Shown: one piece after another, positions 1-64,000 of the stretch
How positions within the stretch are numbered: the stretch's first letter is position 1
How the letters are laid out: each line of letters opens with the position of its first letter
Assembly (NCBI RefSeq): GCF_029227915.1
Contig: NC_079876.1
Coordinates: forward strand, 32,593,828-32,657,827
Length of the DNA: 64,000 nucleotides
Direction of reading: 5' to 3'
Source: Hydractinia symbiolongicarpus
Lineage: Eukaryota > Cnidaria > Hydrozoa > Anthoathecata > Hydractiniidae
The notes under the pieces: model-generated
Databases searched by the model: none
What the model was told of the DNA's origin: nothing
Seen by the model: the letters and a program-made list of their open reading frames with translations, nothing else
Made by a program: the position numbers and the translations under genes

Positions 1-926
1 TTCTAACAGTAAAAATTTATGAAGCCAGAAACAATGCTTCCCTTAAGAGTGGTGCTATCATGTGTTTGTCATGACAATTTTTTTATATCCTTGATATAAA
101 CAAAAAAATTTATTAAAGCTGGCTATTTTACAATAGCTTGCTATATTAGCAACAGCATATTCGCCACACCCGAATTTCTTCACATTTGCAATGCTCCTTA
201 ATTTGGCTCAGTTAACCTCATATTTTCTAAGTTTTTTTACAGTCAACATGTAAGTCACTTTTTAAAATAATGTAGTCTAAATTTTGTGATTGACTTAGCA
301 AGTGCAACATGTTGCCACATTTTACACTTGAAAAGTTATTGCATTTTACTTATTTCTCTCCTGGAAATGTCCCCTCGAATTTCTTTAGTTTTTAACTCAA
401 AAAAAGAGTAGCCATTCTGAACAGGCAAAACCAATTTCAAAGTCACGTTTCAAAATAACGTTTTAACTGACTTGCCAATGTTTACAAACTTTTGTTGATT
501 AAGATACATACACACATATTGTTGTATTCAAAAATGTAGGATGGTTCGAAATAAGATGGCTATTATTAAAATTTATACTGATTTTTTTGAAAGCACAGGA
601 TCCAAAAGGAACAATTGTTTTTACCTATATTTTCTTTTCTTTTTTTAGAAAAAATGGTTTTAAGCAAATTTTTGGTTTTTTTAGATAGATTTATTAAACC
701 TTTAATTTATCTGGCATTTTCTACCAACAGAGATGACTGCATAATGTTCATTGCTCTGAATGCATAATCAAGCATTAAGTTGCACGGAAAGTGGTCTATT
801 TAAAGTTTTGCATTTCTAGCTTTATGAAAACATTCACATCTACTCAACTGCGCAAATCAATTATCCTCAAACCATTGTTGTTTCTTTCGTTGTGTTTTTT
901 TTATATATTTCTTCTTATTTGTATAG
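1..926. other. AT-rich intron or intergenic DNA upstream of the SH3 exon
   Basis: No convincing exon or repeat is seen. The stretch ends in a polypyrimidine tract and TATAG acceptor at 922-926, so at least its right part is the intron preceding the first visible exon of the SH3 gene. Earlier exons of that gene are presumably to the left of the window. Confidence 0.5.
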
Positions 927-3713
927 TTGAATCCTGATCTTGCTCTACCATTAATTGGCACAGTCATGTGTAAGGTGGATTACAAACCGAAAGGAAAGAC
1001 AGATTTGACATATCAAATTGGTGATGAAATCAATATTATTAACGTTCCAAACGAATCATGTCCAAATGGTAAAATGTTGGTACAACATTGTGGTACAGGA
1101 AGAAGTAAGCCATTTTTTTTATACATTCATCTATATTGTGGTACAGGAAGAAGTAAGGCATTTTTTTGATACATTCATCTACATTGTGGTACAGGAAGAA
1201 GTAAGCCATTTTTTTGATACATTCATCTACATTGTGGTACAGGAAGAAGTAAGCCATTTTTTTATACTTTCATCTACATTGTGGTACAGGAAGAATTAAG
1301 CCATTTTTTTTGATACATTCATCTACATTGTGGTACAGGAAGAAGTAAGCCATTTTTTTATATATTCATCTATATTGTGGTACAGGAAGAAGTAAGCCAT
1401 TTTTTTATACATTCATCTACATTGTGGTACAGGAAGAAGTAAGCCATTTTTTTATACATTCATCTATATTGTGGTACAGGAAGAAGTAAGCCATTTTTTT
1501 ATACATTCATCTATGTTGTGGTACAGGAAGAAGTAAGCCCTTTTTTATATATTCATCTATTTTTTTTTATGGTCTGTGACCTCTTAGTTATGCAGTTCTC
1601 TTTGTAATCACGTGGTCCGTTGTTTGACTCACAGTATGGGCATGTTTGCAAGTGTCGTTACCACAACTACGGGTAAACCCATACCATGGAGGGTAATTGG
1701 GTAGGCGTAGCCGGTGTATACTTAATGTATACATTCAGAACACAGGACCCACATTGCAGTTGTTATATCCTGTATAAATATTCGAAATGGTTATAATATT
1801 TTTTCAGTAGCAATTTTTTTATTTCTTCCTATCTATTTTCTCTTTCTCTCGACAGACCTTTATAACTACGAACGTTATGACTTTCATAACATCGTGGACA
1901 GCATTATAATTTTAACTGAATGCAATTTACGGTTGAGTTCTTACCATTAATTTCCTTATACTCATTTTGATATCAAACTTCATAAAACCTGATTTAAATC
2001 CCACTGGATGATAAACGTGCAGATTGCAACCACTGTTCAATTTTATATTTTCTTGTATTCTTTAGTCGGCTATGTTTTACGTCAAGATTTTGGAATGGAA
2101 CTTGTAAGTATTCTTTATATTCTTTTTCTTCTCGTTGACGTACTTGTAAAGAGTGTCGATCAAAAGGTACAATTTTATAAGAAGTTCACTTTTTGTAAAA
2201 TATTTCTAACCTTTTTTTATTTTTTCTACACAGCCACCTGAGGATCATAGATCGCGCAGTGTGAGGTAATTATTTTGTATATATTTTTTTTAATGTTGAA
2301 ATAGTGACAACATTACCCCATAATGCTCTCTTTTTGCATTCGGATTTACAAATTTTTTTCCCTCTAGTAAACCCGTTTTTTGAGCATGGTTCGAAAAAAT
2401 AATCGTTCCTCCCCAATAGTCTGACACGTGGCATTACTATACCTGCTCACCTACATTCTTTAAAATTTCAGTCTTGCAGTAGCGTGAGTAGGCTCCTGCA
2501 ACAAATTGATGACGATATGATTGTTGACACCGTCAAACATATCATTCATACTAGAATATGAAGTAAAAGTTGTAAAATCAATGATATGGAACAGATTTGT
2601 GCTAAACCTGTGGTGTTATGCTTTTTTATGATCAATTTTTTTACCTGTTTAAAAACGTTCTGCGTTTTCTTCGTCGTCGAAAAAAATACTAATTTAAAAA
2701 GCAGCCAGCCGGCTGCAGAGTAGTGGTCCCAATTCAACCTTTTATCCGTGTTTAAAAAAGGACTTCGCTTCAATAATTTTGTCCATGATAGATTTATTTT
2801 TGTATTTGTAACAACGTATTTCTTTACCGGGTAAAATTTTGTGTCCAAAATTATTATTTAAAGTTGTTGTTGTTGTCTCGAAAGAAAAAAACGATTTAAA
2901 ATAAAGAGAAAATCATGCTCATATACATGTGGTAACTTTGTTGCAAGAAGAATTATTTTGAATATAATCTTTTTTTAGTCTCATTCCAACGGAAGACGAT
3001 TTGGAAGAAGTTCAAGAAACATATGAAGAAATCAACGTTCATCAAGCACCCCCTGTTCCTGAAACACCACGCCCTCATTTACGCCCGGAAGGTATTTCTA
3101 TATATACGTTACGTTAATCTTACTTGTACCACAACTTATTGCATGCAAATTAGCAAGCACGAGAATGTTTTGAAACGTAAAACGCACATTTACATTCTGT
3201 CTAAAACGCTAGGATTGTACAATTTTTATTTATATTTGTGGATACTTAAACATGCGAAAATTTTTACGCGTGATGTTGCTATGATGGAAGTATATTACAA
3301 GCTACATTTCCATCGTATTGTGTTTGAACAATTTTCTACTGCGTGGTCATGATTGGTCGCCATAGCAATTTCTAAAAGTGCGATTATTCGCTATAGAAAA
3401 AGCCGGTCTGTAAATTGTCAGTCTGTAATTTTTAATTTCTTTTTAGCACCTATTGAGGAAGACATGTATAACGATATTGCAGATGAACGTATGTTGATTT
3501 CTTTATATTTTTTTTTTTTATGAATTTAATTTATTTACACATTTTGGTGATTAGTTGCAACGTGAAATATAGGTTTAAAAACAGTGCCACCAATCCAAGA
3601 TCATGTGAAGATTTATTCTTAGTGTAAAACAAGCTTAACTACACGTAACCGATTTTGTGAACACGTTTAATTTCTTTTCTATAGCGGCGGAAGATATTTA
3701 TGAAGAAATTTAA
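927..3713 (+). CDS. FYB/ADAP-like adaptor: variant SH3 domain plus tyrosine motifs (5' partial)
   Basis: Six exons can be joined with conserved reading phase: 927-1104, 2066-2103, 2234-2265, 2979-3091, 3447-3488 and 3685-3713 (stop TAA). All have AG acceptors and GT donors. The first two exons make an SH3 fold: VDYKP near the start, then a GDEI turn, CPNGKMLV, and CGTGR joined to GYVLRQDFGMEL. This resembles the helically extended SH3 of FYB/ADAP-type adaptors, which scaffold kinase signalling at the membrane. The last three exons are acidic and contain ETYEEI, DMYNDI and a C-terminal DIYEEI. YEEI is the classical ligand of Src-family SH2 domains. The true start is outside the window. The SH3 assignment is firm; the FYB link is inference from this short SH3 plus the tyrosine tail. 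Confidence 0.75.
1086..1560 (+). repeat. Ten-copy 47-49 bp minisatellite containing a splice donor
   Basis: Units begin at 1086, 1135, 1183, 1231, 1278, 1327, 1374, 1421, 1468 and 1515. Each consists of the last roughly 18 bases of the SH3 exon (ATTGTGGTACAGGAAGAA), the donor GTAAGCC, a T-tract and a short ATACATTCATCTA spacer. The fifth copy has lost its donor (GAATTAAG) and the others keep it. Only use of the first donor at 1105 keeps the SH3 frame into the exon at 2066. Use of the second would add 49 bases and shift the frame. Confidence 0.95.
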
Positions 3714-6180
3714 ACGGATTGTGCTGGATGTGAGAAGCCATCTTGGAATGCTTCGAGTCGGGTAGAAAACATATTGTCGATACTAGAAAAAAAAAACGTC
3801 TCGGAATTCATTGTCGGTCTAGCAGACCATTTAGTAGATTTATTTTCTACACAATTTTTGTGAATTATTTAAACACTTCCTACGTGTATATTATATATGA
3901 TATTTTAAAGGGAAGAAATTATAGTGGGAAATTTTGCGGAAAATGGCGAAATTTAATTTGGCGGATCCAATTGGGGAAAATTAGTGTTTTTAAAATGGAT
4001 TGGAGAGGGAAAGTTGATTAGATCCATCACAAGCCCACACAAATACGAAATGAACAGATGATATCTGCGCCTGTTGAAGAATATGGCTTGCATTTGCAAG
4101 GCGTCTTCTCAATCATATTTAAATCAAGCAGAATTAGCAAAAAGTAATTATTTTTATTATCAAAAATTTGATATTGTTGTCTTCTTTTGAAACAATGTGT
4201 AGCCTATGCTGCAAAAATATCTTAACTTTAAAATTGACACGGTTTACTTAAAACGCTCAAGGTTTTTTGTAGACGTTTCTACAATTTTTACCAGTATATG
4301 CACATAGTAAACCTCCTGCTACCAGCCAGTGTTTTGCGACCGGGTGGACTGCCTAATGCACTGATCATGCATGCATTTGCATCAGTTTTAATACGATCAA
4401 TTTTTTCCGTTCATGAAATTTTATTTTTTTTATTTTACATAGATTATATTTTTGTATTTGTAACAACATATTTGCATATCGGGTAAAATTTTGTGTCCGT
4501 GTTTACATGAATTTAAATTCACTTCGCATTTACAAATTGTACATATTATATTATTTTTTATTATAAAGTAGATTATTCAGTGCGGAAGAGAAAAATCTTG
4601 AATGGCTGACGAGACATACTATTTCGTCAAAATTTAAGGTTCTCCTCCTCCTTCGCCTTTCAGCCATAATTATATATGTCACCTACCATTTGTGTTGGCC
4701 AAACATTTTTGTAGTGAGAGAGTACACATATCTTTTTCATCTCTCCAAAAAATAGTAAGTAACTTTAGTATAAAAATTACATAATATGACATAAAAACAT
4801 CAATTTAATTTTTTAAGATGTGTGTTAAAACAACACATTGTCAAGCCTATTTTTATTTTCGGTAGAAATTAATTTATTTACACCTTTTGATGTAATGTGA
4901 AATATAGGTTTAAAAACCAATCCAAGGTGACAGCTTCTCCTGCCTGATTTTTACACGTGTAATTTAGGGATTTTGATAATCTTTGAAGTTGTTTGCCTTT
5001 CTGTTAAGCAACCCTTAAGCAAACAACTTTTTCTCTCGAATTCAAAACATTCTTTAGCAACTCAAGTACTATGTCAAAAGTTCAGTTGGTTATAACAAAA
5101 GACACTAATAAATACTACGTGTACTAGCAGGATAGACATATAATTGGACGGGATGGTATATTGGTACACTAACTTTAGAACTCTACGTTCCTGGTTCTTC
5201 TTACATCTCAATAAAAAAATTGTCATTTTATTTCAACTTGTTTCGTCGGCCATTACTATGGAAATCTCTAAATCTATTTGTTTTCAATATCTTGGAGATA
5301 GATAGTATGCGAACAGGAGATAATATATATATATTATGTATATATATTATATAATATCTTACGTGAAAAACGTTCGCTCGTAAACAATTTTTTGTGAGAT
5401 TAGGCGTATTCGTATGTGGAAATATAGTACGATTTTGTACAATAAAGAATTTATTTTTCGAACGCACTCTTGTATATGTAATAAAAATGTTAGATTTTAG
5501 TTTTATATTATCACTTTGTACATAAAACAATTTCTGAACAACGCTCTATATTTGAGTTTTATTTTATACTGATTTATTTGTCGTCCTCGGGTGCTTCATA
5601 CAATAGAAGGCTCTTCCAAACGTTTTACGAAGTGATAGGTAAAATAGAACACTAACCAACAAATCCCCAACGAGATAGCAGCCGCCTTTCTTAAATTATT
5701 AGGAAGCCCTTGCATTAAGCTTGTGGGGCAGTATACATCAATATTTTCTAAAATAAGACACGATTTTTTTTTACCTGAAATTCCCTACCTGTCGGAGGTT
5801 AATAACCACGAAAACATCTTTTCACGAATTTGTGACGCTAAGTATTTTCACGACTCAGCCATATTCGTAAATTTAATAAGCATCGCTCCATAATTTCGTA
5901 ACATGCGTAACATGATTTTTAAAATGCAAGCATAATATGTTGAAATTTAATTTTGTAATTCGGTTGATTCTTTTGTGAGACCGGGCAAAATCATGTCGAA
6001 AAATAAAAAGTTGAAATTAATTGATTTATGCCGAAAGATGTGAAGTTCGAAGAATCACTATTACACCAAGGACGCTAAAGAAAAAATCAGACAAAATTTC
6101 CCTATTATTCAGTCAAGTTGCCCTAAAGTACCACTGCCGTCCCCAGGATTAGTTAGCCTTTGAGCGGAGCGACAGCTGTC
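3714..6180. other. Intergenic DNA with degraded copies of SH3-gene intron sequence
   Basis: No supported gene. The stretch near 4440-4500 (TTTTTGTATTTGTAACAACATAT, then CGGGTAAAATTTTGTGTCC) repeats intron sequence at about 2790-2850. The stretch at about 4864-4925 (TTAATTTATTTACACNTTTTG, then GTGAAATATAGGTTTAAAAAC) repeats intron sequence at about 3523-3590. The order is preserved, but no exon copies are visible between them. A palindromic AT tract of TATATA/ATATAT lies at about 5320-5360. Confidence 0.5.
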
Positions 6181-7126
6181 TCATTTAACTTATTGGCCAA
6201 ATGTTTATATCATTTATAACCTTCCTACCGACTAAATCACCGTCCACACATCTGCCAAATTAAGATTTGATGAAAATGAAATCATTAATTAATTAGTTTG
6301 GTAAGTATATATAAACAGAAATGTTACTAACTTGATCATCACATTATCGTACAGAGAGGAATGTCAAAAGTGGAATAAATATAAAAAAACAGGTTAGTTG
6401 TTTTACGTTTCCTTATGTGATTTTTGGATATTTATTAATTTTTATTCTTATTTATTTCTTTTGTTTATTTTATGTAATTTTTTGAATAATTCTGTTGAGT
6501 TGGATTTTTATAATTTTTATTCCGCTACTACTTTTTTTATGTCAATTTTTTTTCTCCTGATTCCAAAAAAAATTGACTAATACCTTGATACAAAAAAATA
6601 TTAAAAAATGCGATAATGTTTCAAGTATGATCATAAAAAAATAAGTTCCCGAGTTCTTAAAATTTTGAAAATGGAACCCTGATAATTCTTCTAGAAAGAA
6701 TTCTTACAAAAAATGAGTTCAATATTAATTTTATTATATTCGGACGTTTTGTTTTCACAACATAAATAAAAGAAGCATTGGCATTTTAAAGTTTAGGTAA
6801 GATCTCTCTTATTGTATTCAAACTATTATTATAGAGAGCTGGTGTGTTTTAAAAACGACAGATCAGCATATTCGTTTTACACTGCGACAATAAAGTACAA
6901 AATCATGTGGCTTGTGATAACGGATGAAAACTTTAAATAATTTTAATTCTTTAAAAAGAGTAAAATATCACTGAATAAAATATAGAAAATATATTTCGCA
7001 GTTCTTGATTTTGGTTGTTTTTATAGCTTTAAAAAATACGTTTAAGAAACGTTAAAGCGACTATTCAGCTGCTACATAACGTAACAAAATATTACCTAAA
7101 TTCATTTCTTTAGATCAACTGTTACA

Positions 7127-8096
7127 ATGAAGACAACTATTGCTTTTATATTGTTCTACGTTGCTGTCTTGTCTAGTAAGTCTATTCTCCTAAATAATTG
7201 TGACGCAGTCAATTATCTGTAATAGATTTACATCAATACTCTTGATTCTTTTTAGTTAATGCTACACCAGCCATCAATACCAATAACGAAGGTAAATATT
7301 TGAGACGATCACTAACTTGAGATAATAAATTGGGTCGCGGTTATTCACATTCACCCGAAAAAAAAATATGTTGGAGAAGTCTTTACCCTTCTGTGGGCTA
7401 ATGAAAAAGTTGTGTGCGAAAATACTTCAGGAATGCACGAAAGTTAAATGTGTGCAACAATTTTATGGCTTAAGGCATCATCTTTTTCTTCTTTATGTTT
7501 CTACACAAACGATAATGTTGACTATTATGACGTTGTTTGACAATTTCATCTTCTTATATACATCATCTTATATTCATCTTCTTATATACTAATAATATTC
7601 TCCAGGCCAAGAAAATGCACCTGTGGTCAATGATGCTGTAGAAAACAACCAAGCTAATAATGACGAACAATTACCCAACGACGAGATCGAAGAAGAAAAT
7701 TATCCTGAAGAGGAGGATGAAAAGGACGAAGATGGAGAATTAGAAGCAAATGATCCTTATCAAGTCCGCTCTTATCGTAGATACGGACGATATGGTGGAA
7801 GTTATGGTAGGTATACTGGCGGATATACCGGTCGGTACATTGGAAGTCGATACACTGGTCGATATTCCCGAATTGGGTCAAGATACGGTACCTATGGTCG
7901 ATTAAGCCGATTCAGATCATACCGACCATCGTATGGTTCGTCTTACCGTCGATATACGACTGGAGGATACAATCGATACAGTGAATATGGAAGCCGTGGT
8001 CGTTACAACCGCTATGGAAGCTCGTATAGACGCTACACTCCTCGATACAGATCTTATCGTCGCTATACCACTGGTCGATATGGAACCAAATATTAG
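7127..8096 (+). CDS. Secreted acidic-pro / Tyr-Arg-Gly-rich protein, copy 1
   Basis: Three exons: 7127-7175, 7256-7291 and 7606-8096, total 191 residues. Residues 1 to about 19 form a signal peptide (MKTTIAFILFYVAVLS). An Asn/Glu-rich acidic stretch follows, including EEEN, PEEEDEKDEDGELE. The last roughly 120 residues are almost only Tyr, Arg, Gly and Ser, in irregular repeats such as RRYGRYGG, GRYTGG and SSYRRYT. No cysteine or enzymatic motif is present. Such composition fits a secreted structural or cross-linked matrix protein, or a precursor whose acidic part neutralises a cationic mature part. The second idea is suggested by the general layout of some cnidarian antimicrobial precursors, without sequence homology being shown. 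The family was not recognised. An AATAAA lies 50 bp after the stop. A near-identical convergent paralogue lies at 10312-11468. Confidence 0.85.
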
Positions 8097-8145
8097 AGTT
8101 GAAATTAAATATTTTACGAATTTGGTGTAGGTTACATTAATAAGA

Positions 8146-8151
8146 AATAAA
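8146..8151 (+). terminator. Polyadenylation signal AATAAA of copy 1
   Basis: AATAAA lies 50 bases after the TAG stop. The same motif lies in the mirrored position on the minus strand for copy 2, around 10259-10264. Confidence 0.7.
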
Positions 8152-8415
8152 TCAATTTTGGAAATTCGATCATTTTCGTTACAAACAAAGTACAACTCTA
8201 ATCTTTACAATCGTTTTAAAAATACGATTGGTAGTGGTTTGCTTTGTTTACTTCTCTTCCCAAATGGACATATGTTTTTGGATCCGGATTAGTTTCTTAA
8301 TAGAAGAAAATAACGCCTTTCAGAAGGCAGGGGCATTTAGAAGATACCACGGTACTAGACATCAGATGCAAGTCAATTTACAATTGTGAAAGGGCTCTTG
8401 ATAGTGCAATTCCTT

Positions 8416-10004
8416 GTTAACTTTCCTTAAAACACGTTTTTCATTGTGTCAACATATTGTTACGTAAAACTCAATACGAATAAAGTGTTGCGTTTTTACC
8501 GGACACGACGACACTCGTACAAACAGGTGATAAACGTTTTCTTAACAAGTTTCATTTTTTAACAAATGTAGAAATACTGTCACAAAAAAACTCAATATAA
8601 CTTTTAAATTGTTGCCATTTATGTGAAGGCCTCGTCACATGATCCTCAAATACACAGTTTTTCTGGGTGTAATAATTAATAAGATTTGTTTATCATATAT
8701 GACCTTGCCGAGCTAAGCCAGCTCGGGTTTTACGTTACAGATATGTGCGGCGAGTTTGTTTTCATTCCTCTCGTACGAAGCAGAAGAACTGCTCGCATAT
8801 TGATTTTGATTGTTTTCCAAATGTATAAATATACAATCATGTTATTTACGGTGAAGTTATTTTGTGTATTTTTAATGAATTGGTTGGCTAGCAAGCACTG
8901 GGTTGCAAAACGTGTAGCCAGGGGAAACTTTGCAATTGTGAAATGATTTGACGACAACTAGCTGCCTGACTGATGGTAGATAAGCAGAAATTTAACTTAC
9001 TTTAGATATCCTGATGATGGAAGAAAAATTCCAAAACATATTGATAAAAAATAAAGTCTTTGTTGGTGAATCACCTTTCTAATAACTTCATATTAACATT
9101 TTTTATATTTTTTATTTATCTTACCTGAACTTTATAACTCTCATTTCCCGACCTGTGGCTGTATTACAGCTTTATATGATAGTCAAGATGAATCTTCTGA
9201 ATTCATCATAACAGGTTTCCTCCTTGTCTCAATTCTCAATAAGAGCGTTGTAAAAAAGGAATGATTCCATAACAAGTTTCATGTCAATAACTTTATTTTT
9301 TTACCGAAGTTATTGCACTTTGAATTTTCTTGAATTAGGCAGGGTAAATGTTCAGAATGATAAAATGACTCCGACGGTTAGCCTACTGACTTTTTATATC
9401 TTTTATAGTAACCAAAGCATATAAGGTAATAAAACATGTCCACTAATAACAACCTAATATAATTTAAAACGTAATGATACATATATTTTGTAAAAAAAAA
9501 CATTTCAGACATTTTGTGCAAAATAATTTGTCTATAAAGGACATTGGCGCACTAGGTCGCTCAGCTAGTATTTTTTTGTAACTTCATCCTCTGCACTAAG
9601 CGGCAAATTAAACCTTGCCACTGGGAAACAAGTTGATTTTCTTTCTATTTATTGATAGTTTGCTAGGTAAGTGTAGTAGCCAACTACAGTTCTAGTTATT
9701 ACACTTTGTCAGCTATTGAAATATTTCCATGTAAGTAGTAACACATCTTTCGTGCACTTTCATTTCTTAGTAATGCTTTTATGAAATGCTATACCTTGTC
9801 TCCTGTTAGTATCCGACTCGCCGGCTCGCCAAAATGTTTATTGTGACCCAAAAATTATGCGCTACATCCGCGCCGATCAGGTCTCATATCGGACCAGCCT
9901 ACCCAGGTCCATGCTCGCGCATCGCCGTCCTGATGTCGAAAGAGAAACAATATGCCCTGAGGACGAAGTTGGGTATTTTAATGAAAGATAAGAGGAAATC
10001 GCAA
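8416..10004. other. Spacer between the inverted arms
   Basis: About 1.6 kb of AT-rich sequence without a supported gene. The short ORFs seen here have no domain signature. It separates the two convergent copies and keeps the arms too far apart for an immediate hairpin. Confidence 0.5.
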
Positions 10005-12478
10005 AAATGAGCCCTTCTACTACAATTGCAAATTGACGAAAAGATCTAGTACCGTGGTATTTTCTAACTGCCCCTACCTTCTGAAAAGCGTTATTCACCT
10101 CTATTAAGAAACTAATCCGGATCCAAAAACATATGTCCATTTGGGAAGAGAAGTGAACAAAGAAAGCAAACCACTACCAATCGTATTTTTAAAACGATTG
10201 AAAAGATTAGATTTGTACTTTATTTGTAACGAAAATGATCGAATTTCCAAAATTGATTTATTTCTTATTAATGTAACCTACACCAAATTCGTATAAAACT
10301 TAATTTCGACTCTAATATTTGGTTTCATATCGACCAGTGGTATAGCGACGATAAGATCTGTATCGAGGAGTGTAGCGTCTATACGAGCTTCCATAGCGGT
10401 TGTAACGACCACGGCTTCCATATCGACTGTATCGATTGTATCGTCCAGTCGTATATCGACGGTAAGACGAACCATACGATGGTCGGTATGATCTGAATCG
10501 GCTTAATCGACCATAGGAACCGTATCTTGACCCAATTCGGGAATATCGACCACTGTATCGACTTCCAATGTACCGACCGGTATATCCGCCAGTATACCTA
10601 CCATAACTTCCACCATATCGTCCGTATCTACGATAAGAGCGGACTTGATAAGGATCATTTACTTTTAATTCTCCATCTTCGTCATCTTCTTCCTCTGCAT
10701 CCTCCTCTTCAGGATAATCTTCTTCTTCAATTTCGTCGTTGGGTAATTGTTCCTCGTCGTTAGCTTGGTTCTTTTCTACAGCATCATTGACAATAAGTGC
10801 ATTTTCTTGGCCTGGAAAATTTTAGAAGTGTATATATGAATATAGAAATGTTTACAGCTGTCAAAAACTACGTCCTAATGGTCAACATTATCGTTTGTGT
10901 AGAAACATAAAGAAGAAAAAGATAATACCTTAAGCCATGAAATTGTTGCGCACATTTAAACCAAAGTTTTCACACATTTAACCTTCGTGCATTCCTGAAG
11001 TATTTTCGCACTCAACTTTTTCATTAGCCCACAGAAGGGTAATAAATTGTTGTTGTGTAAGTTTAATGTAACTTGAACTTTTTACACATTTAACCTACGC
11101 ACATTCGTGAATTAACTGTTTTCGCTTTTTTCAATGGCTTAGAGAAGGGTAAAGACATTTTTTTTTTTTGGTTAAATGTGAATAACAGGAACGCAATTTA
11201 TGTTCTCAAGCTGCCTTAAATATCATGCTTCAAATAAATTTTGAAATTTACCTTCGTTATTGCTATTGATGGCTGGTGCAGCATTAACTACAAAGAAAAA
11301 GAATCAAGAGTATTAACGTAAATCTTTTACAGATGATTGATTGCGTCAAAATACTTTATCATAAGAGTAATTTCTTGTTGTTGTTGTTGTTGTTTTTTTT
11401 ATTTACGAAAAAGACTTACCAGACAAGACAGCAACGTAGAACAATATAAAAGCAATGGTTGTCTTCATTGTAGCAGTTAATCTAAAGAAATAAATTTATG
11501 TAATATTTTGTTACGTTTTGTAAGAGCTGGAAATTTTGCTTTAACGTTTCTTAAAGGAATTTTTTGACCCTAATAATAACAAAAATCAAGAATTATAATA
11601 AAAATTTTTCTATATCCCTTTAGTTGTATTTTACTCTCGTTGTAAATACTTTTAAAAAATTTAGTTTTCTTCCGTTATCACAAGCCGCATGACTTTGAAT
11701 ATGTTGGTCTGTCGTCTTTGGAAAATACCAGCTCTCTCTAATAACAGTTTAAATGCAAAAACCGATATAGTTGCGTTGTGAAAACATAAAACATTTAACT
11801 AGAATAAAATGTATATAAAAATTTTAAAGCAATACTCATTTTTTTTTTGTAAGAATTGTTACATCATCAAGGTACAATTATCAAAATTGAATTATCTAAG
11901 AATAGGGCTCGATTTTTAGGCAGTATTTTTTATAAAATTCAAAAAATCTAGATTATATCTATCAAGATATTTTCTCTCTCTGATTGTAGTGTAACCAAAG
12001 AGAGAGAAAATATAACCTTTCCCCACTTTAACTTATTCGTGTTTGAAATATTACTACACTTTGAAATATATTTTTATCAAGCATTAGTCGATTACTATAA
12101 AGGACTGAAAATGTTGATTTTTCTAAGAATCACGAAGCTTAAACTAAAAAGTACGGTTCTTATAAAAAAGTGTGTAGTATAACTAAAATAAAAATAATAG
12201 AAATAAATAGGAATAAAAATTAATAAATATCCAAAAATCACATAAGGAAACGTAAAAACAACAAACCTGTTTAATTATATTTATTCCACTTTTGACTTTC
12301 TTTTCTGTACGATGATGTGATGATCAAGTTAGTAACATTTCTGTTTATATATACTTACCAAACTAATTAATTAATGATTTCATTTTCATCAAATCTTAAT
12401 TTGACAGATGTGTGGATGGTGATTTATTCGGAAGGAAGGTTATAAATGATATAAACATTTGGCCAATAAGTTAAATGA
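10005..12478 (-). repeat. Right arm of the inverted duplication
   Basis: Reverse complement of 6181-8415. The arm is longer because the second intron of its gene (10812-11251) holds an extra locally duplicated block: ACACATTTAACC..CGTGCATTCCTGAA near 10974 and a similar block near 11085. The outer end is TTAAATGA at about 12478, opposite 6181. Confidence 0.9.
10312..11468 (-). CDS. Secreted acidic-pro / Tyr-Arg-Gly-rich protein, copy 2
   Basis: Exons on the minus strand are 11468-11420, 11287-11252 and 10811-10312, total 194 residues. I read the large exon codon by codon and it is fully open. It lacks an internal ATG, GTG or TTG near its start, so simple ORF scans miss it and report only wrong frames here. 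The signal peptide is identical to copy 1. The acidic part is three residues longer (PEEEDAEEEDDEDGE). The Tyr/Arg/Gly tail differs by a few substitutions (SRYGS, TTGRYNRYSRYG, ending RYETKY). Splice sites match copy 1. The intact frame despite many silent and non-coding differences suggests that both copies are functional. Confidence 0.85.
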
Positions 12479-15064
12479 GAATTGATTTGGCGGTGGACAT
12501 GCATGATTAATTTTATATTGCAGTTAAAAACGTCGTTAAAAATTTTACAGTTGGAAAAGGTGAAAAAATTAAAAACGTGTTATCTAGGCACAGTATGGAA
12601 AACCTACTGCAGAAGTGTTGATATCAGATAGCGTTAGGTATGTATTTCATCCTAATGTTTTGTTTATATTTGGTTATTACCTAGCTAGCTAAGCTTCTTA
12701 AAAGTAAAATTTCCAATTTTAAATGACACTGTAAGCTAGCTAGGTAGAAGGATTAATAAAATGTTTGATTAAATCTTGCAACAATATTTTTGCAGGATTT
12801 ATTTTTAGCAAATTTGTCAAATATTTGCAAAGAAAAAACTTTATTTCGTATTTCTCAGTGAAACATGCAACAGAAAATCCCAAAAACAGTAATCGTAGAA
12901 TTTTGATACCAACAGAGTGGGTCTTTGTGAGATATAAAGCAATATTTCCAAAAAATCTGGTTACTTGTGTTCCGAGTACAAATCAACAAAAATAAGTTTT
13001 TTACACATTTTAAATTTGTTTCTCCCTTACGCTTATACAAAAATATGAAAAAGCCTTTCTTAGCAATATGCCCAATGGCTTCTCTACTAAGGTCAGTGTT
13101 AACAATATTGAATTTTTAACTCATCCCCCTGCTTAACAATATGCCTCCCTGGCCTTTCTACTAAGCTACAACTTTGACTCAACTAACAGTCAGCATTATT
13201 TTCATCGTAATATCAATCTTTTTTACATCGTAATATCAATCTTTTCTACACTTTTTTAGAATCGTTACATTTTTTACGTCATCATTAAAAATTATATGTA
13301 CGTAATATAAAATGAACAACAAGAAGGTATCCGCCTTATTTCTACTGATTTAAGTGCAAGATTTACTTAGAGATTTTTCCAGGATAAAAACTCTTCGGTA
13401 CCTCGCGGTCAAATGAGGTTGGTTTCGTTTACCTTTTTTCCGAAAAGAAACCGTATAGAAGCGGCATATTAAAGTTAGGCAATTACCTTCTCATATTTTA
13501 CAACCTTTTACGGGAGGGGAGTTGGGGGGTGGGCTTTCTCTTTAACTTGTTACAGCTCTGATGGTTAATCGACTTGTGAGAAGGATGGGAGTTTTTGCAC
13601 GTGTTATAACGTTAAGACTGGAACACGAATATTTCGTAACGAAAATAAATACGATTTCATTAGACTTATTTCTGAATGTGTTTTTTTACACATGTATCTT
13701 TGTAAAGTTGATATACTGTTAAAAATTGTTTCTCACGGCTTTTATAAGATGCACTACAAATTATTTAAACTTGTTTGGACAATTAAATTTTTTTGGAAAA
13801 TGGCTTGGATAAAAAACGTTTTAACCAAACAAAAAGAAAACATTTAAATCTCGTTGTGGATCATGAAAACGGCACATCTGTGTAATTTTTGTTATATCAG
13901 GTCTAGTCAAAAATGAGCAGGATAGTGCTAGCTATATCAACATGTGAGGACATGTTGATATAGCGCTAGTTTTTTTCAAGATGATAAAAAAGGAGACCAT
14001 ACTAACTTTCAATACGCACGCTTTTTTGCAGAAGGAATTTGCGTATAATCATTTGCATACATGTTTTTTTAATCGTTTAAAAAGACATTGAGGGTAGCAA
14101 TGACAGGGCGTTAGCGGCCAAACATGGGAGTTACTTGCCAAACGCCCTTCTAGGAAATTAACTTTATTTTTTTATATTCTCCTTCTCTACCCATCTTTTA
14201 TTTTGATATTTTGTAATTTCAAATTCTTATTTTTAAATTTAATTTTTTGTTCCCAACATTCAAATTTAGAAATTCCCGACGCTCCACAAATTTCCCAAAA
14301 GTCTGTTTTTACGGTAATTACGCCCCTTTTCTGTTACTGGATTGCCTAGCTTGCTTTTAAAAATGATGTCAACATCAGTGTCTTACTATGGTGTGTGTAT
14401 TTGGGCTAAACCCGTCCTTAGTAATAAAGTTTGTTTGTTGGTTCCTTCACTCCCTGGTTCGTTGGTTTGCTTTTTGTGTATCTCCAAAGCTTTAAAATCC
14501 TTTTTTGAAAACCTTTTGGTACAATTTTTAACTTTGTTCCAGCTTTGTCAAGGTGTGGGTACACCCTATTAAAACAGTTGGTAAAATCTAAAGGTTTGGG
14601 ACAAACTAAGTGCTTAGATCATTTGGCTAAAACGCTGACCACAAAATAAACAACTGCTAGCACTACTCTAACTTTATCACGCAGAAATGTTCTCACACCG
14701 TTATACAAACATTAAAAGATTATAAAATATAAGTACAACGAGTACTAATAAAATCCTCTGTAAAAAAAAAGAAACACAACTACTCAGACAATTACTAGAA
14801 ACAGAAAAACTTGTTTTTACATTTACAGTACGTACTGACAGCATGCACAAGTCAATAAAGGACGACCAAAAAGATTTAAAATATCTACCCGAAATCTGAT
14901 CTTTAATACTGCTCATGGGAATACTCATCATCAAGTGATGCGACTGAAGAAAAAATGACACCTGAAGCTAGACGGCGACAGTAGTTTAAATACAAGACGT
15001 AATATCCGTACCATAAAATGTCAAAGATACAATTTTTTCACACCTACGTGTCGCACTTATCTGA
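12479..15064. other. Intergenic stretch without a supported gene
   Basis: ORFs here (for example 12765-12995 and 14342-14572) are short and have no domain motifs. A direct repeat of about 34 bp (CTTARCAATATGCC..CTACTAAG) occurs at about 13058-13091 and 13132-13166. A strong hairpin is listed separately. Confidence 0.5.
13928..13967. repeat. Near-perfect hairpin
   Basis: AGCTATATCAACATGT (13930-13945), loop GAGG, then ACATGTTGATATAGCG: a 15-bp exact stem, with an outer CTA/TAG pairing after one unpaired base. It is followed by a T-run. It could be a small foldback MITE; no target duplication is evident. Confidence 0.7.
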
Positions 15065-17687
15065 TCAATTTTGACATAATTTTAAATCGCAGTATTGCCA
15101 TTTATGATTCGTTAGAGTTGTAAGACACCATGGACGTTTTCGTTTGCCAGCTGGATTGCGACAATAATTATGTTCACCAAGTCCGTCTTCGTTGGTTGAC
15201 AAACTGTAATTATGAGAATGCGGATACTTCTTATTCCAGGGTTGGCACATAACACCTTTCTCTGTGTAATCCAACTTCCCTCTGTAATCACGACCTTTTG
15301 TTTTCCTGCTAACACAGACCATTTTGCTTTCTGGACTAGGAATCTTATTGCATTTGTACATAGCTCGAGCTCGGGCAATATCCAAAAAAGTTAAATCTTC
15401 TTTCATCCCTAGTGTAAAGTTTAGATATCGGTATTTTTCCAATATTTCCATCGTTTTCGTTCCATTTTTTGCCCCTAAATCTCCAGGGTAGTGCATAATT
15501 GACTCAAAGTCGTAAGGATATCCCATACTATCTGACGCGGTTTTAAATACATCTAAAATATATTACGAAACATGGACAGTTCTATCCGCAACAGCGATCA
15601 CAATGATCATGTGAAAAAGTTAATTAAAAAAAACATTAAAGGAAAACGACAACACAAAAAAATATTAAAAATAAGGCAGATTTCCAATGAATACAAGAAA
15701 ACAACTTATATTTGCGTGTTTCGCGAAGAAACATTCGTTTATACAGAAATGTTTACTTACGACACTGTGTTCATTTTAGTACTGACATAACGCAGTAGAA
15801 TATATTTCATTGCAAGGTAAAGAAGTTCAAATTATAGCCTATATTAAATGTTTCGGGGCAACTAAGTTTAGAAACCGGTTTTAGCCATTCCGAGATTTTT
15901 TGAACGGACTAGAATAAAAATAAATTATAAAACTTTTTTCTTAAATATAGTACATATGACAAGTCAGGGTTAACTAAAAAGGCAAAATACTCTAAGGGTT
16001 GCGGTTGGCTGAAATAATGGCGGTTTTGAAATTGTTACTGGTCGAGGTTTGCAAGAATTGCTAGACTTATTAAACATCTTTATCTTTCGATATATTGGTC
16101 ACAAAAGCTGGACGAAATCAGTACTGTTTCTGCGCAAGGCTAATTGCACAGCTTGTCTGTAAAATCATTCAGAATTGACGATCTTATTTTATTCAATTTT
16201 GTATCACCAGATCAGATACAGAAAGAATAATTTAAACTTGTTTCAACTTACAAAACTGGTTTTCAAACCTTGAATCTTTCTCTATAAAATTATCTTTCAT
16301 AACTTTGATGTAAGAATCTCGATCTGATCGGGATTGTTCGTGGAAAAAACCAATAGCATGTCCAATTTCATGAAGAACAGTTTTAATATTCTCACATTCT
16401 TTGCCAATAGAGAGGAGCTGCCGGCCTTTAGTTGGTTTGTATTCCTATGTTTCTATCCTTGTATCTTGTCGTACAGCTTGCGACCAACACCTGAAAATGT
16501 GATGGTGTAATATTAGAAAACTTACACTTGTTAAGAATTCCTGGCATATAAGAAATGTAGCAATAATAAAAATTAAACTAATTTATAATAATTAATAAAA
16601 AGGGTCAGAGGGTCAGATCTTTTGAACACCTTGGAATTTTCCTTCTTACAGGCAAAAGAACCTCTGGTAACCAACCCTCAGTGGTTAATGATTATCTATT
16701 ATTGACGTCACATCAAGCTAGCTTGGATAATTCCACAGTTTGACGTGAGATGCCACTAATTATATTCTGAAGATTAAAGAAAGTCTTTTTATTCAAAAAG
16801 ACAAACCCATACTTAATAAAAATACAACTTCGGCTCCTTTGTACCTCTTTGATCAGTGTATTTATTATTTATTTCAATTATCAATTAAGGAATTTACCAA
16901 CTGTATATATATCATTAAAAAAATGTGATTGATGTGATCATGGCTTTAGTTCAAGCCGAAAACTATCTATAAAACAAAACCCGTCGTATTTGGTAATTTT
17001 CAATTATTGACATTGACATGGATACAATTCACAATTAATAAAAAGGTTTCATTTTCAGCATGCTTTAAACCCCGTTGTACAATGATATAACTTCATATCT
17101 TCAGTATTTTGACTTGAATATTTAAATCATTATTGACGTTTTCCCATCTTCAATTTTTTTACAACTTATGCATTTAATAAACAAAAAATATTAAAACTGA
17201 AATGTAATCTCGACACAAACTTACCCCGATCCTTTAAAGAATAAGACATGATGCAACAGTTCACCACACAACTTTTCTTTACTAATTAAATGTTTAAATG
17301 TTTAATTATGATTTAAATCCACGAACACAATACAGGTTGATTCTTGCCAACGCTGTATTCCCCTTCTTATTAATCTTGTTGCGTTTTTACCTAAAATGTC
17401 ATAAAGACAAATAATAGAGAAAAGACAAACACGAGAATATTCATGACGAAGCATTTAAACCTCATTATCCTCTATACGATACTACGTGTTAAACTCACAT
17501 ATAATAATAAAGCAAAACAAATGACAAAAAAAGGACTTACCAAGTTTTGGGGAAATTTCATAATAAATAGTTTTGTTCGTCCAATGATACCTTTTGATGA
17601 TAGCTGTTCTTTTAACACTCTTACTATCCTCGAAAAGGGATCGTTGTTCAGCAGTTAATAGCATATCACCTTGAACAAGTTTGCTGT
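15065..17687 (-). pseudogene. Astacin metalloprotease with C-terminal kringle domain (interrupted)
   Basis: Exons on the minus strand are 17687-17541, 16490-16252 and 15552-15065. The first encodes the end of the pro-region and mature N-terminus (QGDMLLTAEQR, KRTAIIKRYHW). The second has the zinc site HEIGHAIGFFHEQSRSDRD. The third has the Met-turn SIMHY, the end of the catalytic domain, and then a full kringle of about 80 residues with Cys at the expected places (GVMCQPW, HNYCRNP, PWCLT, WQYCDLKLC). Astacins are secreted zinc endopeptidases. Two defects are visible. An in-frame TAG at 16447-16445 lies between CWSQAVRQDTRIET and EYKPTKGRQLLSIG. No exon for the segment between HW..ISPKL and CWSQ was found in the 1-kb gap. 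Either this is a pseudogene, or the TAG is an allele or error and one exon was missed. Confidence 0.7.
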
Positions 17688-17967
17688 CTAAAATATCAAT
17701 GATGATGAGGTGACAAAACAGGTGGTTGTAATGATAAAAAACTTGTCTAACGGTAGTAAAATGTAGAGGTCCAACCGTCTAAACATTTTGGATCTAAGCA
17801 AAATGTCCTTTATTACATGGATTTTTATTAAATAAACCATTAACCATAGAAAGACAACATTAGGAGCACAATACACACTTTTATAAAAAGGATAGACCTA
17901 TATAAGTGAATGTCACAGTTGGCGCAATTTTAATTTATGTTTTTCTATTCTTTTCAAAACATCAAAA

Positions 17968-18135
17968 CTACTGAGAACAAGCACAGATTTTCTTATCACC
18001 TCCTACATTCATCTGAGCTAATGGTAATTTTGTTTTGTCAGCCAAATGTTCATCATTTAATTTTTTCAAAAGAGAGTTGATGCCCATATCATCCGAATTT
18101 TTCGGCGCCATCATAACAACTGTGACCTGATACAT
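17968..18135 (-). other. Possible pro-region exon or small ORF upstream of the astacin
   Basis: A 55-codon minus-strand ORF (SDDMGINSLLKKLNDEHLADK, ending CACSQ) lies just upstream of the first astacin exon and could be part of the pro-region. Overlapping it in another frame, after an acceptor-like TTTTTAG near 18205, is a cysteine-containing segment (CKYGTLHLKPHTMALC) that loosely recalls N-termini of venom-allergen CAP proteins. Neither reading is proven. Confidence 0.25.
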
Positions 18136-18209
18136 CGTCACATAAAGCCATAGTATGTGGTTTCAAGTGTAAAGTTCCATACTTGCATATAGATTTTCTA
18201 AAAAGATAC

Positions 18210-21146
18210 AGAAAAAGATTTCATAGTTTGCGTTTGATAAAACAAATAAAATTCGTTCAAGTGACAATAATTGAAATCTTAAAGTAAAATGTATACAAAG
18301 TCCCATATAATTTACATTGTCTCTCGCAAGTTCAGTAACTTATTTATTTTTTTACCCTGTTTCATTCGTTCAAGTAATAGAAAAAGGTAAAGTTTAAAAA
18401 ACGGTCTTCACAGGTTACAAGTATTAAACAGAGGTCACATTCCTTAATCTCTGCAGTTGTTTAAATTCAGATTCACTGGCTTTTTAAATTAACAAAGTTA
18501 TTCAACGTTTTAAACAAATGCGCAAAATTCTGTGGTGTTGAAAAAAATGATCAAAAGATAATAGAGCGAAAATGGGAAACAAGTGCAAGACATCCTTTAC
18601 AATCAGGTGATATATCTATCACCTGAATAAATATCTTCTCTGAATAATGAGTTTTTATATATTTCATTTAAGAATTAGGCAAACAAATCTAGAGACGATA
18701 TTTATACTCAAATGGTGTAATTTGCTGCATGATTAGTTCCTGCCAACACTTAGCTAAAGTTTTTGTAAGATCTCTTTCTATTTTGTAATTCTTTTTGCTG
18801 CTAAGCAACCAGATGCGAGTATCTTTCACTCCATTTTATTATTTTTACTCTAACACATTTCACTTTTTTCTCCGAGGATTTAGTTTGACTTTTTACAACT
18901 TGTCTTTAGAAAAAGTCTTCGAAAACATCCCATTGCGTAAACATGTCGACAACAGTAAAGTTTGTTGGAAAAGCTTGTTCAGTAAGAGTGTTGTTCTTCA
19001 TGTCAGACTTCAGCTTGCTCTTCCAACACAAAATTGGCGTACAAATTTAAGACAACAAATTTTTTTTACCTTATTCACACTCTAAGCTGAAGTAGTTAAA
19101 AGAGGCAGGTTAAATGTTTTTCTGGCTAGAAAACAATTGTTAGAGTTATTTCAATCGTACTGCGCAGTTTGTTCTTAGAACAATGATGTACGAATGATTT
19201 ATTATGCTATTATAGCTAATTGGGTTGTATACATTTGTATAAACCTGCATATACAATTTACACAGAGAAGGTCATAAGAGAAAAGGGAAATGCTGTGTTT
19301 CTGCTTGATCAATCATGCTTAAAAGAAAATATCACAACCAGAAATGACTTGCGCAAGGGTTATATGCCGCTCAAAAAGAAATAAAAATTGTAACCACAAA
19401 AATATAAAGATAAAGAGATGATAAAAATTGATCAAATTCCTTTTTTTCATTTAGCGCCAGAACGAGCTATTTTAAACTTTTACCAACGCTATTCACCACC
19501 ACATCAAATGACAACAGTTGCGTGTTCCTCTCATGAAAATTCTTTGCCCAAAGTTGAATTCTATTTAAATGAGACCAAACATGCTGAAAGTTATAATACA
19601 AAAGGGAGAGACACTATGATGAGGTGAAATAACACAATAAGTAAACTTTCTAAATGCTTTCCAATGTTGCAAACCGTCAAAAATCGGTCGGGTAGTGAGT
19701 TTACTCGACAGATACTTTCTTTGTATACATTCACCTATACCACCAGACGGGGATTTAGGGGAATCCATGCATTTCTTGTTTTTGCTGATTGTAAACCTAA
19801 AAGAGTGTTCCAATGTATTACAAGAAACTCTCATGGCAGCGCATATGACGCACACCCGAGAAGAGTTTTGTAAAGAATAATCAGAAAACGAATTACAAAT
19901 TAAAAAGGTTAAAAACTGCTCAAAAGCTTCGTACTATAAAAACAGCAGATTTCCTGAAATGATCGGAAATATAAAGATACTGCGTCTCGGATAAGTTGAG
20001 ACCAAATGTACAGCAAAATTTCTCACCATGCGCACATGATTTAGCAAATTGTAATATGCTAATAAAATAGTTTTCTATAGCGACTAAGGTTTTTTAAGTA
20101 CTATATTGTTACGTATAATCAACGAGAAATTTAAAAAGATGATAATTCTTATAACTAATTTAGATTTTAATTTCAATGAAACCACAGAAGGTTGTATCAC
20201 ATTCGGTCCTCCAAAAATTTGACACATTTTTGACACATTTCACAGTAAAGTCTAATTTTACAAAAATTAGCTATCTAGGTATATTGCATGTAACGTCTTT
20301 TCTTTTGAGTTTACACAACTTTAAAGAACAGCAATATGCGACAAGTACAATATAAAAGGAGAAACATGCTACCCTCTTCCGCACAATTTTTAACAAATAT
20401 ATGAAAGACACATGTAAATTCCTTCCTCACTCTTCCAAAAAAATATATACATAAATAAAAAACTCTTGTCTTTTGTTATTAACTTCACAACAATAGGAAC
20501 TGGAAAACAAACATATTATTTCTTTGTTACAGGTTGGTATACAGCGGATGGGTATTCCATGTATCTAGAAGGATAGATATAGAAAGGAGAAACATCTCCA
20601 AAATTTTTATTGTACTAGGCTCGTCTCTTACGTCATCTTTGTTTTGTTAATATAATTTCAAAGTTTGTCAGTTCCCGCGCATAATCATTTGAAATTTAAA
20701 ATACGGCGCGCTGATTGGTTTTTAATAAATAATTAACATCGCGCTCAGGGTCAGATCCAGCATTTTTATCTAAGCAGGCCCAATAAGATTTTTGCATAGT
20801 TTCTTGATGATCAACGGCTTAAAGAGGCGCGTTGTAAGCCTCCCAACGGGTGAACGGTTTTTAGCGGCGCCTCAGGGTCTCAAATGGCTTAAAATTGATG
20901 GAAATATGACAACAAGACCCTGTCTTTTTATAATAATAATACACCAAAAACTAACAATAAGAAAATGATGCTCAAATAACTTATTAAAGCGAGAACTTTT
21001 GTCAGTTAAACTGAATAGAATATGAACTTGGTAAGAACATTGTGGCGTCACATTTATTATTTAAGAATTAAACCAACAATGATTATTATTTTTTTATTAA
21101 CAATATATTTCAGATAAATTTATCCATCATCAGGCCTAAAAGCAAA
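18210..21146. other. Stretch without a supported gene
   Basis: Several short ORFs occur on both strands (18795-19085, 19418-19880), with no recognisable domain. The DNA at 20640-20900 is somewhat richer in CpG (GGCGCGCTGATTGG, GGCGCCTCAGGG) and may belong to an old repeat. Confidence 0.4.
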
Positions 21147-21569
21147 TTAAATTAAATTAGCACTAGCCCTTGAAAAAACAGCTCCTCTATTACTTGCTGC
21201 AAGAATATACTTTTGCACCATTGAGTCAAGGCTACCTAGTATAAGTGGTCGTCCTGTTTTTGCTGTGCATCTTGACAGTGATTTACTTGGAGCTGTTTTG
21301 TTAGATGTTGTTTTTTTCAAATCGTCTTCGACTCTTTTTCGAAACGTGCGAGCGGTGCTCTCATTCAATTTTGGGAAGCGAGTTTTGAACTTTTTCACGG
21401 TAGCTTCAGGACCGTTAACGGAGGCACTTTCCAATAATGTACCGTTCTTCGTCACTCCATTTTGTATATTTCGATCGTTTGGACGGCGATGCTCCAGCAA
21501 TGAAGCCAGAATCAAGAACAGAGAAACCAACATTACCCAAACCAATGTATTGTCTGGTAACACGTGCAA
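21147..21569 (-). pseudogene. Fragment of a pogo-like transposase (N-terminal HTH part)
   Basis: The minus-strand ORF reads NGPEATVKKFKTRFPKLNESTARTFRKR, then a GRPLILG linker and SMVQKYILAASNRGAVF. This pattern of helix-turn-helix, GRPxLLG and a following helix is typical of the DNA-binding part of pogo/Jerky-type transposases of the Tc1/mariner superfamily. The first about 35 residues (a hydrophobic stretch) do not belong to the family. No DDE catalytic domain follows. No terminal repeats were identified. A truncated copy is the likely reading. Confidence 0.55.
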
Positions 21570-22020
21570 CTAGCGCTATAAAACAAAATAAACAAAGAAT
21601 GTTTTTAATTAAAAAGAAATAAAGTATTCGTATACCGTAAATCTTTCAATTTGAGGATGATGATTCTTGAGTTTCTTTCATTTTTCATCGTTTTTCTTCT
21701 TTTTCATATCTGCTCTTAAAAACGACATACTTCCACCAACTTTTTTTGTTTGTATGAACACTTTTTTTCTTGTGGCACGAAAAAAAGGTAAGAGAAAAGA
21801 ATACCCAATCATGTTATTTATATCATAAAATCGAATCTTTTTTCCGTCTTTCGTATTTGTTCAATATCTTCATCTTAGAGGCTTAAAAAATAGCCTATTG
21901 GAAACATTCTTTTAAAATTTTTCACTTTTTCTTTTTGACACAACGTGGAGTGCCATATTTTGTTTACATTTTTTTGTCTGGTATTGAATTGATAATATAT
22001 TTTAAAAGAGCTCTTTGGTC

Positions 22021-22030
22021 TATATATAAG
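22021..22030 (+). promoter_or_regulatory. TATA box of the HIRAN gene
   Basis: TATATATAAG, 25 bp before the ATG at 22056. Transcription would then start close to the ATG, leaving almost no leader. Confidence 0.5.
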
Positions 22031-22055
22031 CAGGAAAGTATGACAAGCAAGAAAA

Positions 22056-22340
22056 ATGATTTACACGAAAACCTTTGAATTCACCGCTGCAGTGCGTGGG
22101 TACTACTACTATAGAAGATTTTGGATACCACAACCTGCACAACACCTCAACTGCTTACACGAATCAGATAACCTGTTCGATCAGTTTGCAATAAAAAAAT
22201 ACGAAACAGGTTGTGAAACTCCGATTGGTCACTTACCGAGAGAGATATCGAGGGCCACTAAATTTTTTAGTGACAGGGGAGCTGCTGCAAATGCAATTCC
22301 TACTCCGCTCGTACAGGGGGTCTTGAAATACCCGGTGTAA
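22056..22340 (+). CDS. Small HIRAN-domain protein
   Basis: A 94-residue intronless ORF. It matches the HIRAN pattern throughout: AAVRGYYYYRRFWIPQP, then LNCLHESDNLFDQFAIKKY (E-x-DN-x-x-D-x-FA), then IGHLPREISRATKFF and a C-terminal strand. HIRAN domains bind 3' DNA ends in HLTF-type helicases. Free-standing copies are common in cnidarian genomes and are often linked to mobile elements, which is established only loosely. A TATA box precedes it, and AATAAA overlaps the end of the ORF (TGTAATAAAGG). The start is the only ATG before the conserved strand. It is intact. Host or transposon origin cannot be decided here. Confidence 0.65.
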   Translation: MIYTKTFEFTAAVRGYYYYRRFWIPQPAQHLNCLHESDNLFDQFAIKKYETGCETPIGHLPREISRATKFFSDRGAAANAIPTPLVQGVLKYPV

Positions 22341-22464
22341 TAAAGGTTTCAATCCCTGGAACATGTTTAAACCTATTGCTGATGGAGCTTTACAAGAAAC
22401 TAATAGCAAAAAAAAATTGCAACATTCATATTCTTTGTTTTATATTGTTTTTTAATACTTCATT

Positions 22465-22600
22465 ATCGGTCCGCGAAAGTTTTTTCCCGTAAACAATTTC
22501 AAAATTGCTCGACTGCGAAAGCTTTTTCCCGCGAAATGCCAAATTTTAGAGTTTCTTCCGAACCACGAAACTTTTTTCCAGCGAAAGTTTTTTCCTTTAA
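22465..22600. repeat. Imperfect tandem GCGAAAGTTTTTTCC motif
   Basis: Four spaced copies of a CYRCGAAAG(C/T)TTTTTCC motif lie at about 22471, 22513, 22561 and 22578, in a short array. The minus-strand ORFs across it are low-complexity artefacts. It looks like a fragment of a dispersed repeat. Confidence 0.5.
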
Positions 22601-22710
22601 AGTAGTAGCACAGGTTGGAACGATGGTATACTTTCGCCAAAAATAATGTTTTTTTTTAATTTGGGTGTCTTGTTTGAGGAAATAACTAGAAATCCATAAC
22701 ACACGTATAA

Positions 22711-23890
22711 CCAAGGAGGTTTAAAAAGAGAAGGAGATACATCTCAGGAGTTTCTATTGCAATCTCGCGCGTAAATTGTGAAAGTAACCAGTGCTCATTG
22801 TTATTTCTGCATAATTATAAATTATCTTTTCTAGTGGGAAAAACTCGTTTGCTTTGTATTTTGAAAATAAGTAAAATCAGCCGAAAATGAGGAAGTTATC
22901 GTAACATAAAGATAAAAAAACAATATTAGAAAATAAAAACGCGAAGAAATAAAAGTAAAACATTGTCCAAGGAAAAACGCTTAATTAGAGATAGTAACGA
23001 ATGATTAATATTTTCTTTTGTTCTATGAAAGAAAGAATAGTTACCGAACACCGATTCTATACCGAAAATTCAATAACTTTGAAGAAAAAAATATGTACTA
23101 ATATGCAACCCCTCTTGCAGTAATATTTTTTAAAAGTTTTATCAATCTTTTAACTGACGCTGTGCTAGGAAGGAACATACAGAAACATCTACAAGATATA
23201 AAATTATATCATATCTCAGGGCAACAATTTATACAATATAAGCTCCAAATACCAGCTGAATCGTTTTGCAAGTGGGGATAATTAGACTTTACCAGCATTA
23301 ATTCTTATAGCTCAACAGTGTTTCATGTGTTTTATTTATGTTCGGTATAGCTTTTAATATGTTCTGCTTTGTCGTTAAAACACTCGTCTCACACTCGGCA
23401 TGTAAAAATACAGCGGCGCAACTGATGGATTCAAAGGAGCACGTAAATGTAGGCTTGGTTTTATTCATAAAGAATAAAAACTCAAGTTGCAAATTACTTT
23501 ATCTTATTCACAACTAAATCGGGTTTTCACAAGTTTTCTGTCCTGTCAGATTAAAAGTCTATCAACAACTGCCACTCCCAGTGTAGGGTCAAAGCTCAGA
23601 ACCATACAGGGGGCTGAGACTAGAGAGCTCTGAACTCCTGCACTTGGCACAACAAAGCACAAACGAAGGAGAGCTGGGGGCAAGATGGGGGGGACTCTAG
23701 GACAAATATGGCTGCCACTGTCCCATCTTGCCAAGGACACTACAAATATGTACAAAGTATCTACACAACAGGATTAAAAAAAAATTCTTTAGCAGGATAT
23801 TTCTGTGCTGCCCACATAAAAAAGGAATTTGAATAGAATTTAAATGGACGTTGCTAAGATGTATCTCCTTCTCTCTTTAAACTTCCTTGG
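22711..23890. mobile_element. 1.18-kb non-autonomous TIR element with TATAA target duplication
   Basis: The left end CCAAGGAGGTTTAAAAAG.. through GAAGGAGATACATCT is mirrored at 23856-23890. This gives about 35-bp imperfect terminal inverted repeats. TATAA flanks both sides (22706-22710 and 23891-23895), consistent with a 5-bp target duplication. The interior encodes no transposase. It includes a relatively GC-rich block (23550-23740) unlike the surroundings. Superfamily not recognised. Confidence 0.7.
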
Positions 23891-23966
23891 TATAACATAT
23901 TTATATATTAAAGGAGAAAAGTCGATTGTTTTAATACTTTTTAATTCAGTAAAATTAAAACAATTT

Positions 23967-24253
23967 TTAATTTTGTGCGCGGTTTGACCGTAGCGAAACA
24001 GCCGTGGGATATGCAAGCGATTCATCATTGAAAGTTAACCTTTTGATCTTGGGCTTCATCATGCAATAGGTACGTCGAAGAGTGTTGAACTCAGCATGAA
24101 CACTTTCACCACCCTGTTCGCTATATAGGTCAAGTCCAACACCCCACTTCTCAATAAACCCAACATGTTTTTTCAGCAAGTGAAGTTTTGGAGTCACAGA
24201 TGCTTTTGCAAAGTTTGTCCGGAAGTACAACATCAAATCCTTGACAGCTTTAT
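23967..24253 (-). pseudogene. C-terminal exon of a cnidarian transposase-like protein
   Basis: The exon begins after an ACTAG acceptor at 24253 and reads DKAVKDLMLYFRTNF, SVTPKLHLLKKHVGFIEKW, GVGLDLYSEQGGESVHAEFN and LRRTY. The pattern SVTPKxHLL-xx-HV-x-x-WxxG-x-G-x-xxEQGxESxHAxFNxL is one I recall from many multicopy cnidarian genes of probable transposon origin. Its catalytic chemistry is unknown to me. Upstream exons were not found between 24260 and 25250. Called a fragment. Confidence 0.45.
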
Positions 24254-26122
24254 CTAGTTAGTATGAAACATGAAAAATAGTCAATTAAATTTTAGAAAAA
24301 ACAAGATTTATCAACGCTAATTAATTAATTTAGTCATTAATTACACAAGGATTATAACTGTTCTTTGCTGAATTCTTGACAGGAATTCATTGCGTTGTGG
24401 CACATACTATATTTATAGAATAACAACTTGTATTCGACTGATAATTCCACAGCTCCTTTGTGAATGTTTGTGCCTGCAAGTACAGCTACGTTGTATACCA
24501 TCAGGGGTATTGTATTACACAATTCTATTATGTTACCCACCTAATAAAAATATATGTATCTTTAGATGGATTTCATCTTTAAAAGCTCGTCTCTTTATCA
24601 GCATGGGATTTCTGAATTGTAAAAAATTATAATTGCGTATTATGTTGTTGCTGTTGTTGTTTATGTGCACAATCAGAATATTTTTAATGTTTTTTCTAAG
24701 AAAAACCTACTCAGCCAGTTTGTCCATATGTTCATAAAAGTGTGTTGGCATATCATAGACATAACACCAAGGAGCAGGTTGGATTATGTATAGCCCTTTC
24801 TGGACTCAAAGAGGAATGGGGCAACTGCAACTTTAAGTTTTAACCGTACCAGTTTTTTGCAACTTGCCTTTGAAGCAGGTTGACTGTTAAAAGAATTCAA
24901 CCACCTGAAATAATAATTTATTTACTCACTATTTTTGAATACATTTTAGGAACAGATAAAGCTTGCAGTTTGTATTACCTGGCCATTGTTTTCATCTTTT
25001 CCCAGGGCACACCCATATCTGCTTGTAAAGCAACCATTGCTTCAGAAGTTATTGTTGCAGAATATTATTGTGCTTCCTTCAAAATTGTCTCCCGTTCTGC
25101 CTGTGGGAAGCGCTTTACCAGGGCAGAAGTCTGCCCAACAAGTAAAATTTTGTTGCTCCAGCTGTCGTGAAGATTTTATCATGAAGGAATTTTGTTCTGA
25201 TTCTCAAGTGACGACAACTAACATTTTCTTTTAATTCCCCTTGGAGTAGATGTCATAACCATTAGCTGAAAATAATTATTCTCATAGATAAATATTGGTA
25301 CACATAACATAGCTTTTTATAAATGTTTTATTAGAATAATAAGAATATTAGAGTGAGATTTGCGTTAAAAACTAGTAATCAAGACTTACGTTGCGCATGT
25401 TGAAAAACCCCGCGGTAACAAGCCACTTGCACAGTCTATGACTTACTTGGAAGTTACTATTGTTGCAATGTAACGTTAGATTGCTTTGTTTGTTACTTTC
25501 TATCAGCCTCCCTTCCCTTTGTCATTGCTAACTTTTCTAATATGCTGGTAGATAAAAGTATGCTCCTATAAGGTCAGGTATTTTCTTTTTGTATTACTTT
25601 TTATTAGTATTCGGTAGTTGGTCTCGTGCGCCGATGCCTTGGTGTAAAATCCAATTGGCGGCATCGGATCAGAAGCAGTCGAAGCTGACATATAGAGTTC
25701 AGCTCCCACATCGCGTAATCCATACATTTATTTCCGAAAGTTTAGAATGATTGCTATAGAGTAACTTCTCCAGGATTAAGGGAAGTATCATTGCTACTTC
25801 CACTCTTTAAGCGATATTTCTATGTACGATAACGTGATCAGTGTCGCTACTATAACAACACGCAGACCTATAAGATAGATACGCGCTCACAGTTTGTCCT
25901 TCAGTACATGGTTGTGCAAGAATGAAGCAATTACGATCAGCATATATATAGTCTGATTTGTCAGGATAGAAGTTGCGGTGTGTATTAAGTAGACTTTAAG
26001 CACACCATGTTAAAATTATTATTTGTTTTAGGACATAACTTTTTATTAGTGTTATACGTTTCATGTGATTCTCTATTAAGACAGACAGGTTAACACAAAT
26101 ATCTAGACATCTATACATCTAA

Positions 26123-26148
26123 GTATGGATTACTGTTGTAATCCATAC
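26123..26148. repeat. Perfect 11-bp hairpin
   Basis: GTATGGATTAC, loop TGTT, then GTAATCCATAC. Function unknown. Confidence 0.8.
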
Positions 26149-26411
26149 CTTTGTTCTGCAATCTCATTTTCTTGTTGTATTTCTTATTTTAACAGTGGAG
26201 CAATGATTAAAAATGTGCACTTAAAATAAGAACCGGTTCGTCCACGCTGTACAGGACCCCCTATGGTTTTGTACTTTAATTCACCCTCAGCTATGTCAAC
26301 TGCATCTCTCACCTTTCAAGAACCTGCCTTTAAAGATGGGTTGAGTGTTGACAGAATTGGATCTTTGGAGTGTCGCAAAAGTAGGTGACCACTAATCTTT
26401 GCGGATTTTAA

Positions 26412-26413
<2 letters not shown>

Positions 26414-26450
<37 letters not shown>
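26414..26450. repeat. (TTA)n microsatellite
   Basis: About 12 uninterrupted TTA units. On the minus strand this is (AAT)n, lying about 400 bp beyond the LINE stop. It could be the microsatellite tail of that LINE, which is not proven. Confidence 0.9.
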
Positions 26451-26453
<3 letters not shown>

Positions 26454-27120
26454 TCTTTATACAGCTTTATCTACGTCAGTATAATATATACAAGATATAT
26501 GTAAATGTTACTGTTATCAATGAGAGACCTGTGTAAAACAAAAATAACAAAATATAAAATTTTCGAAGTAAGATTTAAAACGGAGAGAAATAAAAAAAAA
26601 TTCGCGGATATTGAAAAATTTAAGAGAATGAACATTGAGAACCATATATGAGAAAATTAAAAATATTGTGAAAGACTTTGTGCGAAAAATTTTCAAGTAT
26701 ATCAAGAAACACGATGTAAGAAACGACGGACGACGTCATCACACAATCCATACATTGGCAGTGAGAGGACGTGGAAATTGTATTGTTTGTATCGTTGGCG
26801 TCAACCGTTCCTTCCTACATCGTGGATGAACCAGAAAAGTTTAAAAATCATAATTGTTTACTAGTTTTTTAAATAAATTAAAATTAGTTTCTTTCCTAAT
26901 ACTAACAGGTAGGGAGTTAAAAATAACTGCTCCCTGATAATATGATAATTTCCTCCCAGCTTCAGATTTAATTGATGGGAGCCGAAGTGAACAGTTCTTT
27001 CCTCGAGTGTTTATCGAGTGGTTGATCATAACATATTTCCCATCAGTTTCGAAATGTAACGATTTGAAGACGTCAATAACAATTTTTCTTTTCAGTCGTA
27101 TTGTGAAAGTTGGCCTTTTT

Positions 27121-28266
27121 TTACGATTTTTGACAATGAACCCGCCTGTACATTCGTTGAAGGTGAGAGCTCATGTTTAGATGGCTATCCATGATTACAC
27201 CAAGATATTCGTAGAACGCAGGCTGGTGGATTTCATTGTTATTGATTGTTATATTGATCTGGGTGTTACGTGATCGAGATGTATATGTTACAAATTCTGT
27301 TTTTCCTTTTTTTGGGTTTAGGATAAGACAGTTATCTTGCATCCATCTGAACACTTTTTCAGCATCTGAGTTTATACATTTTTCGATCTCAGTTAGCGAT
27401 TTGTGTGAAAAATAAATCACTGTGTCATCAGCATACATTAATACGTTGCAGTAATTTAGCTGGATCGGAAGGTCGTTTATAAGAAGGACAAATAGCAGAG
27501 GTCCCAATATCGAACCTTGGGGTACACCATGGGTAACAAACTCCTTCTCAGAAAGTACTCCATCAACGTTAACGATTTGGCTTCGGTGAAACAAGTAGCT
27601 AGATATCCAATCAACCTCTTTACCAAGTATTCCATAGTAAGGAAGTTTGTAAAGTAAACAACTGTGGTTAACAGTGTCAAATGCTTTTCTCAGGTCCATA
27701 AACAGGGCATCTGTTACTTTGCCTTTGTCCATGTTTTCGCGGATGTTATTTGTAAGTTTGGTAACTGCATCACTAGTCGATCGTTTCCGGCGGAAGCCAT
27801 ACTGGTGTTTGCTCAGGAAGAAGTTTTCTTCCAGGTAGTCAGCTAGTTGGTTATAAACGACTTTTTCGATGGTCTTCGACAGAATGTTGAGCACAGAGAT
27901 CGGACGGTAATTATCAATATTACTGCGATCTCCATTTTTAAACACAGGGTTAATTTTTGCAGTTTTCTCTGATGTTGGAAAGGTGCCAGATAACAAGCTT
28001 GCATTTATTAAGAACGTAAGTGGTGCTGCAATTACGGGAGCAATATCCTTTACAATTCTTGCAGGTGATGTGTCCGGACCTGCCGCTTTCGATGCATTTG
28101 TCGATTCTAAGATTTTTAATGTTTCTCGGACTGTTAATTCTTTAAACTTAAATGTTGCATTAGTTCGGTTTATATCCTTCAGGGGGTCCCGATGGTCAAA
28201 CATTTTCCATGTGTAATTAATGATTTTACAGTTCATTAATTTGGATCCGACTTTCGTAAAAAACAA
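27121..28266 (-). pseudogene. LINE reverse transcriptase segment
   Basis: This encodes the RT core: YRPISVLNILSKTIEKV, QYGFRRKRSTSDAV, LFMDLRKAFDTVNH (motif A), GVPQGSILGPLLFVLLINDLP (motif B) and LMYADDTVIYF (motif C, catalytic YADD). All catalytic aspartates are present. It continues in the same frame from the upstream piece across one TAA near 28294, and it leaves frame after YLGVIMDSHLNMSSHLQRMYR. A functional element would continue for about 150 more residues, of which only the last about 60 survive at 27029-26841. Confidence 0.85.
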
Positions 28267-28296
28267 ACAAAATGCATTTGATATACATTTGGGATT

Positions 28297-28887
28297 TTAT
28301 ACATTTTCCCCATTGATTTTGAAAAATTTACTTGGAGCACATGTACCCTTAGTAGGATAGCAGTTTTTGATTTGCTTCCGGAAGTCGCTAGGTTTGTCAG
28401 TGGATTGCTTAAATACATTTCTGATGTGGTTTGCTTTTGCAGCACGTATCTTTTTTGTTACAGTATTTCTGAGTTTCTTATAATTTTCCCAATGAGCATC
28501 AAGGCTAGTTTGTTTTAAGCGGCGTAGTTGATAATCTCTTGTGTGCATCAACTGACGTATTTCTCGTGTCAACCAGGGACTGGGCTTTCCCCGAACATTT
28601 TTCTCCTTCAGTGGTGAATGTTTGTTGATGGTAGATGTGACGTAATTTTTGAATAAATCCCAGCCTTTGTTGAAATCGACAGCTAAACAGTTTTCCCAAG
28701 GTATGTTACGAAGTTCGTTCTGTAAGTCTTCTTTGTTATATAGAGAGTAATCACGCGCCGTTATTCTTTTTGGTTGATAGCGTTTACAGTTCATTTTTCT
28801 ATTGATGCCAATTAAACCATGATCACTTACGGAATTTGTGTGCACCAATGTATCGGTAATTACTATTTTGTTTGTCGTATAGAACAA
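28297..28887 (-). pseudogene. LINE segment between endonuclease and RT
   Basis: It starts in LFYTTNK..DTLVHTNSVSDHGLI, the end of the APE endonuclease (SDH is its last catalytic box). It continues with the basic linker W..TREIRQLMHTRDYQLRRLKQT that precedes RT in CR1-type LINEs. It ends at a TAA after FFKINGENV. Confidence 0.75.
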
Positions 28888-28924
28888 ATCGATAAGTGTT
28901 TTACTGTTCTTTGTTATTTATTAA

Positions 28925-29627
28925 CCCTATTCGGTCCGGGGGGGGGGGGGGGGCGGATTCCGCCCCCCCTGACGGTTTTTTTTAATAACTCCTGATTGCT
29001 TTGTTATATGGCTATGATACTTACTGAGTTTCAACATTTATCTATTAGACACCTGCATGCTAATTTTTTAGGTCCCATACCTTTCAGAGGCTTTGATATT
29101 GGCCATTACTCGAAACTACCCCTAAAAATCTCTATGAAATCCTTATAATGGGGAAAATATAATAACTCCTGTTAGGATTATCCTTAGAACTTGAAACTTG
29201 CAACACAACTTTGTTTCATCAAGAAGAATCTTTTGGAATAATTTGAACACGTGACTAATCCGATTTCCCGATTTTGTCGGATTTTACCCAAAAATCGAAA
29301 AAAACGGATTTTCGGGCAATTTTTCATCCGATCCATGTAAAAACCGGAAGATATGTTAAATAACTTTTATTTAGCTTTCAGAAACTTCAAACAAAATGTA
29401 AAAATTCGCTCTAGAACAAAAGTAATTATATTTTAAGCAGATAGTGGCATTTTTAACAATTTTTAAGCTTTTGATGACGTTACAGAAAATGTGCTGACGC
29501 AAGCAAATTTTTTTTGGCGCCATTTTGTTCCTTTTATGACGTACTATAAGTGTGCCAAGTTTGATTCAATTTGAACAACCCTATGTCCCGGTCATAGTAT
29601 GTTCGAAAAACCCCGGACCGAATAGGG
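28925..29627. mobile_element. 703-bp piggyBac-like MITE inserted in the LINE
   Basis: Ends CCCTATTCGGTCCGGGG and CCCCGGACCGAATAGGG are exact inverted repeats. TTAA flanks both sides (28921-28924 and 29628-29631). TTAA targeting and CCCT ends are hallmarks of piggyBac. The interior is non-coding. Just inside the left end are 16 G in a row (28938-28953), then CGGATTCCGCCCCCC, which can fold back on the G-run. The insertion cuts the LINE endonuclease after GFSQL, so it is younger than the LINE copy. Confidence 0.88.
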
Positions 29628-29631
29628 TTAA

Positions 29632-30453
29632 CTGACTGAAACCGTGCAGTTTTACAAGATCTTTCAAGTCGGAATGGTCTCCGGGGACCTTATAATTGCA
29701 GTTAAAGTCCTCGCACATAATCATTTCTTTGTTCTCTGCTGTAATCGCATCCAAAATATTGTTAAATTTTTCAACAAAGTTTCTGTCGAGGTATTTTGAG
29801 TTATCAGGGGGTCGGTAGCATGAAGAAATGAGCAACGGTTTCGATTTTTTTGGGAAGAATTCAATCCATAGAAATTCAATTCCTTCAATTTCTAAATCAT
29901 CTCTCCTGTTGTTGTTCAGATCGTCCCGAATATAGAGTGAAACTCCTCCATGGCCTTCAATTACACGGTCTTTTCGTTCGAGTGTGTACCCCGGAATCTT
30001 TAATTGTGCATCTGTAACAGTGTTGTTTGTGTGAGTTTCGGAGAAACTGATAATATGAACAGAGTTTTTGGTATCTAACAAGAATGATTTTATGTGATGT
30101 AACTTTTCTTCGATCCCATTAATATTTTGGTGCATGATTTTAAATCCTTTCTTACCAATAAATCCAGAAATTTCAGGATCAAGTGAATTTATGATATATT
30201 CAGGATCAGCAGGAGTACAGTCAACACAGAAAAATCTCTCTTCATCACAAACAAATTTATCATTTAAACATTTCAAGTGAGATAAATTTTTACACGTATA
30301 ACATTTCTCTGATGTTTGATTTCTTCTGATAGTTTTCCCACAACTATTACAAGAAACATTGTTGACTAATGCCAAAAACAACAGCAACAAAAAATTTAAC
30401 ACAGAAAACACGTCCGTACGGACAGCCGCCATTATGATAGACAGACTTGACAA
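29632..30453 (-). pseudogene. LINE N-terminal part: hydrophobic leader, zinc finger, APE endonuclease
   Basis: From the ATG at 30432, the protein opens with a hydrophobic run (VLNFLLLLFLALVNNVSC) that looks like a signal or membrane segment. A PHD-like finger follows (CNSCGKTI, CYTCKNLSHLKC, FFCVDC), then the endonuclease: MHQNINGIEEKLHHIKSFL, FSETHTNN, GHGGVSLYIRDDL and DFNCNY. The usual GDFN reads EDFN here. The ORF runs into the MITE after GFSQL and ends a few codons later. Confidence 0.75.
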
Positions 30454-30649
30454 AAAAGGCCAAAATCGTGAAAAATCATTGACTACGTGTGTAAATATGA
30501 ATAATTAGGATGGTTTTTAGGTCTCTCAGTTAAGGAAAATACAATTATGAGGTATCACGTGATCCTTTAATAAATACATTTTACAGACCACATTTTTTGT
30601 AATTTACAGACCTTTTACTCAAGGACTAAATGGTAGTTTAAGTTATTTC

Positions 30650-31462
30650 ATGCTGAGAAGTGAGGCTCTTAATGGGCAGAGGACAAGGAGAGGAGTCAGC
30701 ATATAGGGAGATGTTTGTGATGGAACGGTGCAAGTTTAGCCATTTTCGTATGAACACTGAAACCTTTTGCTCTAGGCGCCCAGCAACAGACATCGAAACC
30801 TCGTATATTAACAGTGGCCACTAAATTCGCGGGATCAAAAGATGTTGCAAGATCCAAAGTTTTTGAGCTCCAGTGTATAAGGACTTATTAATGACACCAA
30901 GCCCTTCTATCAGCTTTTCCTCTAATTCGTTGATGGACTTCCTGTCTGAGACAGAACAATCAATAATCCGGCCTAAAAATCGCACTGGCATGAATAGGTG
31001 GGATATACTGTTAGAAATCAATGTGGTTTTCAGGGCTACTTACACTAAAAGAGGTGCTATTGATAGATCTTCCCTTGATGATCAAAAAACTACGGGATTT
31101 TTCGGCGCGAAATGTCATATTGGCCCAACTTAGAGCTGTGGTGCACCTGTTAAGGAGTACTTGTGTTCCAGCAACAGACGAAGACATGATATTTATGTCG
31201 TCCTTAAAAGCCCTTATTAAAGGTAAGGATACTCTGTTAGAGGTGATGTTATGGTTGAATCTAAGTCTGACGATAAGCTCTAATGAGATGCCAGGTGAAG
31301 GATTCCTTTAATTTTTAACGCTTTTTGGTGGGAAGACGTGTACCAGCTGGAAAAAAGGATATTTTGTGACATCAGGATGGTTCTGCTGGTTCATACTCGG
31401 ATAAGAACTTCTGAATGGCTGTCACTAACACACATAGAATAGTATCGTGGCGGAATCTAGAA
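30650..31462 (-). pseudogene. R2-type retrotransposon fragment D (rearranged)
   Basis: On the minus strand, 31462-31310 encodes a broken start of the restriction-like endonuclease region (FRHDTIL, AIQKFLSEYEPA, FFPAGTRLPTKK). It is joined directly to reverse transcriptase motif C and thumb (IRAFKDDINIMSSSV, LLNRCTTALSWANM, FLGRIIDCSVSD, LWILQHLLIPRI) at 31230-30660. In the fuller copy at 34765-38151 the RT lies before the endonuclease, so this piece is out of order. It contains stops and frameshifts and ends near 30650. Confidence 0.7.
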
Positions 31463-31589
31463 TGAAAATTACAAAGTGCACGCACAATGATAAACTCGAC
31501 CTGTTAAGTCTTAAAATTTAAATTCTAGAGGTTTTGCTCCTCTAAAAATATACTCATATAAAGGAACACAATTCTTCCTTTTTCCAAGG
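31463..31589 (+). repeat. Short hairpin repeat, copy S1
   Basis: Related to S2 and S3: ATGATRAACTCRACCTGTTARGTCTT, then AGAGG-TTTTGCT-CCTCT at 31527-31543 (5-bp stem, 7-base loop), then a CTTCCTTTTTNCAAGG end. The stem-loop has the size of a tRNA T-arm, and the sequence GGTTTTGCTCC partly fits a Pol III B-box. It joins the endonuclease fragment at the same point as S2. Confidence 0.6.
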
Positions 31590-31795
31590 AGGTAATTGGC
31601 ACAAAAATTAAACAAAGAAACAGACAGAGAGAGTAGGACAGGACTTCTGTAAAGGGTGCAAGGGTTTCCTGAACCAAGGTACCCAAAATGCTTAGCTGAG
31701 TCACCTCATAAGAGGTCTGCGAACAGACTTCAGCAGGAACTAGACATTTCTTTCATCCATAACTTTTCATCTGTCCTACTCTGTACAATCTTGTG

Positions 31796-32153
31796 TGACT
31801 GGGGTAAGAAGTGGAGTCGTCACTCTCCAAAGATAAGACCAGTGCAGTCAAACCCCCTTGCTGACATAGTTGTTTTATATATTTGTTTTTTTTGTTTTTT
31901 GTTTTTTCCTTTTTGACTGGGGTAATAAGTGGAGTCGTCACTCTCAAAAGATAGGACCTGGTACAGTCAAACCCCCTTGCTGGCGTAATTTTTTTTTTGT
32001 TTTTCGCTTTTATTTTGACTGGGGTATTAAGTGGAGTTGTCACTCTCCAAAGACAAGACTACAAAAAAAAAATAAAAAAATAAAAAAAAAAATAATAATA
32101 ATAGAAAAAAAATAAAAAAGTATAAGAATAGTCAAACCCCCTTGCTGACATAA
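31796..32153 (-). repeat. Three tandem hairpin modules in the 3' UTR of copy B
   Basis: Modules at about 31796-31866, 31914-31987 and 32016-32153. On the minus strand each reads GCAAGGGGGTTTGACT, about 10 variable bases, GTCTTRTCTTTGGAGAG, TGACGACTCCACTTATTACCCC and AGTC, followed by an A-rich linker. The third is split by a 65-bp A-rich expansion. GGAG/CTCC can form a hairpin, and GGGGT/ACCCC a closing stem. The same triplet lies after the USP gene of copy A. Confidence 0.8.
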
Positions 32154-32180
32154 GCCGGAAGTTGTGGTGCTGACTGCAAT

Positions 32181-33307
32181 TTACCTAACCTCTTCAAGGA
32201 AAAGGATGTAAGGTTGTACACCATTAAGCAAGCTTTGTTTGCAAGGGACCACTGCTCTGTCGTTGCAATGAAACCACTTACCATGCACTTGGTTATAAGC
32301 AACAGTAGTGTAATGGCCATTGTTCAAATTTCCGGAGTGGTTAATTACAGCCCTTAAGTTGTAGTGCTTGCGACAAGAGACGTCACTGTCTACAGTGAAA
32401 GGTCTAGAAACGGTGCCCGGGTAAGATGTGACAGGAGAACAAACCTTAGACACAAGACCTTTGTTATAGGCAAAGCGCTTTAATTGCAGAACCAAAATTG
32501 AACTGCACTTTGCGACCTCTTTTTCAACTGTTGCAGTTTGGTAACTAGTGCAGTAGTGACAGAAGTGCGAGTTGACACCTGACAATTCTTCGCTCTCCAA
32601 AATGTTATCTATTGAAGATTGTACTTCGTGTACTTAAAGCTAGTGGTCGAAGTTGCTTGTGACTTGGATTATTTCTTTGAAACAGTAGGTATCAATTAAG
32701 CGGTATGCTGTGGATCCCTACCAGGATGAATCCAAGACAAAGAATCTCGAGATAGCCAGATGTAAAACGACGATCGCATCAATGACTCAGTAAGAGATTT
32801 CAGAGTGGAACGCACAGACATGTTAGAAAAGCCGAGGCGACGGAGGCAGATTCTAACTGTTTCGGAACAAAATCCTCTACTTTAACAGCAAAGAAATGCA
32901 CAGACCAATTGTTTAATCTCATGACGGAACAAAGTGACGAGTATTTATCAACCTTAACTCCATGCCAAGTCTCCATGTTCTCTTTGCATGGGCAAGTTAA
33001 TTCAAGGATAATTACAGTTTTGGTCATGGCAAAAGTTAAAAGTATGTCCGGAAGAAGTTGCGTTACAGTAAGATAAGGTGGTACTATTAAGGTTGAACCT
33101 AAGTCTAATAACAATAATTTCCAATCAGGGGCCAGGTGAAGGATACCTTGAATTTTTGAACGCCTTTTGGTGGGAAGACGTTTACCAGCTGGAACAAAGG
33201 ATATTTTATGACATCTAGATGGTTTTGCTGGATCATAATCAGATAAGAACTTCTGAATGGCTGTGACTAACACACGTAGAACAGTGTCGTGGCGGTACGT
33301 GAAAAAG
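32181..33307 (-). pseudogene. R2-type retrotransposon copy B: endonuclease plus half a USP
   Basis: The minus strand encodes the restriction-like endonuclease (33307-32700: RHDTVL, AIQKFLSDYDPA, LLPDILLTF, VIILELTCPCKEN, KYSSLCSVMR, SSFYIWLSRDSLSWIHP). It ends at a stop near the same place where copy A reads WVEPEK. It then encodes the C-terminal half of a ubiquitin-specific protease (32640-32181: SSIDNILESEELSG, CHYCTSYQ, LVLQLKRFAYN, LNNGHYTTVAYNQ, WFHCNDRAVV). The USP half with the catalytic Cys is deleted, so the protease is dead. The RT part is missing; repeat S2 abuts the broken 5' end. Confidence 0.8.
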
Positions 33308-33435
33308 AAAATAATTTACAAAGAGGTGGCAAGCTACCACAATGATGAACTCAACCTGTTAGGTCTTTGGAAATAAGCTAGAGGTTGTACTCCTCTAGAG
33401 AAAATGCCTCTAAAAGCACAATTCTCCCTTTTTAC
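33308..33435 (+). repeat. Short hairpin repeat, copy S2
   Basis: Over 90% identical by eye to S3 (38577-38710). It includes AGAGG-TTGTACT-CCTCT at 33380-33396, a stem-loop of T-arm size. It is fused to the endonuclease fragment of copy B at RHDTVL, as S1 is for fragment D. Confidence 0.65.
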
Positions 33436-33666
33436 AAAAATATAAAAAATAAAAAGGACACAACACATATGAAAAGATGAACAGAACTTTAACCAAGGGC
33501 AGGTAGGTTTCGACCCATATTTTTGAACCTAAGTACCCTGGATGTCTAGCTGGGTCACCTCGAACAGGTCCGCGGACGGTCATCCGCAGAAAGTAGACAT
33601 CCCTACTAGACATTCCTAAAGTAAACTTTGACCACTTTCTGTTCAACTGTGCTATTCTTTGTTTTT

Positions 33667-33915
33667 AACTCAGGTAATAAGTGGAGTCGTTACTCTCCAA
33701 AGCCAAGATCATGTGTGATCAACCCCCCCTGCTAATATTTTTTTGACGGGGGTAATAAGTGGAGTCGTCACTCTCCAAAGACAAGACCTAGTATGATCAA
33801 ACCCCCTTGCTAACTTAATTTTTATTTGATTTTGTTTTATTTTTGACTGGGGTAATAAGTGGAGTCGTCACTCTCCAAAGACAAGACTGAGTGTAGTCAA
33901 GCCACCTTGCTGACT
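33667..33915 (-). repeat. Three tandem hairpin modules in the 3' UTR of copy A
   Basis: Modules at about 33667-33734, 33743-33813 and 33843-33915, immediately downstream (minus strand) of the USP stop. They have the same consensus as in copy B: GCAAGGGGGTTTGA, GTCTTGTCTTTGGAGAG, TGACGACTCC, ACTTATTACCCC, with A-rich linkers. The outer GGGGT/ACCCC pairing and the GGAG/CTCC hairpin are kept in all six copies apart from isolated changes. Confidence 0.85.
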
Positions 33916-33943
33916 CATTCCGGTTAAAATATTCTTATCTCAG

Positions 33944-34915
33944 CTATCCTAAAAAGAAAACATATGACTCGTGACTGTTAATAAGGCGGTCATCACAGAA
34001 AATTACTGCTCTATCGTTGCAATGTATCCACCTGTGTACCATTTGGTCGAAGGCTATGGTTGTGTAGTGACCATTATTTAAGCTGCCGCAATGGTTGATA
34101 ATAGCCCTTAATTGAAAATTTTTACGAAATTTCACTTCTCCATCTACGGTTAAAGGTATGGAAAGGGTACCAGGGCAAGCAGTAATACGAGAGGCAATTT
34201 TTGACAATAGGCCGTTGGCACTGGCAAAACGTTTTAACTGTAAAATGAGATGGAAATCGCACGACACTACCTCTTTTTCAACTAAAGCAGTTTGATGAGC
34301 GTTGCAAACATGGCAGAAGTAGGCATTGGTGTCTGACAACTCCTCGCTTTCGAAGAAATTATCTAAAGAAGATTGTAACGTAGGTGCTATAACTTCTGAG
34401 GAGCTGGTAATATGACATGAATTGCAAGTGGTTGATATCTTGATGTCAATACTAAAAAGACTTCCAAGAAATGGAAAGTCTAATGACAGACCAGGTAGGA
34501 GATATTCAAGAACCTCGGGGACGTCGTGCTGAGCAAAGATATTAAATGCACTTCCTTTCGCAGCTGAGATATGATGTTTCATAGCACGCAAAGAATGGGA
34601 GGGATCAACTGGACTTCTAGAAACAGCCAAACTTTGAAGAACACCTACAAATGCTTCGCCTAACTTTGAGGTTGTTTTGCTGACAGAAATGGCTTCTTTA
34701 ACTTTTGGAAGGTTATAAAAACATTGTAAGATGGAGTTTGCATAACATGTGTTTCCTAAGTTTTTTAGACCGCTATTCCTAAAATCAGGGTTAGATGGCA
34801 ATGCGACTGTTGTTTTGGAAGACCTTGTAGCAAGTTTTTCGGGTTTTTTGATTTTACAAAATTTGGTGTGATTTGCAGAAGATTTCTCAGGGGTTTTTGA
34901 TTTCTCACAATCCAT
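33944..34915 (-). CDS. Ubiquitin-specific protease (peptidase C19) encoded by the retrotransposon
   Basis: An intact 323-codon ORF from the ATG at 34915; the frame is open to 34930. The USP core is complete. The Cys box SGLKNLGNTCYANSILQCF has its nucleophile at about residue 57. The QHDVPEVLEYLLPGL box follows, then two zinc-knuckle CxxC pairs (CNSCH, CHVCN), LILQLKRF, the His box LNNGHYTTIAF (His about 283) and WIHCNDRAV (Asn/Asp about 300-301). USPs remove ubiquitin from proteins. The ORF overlaps the end of the RT-endonuclease ORF by about 150 bp in another frame, and the 3' hairpin modules follow it. Copy B has the same order, so the USP is part of the element, not a chance neighbour. 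A TGA lies just upstream in frame, so it is either separately initiated or reached by frameshifting. Confidence 0.85.
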   Translation of the reverse strand: MDCEKSKTPEKSSANHTKFCKIKKPEKLATRSSKTTVALPSNPDFRNSGLKNLGNTCYANSILQCFYNLPKVKEAISVSKTTSKLGEAFVGVLQSLAVSRSPVDPSHSLRAMKHHISAAKGSAFNIFAQHDVPEVLEYLLPGLSLDFPFLGSLFSIDIKISTTCNSCHITSSSEVIAPTLQSSLDNFFESEELSDTNAYFCHVCNAHQTALVEKEVVSCDFHLILQLKRFASANGLLSKIASRITACPGTLSIPLTVDGEVKFRKNFQLRAIINHCGSLNNGHYTTIAFDQMVHRWIHCNDRAVIFCDDRLINSHESYVFFLG

Positions 34916-37900
34916 ATTTGTAACAGACAAACTTCAGGAATGATTTGGGCCTTTTCAGGCTCAACCCAAGTGGTAGAATTTCGAGACATCCAGATGTAAA
35001 AAGAAGCACTCATGGAGGTAAAAGTTAGGGACTTTAATAGGCAACGTAAAGGCTTGTTAGGGAAACCAAGGCGACGAAAACAGGTCCTTACTGATTCTGA
35101 ACAGAAACCCCTTGCGCCCACCTCAATTGCAAAGAAATGCACGATCCATCCATTGTTTTTCATAGCATAACAAAGTGAAGAATATTTGCTAAGCTTTCGT
35201 TTGTGCCAATATTCCGTGTTCTCTTCACATGGACAAGTCAGTTCTAACATAATTACAGTTTTGGAAGAACTGGATATTAATAACACGTCTGGGCGTAGTT
35301 GTGTTATTGCAATGTATGGTGGAACAACTAAAACAGAATCTAAATCTGACAGTATTTTCCAATCGGAAGCAAGGTGAAGAAGGCCTGGACACTTTGTATG
35401 CCTCTTCTTAGATGGTGATTGACCGGCCGGAATGAAATTAATTTTGTTGCACTTGGAAACCTTAAGAGGTTCATATGATGCCAAAAACTCTTTTAATGCC
35501 TTAACCAAAACTATTAAAACCGAGTCATGACGGTATGTGTATCTACCCTGCGTAAGGGAGGTCCTACAGGCACCCAATATGTGAGAGACATTTGAGGATG
35601 GTTTCTTGCACAGAATGCAACTTTTGTCTTTCTCAATTCCCCATCTCACAAGATTGGTTGGAGAGGGAAGGGTGTCGTAGGTTGCCCCTATACAAAAGGA
35701 AGTTTTCGTCCAACTGCCTTGCAAATGCAACTGTACAGCTCTGGTATGGTAAATATCTTCTTCATTTTCTTCAATGATATTGGAAACAAGCTTTCGGTAA
35801 GCATAAGTGCCTTTTGGTGGTATATTTTTGTGGTCTAAGAGCCCTAAGCCAGCTCGACCAGTCTGATGCAAACCTAAAATCCTTTTGAAATTGAGCTAAC
35901 TATCCGCCGAAAGAACTGCCTCACTAACTTTCCAATTTCCAGCTTTCAAATCTGGTACACACTTAGACACACAAGGGTCGACAGAATCTCTTAGTAACAG
36001 ATGTCCACTGATTTTGGCAGATTTGAGCACAGATGCAAGACTTTTTAGGGGAAGAGGACAAGGCGATGTCGAGGAATATAAGGAAATGTTGGAAATTGAA
36101 TGATGTAGTTTTAACCATTTCTTAATGAAAACAGAAAATCTTTGCTCTAGTTTTGTGATAGTAGATAGAGAAACTTCATAAATTAATAATGGCCAGCGGA
36201 TTCTGGGAATTAACAGATGGTGTAAAAACCAAACCTTATGGACCCCTTTATGAAAGGACTTGTCTATAGCCATAAGTTTGTCTTCGGCATCATTTAGAAA
36301 TTCTTGTATTGCAGCAGAATCAGACAAAGATGAGTTTATTGTTCTGCCTAAAAACTTAATTGGATTAGAATGAATGGATGGAATTTTTTCGCTGCCAACT
36401 GTAAACGGTGAACTTTGGACGACTTTCCCCTTATCAATAACAATGCTGCGTGATTTAGAAGGCCTAAACGACATGCCTACCCAATCCAGAGCTGTTGTAC
36501 ACCTGTTTAATAAATTTTGAGTACTTGGAATTGACGTGGACATTAAAAACATATCATCCATAAAAGCTTTTATTGGGGGTTGGTCTGGGATTTTGTTTTT
36601 ATTACCTTCAGTATCAATAAGGCTGGGGGTAACACACATATACTAATAATAATAACGTTTATAGCTGCAAGAAATAGTATAATGGAAAGTGTACAGCCGA
36701 TAAAAATTCTCCTACAGTGTTGAAGGAGCAGAAGCCGAAAAGGATTTACTCCACAGGCTGTCGTAGTATAGCTGTATGAGCCTTATCCATGATTCTGGTA
36801 CAACATAGCGTCTGAGAGCCATAAAAATCAGCTTGTGCGGAACTGAAGGGTATGCATTAGCAATATCAAGCCATATGGCTGGAAGTGAAGAATGTTGTGC
36901 CTTCGCATTCTTAAGTGTGGACCAAACAATAGACATGTGTTCCCAGCAACCCGGAACTTTTTCCATACAATCTTTTTGAATGGAAGTATTAATGAAGTTG
37001 TTTTTCTTTATAATATGCGATTCTAACCGCTTGGAAATCAAACTAAAAAAGAGCTTTCCTTCAACATTCAGAAGAGCTATGGGGCGAAAATCCTTTATGT
37101 TGGATGGACAAGGTGTGTTGTTTTTAGGTATATAAACTTCTGATGCAATTCTCCATTGCACGGGAATAAAAGACTTCTTTAGACAAGCTTGAAAAATGTT
37201 AAACAGAAACAATGCAATATGAGGACAATTCTTATATACTGTGTAAGGAATTTGGTTCAGCCCAGGAGAAGAAGCATTTCTACGAGAATGTAGGACAGCT
37301 TGGAAATCCTTGAACTTTAGCTTGGAAGAATCGAAAGCTGAGACTAGATTTGGTGGTGAAGGCAATCCAGGGAGATCTGAAAGAGGTATATGGCGTGAGG
37401 GGTCGTTCAAGGTTAAATGTTTGTGTGAATCCATTTCGTCCTGGGCAACTTCAAGTTTTATTGAACATTTGGGATCTAAAATATTTTTTCCAGCCTGATA
37501 AGGATTCTTAGAGAAAGCCCGGCGTGCATTCGAGATTTTCCAACGTCTTTTCCTATTCCGCTCACCTCTTCGAAGTAACCTTAACTTGGTCATTATATCA
37601 TCTAAAAGGTTTTGCATATTGCTTTTCTCAACTGGGTCAGATGTGTTCTTAAAAGTTCGGAGTAGATTGTTCTTCTCGTTCACCAAACTGATGCTGCGTA
37701 AAGCTCTCCTGTTCAAACCTGATAGGTTGTGCTGAGGAAGTGACCTTACACCAAACAGGTGAGACGCATGGTAGTAAATTGTTGATTCCAACAGCTCAAC
37801 TTTTTTTGACAATGGGTAAGAGCCTAGAAGATTGTGGAAAACTGCAACATCAAGGGAATTCCACAATTTTGTGTCAATTGACTTCGGCCAAGCAATAGGT

Positions 37901-38151
37901 TGTTTCCATTTCATAGTGCTAAGATGGTCAGGTTCTGTTGATTGCTGAGAAAGAACACTATGGGAGTTATCTGGGTTAGCTTTCAGCAGCCGAGACTTTT
38001 CAGTGGAATCAACAGCTAGCACATCTTGCAAAACAACTTTACACGGTTTTAATGTCCAATGCTTAGTGGAAGAGAGTAACGAAGAATCACAGGTAGCAGG
38101 AAGGACAGAGGAGTTAGTAATAACGAAATCGATATCCGGAGGGGTAGCCAA
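34765..38151 (-). pseudogene. R2-superfamily retrotransposon copy A: reverse transcriptase plus restriction-like endonuclease
   Basis: Pieces on the minus strand: 38151-36712 (N-terminal region and RT to motif A, WLDIANAYPSVPH), about 36725-36640 (motif B, GCTLSIILFLAAIN, in another frame), 36639-35899 (motif C AFMDDMFLMS and the thumb NRCTTALDW, KSRSIVIDKGK), a TAG at 35898-35896, then 35895-34765 in the same frame. The last part has a Cys-His knuckle (CILCKK..HILGAC, RYTYRHDSVL) and the restriction-like endonuclease RPDVLLI, VIMLELTCPCEEN, KLSKYSSL. That order is diagnostic of R2-superfamily non-LTR elements. Two frameshifts flank motif B and one stop precedes the knuckle; otherwise the frames are long. 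No N-terminal DNA-binding fingers are seen, so the 5' end is probably truncated. Confidence 0.85.
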
Positions 38152-38576
38152 ATGCGGTCAGGGTCTATATCGTTGGGGGTATCATTGTTTAAAAAATTTA
38201 ACTTTGTCGTAGACCATAAAAAATCCCACGGGCCGGCCTAAGCTTGGTGGGGGCGACAGATAACAATTGGGTGGGGGCTGCTAACTTTTACGCGGGCTCA
38301 GCAGGCATATTTTTCATGCCATCCCACGACTCTACCTATTGACCCCTTGCGTGACAGTACTATCTGTCTATTGCTGAATACTTCACTTATAACTGGTGAC
38401 TGACAATAGGGAGTGTGATGTTACATGCAACAGAAAAATAACAGAAGAATAACACACATACATAGACACACACAAAACAAAATGAGCAAACAAATAAAAA
38501 GTAAAGGTCTAGTCTTTCCCAGTGTCAATCTGTCTTTCCAGATTGTCATTCGTTATCCTTTCGGACAGTAGCAATA
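38152..38576. other. 5' flank of retrotransposon copy A
   Basis: No gene. Compared with the surroundings it is richer in G and C (GGGCCGGCC, TGGTGGGGGCGACAG, GGTGGGGGCTGC). It may be the element's 5' UTR; no boundary can be placed. Confidence 0.3.
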
Positions 38577-38710
38577 AGAAAATAATTTACAAAGAGGTGG
38601 CAAGCCACCTCAATGATGAACTCAACCTGTTAGGTCTTTGGAAACAAGCTAGAGGTTGTACTCCTCTAGAAAATATGCCTCTAAAAGCACAATTCTCCCT
38701 TTTTACAAGG
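38577..38710 (+). repeat. Short hairpin repeat, copy S3
   Basis: Best-preserved copy of this type: GAGGTGGCAAGCCACCTC near the start, then AACCTGTTAGGTCTT, then the stem-loop AGAGG-TTGTACT-CCTCT at 38651-38667, then TTCTCCCTTTTTACAAGG. GGTTGTACTCC matches the Pol III B-box consensus at 8 of 11 positions. A possible A-box (TGGCAAGCC) lies upstream. Confidence 0.6.
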
Positions 38711-38745
38711 AATTAATTAAAACCCTCATTTAAAGCTGACGACAA

Positions 38746-38999
38746 TGAGATTATTTTTTGATTATGAGATAACAAGACAGCAAGCTATGATGATAGAATT
38801 TGTCTAACGACCCTTGAAGTTAAAATTGTAGAAGTTACAATCTCTAAAGATCAAAACGCAGTGAAAGATCTCCCTTTTTGCAAGGATAATCTGTGGATTC
38901 AAGGTAATGGAACCAAACAACCCTCTGTGCACAGTACAATACGTACAACTAACGGTCGGTACACAAAAACTGACAGCATGAAAACAGAAGACAGACATT
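38746..38999 (+). mobile_element. Short insertion S4 with a 7-bp target duplication
   Basis: About 254 bp, flanked by ACGACAA on both sides (38739-38745 and 39000-39006). It is closely related to S5 at 45159-45408. It contains the hairpin-like GTAGAAGTTACAATCTCTAAAG and a TCTCCCTTTTTGCAAGG segment shared with S1-S3. Non-coding. The flanking duplication and the second copy inside a gene show it is mobile. A SINE is the likeliest class; no internal transposase or long TIR is seen. Confidence 0.65.
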
Positions 39000-39276
39000 A
39001 CGACAACAATACAACAAAGAATTTACTATAAAAATAAATAAATAAATATAAAACTATAAATATGAGCAGACAACCACCCGAGCGCCAGGACTTGTGAGCC
39101 TTACACTCAGCCGTAGGTCAGGACCAGCCTGAAGACAGTGGAGTAATCTACATGATGTAAAGTCACGAAAACAAGAAAGACAGAAATGAAAACCCCTTAT
39201 AAAGTTTCTTCCTTACATCAGGTATAGCAGGATCGTTAACCTTGTAGACTAAGTGAGCCAACTTAGATTCCCTACA

Positions 39277-39353
39277 GAACTGGGGTTATAAGTATGGTCG
39301 TTACACCTAAAGACAAAGCAACTGCCAAGCCCACTTGCTAAGCTTCTGATAAT
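39277..39353 (-). repeat. Divergent solitary copy of the 3' hairpin module
   Basis: ACTGGGGTTATAAGTATGG.. TCGTTACACC, AAAGACAAAGC and CCCACTTGCTAAGC follow the layout of the six modules at 31.8-33.9 kb, with many changes. It may mark the 3' end of another, lost element copy. Confidence 0.5.
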
Positions 39354-40105
39354 TGCTTTCTGGGAAAGCAACGAGTGAGCGAACTTGTAAATAACGGTAA
39401 ACTGTATCTAAAACACACAACAGGGGTAATTTCAAACCGCTAGTAAAAAGAGATCCCTCCCCTTTTTGATATAATGTACTCCCGATTTAGTGCGAATTCA
39501 CGCTATTCAAATTTTGACAAAAAATAACACATACACTGTGGAGTTATCTAGATCAGATGGCTTGACACTAATCACTCTCCTTTATCATATTTTAACCATG
39601 TATTAACACCCTAATCTCTTATGTCAGACCAATAGTGACCAGCCGCCAGTGTGCCTGAAGGAGTAATAGTGGCGGTTAATTTATATTGGTTTGTGAATGA
39701 TGTATCCTCCGCAGGATGGGAACAAACTTTTAGGGTGTCGTGACCTTGGGCGAGGCAGGAAACAAATTTATTATTTTTCACAGATTTTCCTTGGATACGG
39801 TTAAAGTTTATCCAAACAATTTATCTTTGAATAACCTTTTAGCAAAACTGATACCCCTGTGCATTATAGCTAATACGGCCTATAAAAAATGTCCAGGGGA
39901 TCAGCAGTCCTTAGCTCAGTAAAGACTTTTCTTTCTAGTATCAACTACACTCTTATTTTGTGTTTTTTATTTTCCTGTAAGTACACCATTCATACATCTT
40001 CCCTTTCATCATTAATGCCCCTACAATAACAAACCATTGCAAAAGGTAACACACTTTTTTATTATATTATTGTGACTTTTTTCATTGATGACGTGACAAA
40101 ACAGC
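39354..40105. other. Stretch without a supported gene
   Basis: Only short ORFs with no domain signature. No repeat of note was recognised apart from weak similarity of the flanking 39070-39110 (GCGCCAGGACTTGTGAGCC) to 58700-58720. Confidence 0.4.
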
Positions 40106-40107
40106 TA

Positions 40108-40311
40108 CAATCCCGGTCAAAAATAATGGCAGTAAACCCTTTTTTCATGTGTAGCAAGAGCTTGATAAGTACAAAGCCCCCTTTCTCCCAGTATCAATGT
40201 TCAAAAGTTGTGCTAACGCGTTTCCAAACATTGATAATGGGGGAGAGGGGGTAAGAAAGGATTTTACTGCACTTTTTGTAGCTTACTACCAATATATTTT
40301 GACCGGGATTG
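40108..40311. repeat. Left 204-bp terminal repeat (itself MITE-like)
   Basis: Starts CAATCCCGGTCAAAAATAAT and ends ATATTTTGACCGGGATTG, about 18-bp inverted ends. It has a TA on its outer side only. It is a direct copy of 43980-44183 with about ten substitutions and no length change. Confidence 0.85.
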
Positions 40312-40898
40312 TCTCTGAAATTTTAGACTTAGAATTTTTTCGGCAATTTTTTGCAGTAATTTTTTTGACTTAATTTTTAAATTAATTCTAAAGGTGGATA
40401 CTATATATATGTTTTGAAGTATGTACCAGCATTGTTTCTTTTGTGCCATGCTAAAATTGGAAACAATAGAAATGCTAAAACAATAGATGACGAGGCGAAT
40501 GGGGCATTTTTCGATAATCGCGAGACATTATAATATTCCGTGAAAAATTGTAGTTAGATGAATACGTTATTGTTACTAATTTTTGTGGGTATTAATTTTG
40601 ACGCAGTTGTGCGAAAAAAAATTATTTGCGCGCAAAATTTAGTACAGAAGCAACGCGCAAAATGTTTTGGGTGAAAAGTACTACGCGCAAAAAATATATA
40701 TATACCTTTTCAAGAATGAAAGGGTACATGTATATTGAGTCAAAAATTCAGAAAATTAGTACCAATAAGGTAGTGCTAAGCTCTGTAAGGGAAGATCGAA
40801 CTGAAAAAGGACCTTGTTTATGTTTGTTTTGCATGTACATAACTGCCAACAGAAACAATGATAACAACAACATGTATATTTTCGTCTTTCTAGAAAGA

Positions 40899-40908
40899 TA
40901 TATATAAA
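40899..40908 (+). promoter_or_regulatory. TATA box of the Tc1 transposase
   Basis: TATATATAAA, 24 bp before the ATG at 40932. Confidence 0.5.
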
Positions 40909-40931
40909 CATAAAACCAGCGCAAAATCAAA

Positions 40932-41958
40932 ATGTCTCCAAAAAACAGTCGGGGTAAGTATCAAAAAATGGACCTACAAACTTCCATGAAGTTGAGGATA
41001 TTGCATCAGGAGAACGGTCTGAGTTGTTATGAGCTTGTCAAGCGTTGTGGAAAACAGTTTGCAAAGCGGACCATTTACAGGCATGCAAAAAAACCTATGG
41101 ATGCCGCTGCCCCGTTTAATCCACGGAAAGAAAACCAAGGTCGTCCTCGAAAGTTGTCTATCCGTATGGAACGAATTATTGTCAGGACTGTGGCACAATT
41201 GCGACGGAATGGGGTACAGTTCTCCTCGAAGAAAGTTCAAGAGACAGCAGGACTCGGCTGGAAGATAAGTAACAAAGACATACGACGTTGTTTGCAGAAA
41301 CATGGTTACAAGTATTGTCAATCAAGGAAAAAAGGACTTTTGAGCGTGAAAGACAAATCCATTTGCACGAAGTTTGCTAGGCAACAGTTAAATCTCCCGG
41401 CCGAGTACTGGACTAAGGAGATTGGGTTTTATTTGGATGGGATTGGATTTGCATTTAAGCCCAACCCGGCTTTTGGTCGCAATTAGTTTTGGTAATGGGG
41501 TTGTCATCTGTCATCATCATGACTGGAAAATCACTGGCCACAATTTTGCCAGGTATGTTATTGATGAACAATTCCCCTCTGCCTTCGCGAAGAGCGAGTC
41601 TGCGCTACCGTACAAGTTTCTTCAGGATGGATGTCCTAAACAAAATTCAAAATCAGCGAGGGTGGCCTTGGAGCGCAAAGGTTATGTCATGGTCAAAATA
41701 CTGGCACGCTTCCCGGATCTAAACCCAATAGAAAATTTTTTCCACCTGGTTAGGACAAAATTAAAAGAAGACGCAATGAAACAGAACATCACAGCAGAAA
41801 CATATGAACAGTTTGTGAACAGAATCAAGCAAACCATGTTGACAGGTATTCGAAAACAAACTATTGACAACCTGATATCATCAATGCCAAAAAGCTTGGC
41901 ACTTGTGCAAAAGCACAAAGGTGCCAGAACAAAATATCAAGTTTTTAAAGATATTTAG
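40932..41958 (+). pseudogene. Tc1/mariner (IS630-type) transposase with an internal deletion
   Basis: The first ORF (40932-41486) has paired helix-turn-helix domains (LSCYELVKRCGKQFAKRTIYRH, a GRPRKLS hook, then VQFSSKKVQE). It begins the catalytic core with FYLDGIGFAFKPNPA, which supplies the first Asp. The second frame (from about 41465 to 41958) continues with LLVAISFGNGVVICHHHDW, FLQDGCPKQNSK (second Asp) and RFPDLNPIENFFHLV (Glu of the DxE triad). About 30-40 residues expected between KPNP and LLVAI are gone and the frame changes there, so the enzyme is broken. The ATG is preceded by a TATA box. This enzyme would recognise the element's TIRs. Confidence 0.85.
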
Positions 41959-41970
41959 CTGTAAATTCTA

Positions 41971-42178
41971 TGCGTCACAGTGCGTCACTAATGCTTCACT
42001 CGGTTTTTTGCATGCGTTTAACTGTTAAATGTATGCGTCACATGCGTCACAACATTTTTTTTAAAGATATATATACTATTCTTTTAAAACTTTGGATGTG
42101 ACGCATGTGACGCAATAAATTCTTTTAGAGCATAGTACTATATAGCTTGTGACGCATATGTGACGCACTTGTGACGCA
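41971..42178. repeat. Inverted array of TGCGTCAC / GTGACGCA octamers
   Basis: Four TGCGTCAC at 41971, 41981, 42034 and 42043, and five GTGACGCA at 42098, 42107, 42149, 42160 and 42171. There is also a one-mismatch copy TGCTTCAC at 41992. The inner pairs (42034-42050 and 42098-42114) form an inverted repeat of about 17 bp around a 47-bp AT-rich core with TATATATAC. The array lies exactly between the convergent transposase and Rep genes. The layout resembles Rep-binding iterons around an unwinding region. It could also serve as a bidirectional 3' end. Confidence 0.9.
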
Positions 42179-42229
42179 TGGAATATAATAACTTTTAAAT
42201 ACGAACATAGTTTTTATATATTATACATT

Positions 42230-43599
42230 TTACGCATCCATGCCTTGGATAACCAGGGTGCAAAAACAGTGCGGACAAGGTTCTAAGTCTTTCATCGATT
42301 CCTTTGGGATTTCTTCAATGAATTTGAGTTCTCGCCACCTTGAACTCATCATATCTGTTTCGCGTTGGTCTCTCTGGTTATATTTTCCAACATGTTCAAT
42401 TGAACCTTTGGTTGTAGCCAAAATTGGCATGGAATTGTCCCTGCCTATAACCATGTCAGTGGCAACTGGTTTTTAGGCCTTGGCAGGTGAACAGTCTGAC
42501 CTTCCAACAGGAGGAGAAATTCGTTCCATGCGATTAATTCCGCTGACCACCTAAAATCATTAAGGTAGGCGAGTTCACATTCATCGAGGCCAACCCATGC
42601 GTACTTGCTGCTTGCAGGATTAACAAAACAATTGAAAATTAGTTCTACAGGGTTCAACAAGAATGATTTTCCACAATTTGTTGGTCCTGTTAACAGGATA
42701 TTGTTATTTTTCTTGCGACCACGCTTCAGACATTCTCGCAGAGCATCAGCAAAAACGTATATATTGATGCTATTGTTTCTCAACACTTGCCTTGCACACA
42801 CCAACCAAGTGCCGTTGCATCCGTCTACGCAGGCTGTGTTTGATTTTTCTACCACAACGTCAAGTCTACATTTTTGCTGTCGCTCGATCGCTTTAGGGGC
42901 ACTGTGCATTTTCCAAGTTACAGAAATGAGTTCTGAGAGTGCCTTTGAAGACTTATTTAAGATAAAATTGAATAAGTCTGGCTGATTCTCAGCTTGTCTC
43001 CGGTTTGCCACTGACATGAGCTGAGTGTCATTTTTTATGTCGTTTTCAACAAAAAACTTGGCAACATCACTATTAGATAAGCGTCGTTTAGCTGAAGCTT
43101 CCGGTTTTTGTACTGGACCCTCCAAACACCGGCGTTTCTTTGAATTTTGGGAAAAACGAGTGAAACCCCGCTTTGATACTGGTGATTTGGCATTCTTTAA
43201 GTTTGGGTGATTTTTGCTGTGCAAAACTGACTCAAACGGTTTATCTTTGCAAACATAACGGTATGCAGCCAAGTACCCATAGTTTTTGGATGAGAAGTTC
43301 ACAGAAATCTTACGTGTCTTGTAAATGTGCTGATGAATGGGGCGCCAACGACGGGTTCCACTCAGTTTCAATGCCATGTGGTAGTGTTGATGCTCACCAT
43401 ATGCATGAACCTCTGTACAAGTAGCCCAGTGTTCGACATTAGCCTTAGGCGTCCCTATGGAAAATGCCTCTAATACGATGTCAGTGAACGTCTTTTGATT
43501 TGGAACAACACTTAGATCTGCTTTGGAGTACGTTAACATATACGTTCTGCAACTGTCTTTGTTGTCAAGCTCCTCATCGCTATTTATATTGTTTGCCAT
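42230..43599 (-). pseudogene. Rep-like protein: HUH endonuclease plus SF3 helicase, one frameshift
   Basis: The main ORF (43599-42445, 384 residues) has an HUH nickase domain: a first strand near CRTYMLTYS, the metal site HYHM at about residues 72-75, and a tyrosine motif YLAAYRYVCK at about 109-118. A superfamily 3 helicase follows, with Walker A GPTNCGKS at about 305-312 and Walker B-like WVGLDECELAY. The frame breaks near 42465, within the helicase, by one base. The remaining C-terminal coding (42454-42230, ending in a CPHC motif) continues in the neighbouring frame. Proteins with this pair of domains start rolling-circle or rolling-hairpin replication of small DNA viruses and plasmids. 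Here it sits inside a DNA transposon, convergent with its transposase. The exact family is not assigned. Confidence 0.8.
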
Positions 43600-43611
43600 T
43601 CTATATTAGGT

Positions 43612-43825
43612 TTTATACTTTATTTTATACGTTATTTTAGGTTAGGATGAGAGCTTATTTCTTGTGTTGAATATCATTTGATTTCACTTTCGTTTTCTTC
43701 GAATTTTGGCGCCTAATTTTTATACTTTATTTTATACGTTATTTTAGGCTAAGATGAGAGCTTATTTCTTGTGTTGAATATCATTTGATTTCACTTTCGT
43801 TTTCTTCGAATTTTGGCGCCTAATT
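43612..43825 (-). promoter_or_regulatory. 107-bp tandem duplication with E2F-like sites upstream of Rep
   Basis: Two copies, period 107, of a segment running from TTTATACTTTATTTTATACG to GGCGCCTAATTTT. Each contains TTTTGGCGCC (43704-43713 and 43811-43820), a match to the E2F half-site TTTSSCGC. They lie 105-220 bp before the Rep start on the minus strand. S-phase control of a replication gene would make sense but is inference. Confidence 0.55.
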
Positions 43826-43979
43826 TTGCTTATCATTTCACTAGATTCGTTACAGAATAGTAGTCTCATAGAAACTAGGGTCAAGTCCACGTGTAAATTC
43901 GAGTTACAGAGGCCTTTTTGACTTTCTCTAGGAAGAAAAAAGCCACAACTCTTGTCAAATTTTTTTCTTGAAATTCAGA

Positions 43980-44183
43980 CAATCCCGCTCAAAAATAATG
44001 GCAGTAAACCTTTTTTTCATGTGTAGCAAGAGCTTGATAAGTACAAAGCCCCCTTTCCCCCAGTATCAATGTTCAAAAGTTGTGCTAACGCGTTTCCAAA
44101 CATTGATAATAGAGGAGAGGGGGTAAGAAAGGATTAAACTGTACTTTTTGTAGCTTACTGCCAATATATTTTGACCGGGATTG
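43980..44183. repeat. Right 204-bp terminal repeat
   Basis: Direct copy of 40108-40311. Starts CAATCCCGCTCAAAA (one change in the TIR) and ends TTTTGACCGGGATTG, followed by TA. Confidence 0.85.
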
Positions 44184-44501
44184 TAGCTGTGATAATATTT
44201 CTTTTCTAATGACAGCTGGTTCTACTATAGTTAGAGTTTGCAACGTTTTTTAAAAAAAGCAAAATCCCCTTCTTTGCAAGCATTTCCTAAAAGGATTGAC
44301 CGAAAATATAAAAGCGACAGAACACAACACAGCACAATAAATATTAAAGCAATTCAAAATGAATTGAATAGGTACAAATGAGATAAATAAAACTTATCAT
44401 AACGTGAATATCCTTAAACGAATAAATTCAAAATTATTCCATATTCATAAAAAAAGATAGTCTAGCTCCGTGGGCCGTTTCCTTTGTTTAGAAATTCGTA
44501 G

Positions 44502-45991
44502 TTGAAATATTGGCGACGGCCCGACGACACTACACAGCTTTTGAAAATGGCGGCGAACAGGAAGAATTTTCTCAGTGGGGAAGACCTTGATGATTTGTTT
44601 TATTTAATTGAGGGTGGATTTTTGGACGATGATGGTGATTTTACCGTGGATATAGATGCAGTTATATCTGAGGAATCATCTACCGTGGAAAATAGCGATA
44701 AATTTGTTTGTAATGAATGTGGAAAGTGACAAAAACAGGCAGAGGTTTGACAAGACATAAAAACGCCAAACACCAAGGGAAAAATAGTGAATCAGCTACT
44801 GAAAAAGCGTCTAGCTCTCTTTCTAAAGAGGAGCAGCTATTGAAGAAGTTCCACCCTTTGAAATTACGTGTCATTCTGGTTGAATGTGTCACCATAGTGA
44901 AGAAAGATATGTGTTTACCTGAGCAAACAAGGAGTGCATTTTCAAACATCAATTTTTCGGTTGATGAGGCTGTGGAACTCTGGGAAAAAATCAAATTTGT
45001 CATTGAGAAATACAGTGGAAGTGCTGAGAAATTTTATTCAGAGTTTTATGGATTATTGGATCAAAATCTTCCGCCTAAAAAATTTGCTGATGTCACCATA
45101 ACTAACACTTTGTTGATAGAAGTTGCTAACCATGTTCTGATTCATCTCTCTGGAACGATGATTTTGAGATAACAAGACAGCAATCTGCGATGATGGAACT
45201 AAGGGTCTAACGACCCTTGAAGTTAAAATTGTAGAGGTTACACCCTCTAAAGATCAAAACGCAATGCAAGATCTCCCTTTTTGCAAGGATAATCTGTAGA
45301 TTCAAGGTAATTGAACCAAACAACCCTCTCTACACAATACAATACGTACAACTAACGGGTCGGTACACCAAAACTGACAACATGAAAACAGAAGACAGAC
45401 ATAACGACCCTCGTCGCTTGATTTTTCGCCTGAAATGACAACCGAACGTCCACACAAAGAGTTAAAAAGTTTACAGTATCTTTCTGGTTATATTGTTCAT
45501 AAATTGCACACAAAATTCTGCTTCGGTAAACAGCAATCGAATGTAAACAAACAGTATGCTCTTGTATTGAAATATTGTAAGAGTGATGTAGATGACACAC
45601 AAACTTTGGTTAACATCCGTGATAGAGGTGGTTTGTGGAGAGTCAATCAAAGGACACAAAATATTTTTGTCAAATGTGAAAAGTTATTTCGTGAAAAACA
45701 TCTGCTTTTAATACCAAATTATGTGCTAAAGAACTAGTTCCCTCCATGTTAACCGATATTACTATACTGTCAAATTTCAAAATGATATGTGAGGGAATTG
45801 ATCCAAAAGTGAAAAAAGAGATTTGCATCAACCTACTTAAACATTTACTAACTCTGTTTGTTAGAGTTCGCACTTTTTCATATGCTGAAGACGTACGTGA
45901 AAAACACAAGGCTGCCAAGAAGAAAGGAAAGAAACGTTCATTAAGAACAGAACTGAAGCAAACTAGCATTGCAACTGACATGGGTCATTGA
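44502..45991 (+). pseudogene. Broken gene with a C2H2-like finger, cut by insertion S5
   Basis: Pieces in order: 44502-44729 (acidic N-terminus, then FVCNECGK), 44717-45158 in another frame (TGRGLTRHKNAKH completing the finger, then a helical region to EVANHVLIHLSG), the insertion S5, then 45435-45737 (LKSLQYLSGYIVHKLH, NIRDRGGLWRVN) and 45746-45991 in a further frame (basic C-terminus KKKGKKRS). The arrangement recalls multicopy cnidarian genes of probable transposon origin, ending in a YLAGYVVHK-like motif. At least two frameshifts and one insertion make it non-functional. The family is not securely named. Confidence 0.55.
45159..45408 (+). mobile_element. Short insertion S5, second copy of S4
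   Basis: From TGATTTTGAGATAACAAGACAGC to AAACAGAAGACAGACAT it is about 90% identical by eye to S4. AACGA flanks both sides (about 45154-45158 and 45402-45407), a possible short target duplication. It contains GTAGAGGTTACACCCTCTAAAG, a stem-loop, and TCTCCCTTTTTGCAAGG. It interrupts the coding region of the C2H2-like gene between HLSG and the YLSGYIVHK part. Confidence 0.65.
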
Positions 45992-46003
45992 ACTTTTCCA
46001 GTG

Positions 46004-46529
46004 CCGGACATGGACTATAATAACGGTCAAAAAGGCTATTTTTATAGCCAAACATTTTAAAAACACATTATTTTGGATATATGCCTACTACTTGCATACA
46101 TTCATTGTTCGGTAAGTTGAATAATTTTCAGGCTGAACGAGAAAAATAAATTTTGCAAACTTATATTACATTCATGGAAAAAATGTTTGCCGGACGAAAA
46201 TTTTGTGGTTTTAAAAATCTGCAAAATTTTTGCATTTTTGAGAGAAATTTATCAAAATATGTCAACAACAACAACAAAAATACCTAATACATACCTATAT
46301 ATCTAGGCGATAAGACATTATACCATACATATTCTCCCGGTTCCACAGTATAAAGGAAACCGGGTCTGTGAATAATTTCCAACAAGGTGTGCAATCATTC
46401 TCTAGTCCTTTTATATTGTTATATTGTTTTATATTATTAATTTATAATGCAGTATTTTATCATTTTAATGTTTTCAAAACATTTGTGGCTATAAAAATAG
46501 CCGGTTTGACAGTTTTTGTCCATGCCCGG
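46004..46529. mobile_element. MITE with CCGGRCATGGAC ends
   Basis: The left end CCGGACATGGAC.. AACGGTCAAAAAGGCTATTTTTATAGCC is mirrored by GGCTATAAAAATAGCCGG.. GTCCATGCCCGG at the right end (46482-46529). The inverted repeats are about 50 bp with gaps. GGCTATTTTTATAGCC is itself a palindrome at both ends. No transposase, and no convincing target duplication was found. Confidence 0.65.
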
Positions 46530-46581
46530 ACAGATTGTCAAGATGGTTCACTGTGTCTTTTTTCATTTCGGCAATGGTATA

Positions 46582-48856
46582 TCATGAATCAAGTTGAATC
46601 TGTCTTGCCCACGTACATTTCCAGAAATCGGTCTCACTGAATACTGTTTTTATTGTGTTGTCATTGTAACCGACATCTCTGACTGTTGGATTATCACGTC
46701 TTCGACCAATAGCACGTTGTCGACGAAAGTAATTTTCAAGATCATCTTCGCAAAATCTTTCTGAATGCACGTAGCTGTAAAAAAATAAAAAAAAAATAGA
46801 ATTAATCATTATATGCTGTTGAACTCAGGCTGCCTATTTTGATAAAAATAAGTTCACAAAAAGTTGCAAAGTATCAAATTTTTGTAAATCTTTTAAGACT
46901 TTTTTCCATCAAAACTTTCTCTCAATGTACGCAAAAAATATCCAATCTGTATTCACATACATACCTGATTCATGTTGTAGTAAAAACTTCACTACTTCAA
47001 TGAATGAATACACTGTTATCCGTAGACCTTCATATGTTTGCCACGAGATGAACATATTACATTTGGCTTGATCCGAAAAATTACCAGGTATGGTCTCGAT
47101 AGACTCCTTCCATTGCTTAAAGTACGACAAAAAACTTTCCAACCAAGCAAATCTCTCATCATCTACCGATTCATATGGTCGTAAAAATGGTTTTCGTTTC
47201 AATGCATGCTCTGTTGTATTTTTAACATTTAAACAATCAAAGAATTTATCCATTTTCAAACAAAATTCTGCAGTGCCAGATGCTTCAGCTGGACCAAATT
47301 GGTTCAAAACATTTCCAACAGTTTCACTCAATACTTGGGCTGTAAGTCGGACTCTCATGACAGAATATGGTGTAAGGTTGACATAATCACTTTTCAATTT
47401 TGGGACCAACTTCAAACCACTTTCCAAATCTTCATAATACAAATTTGAAATGTGTGACCAAAGAATAAAACATCCATTATTCCACATGAATCTTGTTGCT
47501 CTACCTGAACCAGAATTTGAAAGACAGCTTCTAGTTGTTCTGATAAGATGTGGAATGTCTGCAAAAAAGTAAATGAAACGTTCCTCCTTGCTAAAAACAT
47601 TTTTTGTACGATAAACGACATCTTTTCCGGTGTTTCTAGTTAAATTCTTGTGCATTCTAAAAAATTTACGGTTATATGAAACACCCTCAACAATAGCAGC
47701 AATGACTTTCAAATTTATACCTTTAAGGTAACATACAGCTCTCCAAAATATTGGCATTATTTGGGCAGATGTTGCTCCAGTTGTTGCAAATGTACATAAA
47801 CTATAAGACAATTGGTTGACAATACTTTTAACAAGAAATACCAATACATGAGATGCAAGTTCTTGAACATTTTGTAAGGTAGCAAAGTTAGTATGTATAT
47901 CCCTAGGTCAACAAAACCTATAAGTTCACCGGTATGTTTATCCCACACTAAATCTTCCTGGATCTTCATTTCATCAAATAAAAGTAAAACATATCCCTCA
48001 GGATCAGTAAAATTACCAGTTTTTTGTGCTAACTCTTGAATTATAGCAGAATTGAAACCACGTGTTGGTCTAATGTAATTCTTATAATCTCGAAGTGTAA
48101 GTAAACTTGGTAGAACTTAAATCCCAGAGCCAGTTTTCGCATCATATCGCAGGTCATTATAAACAGAAGATGACTTTGCAGCTAAGTTGAGACAATATTT
48201 TATTACCATGGGATGATAACGAACACTACTAGCACACGAGGAATTAACATAATTTTGTTGTTTCTCCCAAAACAATTTCATAAAATCAGGAACATCTTTT
48301 TTGTACACCAGAAAATAATGTTATGAAGTCATTATTTAATTCATTACTAATTGGCTGACTTTCTTTTTCCAATGCACTTTTCATTCTAGCCAAATCTTGT
48401 TCCAACTGCTTACAATGCAATCGCTGTCCTTGAATATACAATTTCAAACGTTGATTTGAGGTGTGTTTGTGATTTGAGCATTTAGTTTGGCAGGTTGGTT
48501 TGAAACAACAGATTTTCGGTTTTTGTCATAAATTATATTCATATTGAATGACTCACAGTTACCACATGGATTGCTAAGATTTACCAAAATGTTACAATTG
48601 TTGGAACGTTAATACTGATCCTGATGCAACCTTGATTTGAATAAGGATTTCTGATAATTGTTATAATCAAAATGTTTTGGGACAACATGTTTCTGAAAGT
48701 TTACTTCTTTGTCAGGATCTGGTGTTTCAATACCATGACATATGTTGTAACTATTCAGCTCAGCAATAAGGTTTGACAGGGTGACATTATGAAATGACCG
48801 GTCATTCGATAAATAAAATTGATGCTGTTCAGGTAACATCCAACCATAAACTCTTC
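46582..48856 (-). pseudogene. THAP9 / P-element-like transposase, C-terminal three-quarters
   Basis: This continues a gene that starts at 58470 and is separated from it by an 8.9-kb insertion. From RVYGWMLPEQHQFYLSND at the breakpoint it runs through the coiled-coil region (QRLHCKQLEQDLARMKSAL), FMKLFWEKQQ, SVRYHPMVIKYCLNLAAK, DLVWDKHTGELIGFVDLG, FATTGATSAQ, FFADIPHLIRTTRSCLSN, RFMWNNGCFILWSHI, KFFDCLNV and RFAWLESF. An intron (about 46960-46775) precedes the last exon: SERFCEDDLENYFRRQRA. Defects include a TAA at about 48117, frameshifts near 48300 and 47907, and the insertion. P-like transposases use a RNase H fold with an inserted GTP-binding domain. Confidence 0.8.
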
Positions 48857-49567
48857 TCGGCGACGTTAAGGCGCATTCTGAATGCCGCGGTATTTTTAAC
48901 TCGCCTGCTACAATTTTACACTATGGCGAGTAATGTTGTTACGCGCTATCTGGTCCGCGTTTTTCAACTAAAATAGTCATGTTGCGCGGCCTCGTGGCAT
49001 TTTTGAATTTGATATAAAGCTTTGCCCTGACAGTCATCATTGTTGATTGTTGGTTCACATTTGAAGATTTAAAGAGGGGAAAAGAGTTATACAAACAAAT
49101 AAATGGTAAGTCAGTTCTTTATTAATATTATTGATAAATAAACTTTTGGAATATTACAGTTTTATTGAGTATATAGCTACCTAGCTAGCAAAATGATTTT
49201 TATTTGCTGATATTGGCTATTCCTCATTGTGAAGATTTTTGTTCTAAGAGAGCATTCTAAGACTGGTATTTTAATGTCTTGGTTATCCCCTAGAATGAAT
49301 TATCCAGGAAGATGTGGATTTAAGGTAAAAATTCAATGGATAGTAGCTAGCTAGCTATTATATAAGAAATGTAAAATGGGCCATTTTGTGTAAGCTGTTG
49401 ACCAGCCTATTCAAAATATTATTTTGAGTCTCTAGCTATATCTATTAATGCTAAAAAAATTATTTCAACCTTTACGCCACTTTTCTCTTTCAAGTGGACA
49501 GGTAAACAAATTATAACTATAATAATATATATTTTATTTTTTTGTTTGCAGACAAAAGTTAAATATA

Positions 49568-50041
49568 TTCTTGCGGTCGGAACGTTCTCCTTCGTTGCTC
49601 TCCCATGGGGTACAAAGTGGGCTTTTCACAGTCAAACCTTCACAATAGAAATCTTAAGCAAACAGAATTTACAAGCAAAACGGCGTTAAAATGTCACGAA
49701 ATGGCAAAAATTAAGCAGTATCTAAAACATCTATATTATAATACCCGTATACGTCTGTCTGTCACGCAAAATGGTACCGCAAGTAGCGACACGCGTGCAA
49801 TGCTGTATAAAAGGACGGGCGAACCCGTGGATTTTTCCAACGGCCACTGACTAGTATTAAAGATTTGACTAAAAAAAAAAAAAGAATTCGTGGAAAAATC
49901 CAGTATTGTATTTATAAAGGTTTCGCCACAAAAACATTACGATTACGGTATTTGTACACCATTTCATAATGGCTGCTTAATGTGAATACTGGCCCATGGA
50001 TTGGTTCAACCAGTATTATGACGCGAATCCGACCGCAAGAA
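49568..50041. mobile_element. 474-bp MITE with TTCTTGCGGTCGGA ends and TA duplication
   Basis: TTCTTGCGGTCGGA at 49568 and TCCGACCGCAAGAA at 50028-50041, flanked by TA on both sides (49566-49567 and 50042-50043). A TA target is typical of Tc1/mariner. The interior includes GTGGATTTTTCCAACGG and a small ORF of no recognised family. It sits inside the 8.9-kb element and is younger than it. Confidence 0.75.
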
Positions 50042-50239
50042 TAGAAAGGTGTGACTTTTTACTGCCTGTCAATTATTCATATTTTTCCTGTATGTAACTG
50101 CGCTACATTTTGTTCAACACGTCTCTCCACTGTAAATTAAAGATTATATGCTCATATATATAATATAATTTAATATAATATAATTTGCAACAACGCAACA
50201 ATTTCTACTGGGCAAAAATTGACTCTTTTATGATTTGTT

Positions 50240-50968
50240 TTATAAATCAAGTTCCTTTTTTAAGGCAGCACAATATTTTAATAATGTTAAAATATTTTTG
50301 TATTTTGCCAACTCATTCTCACTTTTTGGGATCATTGACAATGCTGTGCTGTTTGTGCCAATGCAGCTCAACTCCAAGTTCTTTAATTTCTTTTTTATAT
50401 TTTCCTCTGTCAATTTTAACTTCACCTCAACTTCTGCTATAATTTGCAGGTATTTTTCTTTTCCTAATTGACATGGATTAGCCTTCATTTCCTTTCTGGT
50501 TTTATTGTACTGGTATATTAGTGGAATGTCCCCAATAACAGCTTTCATCATGAGAGAAGTTCTTGACAGCTCAGAAGTGGATGATGAGGTAGGACATAGA
50601 GGTGGTTGGAATTTAAAACCTGTAATGTTTCCTTGTTTTTTTTTGTGTTTCAGGTGATGAGATATTGGTAGCATTCTCATAAATTGGTGATAATTGATGC
50701 AGGGGAGTATTTAAATTGGTTGCAGAAACAGCATGTGGTGTTGAAGCAACTTGTGGCGGAAATAAGGAGGTTGGTGTTAAGTTGTTTTCAGTGCTAGTAG
50801 TGGTAGTATTGTGTTTGTTAGCTTTTGGAGTTGTGATTGGACTTTCTACGTAATTTTCAAATCTTTTTAAACTTTTCAGTACCATCTTTTTGTCATCTTT
50901 TCCAGTTACTTTCAACGCAGGTACACAATGCTTATTAACTAAGCATTTTTCCCACAATCTAAAGGTAT
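50240..50968 (-). pseudogene. Second gene of the 8.9-kb element (coiled-coil C-terminus)
   Basis: On the minus strand an exon starts after TACCTTTAG at about 50968 (LWEKCLVNKHCVPALKV, then a Ser/Thr/Pro-rich stretch). It changes frame at a run of nine A near 50650, then continues with SSTSELSRTSLMMKAVIG and a Lys/Glu-rich helix (KLTEENIKKKLKNLEL) to the stop at 50240. The A-run slip is either a mutation or a sequencing error. No known domain was recognised. It may be an accessory protein or the 3' end of a larger gene. Confidence 0.4.
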
Positions 50969-51361
50969 AACAGTTACACATATAAAATATACATACATTC
51001 TCAGCCATTATATGCACAATGGTAAGGGTGTGCAGAAATTACCATGATTCTTCGTTCATGGTAATTTCTTATTCATTATTTTCAAAAAGTTTTCATATAT
51101 GTACCTTACATCTAGTTTTTGTACGCAAATAAAGAAAGTATTGTAAGCGAAATATTTTGACATCAGATTTGTAATAATCAAAATAGGTATGTATACAAAG
51201 GAAAATGACAGTTAATAAACTTTGTAAATTTTTCTGAAAGGTTAAACAATGTCAAAGTATTATAAAAATTGTTGATAATATAATTTAGCACCAAATAGTA
51301 AAATTAAGACACTTGAAGTTTTAAAATGTTTTATTATTTTAAATTGCTTGCATCAACATTG

Positions 51362-54300
51362 CTAGGTACTGCAAGAAAGAGCTAAATGTGAATACCGTTG
51401 AAGGTATTGTTCTTCCTCTTTTAGTGTTGACGATCGATAATAATGAAGAATCAAGGAACTGTCACCAGGTAGAGAATCAACAATTTTAAATATAATTCCA
51501 TCACTGGTTTCTTCCAACCATTTATGTGAATCCAATAGAAAGTCAGCTATTCTTTTTAAAAAGCATTCATGATCATTTGGATATTTCTCTATCCAAAAGA
51601 ATGGTATCACGATCCCTGTTATAAAAATACTACACAATAATATTAAGCAAAGAAACGCATTTTATATTTTTTTATAAATAATAGAACTATTGCTGTTTTC
51701 TTCATTAATGTAAATACTTCAGCCATAGCAATCTAAAAATTAGGGCGACGTCAATTTTAATTTCACCATCATTTCATGGCAGTTGATTAGTTGATTGAAA
51801 GGACGTTCTGTTCTATGTAACCAGAGCACAAATAACATAATCTTTTTTATATATCAAATTAAAAAATAAAGTATAAAGTCAAAACGCAAAATATCGATAG
51901 CACATTGGGTAAAATATAGAACCTACCTGTTGAATGTCTCTGTATTCTTTGGGAAAGTTCCTCAAATGATTTATCTTTGCTCACTGCATTTTGGCCTGCA
52001 CCTAATTTTATTGCGGCTTGCATTCTGATCAGGGCATTACATATGATGTTTTCTGGATGGTTATTTGATGTAAGTTTAGTTACGGTCTTGATGGGATTAA
52101 AACTAGCCTCTTCTTTTTCAGTGTTGGCTGTACGACCAGAAACAAGACGTAGCTGTGTGCCAGAATGTCTGATAATTGAATGGCAATACACACCAAAAAA
52201 TTTCCTGTGTCAGTGATGTTAATTTACCACGGATATGGAGTTTTATCAACATGGCGTGGTGGTGTGTTGCAATTATCAAATGCAGAATACTTGGCATACT
52301 TCTTCTATTTGCTGGCAAGTACAATATTTCCTGGATCTTTGAAAGTGAGATCAGCAGTTTCAATGCAAAGTGGCCTAATAACAAGAAAAGACTAGTTTAT
52401 ACATTGGTGTAAGTTATATTTGTTATGTTTATTTTGGTCCCATATTCAGGTGCAACTAAATCTTCAGATAATAATACTGTAGCCCTAATTTAGAAATATA
52501 GTAAATATTTACCTTCTAAATTTTTTAATGCCCAATTTGTTACGATCAGCAGGCTTCTTCTGTAATCAGAGGCATTTTTTGCTTCCTTGTTATTAAACGA
52601 AGCCTCAATTATTTCTAATAAAGTCTTCTTCTTTGCACCTACATGATGTGGAAGCTCACAGTAGATATTTTTAATGTAGTTTGACACATCATGCAAAGGT
52701 TCATTATTTAATATCTCATATACCTCAAGATTGAGCTCACTCAAAGGTCTATGGGACTTCCCAAACATGAGGGCTGGTAACCTTTGAATTCCATGCATTT
52801 CCTCTTAAAGCGAGTTGTTTAACTCCTTTGTAGGGAGATCACAGGAGAACCTTATTTTTCGTTGATGAAGTTCGTTTATCAGCTCATGCTTCTTCAATCC
52901 ATTATGTAACTTTACTGCTCCACTTTTAAGTTTATCGCATGATTCGACAGAAGATTAAGCATGGCTGACCCGATCTTGCAAGGACAGATGCTGTTGTTTA
53001 AAAGTATGTACAAGACTACTAACACAATCAGCGTGTACAGAGCATGAATGGCAAAAAAAATTGCCACCTTTTTGCTGCCCAGCTTCAAATGCCGCTGCGG
53101 GACTGTCACCCTTGAAAAATCTCATTACATCAGTTATACCATGTCCAACACTTTTCCTCATTTCTATGATATCTTTGCAGCGTTCATTTGAATATAAAAG
53201 CTGCTGGTCAGTTGCAGGACATCTGGCCAAAATGTAAAACTCCGGCTTTTCAATCACAGCTTGCACATTTATTTTTGTTTTAGTATTTTCCATATACTCG
53301 TCATCTGTGAGAAATAAAGCAGGGTCGTACATACATGCAACAAGCATGAGGACATGGCTGTGGCTAGCTATAGATGACCCATCATGCCAAAACATCAAAT
53401 GACGCCTCCTTTCAAAACACTTCAAGGTATGTACATACTCTTCTGAAGGCATTTTTTCACTGAACTCGTTAATTCTTTTTAAGTTAAGAATCAATTCTTC
53501 TTGTGTCATGTTTTCATAATCCTTATCAGATCATAGTCGCATAAATGGCAAATGCTTTTCCAACATGTCCTTTCTTATTTCTGTTAAAGGCATTTTCCGT
53601 CCACTGACCTCAACAGTTTCATGTATTATCTTGTCCTCTTTTAAAATTGCTTTGGTGAATGACTGTGGCACAATCAGATCTCCAAGTGAGTATTCCCCTG
53701 TGGTTATTTTATCTTTTAGTTTTTCATTAACTTTGTTGTTTCCACGGGAAAGGACATGTTCTTAAAGTTAGGGATGTCCAGTCTAAAAAAATTGTGTCAT
53801 TTTTAAATAAATTGTTGCTGTGCAAACCTGCTAGATTAAAAAAAAGACTACACAAGAACTAGAATTATTGATTTTAGCAGTTTCTAAAAATGTGTGATTC
53901 CGATGTATAATAATACTAACTTCCGTTTTTTTCTTCTCACTTTAGTAAATTCAGTGCTAAGTTGGTTTGCTGTTACACAGTTTCGAAACCTGGCCAAATT
54001 GCATCCATTGTTAATTAGCAGTTCTTTTAAAACTTGCCCACAGTTTTGTGGTTGAATACCTGAATATAGATACTAAATTGGTAAGTTAACTTGCTACATG
54101 ATAAAAAGATCTTACAAGCATGACGTTCAAAAACGTGGAGTTACAAACCACAAATTTTCATGTCTGCTATCAAGACCAATTTATTGAAAAGGAAATAGAT
54201 AACCACGTTTTTGTATAAGAACATGCAAGACCACATCAAGTTTTATAAAATAATTAAAAATCGAAGGGAGACTGACCATTACTATTAACTAATTTATGTC

Positions 54301-55303
54301 GTCTTGCTAAATCGCTAAAATTAATCTGATGTCCTTCTGGATAATTGTTGATTTCTTCCGAACATTCGCTTTTGTTCCACTCGAAGTTTTCCAGCTGTCC
54401 GGTGTGGCTATGAGGTCTTTTAAGGCCCTTGAAAATTAAATAAATTTATTGATATTGGTATTATCATTACCTGAACAATATCATTCCGACAATTGAAACA
54501 GCATTCTTTACCTGTGTAATTTTTGCGACATTGTCATTTGTCCGTTTTACAGCATCGATTTTGCTTTCAAAGCTTAAATGCAACCGCAGTTTATCTCTGT
54601 TTCGTAACGAGATAGGTACTCCATAAGCACTAAAGAACAAGCAAAAAACAAACTTTTTAATGTTGCTTAATTTATATTTTAGATAAAGCATGCCGACTGT
54701 TATGTACTTATTGATTTTGGTCTAAATTAACAACAAACTTCATACCGTTCAACAGATGTTTCCGCCCACTGATGCTCAATATCTTTTTTTTGCTGTGCGG
54801 AAAAGACATCGTTTATCGCTCTCCTTTTTCTCCAGCAACATTGTTTCAAACTGGGATGTAAACGAACTCTCGAATCTTGATGCAAATTCGTCATTTCGTC
54901 ATTCGATTCTACGCGTAAAACAAATAATTCACATATATTTATTTAAATACTTTGTAAATTTGTATAGATTATATATACGAAACGTCTACTTAAAAAATAA
55001 AATATAACAGCCAAACCTTCATTTCCTTTTCCCTGAATAAGCCGCTCCTCTCTGCTTTTATTTTAAACGAGTTTTTTTCGCGGGAAATAACGCCAAAAAC
55101 TGTTTAAAACTTTCTTGACAACCAAGACAGTTCTGAAGGCTGTGTGTCTTTCTCTTCTCCACTGATAAATTCAGCCAAGCTTTAAACGAGAAGCATTCTA
55201 GCAACTTATCTCTTAAAGCAGTATGACGTTTCGCTAACCCTCGTACATTTTCAACGATTTTAGGGAAGTTGCGTGTAAAAGTGTTGTAGTCCACTCCGCT
55301 CAT
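51362..55303 (-). pseudogene. Multi-exon transposase-like gene of the 8.9-kb element
   Basis: Minus-strand exons in order: 55303 to about 55060 (MSGVDYNTFTRNFPKIVENV, KTHSLQNCLGCQESFKQ), about 54920-54745, 54635-54515 (YGVPISLRNRDKLRL), about 54425-54285 (KRPHSHTG.., INFSDLARRHKLVNSNG), about 54060-53930 (QNCGQVLKELLINNG), 53765-52515 (long central exon: HLMFWHDGSSIASHSHVL, MRFFKGDSPAAAFEAGQQKGGNFFC, LHDVSNYIKNIY), about 52400-51927, and 51622-51362. The exon chain matches a multicopy cnidarian gene family I know only as uncharacterised. Defects are TGA at 53531, TAA at 52955, TAA at 52805 and a frameshift near 52190. All three stops fit single C-to-T changes (CGA or CAA originals). Function in transposition is inferred from its place between the TIRs. 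Confidence 0.6.
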
Positions 55304-57740
55304 ATATTTGGTTAGGCGGAGGCGGAGTAGGCGGTCACAACTCCATCTTTATGAGACTTGGATCTTGGTTTTGCGTTTAGAAGAGCAGAAAGACTAAGAA
55401 TTACTTGCAAATAACGGCAGAAAATTTTGACGAAATCTTTGCGCTTGTTGAAAAAATTTGTCTGTGTCGATTTTAGATTTTATTCCTGCAATGTTTTTCT
55501 CTTGAATATTTCCTCGCTCTTCTGTATGTTTGTTTCATGTTTACATAACTTCAGTACAATTAAAAACGCGTTATGATTGGTTAACATCTGAATTTCAATA
55601 GAAGACAATAGGTTTATATGATCATATATCATATAAAAAATAGGACGTGTTCTATCCTTAAAAATAGAAATTTTTATCATATATATAACGTATGTTACAC
55701 AATCAAATTTATATGATCATATAGTATATGTCATACGAAATTTGATCGTGTAAAAGCGGCTTAATACTTTTTTTGGTCACAGATTTCTATAACAAAAATT
55801 CTTAAAATATTATAACAACTAAGAACATTTTCAGGCCAAAATAGGTGAAAAAATCAAAATAACTAAAGCAGATTCTCATAAAATTACAATAATTAATTCA
55901 ATAATTGCTGACGTAACCAATAATTTGCCTGTTTCATGTCTGTTGTGTTTCACGTTAACAATTTTTATTTTGTATTGGCAGGGTTAAAATTGGATAAGTT
56001 ATTAACACTGAACTAGAAAACAAAAAAGTGGTTAAAATTTAACAAATAAATTTCCTTGAAAATGATAAAAAGTGGCATAAAATCTTTAAAAGAATTTCTA
56101 GTCACTTCCCCTTGTTACATAACAATCAAAATAGCTAACCCTATGTATATATACCCTGCAATTTGATGTGTATATATATATATATGTTAAATTATGTTCA
56201 TTTTTTTACCAATGAAAGAACTAGTACTGGGAAATCCTCATTCTTTATGCATAATCGAAGCATAAAAGGTTAAAATTATATTATTACAAAGGACGACAAA
56301 CCCCAATAACTTGAACACAGACAAAAAATGATAAAACTTTAACAAATGTGAAGCTTTTGTTATAATCATTCCACTGTCACAGTAGAGAATCAACTAAATT
56401 ACTAGTAAGAAACTTCTATCTCAACAGAAGAAAATAAACCTAAAAATATAGAAATAATATCAAATAAATAATAAAAAACTAACAACTAGAAGGAACCTTC
56501 ACATTGTCTTCAGTGCACAATTTTTCGCTTGCGAACATAGGAGACTCTGCCCCCTGCTTCGCAACCATTTCTATATTGATTCAGGTACACTGATTTTTTT
56601 AGTATCTATAATTTAATGACTCTCGTTTATCATTAATTTCTTTTAAATTATGTTAAAAAACTACTCTAAAATTAAATTCCTAACAACAAAACAAGGTATT
56701 AGTATTGCAAATGAGAGATCATAATTAACTTGTATATACCTATAGCTATAGAGGTATTGAGGACATTAGTATAGTGAACCTTTCATAAAGGGGAAAATAG
56801 CATACAGCTCTATCTTCAGAACACATATATAGTCATTAATTTTAATAACAGAAATGAGATTTTACACAAAAGCATTTTATTTCATCACAACAAAATGTAG
56901 CTAATGTATTTAACCATAATCTGCAATACTCTGGTTATAAAGAGCTTTCGCTTGTGAACCTAGGGGATCCTGTCTAGAGGAAGAGCTATAGCAAAATGTT
57001 CTATGATGTTTATTGCTATAACTGTCTATAACTGAACTAACTTTTGGCTAATTTCTTAAAAATAAAATTATACACAGCTGGTGATATAGCTTTGACTGAT
57101 TTTTCAATTAGCTAGGACAAATCCCACAAAGTTCAATATGGCTACCACAACCTTCTGCTCACCCAGAAAATGCAGACCAGGTAATGGCGACAATAAACTG
57201 GTTTTGGAGAACAGAGATAAAAAGAATTGCTTGGGGCTAGCTGAATTTTACTAAATAAGTCAAACAAATTGTTGAAATCTTAGCAAAAACATTACTTTTA
57301 ACATTTCTTACATGACATATGTCGCAACTAAAATAGAAAACCGTTTATCAGCACGAAAGCAGTCACAACATTAAAAATAACCAAATTTTGGAAGAAAAAA
57401 CTTTAAAATTTAGGAATTTCTTCTATATGCTGGACATATCTCACGAAAGAAGTTGTAAATACATATCCATAGGCAATACAAAAACATATTTTCATTGTCT
57501 GTCCATAAAAATTCAGCCAGCCCCAAGCAAAAATATACCTCATTTTGTACCCTTTAAACTTTCTCGTATTTCACAAAAGGAATCCCACATTACTCTCATG
57601 TACCTACATTTTTTGAAGATTGAAGAGTTCTACTGACCAAATATAATTCGAGTTGGGTACAGCGGTTTGTTGAAACAACACAACAAAGCTTCAAAGTCAG
57701 CAAAAAATCAATTTAAAAAAAGTGTGTATTTTGCAGACCC
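55304..57740. other. Non-coding AT-rich interior of the 8.9-kb element
   Basis: 2.4 kb, no supported gene. Contains TATATATATATAT at about 56170-56183 and repeated short motifs (TTTGCTTGCGAAC at about 56525 and TTCGCTTGTGAACCTAGG at about 56947). Confidence 0.5.
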
Positions 57741-57761
57741 CGCCTTAACGTCGCCGAGTTA

Positions 57762-58470
57762 TAGAATATGATAGTGATGTATCAATAAAAATTTCATACT
57801 TCGGTAATACATGACAATCAGAGGTACAAGTCACAGTAATGCCATCTTCTTCACATTTGATATTCCAGCAACTAGCCAAAGATAATTTTTTGATTCGATG
57901 TGTGAAGTCAAAAAAATCCTTATATACAGACATGGGTGGAGAATTAGGAGGAGATAACTGTCGTAAAACCATAAATTCTTCACGTTTCTGAATTGATGTT
58001 GGAGATCTGATGGATGATGTGAAGGTACTGCTAGAGCTCACACTTTTTTCAGGAAAGTTCAACGTTGGTAAAACTCCTTCTTTCAATGCTTTTCGTGTTG
58101 GATCTAAACAGGCAGGAGAATATAGCAAGTTGAGTACAGCAGCCCCAGCACTTTGCATGCAAGTCTGTTGGCAGAAGGTTCTTTTGCCTGCAGGGAAACC
58201 AAGGAACAGCATAAAAAAGAAAACAAAATAGTTCTACTTACACACATAATAGTCGTCCTCCGTGAAGTGTCTTTCACATATATACAATTTGCGACTTTGT
58301 ATGCGATCTCTTAGAGATTGGTCTATCTCTCTGTACTTCGTAATAACATTGATGAGATCAGCGCCTCACTTCTTGTTTACTTCGTTGTTAGTCAGTGGAA
58401 CTTTGAACAAATTAAGTTTATGTTTCCTGGACACAGAACAACCAAGAATTGCACAGTTTTCTCCCGGCAT
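57762..58470 (-). pseudogene. THAP9 / P-element-like transposase, N-terminal part
   Basis: Exon 1 (58470-58242) is a THAP zinc-finger: MPGENCAILGCSVSRKH, LFKVP, and LYICERHFTEDDYYVC before a GTAAGT donor. A TGA replaces the conserved Trp codon after NEVNKK. Exon 2 (from CCCTGCAG at 58197) has DPTRKALKEGVLPTLNFP, SIQKREEF, LPKYEIFIDTSLSYSI and stops at the 8.9-kb insertion. The gene resumes at 48856. THAP domains bind the ends or promoter of the element. A Cys-Cys-Cys-His set is present. Confidence 0.8.
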
Positions 58471-59249
58471 ATTGAGAAAAAAACTTCAAAAACCAAGCGG
58501 AAAGTTCAAAACATAGGTAACACCTTTCTCGCTAGGCAGACATTTTGAAGTATCGTGCAGGGTTGGAGATCTCGGCTCGAAAAATTAGCATATGAAAGAG
58601 TATGAACAATGAGCCATTGTTTGATGCCAGACTATCTTTTTTTCTTATGACTATGATTATTCTAAACGGAACGTGATTAAGTTAAAGTAAACAACTATCT
58701 GTGCGCTGGGACTTGTGAACCTGACTGTAGATTTCCACATGTGTTACCGAGCTCCAACACTCAACCTTACACAGATAATGGTTGCGTTGGACTTGATTAA
58801 TGACAGTACCAATGGTTAAAAGTTGCCCAGTATATTTAGAAGATAGATTAAATCGTGTAGCAAAGAATCCTTACCAAAATTGTGCGCTAGTCGCCTTGGC
58901 CAGTCAGAGAAATCCTGTTAATTAAAGGTTGCCTCCGACGTTATAACAAGTTAATCTTAATCGAAAGAAACCATTAAAACATTATAGAAAAAAAGTATTA
59001 TTTAATGATTTATCTACAAAATAAAAGCATAAACACGATTTACTTATTCCATGTTTTCATAAAACCTTGTGCTTCGACCGCCATTATTGCAGCATTAAAA
59101 ACACGCTTCAAAATCTTGAAAAAACATCAGCATACCTCCTGACGTCACAAGAGCCAAAACTACAGACCGTCTTGCGGCATGAAAACGACGAAGCGAGATT
59201 TCTATATGAAATTAATTATTAAGAAGTTGTTTCGCTATCACAATTCTAA
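58471..59249. other. Stretch without a supported gene
   Basis: This is the upstream flank of the THAP gene. It presumably contains that element's 5' terminal repeat, which I could not identify. Confidence 0.4.
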
Positions 59250-59527
59250 AGGCTGAAATACACTATCATTTTTCAATGATCATTTTCCAGTTATCATTGA
59301 AAAATGACAGTGTATACAAAAGAAAATGTCATTTTTTACACTCTCATTTCCAATGATCCTTAAAAATGAAAAGTTGAACATGTTCAAGTTTTAATTTTTC
59401 AATGACATTTTTTTTCTATTGTTTTAAATCGAATCCATTGTTTTCGCACACGTGTTTGTTGCACGCGATGTAGTTTAGGCTTAAATATAGATAAAAACAA
59501 AGATTTGAACAAGTAATTCACCCGAGA

Positions 59528-60216
59528 ATGAAGACGCAAGAAGCGACCGAAATTTTTTTTGAGATTTGGAGAAGCCAGCCCAGTTTGTGGGATGTTAAAT
59601 CCCCGTTTTATAAGGACAGAAACGAGAAGGCAAAAAGTTATGAGATATTCAAAGGCAGACTAGGAATGGAAGGTTTGTGTTATTTCGAATGGTTTGGATG
59701 AGAAAAGAAAAACATGTATATTTTTATGATCTGTTTTTCTTTTTAGAGAAATTAGTGAGGGTTAAATGAATACACTACGAAGTTATTTTAGCGCAGAATT
59801 GAAAAAAGTAAACAACAGCAACAAATGTGGAGCAGGACGAGATGATGTTTACGAAAGTTAATGGCCATACTTTCAGTTCTTGCTATTCCTACGTGACTCC
59901 ATCGTCCCAAGAAAAACAACTTCTTCGATGGTGGGTATAAATTTCAGACAAATTTTTCTTGCCATGGAACAGCACCGGTGGAGTTAAAGTACGCACAAAA
60001 TTTATCCCCGATATCTTTCGCATCATTTCTGTAGTTGTTCAAATGAGATTACTCGCCGTAACCTCTTTCAGAACACCGCCCATTCAATCTCCGATCCCAA
60101 GGAACTCTTCAACACATGCCACACAAAATTACCCACCCTTTGTGTCTCCGCCGTTATCGCCTGTTTTACAGAATATGTACCGACACCCAGTGAACATATA
60201 TCAAAACACTTATTAG
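59528..60216 (+). pseudogene. MADF-domain protein of the Harbinger element
   Basis: Exon 1 (59528-59672) reads MKTQEATEIFFEIWRSQP, LWDVKSPFYKDR, KAKSYEIFKGRLGMEG. After an intron the MADF end follows (GRDDVYES, TAA, WPYFQFLLFLRDSIVPRKT). The TAA at about 59860 replaces the usual Lys before WPYF. A second stop or frame change precedes the later segment 59959-60216 (FRTPPIQSPIPRNSS). MADF proteins are the usual DNA-binding partner of Harbinger transposases. This one is broken. Confidence 0.65.
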
Positions 60217-60308
60217 AGTCGAGAAAGTTTATCAGATCTCAACCCAGAAGAGGGCTCACAAAGTGCAGGGTATTAATGTGTGACTGCTAGTTTAGTACGT
60301 TTGATAAA

Positions 60309-60692
60309 TTACTGAACGAAATATATATTTACCTTGAGGTATTTTTCTTTTAATCGCAAGTAAATAGCTTCGCAAACTTCAGCGATGAACTGTGACAAAA
60401 TACTTTTGTGAACGCGAAATAAATACTGTAATTCGGTGTAATTTATCCCACATGAGAAAAACTTCAAAGTTGCAGCTACTTTGACTTTAGCAGGAATTGG
60501 GTCTCGCAAATGCGTTGTTTTTTTCTCAATGTCAACTTCTATGAGATTTAGGAGCTCCTCAAAAATATTCGGCGGCATTCTTAAAAATCGCGTATACTCT
60601 GCAATTTCCTCTACACGCAGTTCATACATGAGAGTATTGTGGATGCCAAGTTCATTTCGCCTATACGGCTTCACCCATACATTTCTTTGCAT
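60309..60692 (-). pseudogene. Harbinger transposase, N-terminal fragment
   Basis: Minus ORF: RNVWVKPYRR, TLMYELRVEEIAEYTRFLRM, IFEELLNLIEVDI, DPIPAKVKVAATLKFFSCG, YTELQYLFRVHKSILSQFI, EAIYLRLKEKYLK. This is the conserved helical N-terminus of DDE_4 (Harbinger) nucleases. The catalytic DDE part that should follow is absent, and the coding ends after about 120 residues at a GTAAATAT donor-like site. Confidence 0.8.
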
Positions 60693-60941
60693 TTTTTTCT
60701 ATGTTTAGCTCTCTTTTTTGATAACATATACACAACAACAGCAACTGCTATTTCTTCTTCAGAGTCCATGTTGCAAAGAAAACATGCTCAAGTTTCATGT
60801 TTTTAATGATAGTGTATTTGCGCCAAAATTTGTCATTTTTAATGTCATTGGAATGTATCATTGGAAAATGATCATTGAAAAATGATAGTGTATTTCAGCC
60901 TTAATTAGCTTTAAAAAAATTTTCTTTTTCATATTGTAAAC

Positions 60942-62074
60942 ATGGTTTGGTGTGCAGCAGTAGGATGTAAAAGTTACCAAGCAAAAAATCAAAACTTATC
61001 TTTTTTTAAGCTGCCAAAGGATAAAAAGCTTGCTGCAGAATGGAAAGCAAAAATAAAGCGGGAAGATCTTCCTCAGCTAGTTTTTCTATGCGAGAATCAT
61101 TTTAAAGGGCACTGTTTTGATCAGTCGATTGAGATGCTCTCAGCCGATCGTCATATTCAAATGAAGAAATTGATGGAGACGGATGACAGATTCAAGCACT
61201 TAATCCATCAGTTTGATCCCTGGCATTTGGTTAAGTTGGCGAAGAAAAAGTGTCGGTTATGTTCTTGAAAGTAATAACTTTAATAAATGTTTTTATATCT
61301 ACTCTTGTGTTCTACAATAGCATGTCAAGATCTAGGACAATGGATACCTTCGATCATCAACTATTTGTACTGGTCAATTAGTACGTGTAAGGGTAATGCT
61401 TTGGAGCTTGAGGAAAGATTCCTACCTTGTATGCATCACTGTGTCAATCGTCACGCGTTTCCCGGAAATAAATTTTATAAAGCTTGCGAACACGGAGAAA
61501 TTAATGATACTGCGTGGTTGAAATTTGATTCTCCAGCACACAAGGCTTTAAAAAGTGTCATTTTCGACGACAAAAATCTGCTTAAGGACTTTATGAAGCT
61601 GAATGAAAATATCTTCACTACTCATTTGGAGGTACAGATCTCACAATGCTAATTATGATGTCAAAAAAAACTTTAGTTTTGATCTAACGAATTTTATTTT
61701 ATTTTGTAGGTTTTTCACGCCCTTAAAATCCGGTACCTTCCTAAAAGTGTTTTTAACGAACAGGAAAAAATGCATACAGGGATGAAATTAGCTGCCCTAG
61801 ACCATAATCTTAACATCAACCGTAATCAGGTAAAGAATACTTGTTTTTTTTGTTTCTTAAACACTAGCGTTAAATTACATTATAAAATGATTTTTAACAC
61901 GCAACGAAGATAAAGAAAAGTGAAGGATCTTTTGTTCCCAAGTTTGAGGTGTCTTGGCACAGATATTCAAAGCGCTTTGTAGCAAAGAAGGTGAAAAAGG
62001 ATAAAACGAATTCTTTTTTTCGTGACATTACCTTAGGTGCATATTTCCGTGCAGTAGAGAAAAAGAAGAATTGA
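60942..62074 (+). CDS. THAP-domain transposase-derived protein (shortened)
   Basis: Exon 1 (60942 to about 61252) encodes a THAP finger: MVWCAAVGCKSYQAKN, LSFFKLP, EWKAKI and LCENHF. It joins directly to LSADRHIQMKKLM and HQFDPWHLVKLAKKK, without the long middle part normal for this family. Further exons are about 61321-61632 (QDLGQWIPSIINYLYWS, MHHCVNRHAFPGNKFYKACEHG), about 61710-61829 (VFHALKIRYLPKSVFNEQEK) and about 61910-62074 (SFVPKFEVSWHRYSKRFV, stop TGA). AATAAA lies at 62219. The DRHxQIRKxM..FDxWHxAK pattern is part of the nuclease fold of a THAP-linked transposon family. The exon 1 donor is weak (GTCGGT or GTTATG). The internal deletion makes nuclease activity unlikely. It may be dead or a domesticated short form. 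Confidence 0.6.
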
Positions 62075-62218
62075 CGTTTGCGAAGAAAACAAGCCTTCAA
62101 TACCCCTGCCGAAAGACCCTGTAGAGAGGAAATTGTTGAAAACTCAATTAAATACTCACGAATGACATAATTTTGTTTTACTCTTTATTTCATGTAATTT
62201 GTACATATTATTTATTTA

Positions 62219-62224
62219 ATAAAT
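62219..62224 (+). terminator. Polyadenylation signal AATAAA
   Basis: About 145 bp after the TGA at 62072-62074 of the THAP-fusion gene. Confidence 0.45.
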
Positions 62225-62902
62225 CATCTATCTCATAAATATTTAATACTTCGGAACATATCAACAAGGCATTCTAAACACGAATTATGTCACCACGAGG
62301 CATCCTATAATTCTTTGGTCCTTGTGACTTCAATTATGCAGCCATTATGAATTTCAAAGTTCGAGAAGAAGCGTGAGCATGATAAAGCTGCATGAAGTGA
62401 GGTAGCTCAATATTTGAAAGTTTATTTACAATTATTTGCTGTACTAAACTTTTCTGTAAAAAACGACTGTTATTTTCTTAAATACTTATATCAATAGAAA
62501 TTAATTAGGTAGAATCATTAAAACGTCAGAGGGAACCTTTAAGCTGTATAGCTTGATTTAGATGTCAGCTTAAAGCTTACCTCCCACTTCAAAAAAAGTT
62601 CATCTTATTCTGTTTATATTATGTTGAGAATTTGTAATTTAACATTTATTAAGTAAAATTTGGAATAATAAAGCTAATCTAAAGCCACATTTTCTTGTGT
62701 TTACAGCATGCTTCTTTTCGAAAGCCGCTATTTTTTGATAATTTTTTTTTGGATTAAACCCAGTTTGACGTCATCTCCCGGATGGCAAAAAAGGCCCCCT
62801 GAACATGTTGCCGCAAAACAATAACTCAGAGAAAAGGAAGAAGAGTAAATTGTTGCAACTAAGATTAATTTTGTTAATAATTATAAAATGTGTTTTTGTG
62901 CT

Positions 62903-62986
62903 ATGGCTTGTTGTAATAAGAATAATAGAAGTAGCGCTGGAAAGCATTTCTTTGCCAGTCTTCCAACAAGCAAGAAAAAACGAGCT
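62903..62986 (+). pseudogene. Possible THAP-domain start, truncated
   Basis: MACCNKNNRSSAGKHFFASLPTSKK.. resembles the opening of a THAP finger (Cys residues, then F-x-x-x-P). It stops within 30 codons and the later Cys and His are missing. Low confidence. Confidence 0.25.
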
Positions 62987-64000
62987 GCGTGTACTCATTA
63001 ACAGAGTCGAGTTTTCACTAGAATCACTAGAATGTTTTGATCAACGTTGGCAAAAAAGGCTTAGGCAATTCTAAATCTCTGTCTAGTCTTCGCATTAGGC
63101 CATATGAAAATTCTGGTTAGGTGCTCGCTCTTCTACGTTGCGTCTAAGACTTTTCTATTATATTGTGGTACACTAGGCAGGGGATTTAAAGGATTTTATT
63201 TTGTCCTGCGCACGCATGTTGATTCTTCTTTCTTTTTTTTCTTTTTTGCTTTCTTATATTAATCTATTTTAATTTATTTTTTGTGTCGCGTTTCACTCTC
63301 ATACGCTATAGGTCCTGGGATCGAGGTTGCTTGATTTGTTATTATAATAAGCCATGGGTTGTGTTTTTGCACCCGTTCTTTCTATGTTTACTTCCGCTTG
63401 GTCGTGATTATTAACGCTGCCAATAGTCTAGTCATAAAATGAAGTTTTCTGCAAATCTTCTAAATTAAAAACGCTTTCAGAGTGTCTAAATCTTCTAACC
63501 AATACAAACTCTTAGGGATCACAGCGCGGCATTTTTCGAAAGAGTAAAATAAAATGTCGCCCGCCATGGTTTGCTCTGATAGCCCTAAATAGCTTCTTTT
63601 TCACTTTAAAATATACTTTCCGGCGCCGCGACCCGTCTCCTGTGGGCATTGAAGTCTCTACACAAGTCAGAAAGAGCCAATCTCGTTCTGAGAGCATCGG
63701 AATAGCTAAAAAGGCCACGGTTCACTACTAAGCTATTGCTTCAACTTCCATTCTCATCCTCATATCAGCTTTCCCAGCTAGAGTCTGATTCACTGTGAGG
63801 TTAGACTTTTCACTGGCTGAAACTTCAAAACTAAGAAAGCCCCCACAAATTTTTCACGGGAACACGGGAAGAGTTTTAAAAAGGGAAGTAAAAAACAAGT
63901 GTTTACTTATCTTCAGTATATACTTGTTACAAACTCATCTTCAGTACCCGTTAGAAATGTTGAAAAACAACAACCGCTTTGTCATATGTAAAACTACTAT
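62987..64000. other. Right end of the window, no supported gene
   Basis: Short ORFs only (62805-63074, 63512-63718). The part 63500-63720 is richer in CpG (CGGCGCCGCGACCCG), unlike its neighbours. No domain was recognised. Confidence 0.4.

Follow-up and report, generated by a model that had tools for sequence, protein, structure and literature searches.

The stretch of DNA analysed here (the window, 64,000 nucleotides from Hydractinia symbiolongicarpus) holds at 40108-44183 one TA-flanked unit in which a Tc1-type transposase gene and a convergent gene for an HUH-SF3 Rep protein have an iteron array between their 3' ends, as the initial annotation had it, with coordinates that proved exact. 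The element begins CAATCCCGGTCAAAA, ends TTTTGACCGGGATTG, and contains or adjoins the following features.

40106..40107, no strand: left-edge TA, flank ACAGC-TA
40108..40311, plus strand: left terminal unit, 204 bp, hairpin-like, with the TIR CAATCCCGGTCAAAA at both its own ends and the inner flank TCTCTGAA
40932..41486, plus strand: Tc1-type transposase, N-terminal part (HTH and start of the catalytic domain); HTH_Tnp_Tc3_2 at 8e-9, above its cut-off, and alignment A2
41422..41958, plus strand: Tc1-type transposase, C-terminal part, in another frame; DDE_3 at 0.007, below its cut-off, and alignment
41962..42187, no strand: iteron palindrome, putative Rep origin; TGTGACGCA in both orientations around an AT-rich loop
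42230..42454, minus strand: C-terminal tail of Rep, in another frame; tblastn of residues 390-468 at C2:32636060-32636296
42445..43599, minus strand: HUH-SF3 Rep, 384 codons open; PPV_E1_C at 2.9e-6, just over its cut-off, alignment, and the fold of the relative P0003
43611..43827, minus strand: 107-bp tandem duplication upstream of Rep; repeat comparison and copies read
43980..44183, plus strand: right terminal unit in the same orientation as the left, with 9 mismatches to it and the inner flank AATTCAGA
44184..44185, no strand: right-edge TA, flank TA-GCTGT

Neither gene is intact in the window copy: transposase and Rep each change frame. About 106 bp are missing from its transposase at ~41471, which are present in the 10 other copies read there (L010-L019) and likewise missing from the duplicate copy L009. 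The 107-bp duplication is found again in L018 and L019, and the other copies whose reading spans that place lack it.

The transposase is of the Tc1 kind, the profile of the family matching Sleeping Beauty SB100X at 4.8e-19 and Tc3 at 0.0087. Its catalytic residues are kept among the aligned relatives (D in 125/127, D in 120/121, E in 117/120), and 34 residues lie between the second D and the E in the relative P0124, giving the spacing D, D34E; a PHROGs search with P0124 returned one weak family of unknown function only. In each of the 15 copies whose two ends could be read, TA stands on both sides, with C before and G after it invariant, and the preferred target is AGC-TA-GCT. Because the inner sides of the terminal units are TA in none of the copies read, this unit boundary suggests that the edge TA is a duplication. 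In its transposase matches, D, D34E spacing, TIRs and TA target, the element is like Tc1/mariner (Sleeping Beauty, Tc3), from which it differs in its second gene, its double-TIR direct terminal units and its central iteron palindrome.

The second gene combines an HUH motif, a catalytic Tyr and an SF3 helicase, as do Rep proteins of the CRESS and parvovirus kind. The HUH motifs are visible in the alignment, and among the aligned relatives (120 listed) the HxH is kept in 114/114, the Tyr in 117/119, the Lys in 117/119 and the Walker-A Lys in 118/120. Placed by fold only, using the relative P0003, the helicase region is closest to parvovirus Rep/NS1 and papillomavirus E1, and the HUH domain to geminivirus Rep; at least 33 of the top 50 listed viral fold matches, the first three included, are parvovirus-type NS1 or nonstructural proteins by name (counted by eye). 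Viral contigs were scanned four times, the queries being the Rep of the window, alignments A1 and A2, and P0001; none of these scans gave a relative, nor did prokaryote genome contigs searched with A1 or plasmid and phage records searched with P0003, and PHROGs searched with P0003 gave nothing.

The iteron-like array noticed in the initial annotation is real: eight of the nine exact TGTGACGCA of the window fall in 41971-42178, against a mean of 0.24 expected over the entire window, and the array is one large palindrome, the DNA folding of 41955-42200 giving z of -10.9 for one strand and -10.7 for the other. Its iteron columns are not better conserved than their neighbours (0.943 each, copies compared). 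The palindrome and both ends are kept in gene-less copies, a retention that represents few events because most gene-less copies have one deletion pattern in common. The standard nonanucleotide NANTATTAC has no exact match within the element. On the minus strand the loop contains TAGTATATA, which agrees with the CRESS nonanucleotide motif TAGTATTAC in 7/9 letters; we rejected it as such a motif, with only these seven letters matching and other letters there in most gene-less copies.

Is the combination of the two genes a property of the element or an accident of this locus? Seven independent full-length copies were found in the same genome, all with both genes and all at TA. Twelve of the 12 Rep-bearing loci tested first also hold the transposase, as do, with Rep, the later-tested L009, L015 and L017. 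In L020 and L021, Rep and the right end are present but the transposase is lacking, and L022 retains a piece of the transposase but lacks Rep. All three are copies that have been truncated, and in none of them does a gene stand alone with its own ends. Two nested insertions, which the initial annotation would have recognized by the genes occurring apart, were thus not encountered, the genes being paired across copies. On public contigs, we compared 120 listed of 241 Rep relatives with 120 listed of 1201 transposase relatives and found 18 contigs of exactly equal size in both lists (two doubtful), against ~2 expected (jittered mean 1.96, maximum 10 in 20,000 draws; 60 other offsets give 0-6). 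Over these 18 pairs, the distances among Reps and among transposases are correlated (r 0.43; 28 of 20,000 permutations as high), with Rep identity between paired contigs of 39-68%. A Tc1-type transposase and an HUH-SF3 Rep therefore form a standing pair, which recurs on many contigs and in several families of the genome, and the complete block is found at TA as a single unit. Between the copies of this genome, with all comparisons using one common reference, Rep has 97/57/86 changes at codon positions 1/2/3 (p 0.0048, owing to the smaller number at the second position) and the two transposase parts have 42/29/40 (p 0.27) and 42/29/45 (p 0.15). Purifying selection among these copies is not clearly shown, and most of them look decaying because third codon positions are not in excess.

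Both ends of the element are ~204-bp double-TIR units standing as direct repeats, the left one folding as a long hairpin (z -8.65), with inner flanks that are constant among the copies read except in the variant L038. In 13 independent copies, the left and right units of one copy have a mean identity of 0.982, against 0.964 across copies; none of 100,000 permutations reaches this within-copy value, an effect that comes partly from the split into two classes. Inside the classes, 12 of 5040 permutations are as high for the seven full-length copies and 24 of 720 for the six gene-less ones. No column separates left from right units in every copy. The two units are closer to each other than to those of other copies in 5/7 full-length and 5/6 gene-less copies, the exceptions being the window copy, L013 and L030, and in 12/13 when both classes are pooled, L013 alone excepted. 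The coupling is a tendency, not a rule; the two terminal units of one copy have lineage-specific changes in common, in an LTR-like manner.

On C15 a related family is arrayed head to tail, with 12 Reps at intervals of ~3978 bp; 11/12 matches are free of an inside stop. Reading (L047, L048) covered a complete period and the greater part of another, together with the final Rep and the high edge; the remainder of the array is deduced from the Rep spacing. The left edge of the array is gaacTA-CAATCCC. The joint that was read, ttttcaga-CAATCCC...GGGATTG-tctgagac, holds one single unit, and its flanks resemble the inner flanks aattcaga / tctctgaa of the window family. The high edge stops inside the core, without a unit. 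We discarded two other candidates for concatemers, L049 (C7), a messy tandem duplication, and L051 (C1), which has no clean period.

Let us consider how such a structure might arise. The working form might be a circle of the core and one terminal unit, on which Rep would bind the central iteron palindrome, nick there, and multiply the circle by rolling circle into concatemers. The transposase would then pair the outward TIRs of two successive units, excise unit-core-unit, and insert it at TA. Both ends would then derive from a single unit, in the manner of LTR elements, and an integrated copy could give back the circle by recombination of its two direct units. The initial annotation had suggested that the element could excise, replicate as a circle and reintegrate, and this course of events, with its circle and rolling-circle steps deduced, now has support from the coupled ends and the head-to-tail array. 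We lean, with some reserve, towards an excisable replicon of this kind, in which Rep multiplies a circle or concatemer with one unit and the transposase inserts at TA. The more general proposal, that these are LTR-like DNA transposons without RNA, a replicative Tc1/mariner class, at least in cnidarians, in which Rep drives an extrachromosomal rolling circle or concatemer and each insertion receives two freshly copied identical ends, seems to us evenly poised.

Could the same observations come from plain cut-and-paste, with Rep as a passenger that serves otherwise or decays? Close direct repeats commonly undergo gene conversion and unequal crossing-over, and the former could couple and even the ends while the latter could build arrays from direct units; the decay of the in-genome copies, which looks mostly neutral, and iterons without extra conservation would fit as well. 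Against this, the catalytic Rep residues are kept in nearly all aligned relatives (120 listed), the pair persists at Rep identities of 39-68% between paired contigs, and the palindrome is kept in gene-less copies, so that we regard the passenger explanation as unlikely, though to be taken seriously. Rep might instead act on the chromosome, nicking the integrated copy and peeling off a single strand for insertion, a Helitron-like copy-and-paste without a free double-stranded circle. AAV Rep68, which the helicase fold resembles, acts at a chromosomal site; however, the putative nick site here is central, not terminal, and the TA-flanked ends with double TIRs are such as transposase cuts would give, making this scenario improbable.

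The hairpin fold of the left terminal unit and the parvovirus-type names among the best viral fold matches listed would also suit an endogenous parvovirus-like virus with the terminal units as hairpin telomeres and a transposase borrowed for integration. But rolling-hairpin replication yields inverted termini, and the units are direct, without the inverted hairpin ends of Parvoviridae; the iterons lie in the middle of the element, no capsid gene stood out in the list of ORFs of at least 60 aa from the one broken window copy, and the four viral-contig scans with Rep or transposase gave no relative. We hold this origin to be very improbable. Each terminal unit alone resembles a MITE with two TIRs, and one might imagine a Rep plasmid that came to lie between two MITEs by chance, or two nested unrelated insertions. 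Since the copies and loci tested hold both genes in one arrangement, identical in the seven full-length copies and in other families, and no copy read has TA on the inner side of a unit, we rejected nesting, and find either variant scarcely credible.

If the excisable-replicon reading holds, it has consequences beyond this family. Cut-and-paste transposons are, to our knowledge, thought to gain copies only via host repair and replication timing; a replication initiator of their own, an origin-like palindrome and LTR-like ends would constitute another route to copy gain. It would also illustrate how one genome arose from a transposase and a Rep replicon, and bear on the debate over conversion between ssDNA viruses and eukaryotic transposons.

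Helitrons, as far as we know, have no TSD and a helicase that is not of the SF3 type, and we know of no DDE transposase in either Helitrons or Replitrons; unlike a Helitron, the present element is bounded by TIRs at TA and encodes a helicase of the SF3 type. It is like both in having an HUH endonuclease within a eukaryotic transposon; both lack TIRs, and Replitrons have direct terminal repeats of 5-11 bp according to the available text, unlike the TIRs and 204-bp terminal units here (PMC10741241). Teratorn of fish, described in the part of the review available as a 180 kb fusion of piggyBac and a herpesvirus, likewise joins a cut-and-paste transposase to a replicating genome, and the proposal there that a rolling-circle concatemer supplied one genome between two transposon copies follows the same concatemer logic; our element differs from this large herpesvirus with piggyBac (PMC10175614).

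The statement of the initial annotation that no family with this pair had been described is nearly right: none with a Tc1/mariner transposase and Rep was apparent among the papers that our literature search listed, and a single partial precedent qualifies it, the repeated geminivirus-like transposon of Tuber melanosporum, whose genome holds 42 Rep genes or their remnants (PMC3198968). It too has TIRs enclosing a Rep-like ORF and transposase ORFs; it differs, in the portion of the source at hand, in a Rep called geminivirus-like, two transposase ORFs, 37-bp TIRs and no obvious TSD, and that portion mentions neither terminal direct units nor an iteron palindrome and does not give the transposase type (PMC3198968). 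The truffle element suggested such a pair in 2011, to which the present study adds a many-membered family with testable anatomy (PMC3198968). The same source describes DENSOV_HM of Hydra, a Repbase entry, as an integrated virus-like element, with no transposase mentioned in the available text; going by this description, its Rep and that of the window are perhaps of the same lineage (PMC3198968).

The initial annotation described a TA-flanked unit in which a Tc1 transposase and a convergent Rep enclose an iteron array, and this arrangement is indeed present in the window:

40108-44183 (4076 bp): whole element, TA on both sides
+ strand, within the element: transposase
minus strand, within the element: Rep, convergent with the transposase, with the iteron palindrome in the centre

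The target of this copy is palindromic (outer flanks ACAGC-TA and TA-GCTGT). At each end of the element lies a 204-bp unit, the two being in the same orientation and differing at nine positions. Each unit carries the TIR CAATCCCGGTCAAAA at both of its own ends, the TIR that opens the right unit having one mismatch, and the left unit folds into a long hairpin (z -8.65). On their outer sides the units border on TA, on their inner sides on TCTCTGAA and AATTCAGA. Both genes of the window copy are broken, the transposase by a loss of about 106 bp and a frame change, the Rep by a frame change; another copy in the same genome has a Rep match of almost full length with no stop inside it, and one copy has a 371-codon + strand frame that, judged by its size alone, is a putative transposase.

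A search of the same genome with the element (480.9 Mb, 76 contigs; 40 of 141 candidates scored) gave at least 130 rows of matches. Among the stretches read, nine copies are full-length with both ends; loci L001 and L009 have common flanks, as do L014 and L015, and with each pair counted once there are seven independent full-length insertions with both genes, so that the further copies sharing TIR, transposase and Rep for which the initial annotation advised a search do exist. The paired copies on contigs C2 (32.63 and 35.68 Mb) and C4 (0.49 and 9.09 Mb), with flanks 99.8-100% identical over 600 bp on each side, are either duplicated segments or assembly duplication. TA stands on both sides of 15/15 copies with two readable ends and unshared flanks (seven full-length, eight gene-poor), with an invariant C before and G after it; this set leaves out the duplicates L009, L015, L026 and L028, the second copy in L024, and L016-L018, L020-L022, L029, L033-L036 and L038-L046, where an end is lacking or unread.

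Gene pairing was scored at named loci; the search with P0003, a database relative of the window Rep, listed further Rep matches beyond these (98 rows in all). A transposase match is present at all 12 Rep-bearing loci first tested, three of them from other families. Twelve loci were tested later (L018 for a second time): L009, L015, L017 and L018 have both genes, the truncated L020 and L021, with the right end only, have Rep without transposase, the truncated L022 has transposase without Rep, and L044 has a match to neither. L018 is a split copy with L029 as its other half, L036 is a gene-less copy retaining a Rep tail, and L045 and L046 are outer stretches adjoining L017 and L016. Foreign sequence splits L019 at element position 940 and the C3 copy (L018, L029) at 975, both within one short stretch near the transposase gene start.

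Under plain cut-and-paste, left and right units should diverge and appear as two lineages; they do not form two lineages. Thirteen independent copies have both units complete (L031 and L037, with truncated units, were excluded); in these, mean left-right identity is 0.982 within a copy against 0.964 across copies. The within-copy value is reached by 0 of 100,000 permutations, owing in part to the division of the copies into two classes. Taken class by class, 12 of 5040 permutations are as high for the seven full-length copies and 24 of 720 for the six gene-less ones. The two ends are closer than across copies in 5/7, 5/6 and, pooled, 12/13; within their own class, L013, L030 and the window copy are the exceptions. 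Fourteen minor variants are present in two or more units; 11 of these occur at the left and right end alike in one copy or more, three on single ends only, and no column separates left from right in all copies. Judged from the sequences, such coupling is an LTR-like signature, both ends apparently having been copied from one unit; gene conversion would also give it.

For copying from one unit, we propose that Rep would act at the palindrome, multiplying a circle of the core (the interior between the units) plus one unit, that the concatemer would present outward TIRs at each unit, and that the transposase would excise unit-core-unit for insertion at TA; the circle, its nicking and the excision from a concatemer are what we infer. 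The same logic is proposed for piggyBac and a herpesvirus in a passage of a Teratorn review (PMC10175614). Rolling-hairpin replication is disfavoured because the terminal units are in direct orientation.

The P0003 search also found other Rep families in the genome. On contig C15, 12 Reps are spaced about 3978 bp apart (3883-4073), 11 of the 12 matches without an inside stop. The parts read are the low edge, with a complete period and the greater part of the next one, and the high edge with the last Rep. Identity is 99.97% between the two periods (2875 bp compared) and 99.84% between the two edges (3158 bp). A period contains one 193-bp unit, transposase, iteron palindrome and Rep, the iteron (GTCACC 6, GGTGAC 5) differing from that of the window family. 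The edge unit adjoins gaacTA, as would be expected of transposase insertion, and at the high edge the break falls within the core, with no unit. The flanks of the internal unit (ttttcaga, tctgagac) closely resemble those on the inner sides of the units in the window family (aattcaga, tctctgaa), and the window family copies thus look like unit-core-unit segments cut from a C15-like array. Unequal crossing-over could also have produced the array itself. Further regularly spaced Reps lie at C1:25565788-25604710 (about 6.96 kb) and C7:4282129-4287249 (3.8 kb), the latter a tandem duplication with a transposase match beside one of its two Reps only.

Gene-less copies mostly retain all or part of the centre of the element, which would serve no purpose in a transposon needing its TIRs only. 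The 1.8-kb class (L023-L028) keeps element positions 1-730, 1785-2381 and 3611-4076, that is, both ends and the palindrome with neither gene whole; L024 has two copies, one without the first 153 bases. L031 and L037 have further or different deletions and keep the palindrome in part only. L039-L043 retain 13/24-518, and four of the five 1885-2040, with no recognisable right end. Since most gene-less copies share one deletion, palindrome retention represents few independent events. Among the 19 cores compared, to which L024 contributes two, the palindromes differ by whole 9-11-bp iterons gained or lost, and iteron columns show no extra conservation (0.943 vs 0.943 for others).

For the age of the pair, we compared lengths of contigs with Rep (120 listed of 241) and with transposase (120 listed of 1201), equal length not proving identity of contig. 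Among the matches listed, 18 lengths coincide exactly (19 rows, two Reps having one length), against a mean of 1.96 and at most 10 once the transposase lengths are jittered by as much as 60 bases (20,000 draws) and 0 to 6 at 60 other fixed offsets; about two of the 18 are expected by chance. Lengths 2094 and 4093 are doubtful, the source labels of their Rep and transposase matches having no overlap, and 2094 is too short to hold both genes side by side. Fourteen of the 18, including 4093, fall at 3.9-5.3 kb, near the element length. Across the full set of 18 pairs, distances between Reps correlate with those between transposases (r 0.43; 28/20,000 permutations as high), and they also do so without the doubtful two, an exclusion chosen after seeing them (r 0.57, 8/20,000; if the alternative Rep is taken for the length that two Reps have, r 0.43, 45/20,000). 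One named Rep relative is from the octocoral Paramuricea clavata and one named transposase relative from Clytia hemisphaerica. These comparisons indicate that the pair is old.

That no family with this pair had been described stands in so far as our full-text literature search found no Tc1/mariner element with a Rep, and there is one partial precedent for the combination of Rep and transposase as such: in the truffle, Liu et al. 2011 (PMC3198968) describe a repeat that has 37-bp TIRs and no obvious TSD and encodes a geminivirus-like Rep along with two transposase ORFs. The Hydra repeat DENSOV_HM, described in the same article, is a possible Rep relative, and the passages concerned mention no transposase for it. 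The element is therefore a previously undescribed variant of a barely described kind, and the evidence on its life cycle is new.

Elsewhere in the window, 32181-38151 (- strand) holds a non-LTR-type reverse transcriptase (RVT_1 8.9e-9; zf-RVT match below cut-off) with two ubiquitin C-terminal hydrolase domains downstream (UCH 1.9e-29, 1.8e-19), perhaps a retrotransposon with a deubiquitinase. A second reverse transcriptase fragment lies at 27121-28266 (- strand; RVT_1 3.3e-37). The entry 46019-46517 / 46909-47844 (- strand) has a MITE-like inverted repeat beginning near TAATAACGGTCAAAAAGGC, with 52-nt arms, 79% complementary and 395 bp apart, adjoined by a TNP-like GTP-binding insertion domain (1.5e-14). 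A tandem array of 47-bp period occupies 1085-1559 (10 copies, 94% matches).
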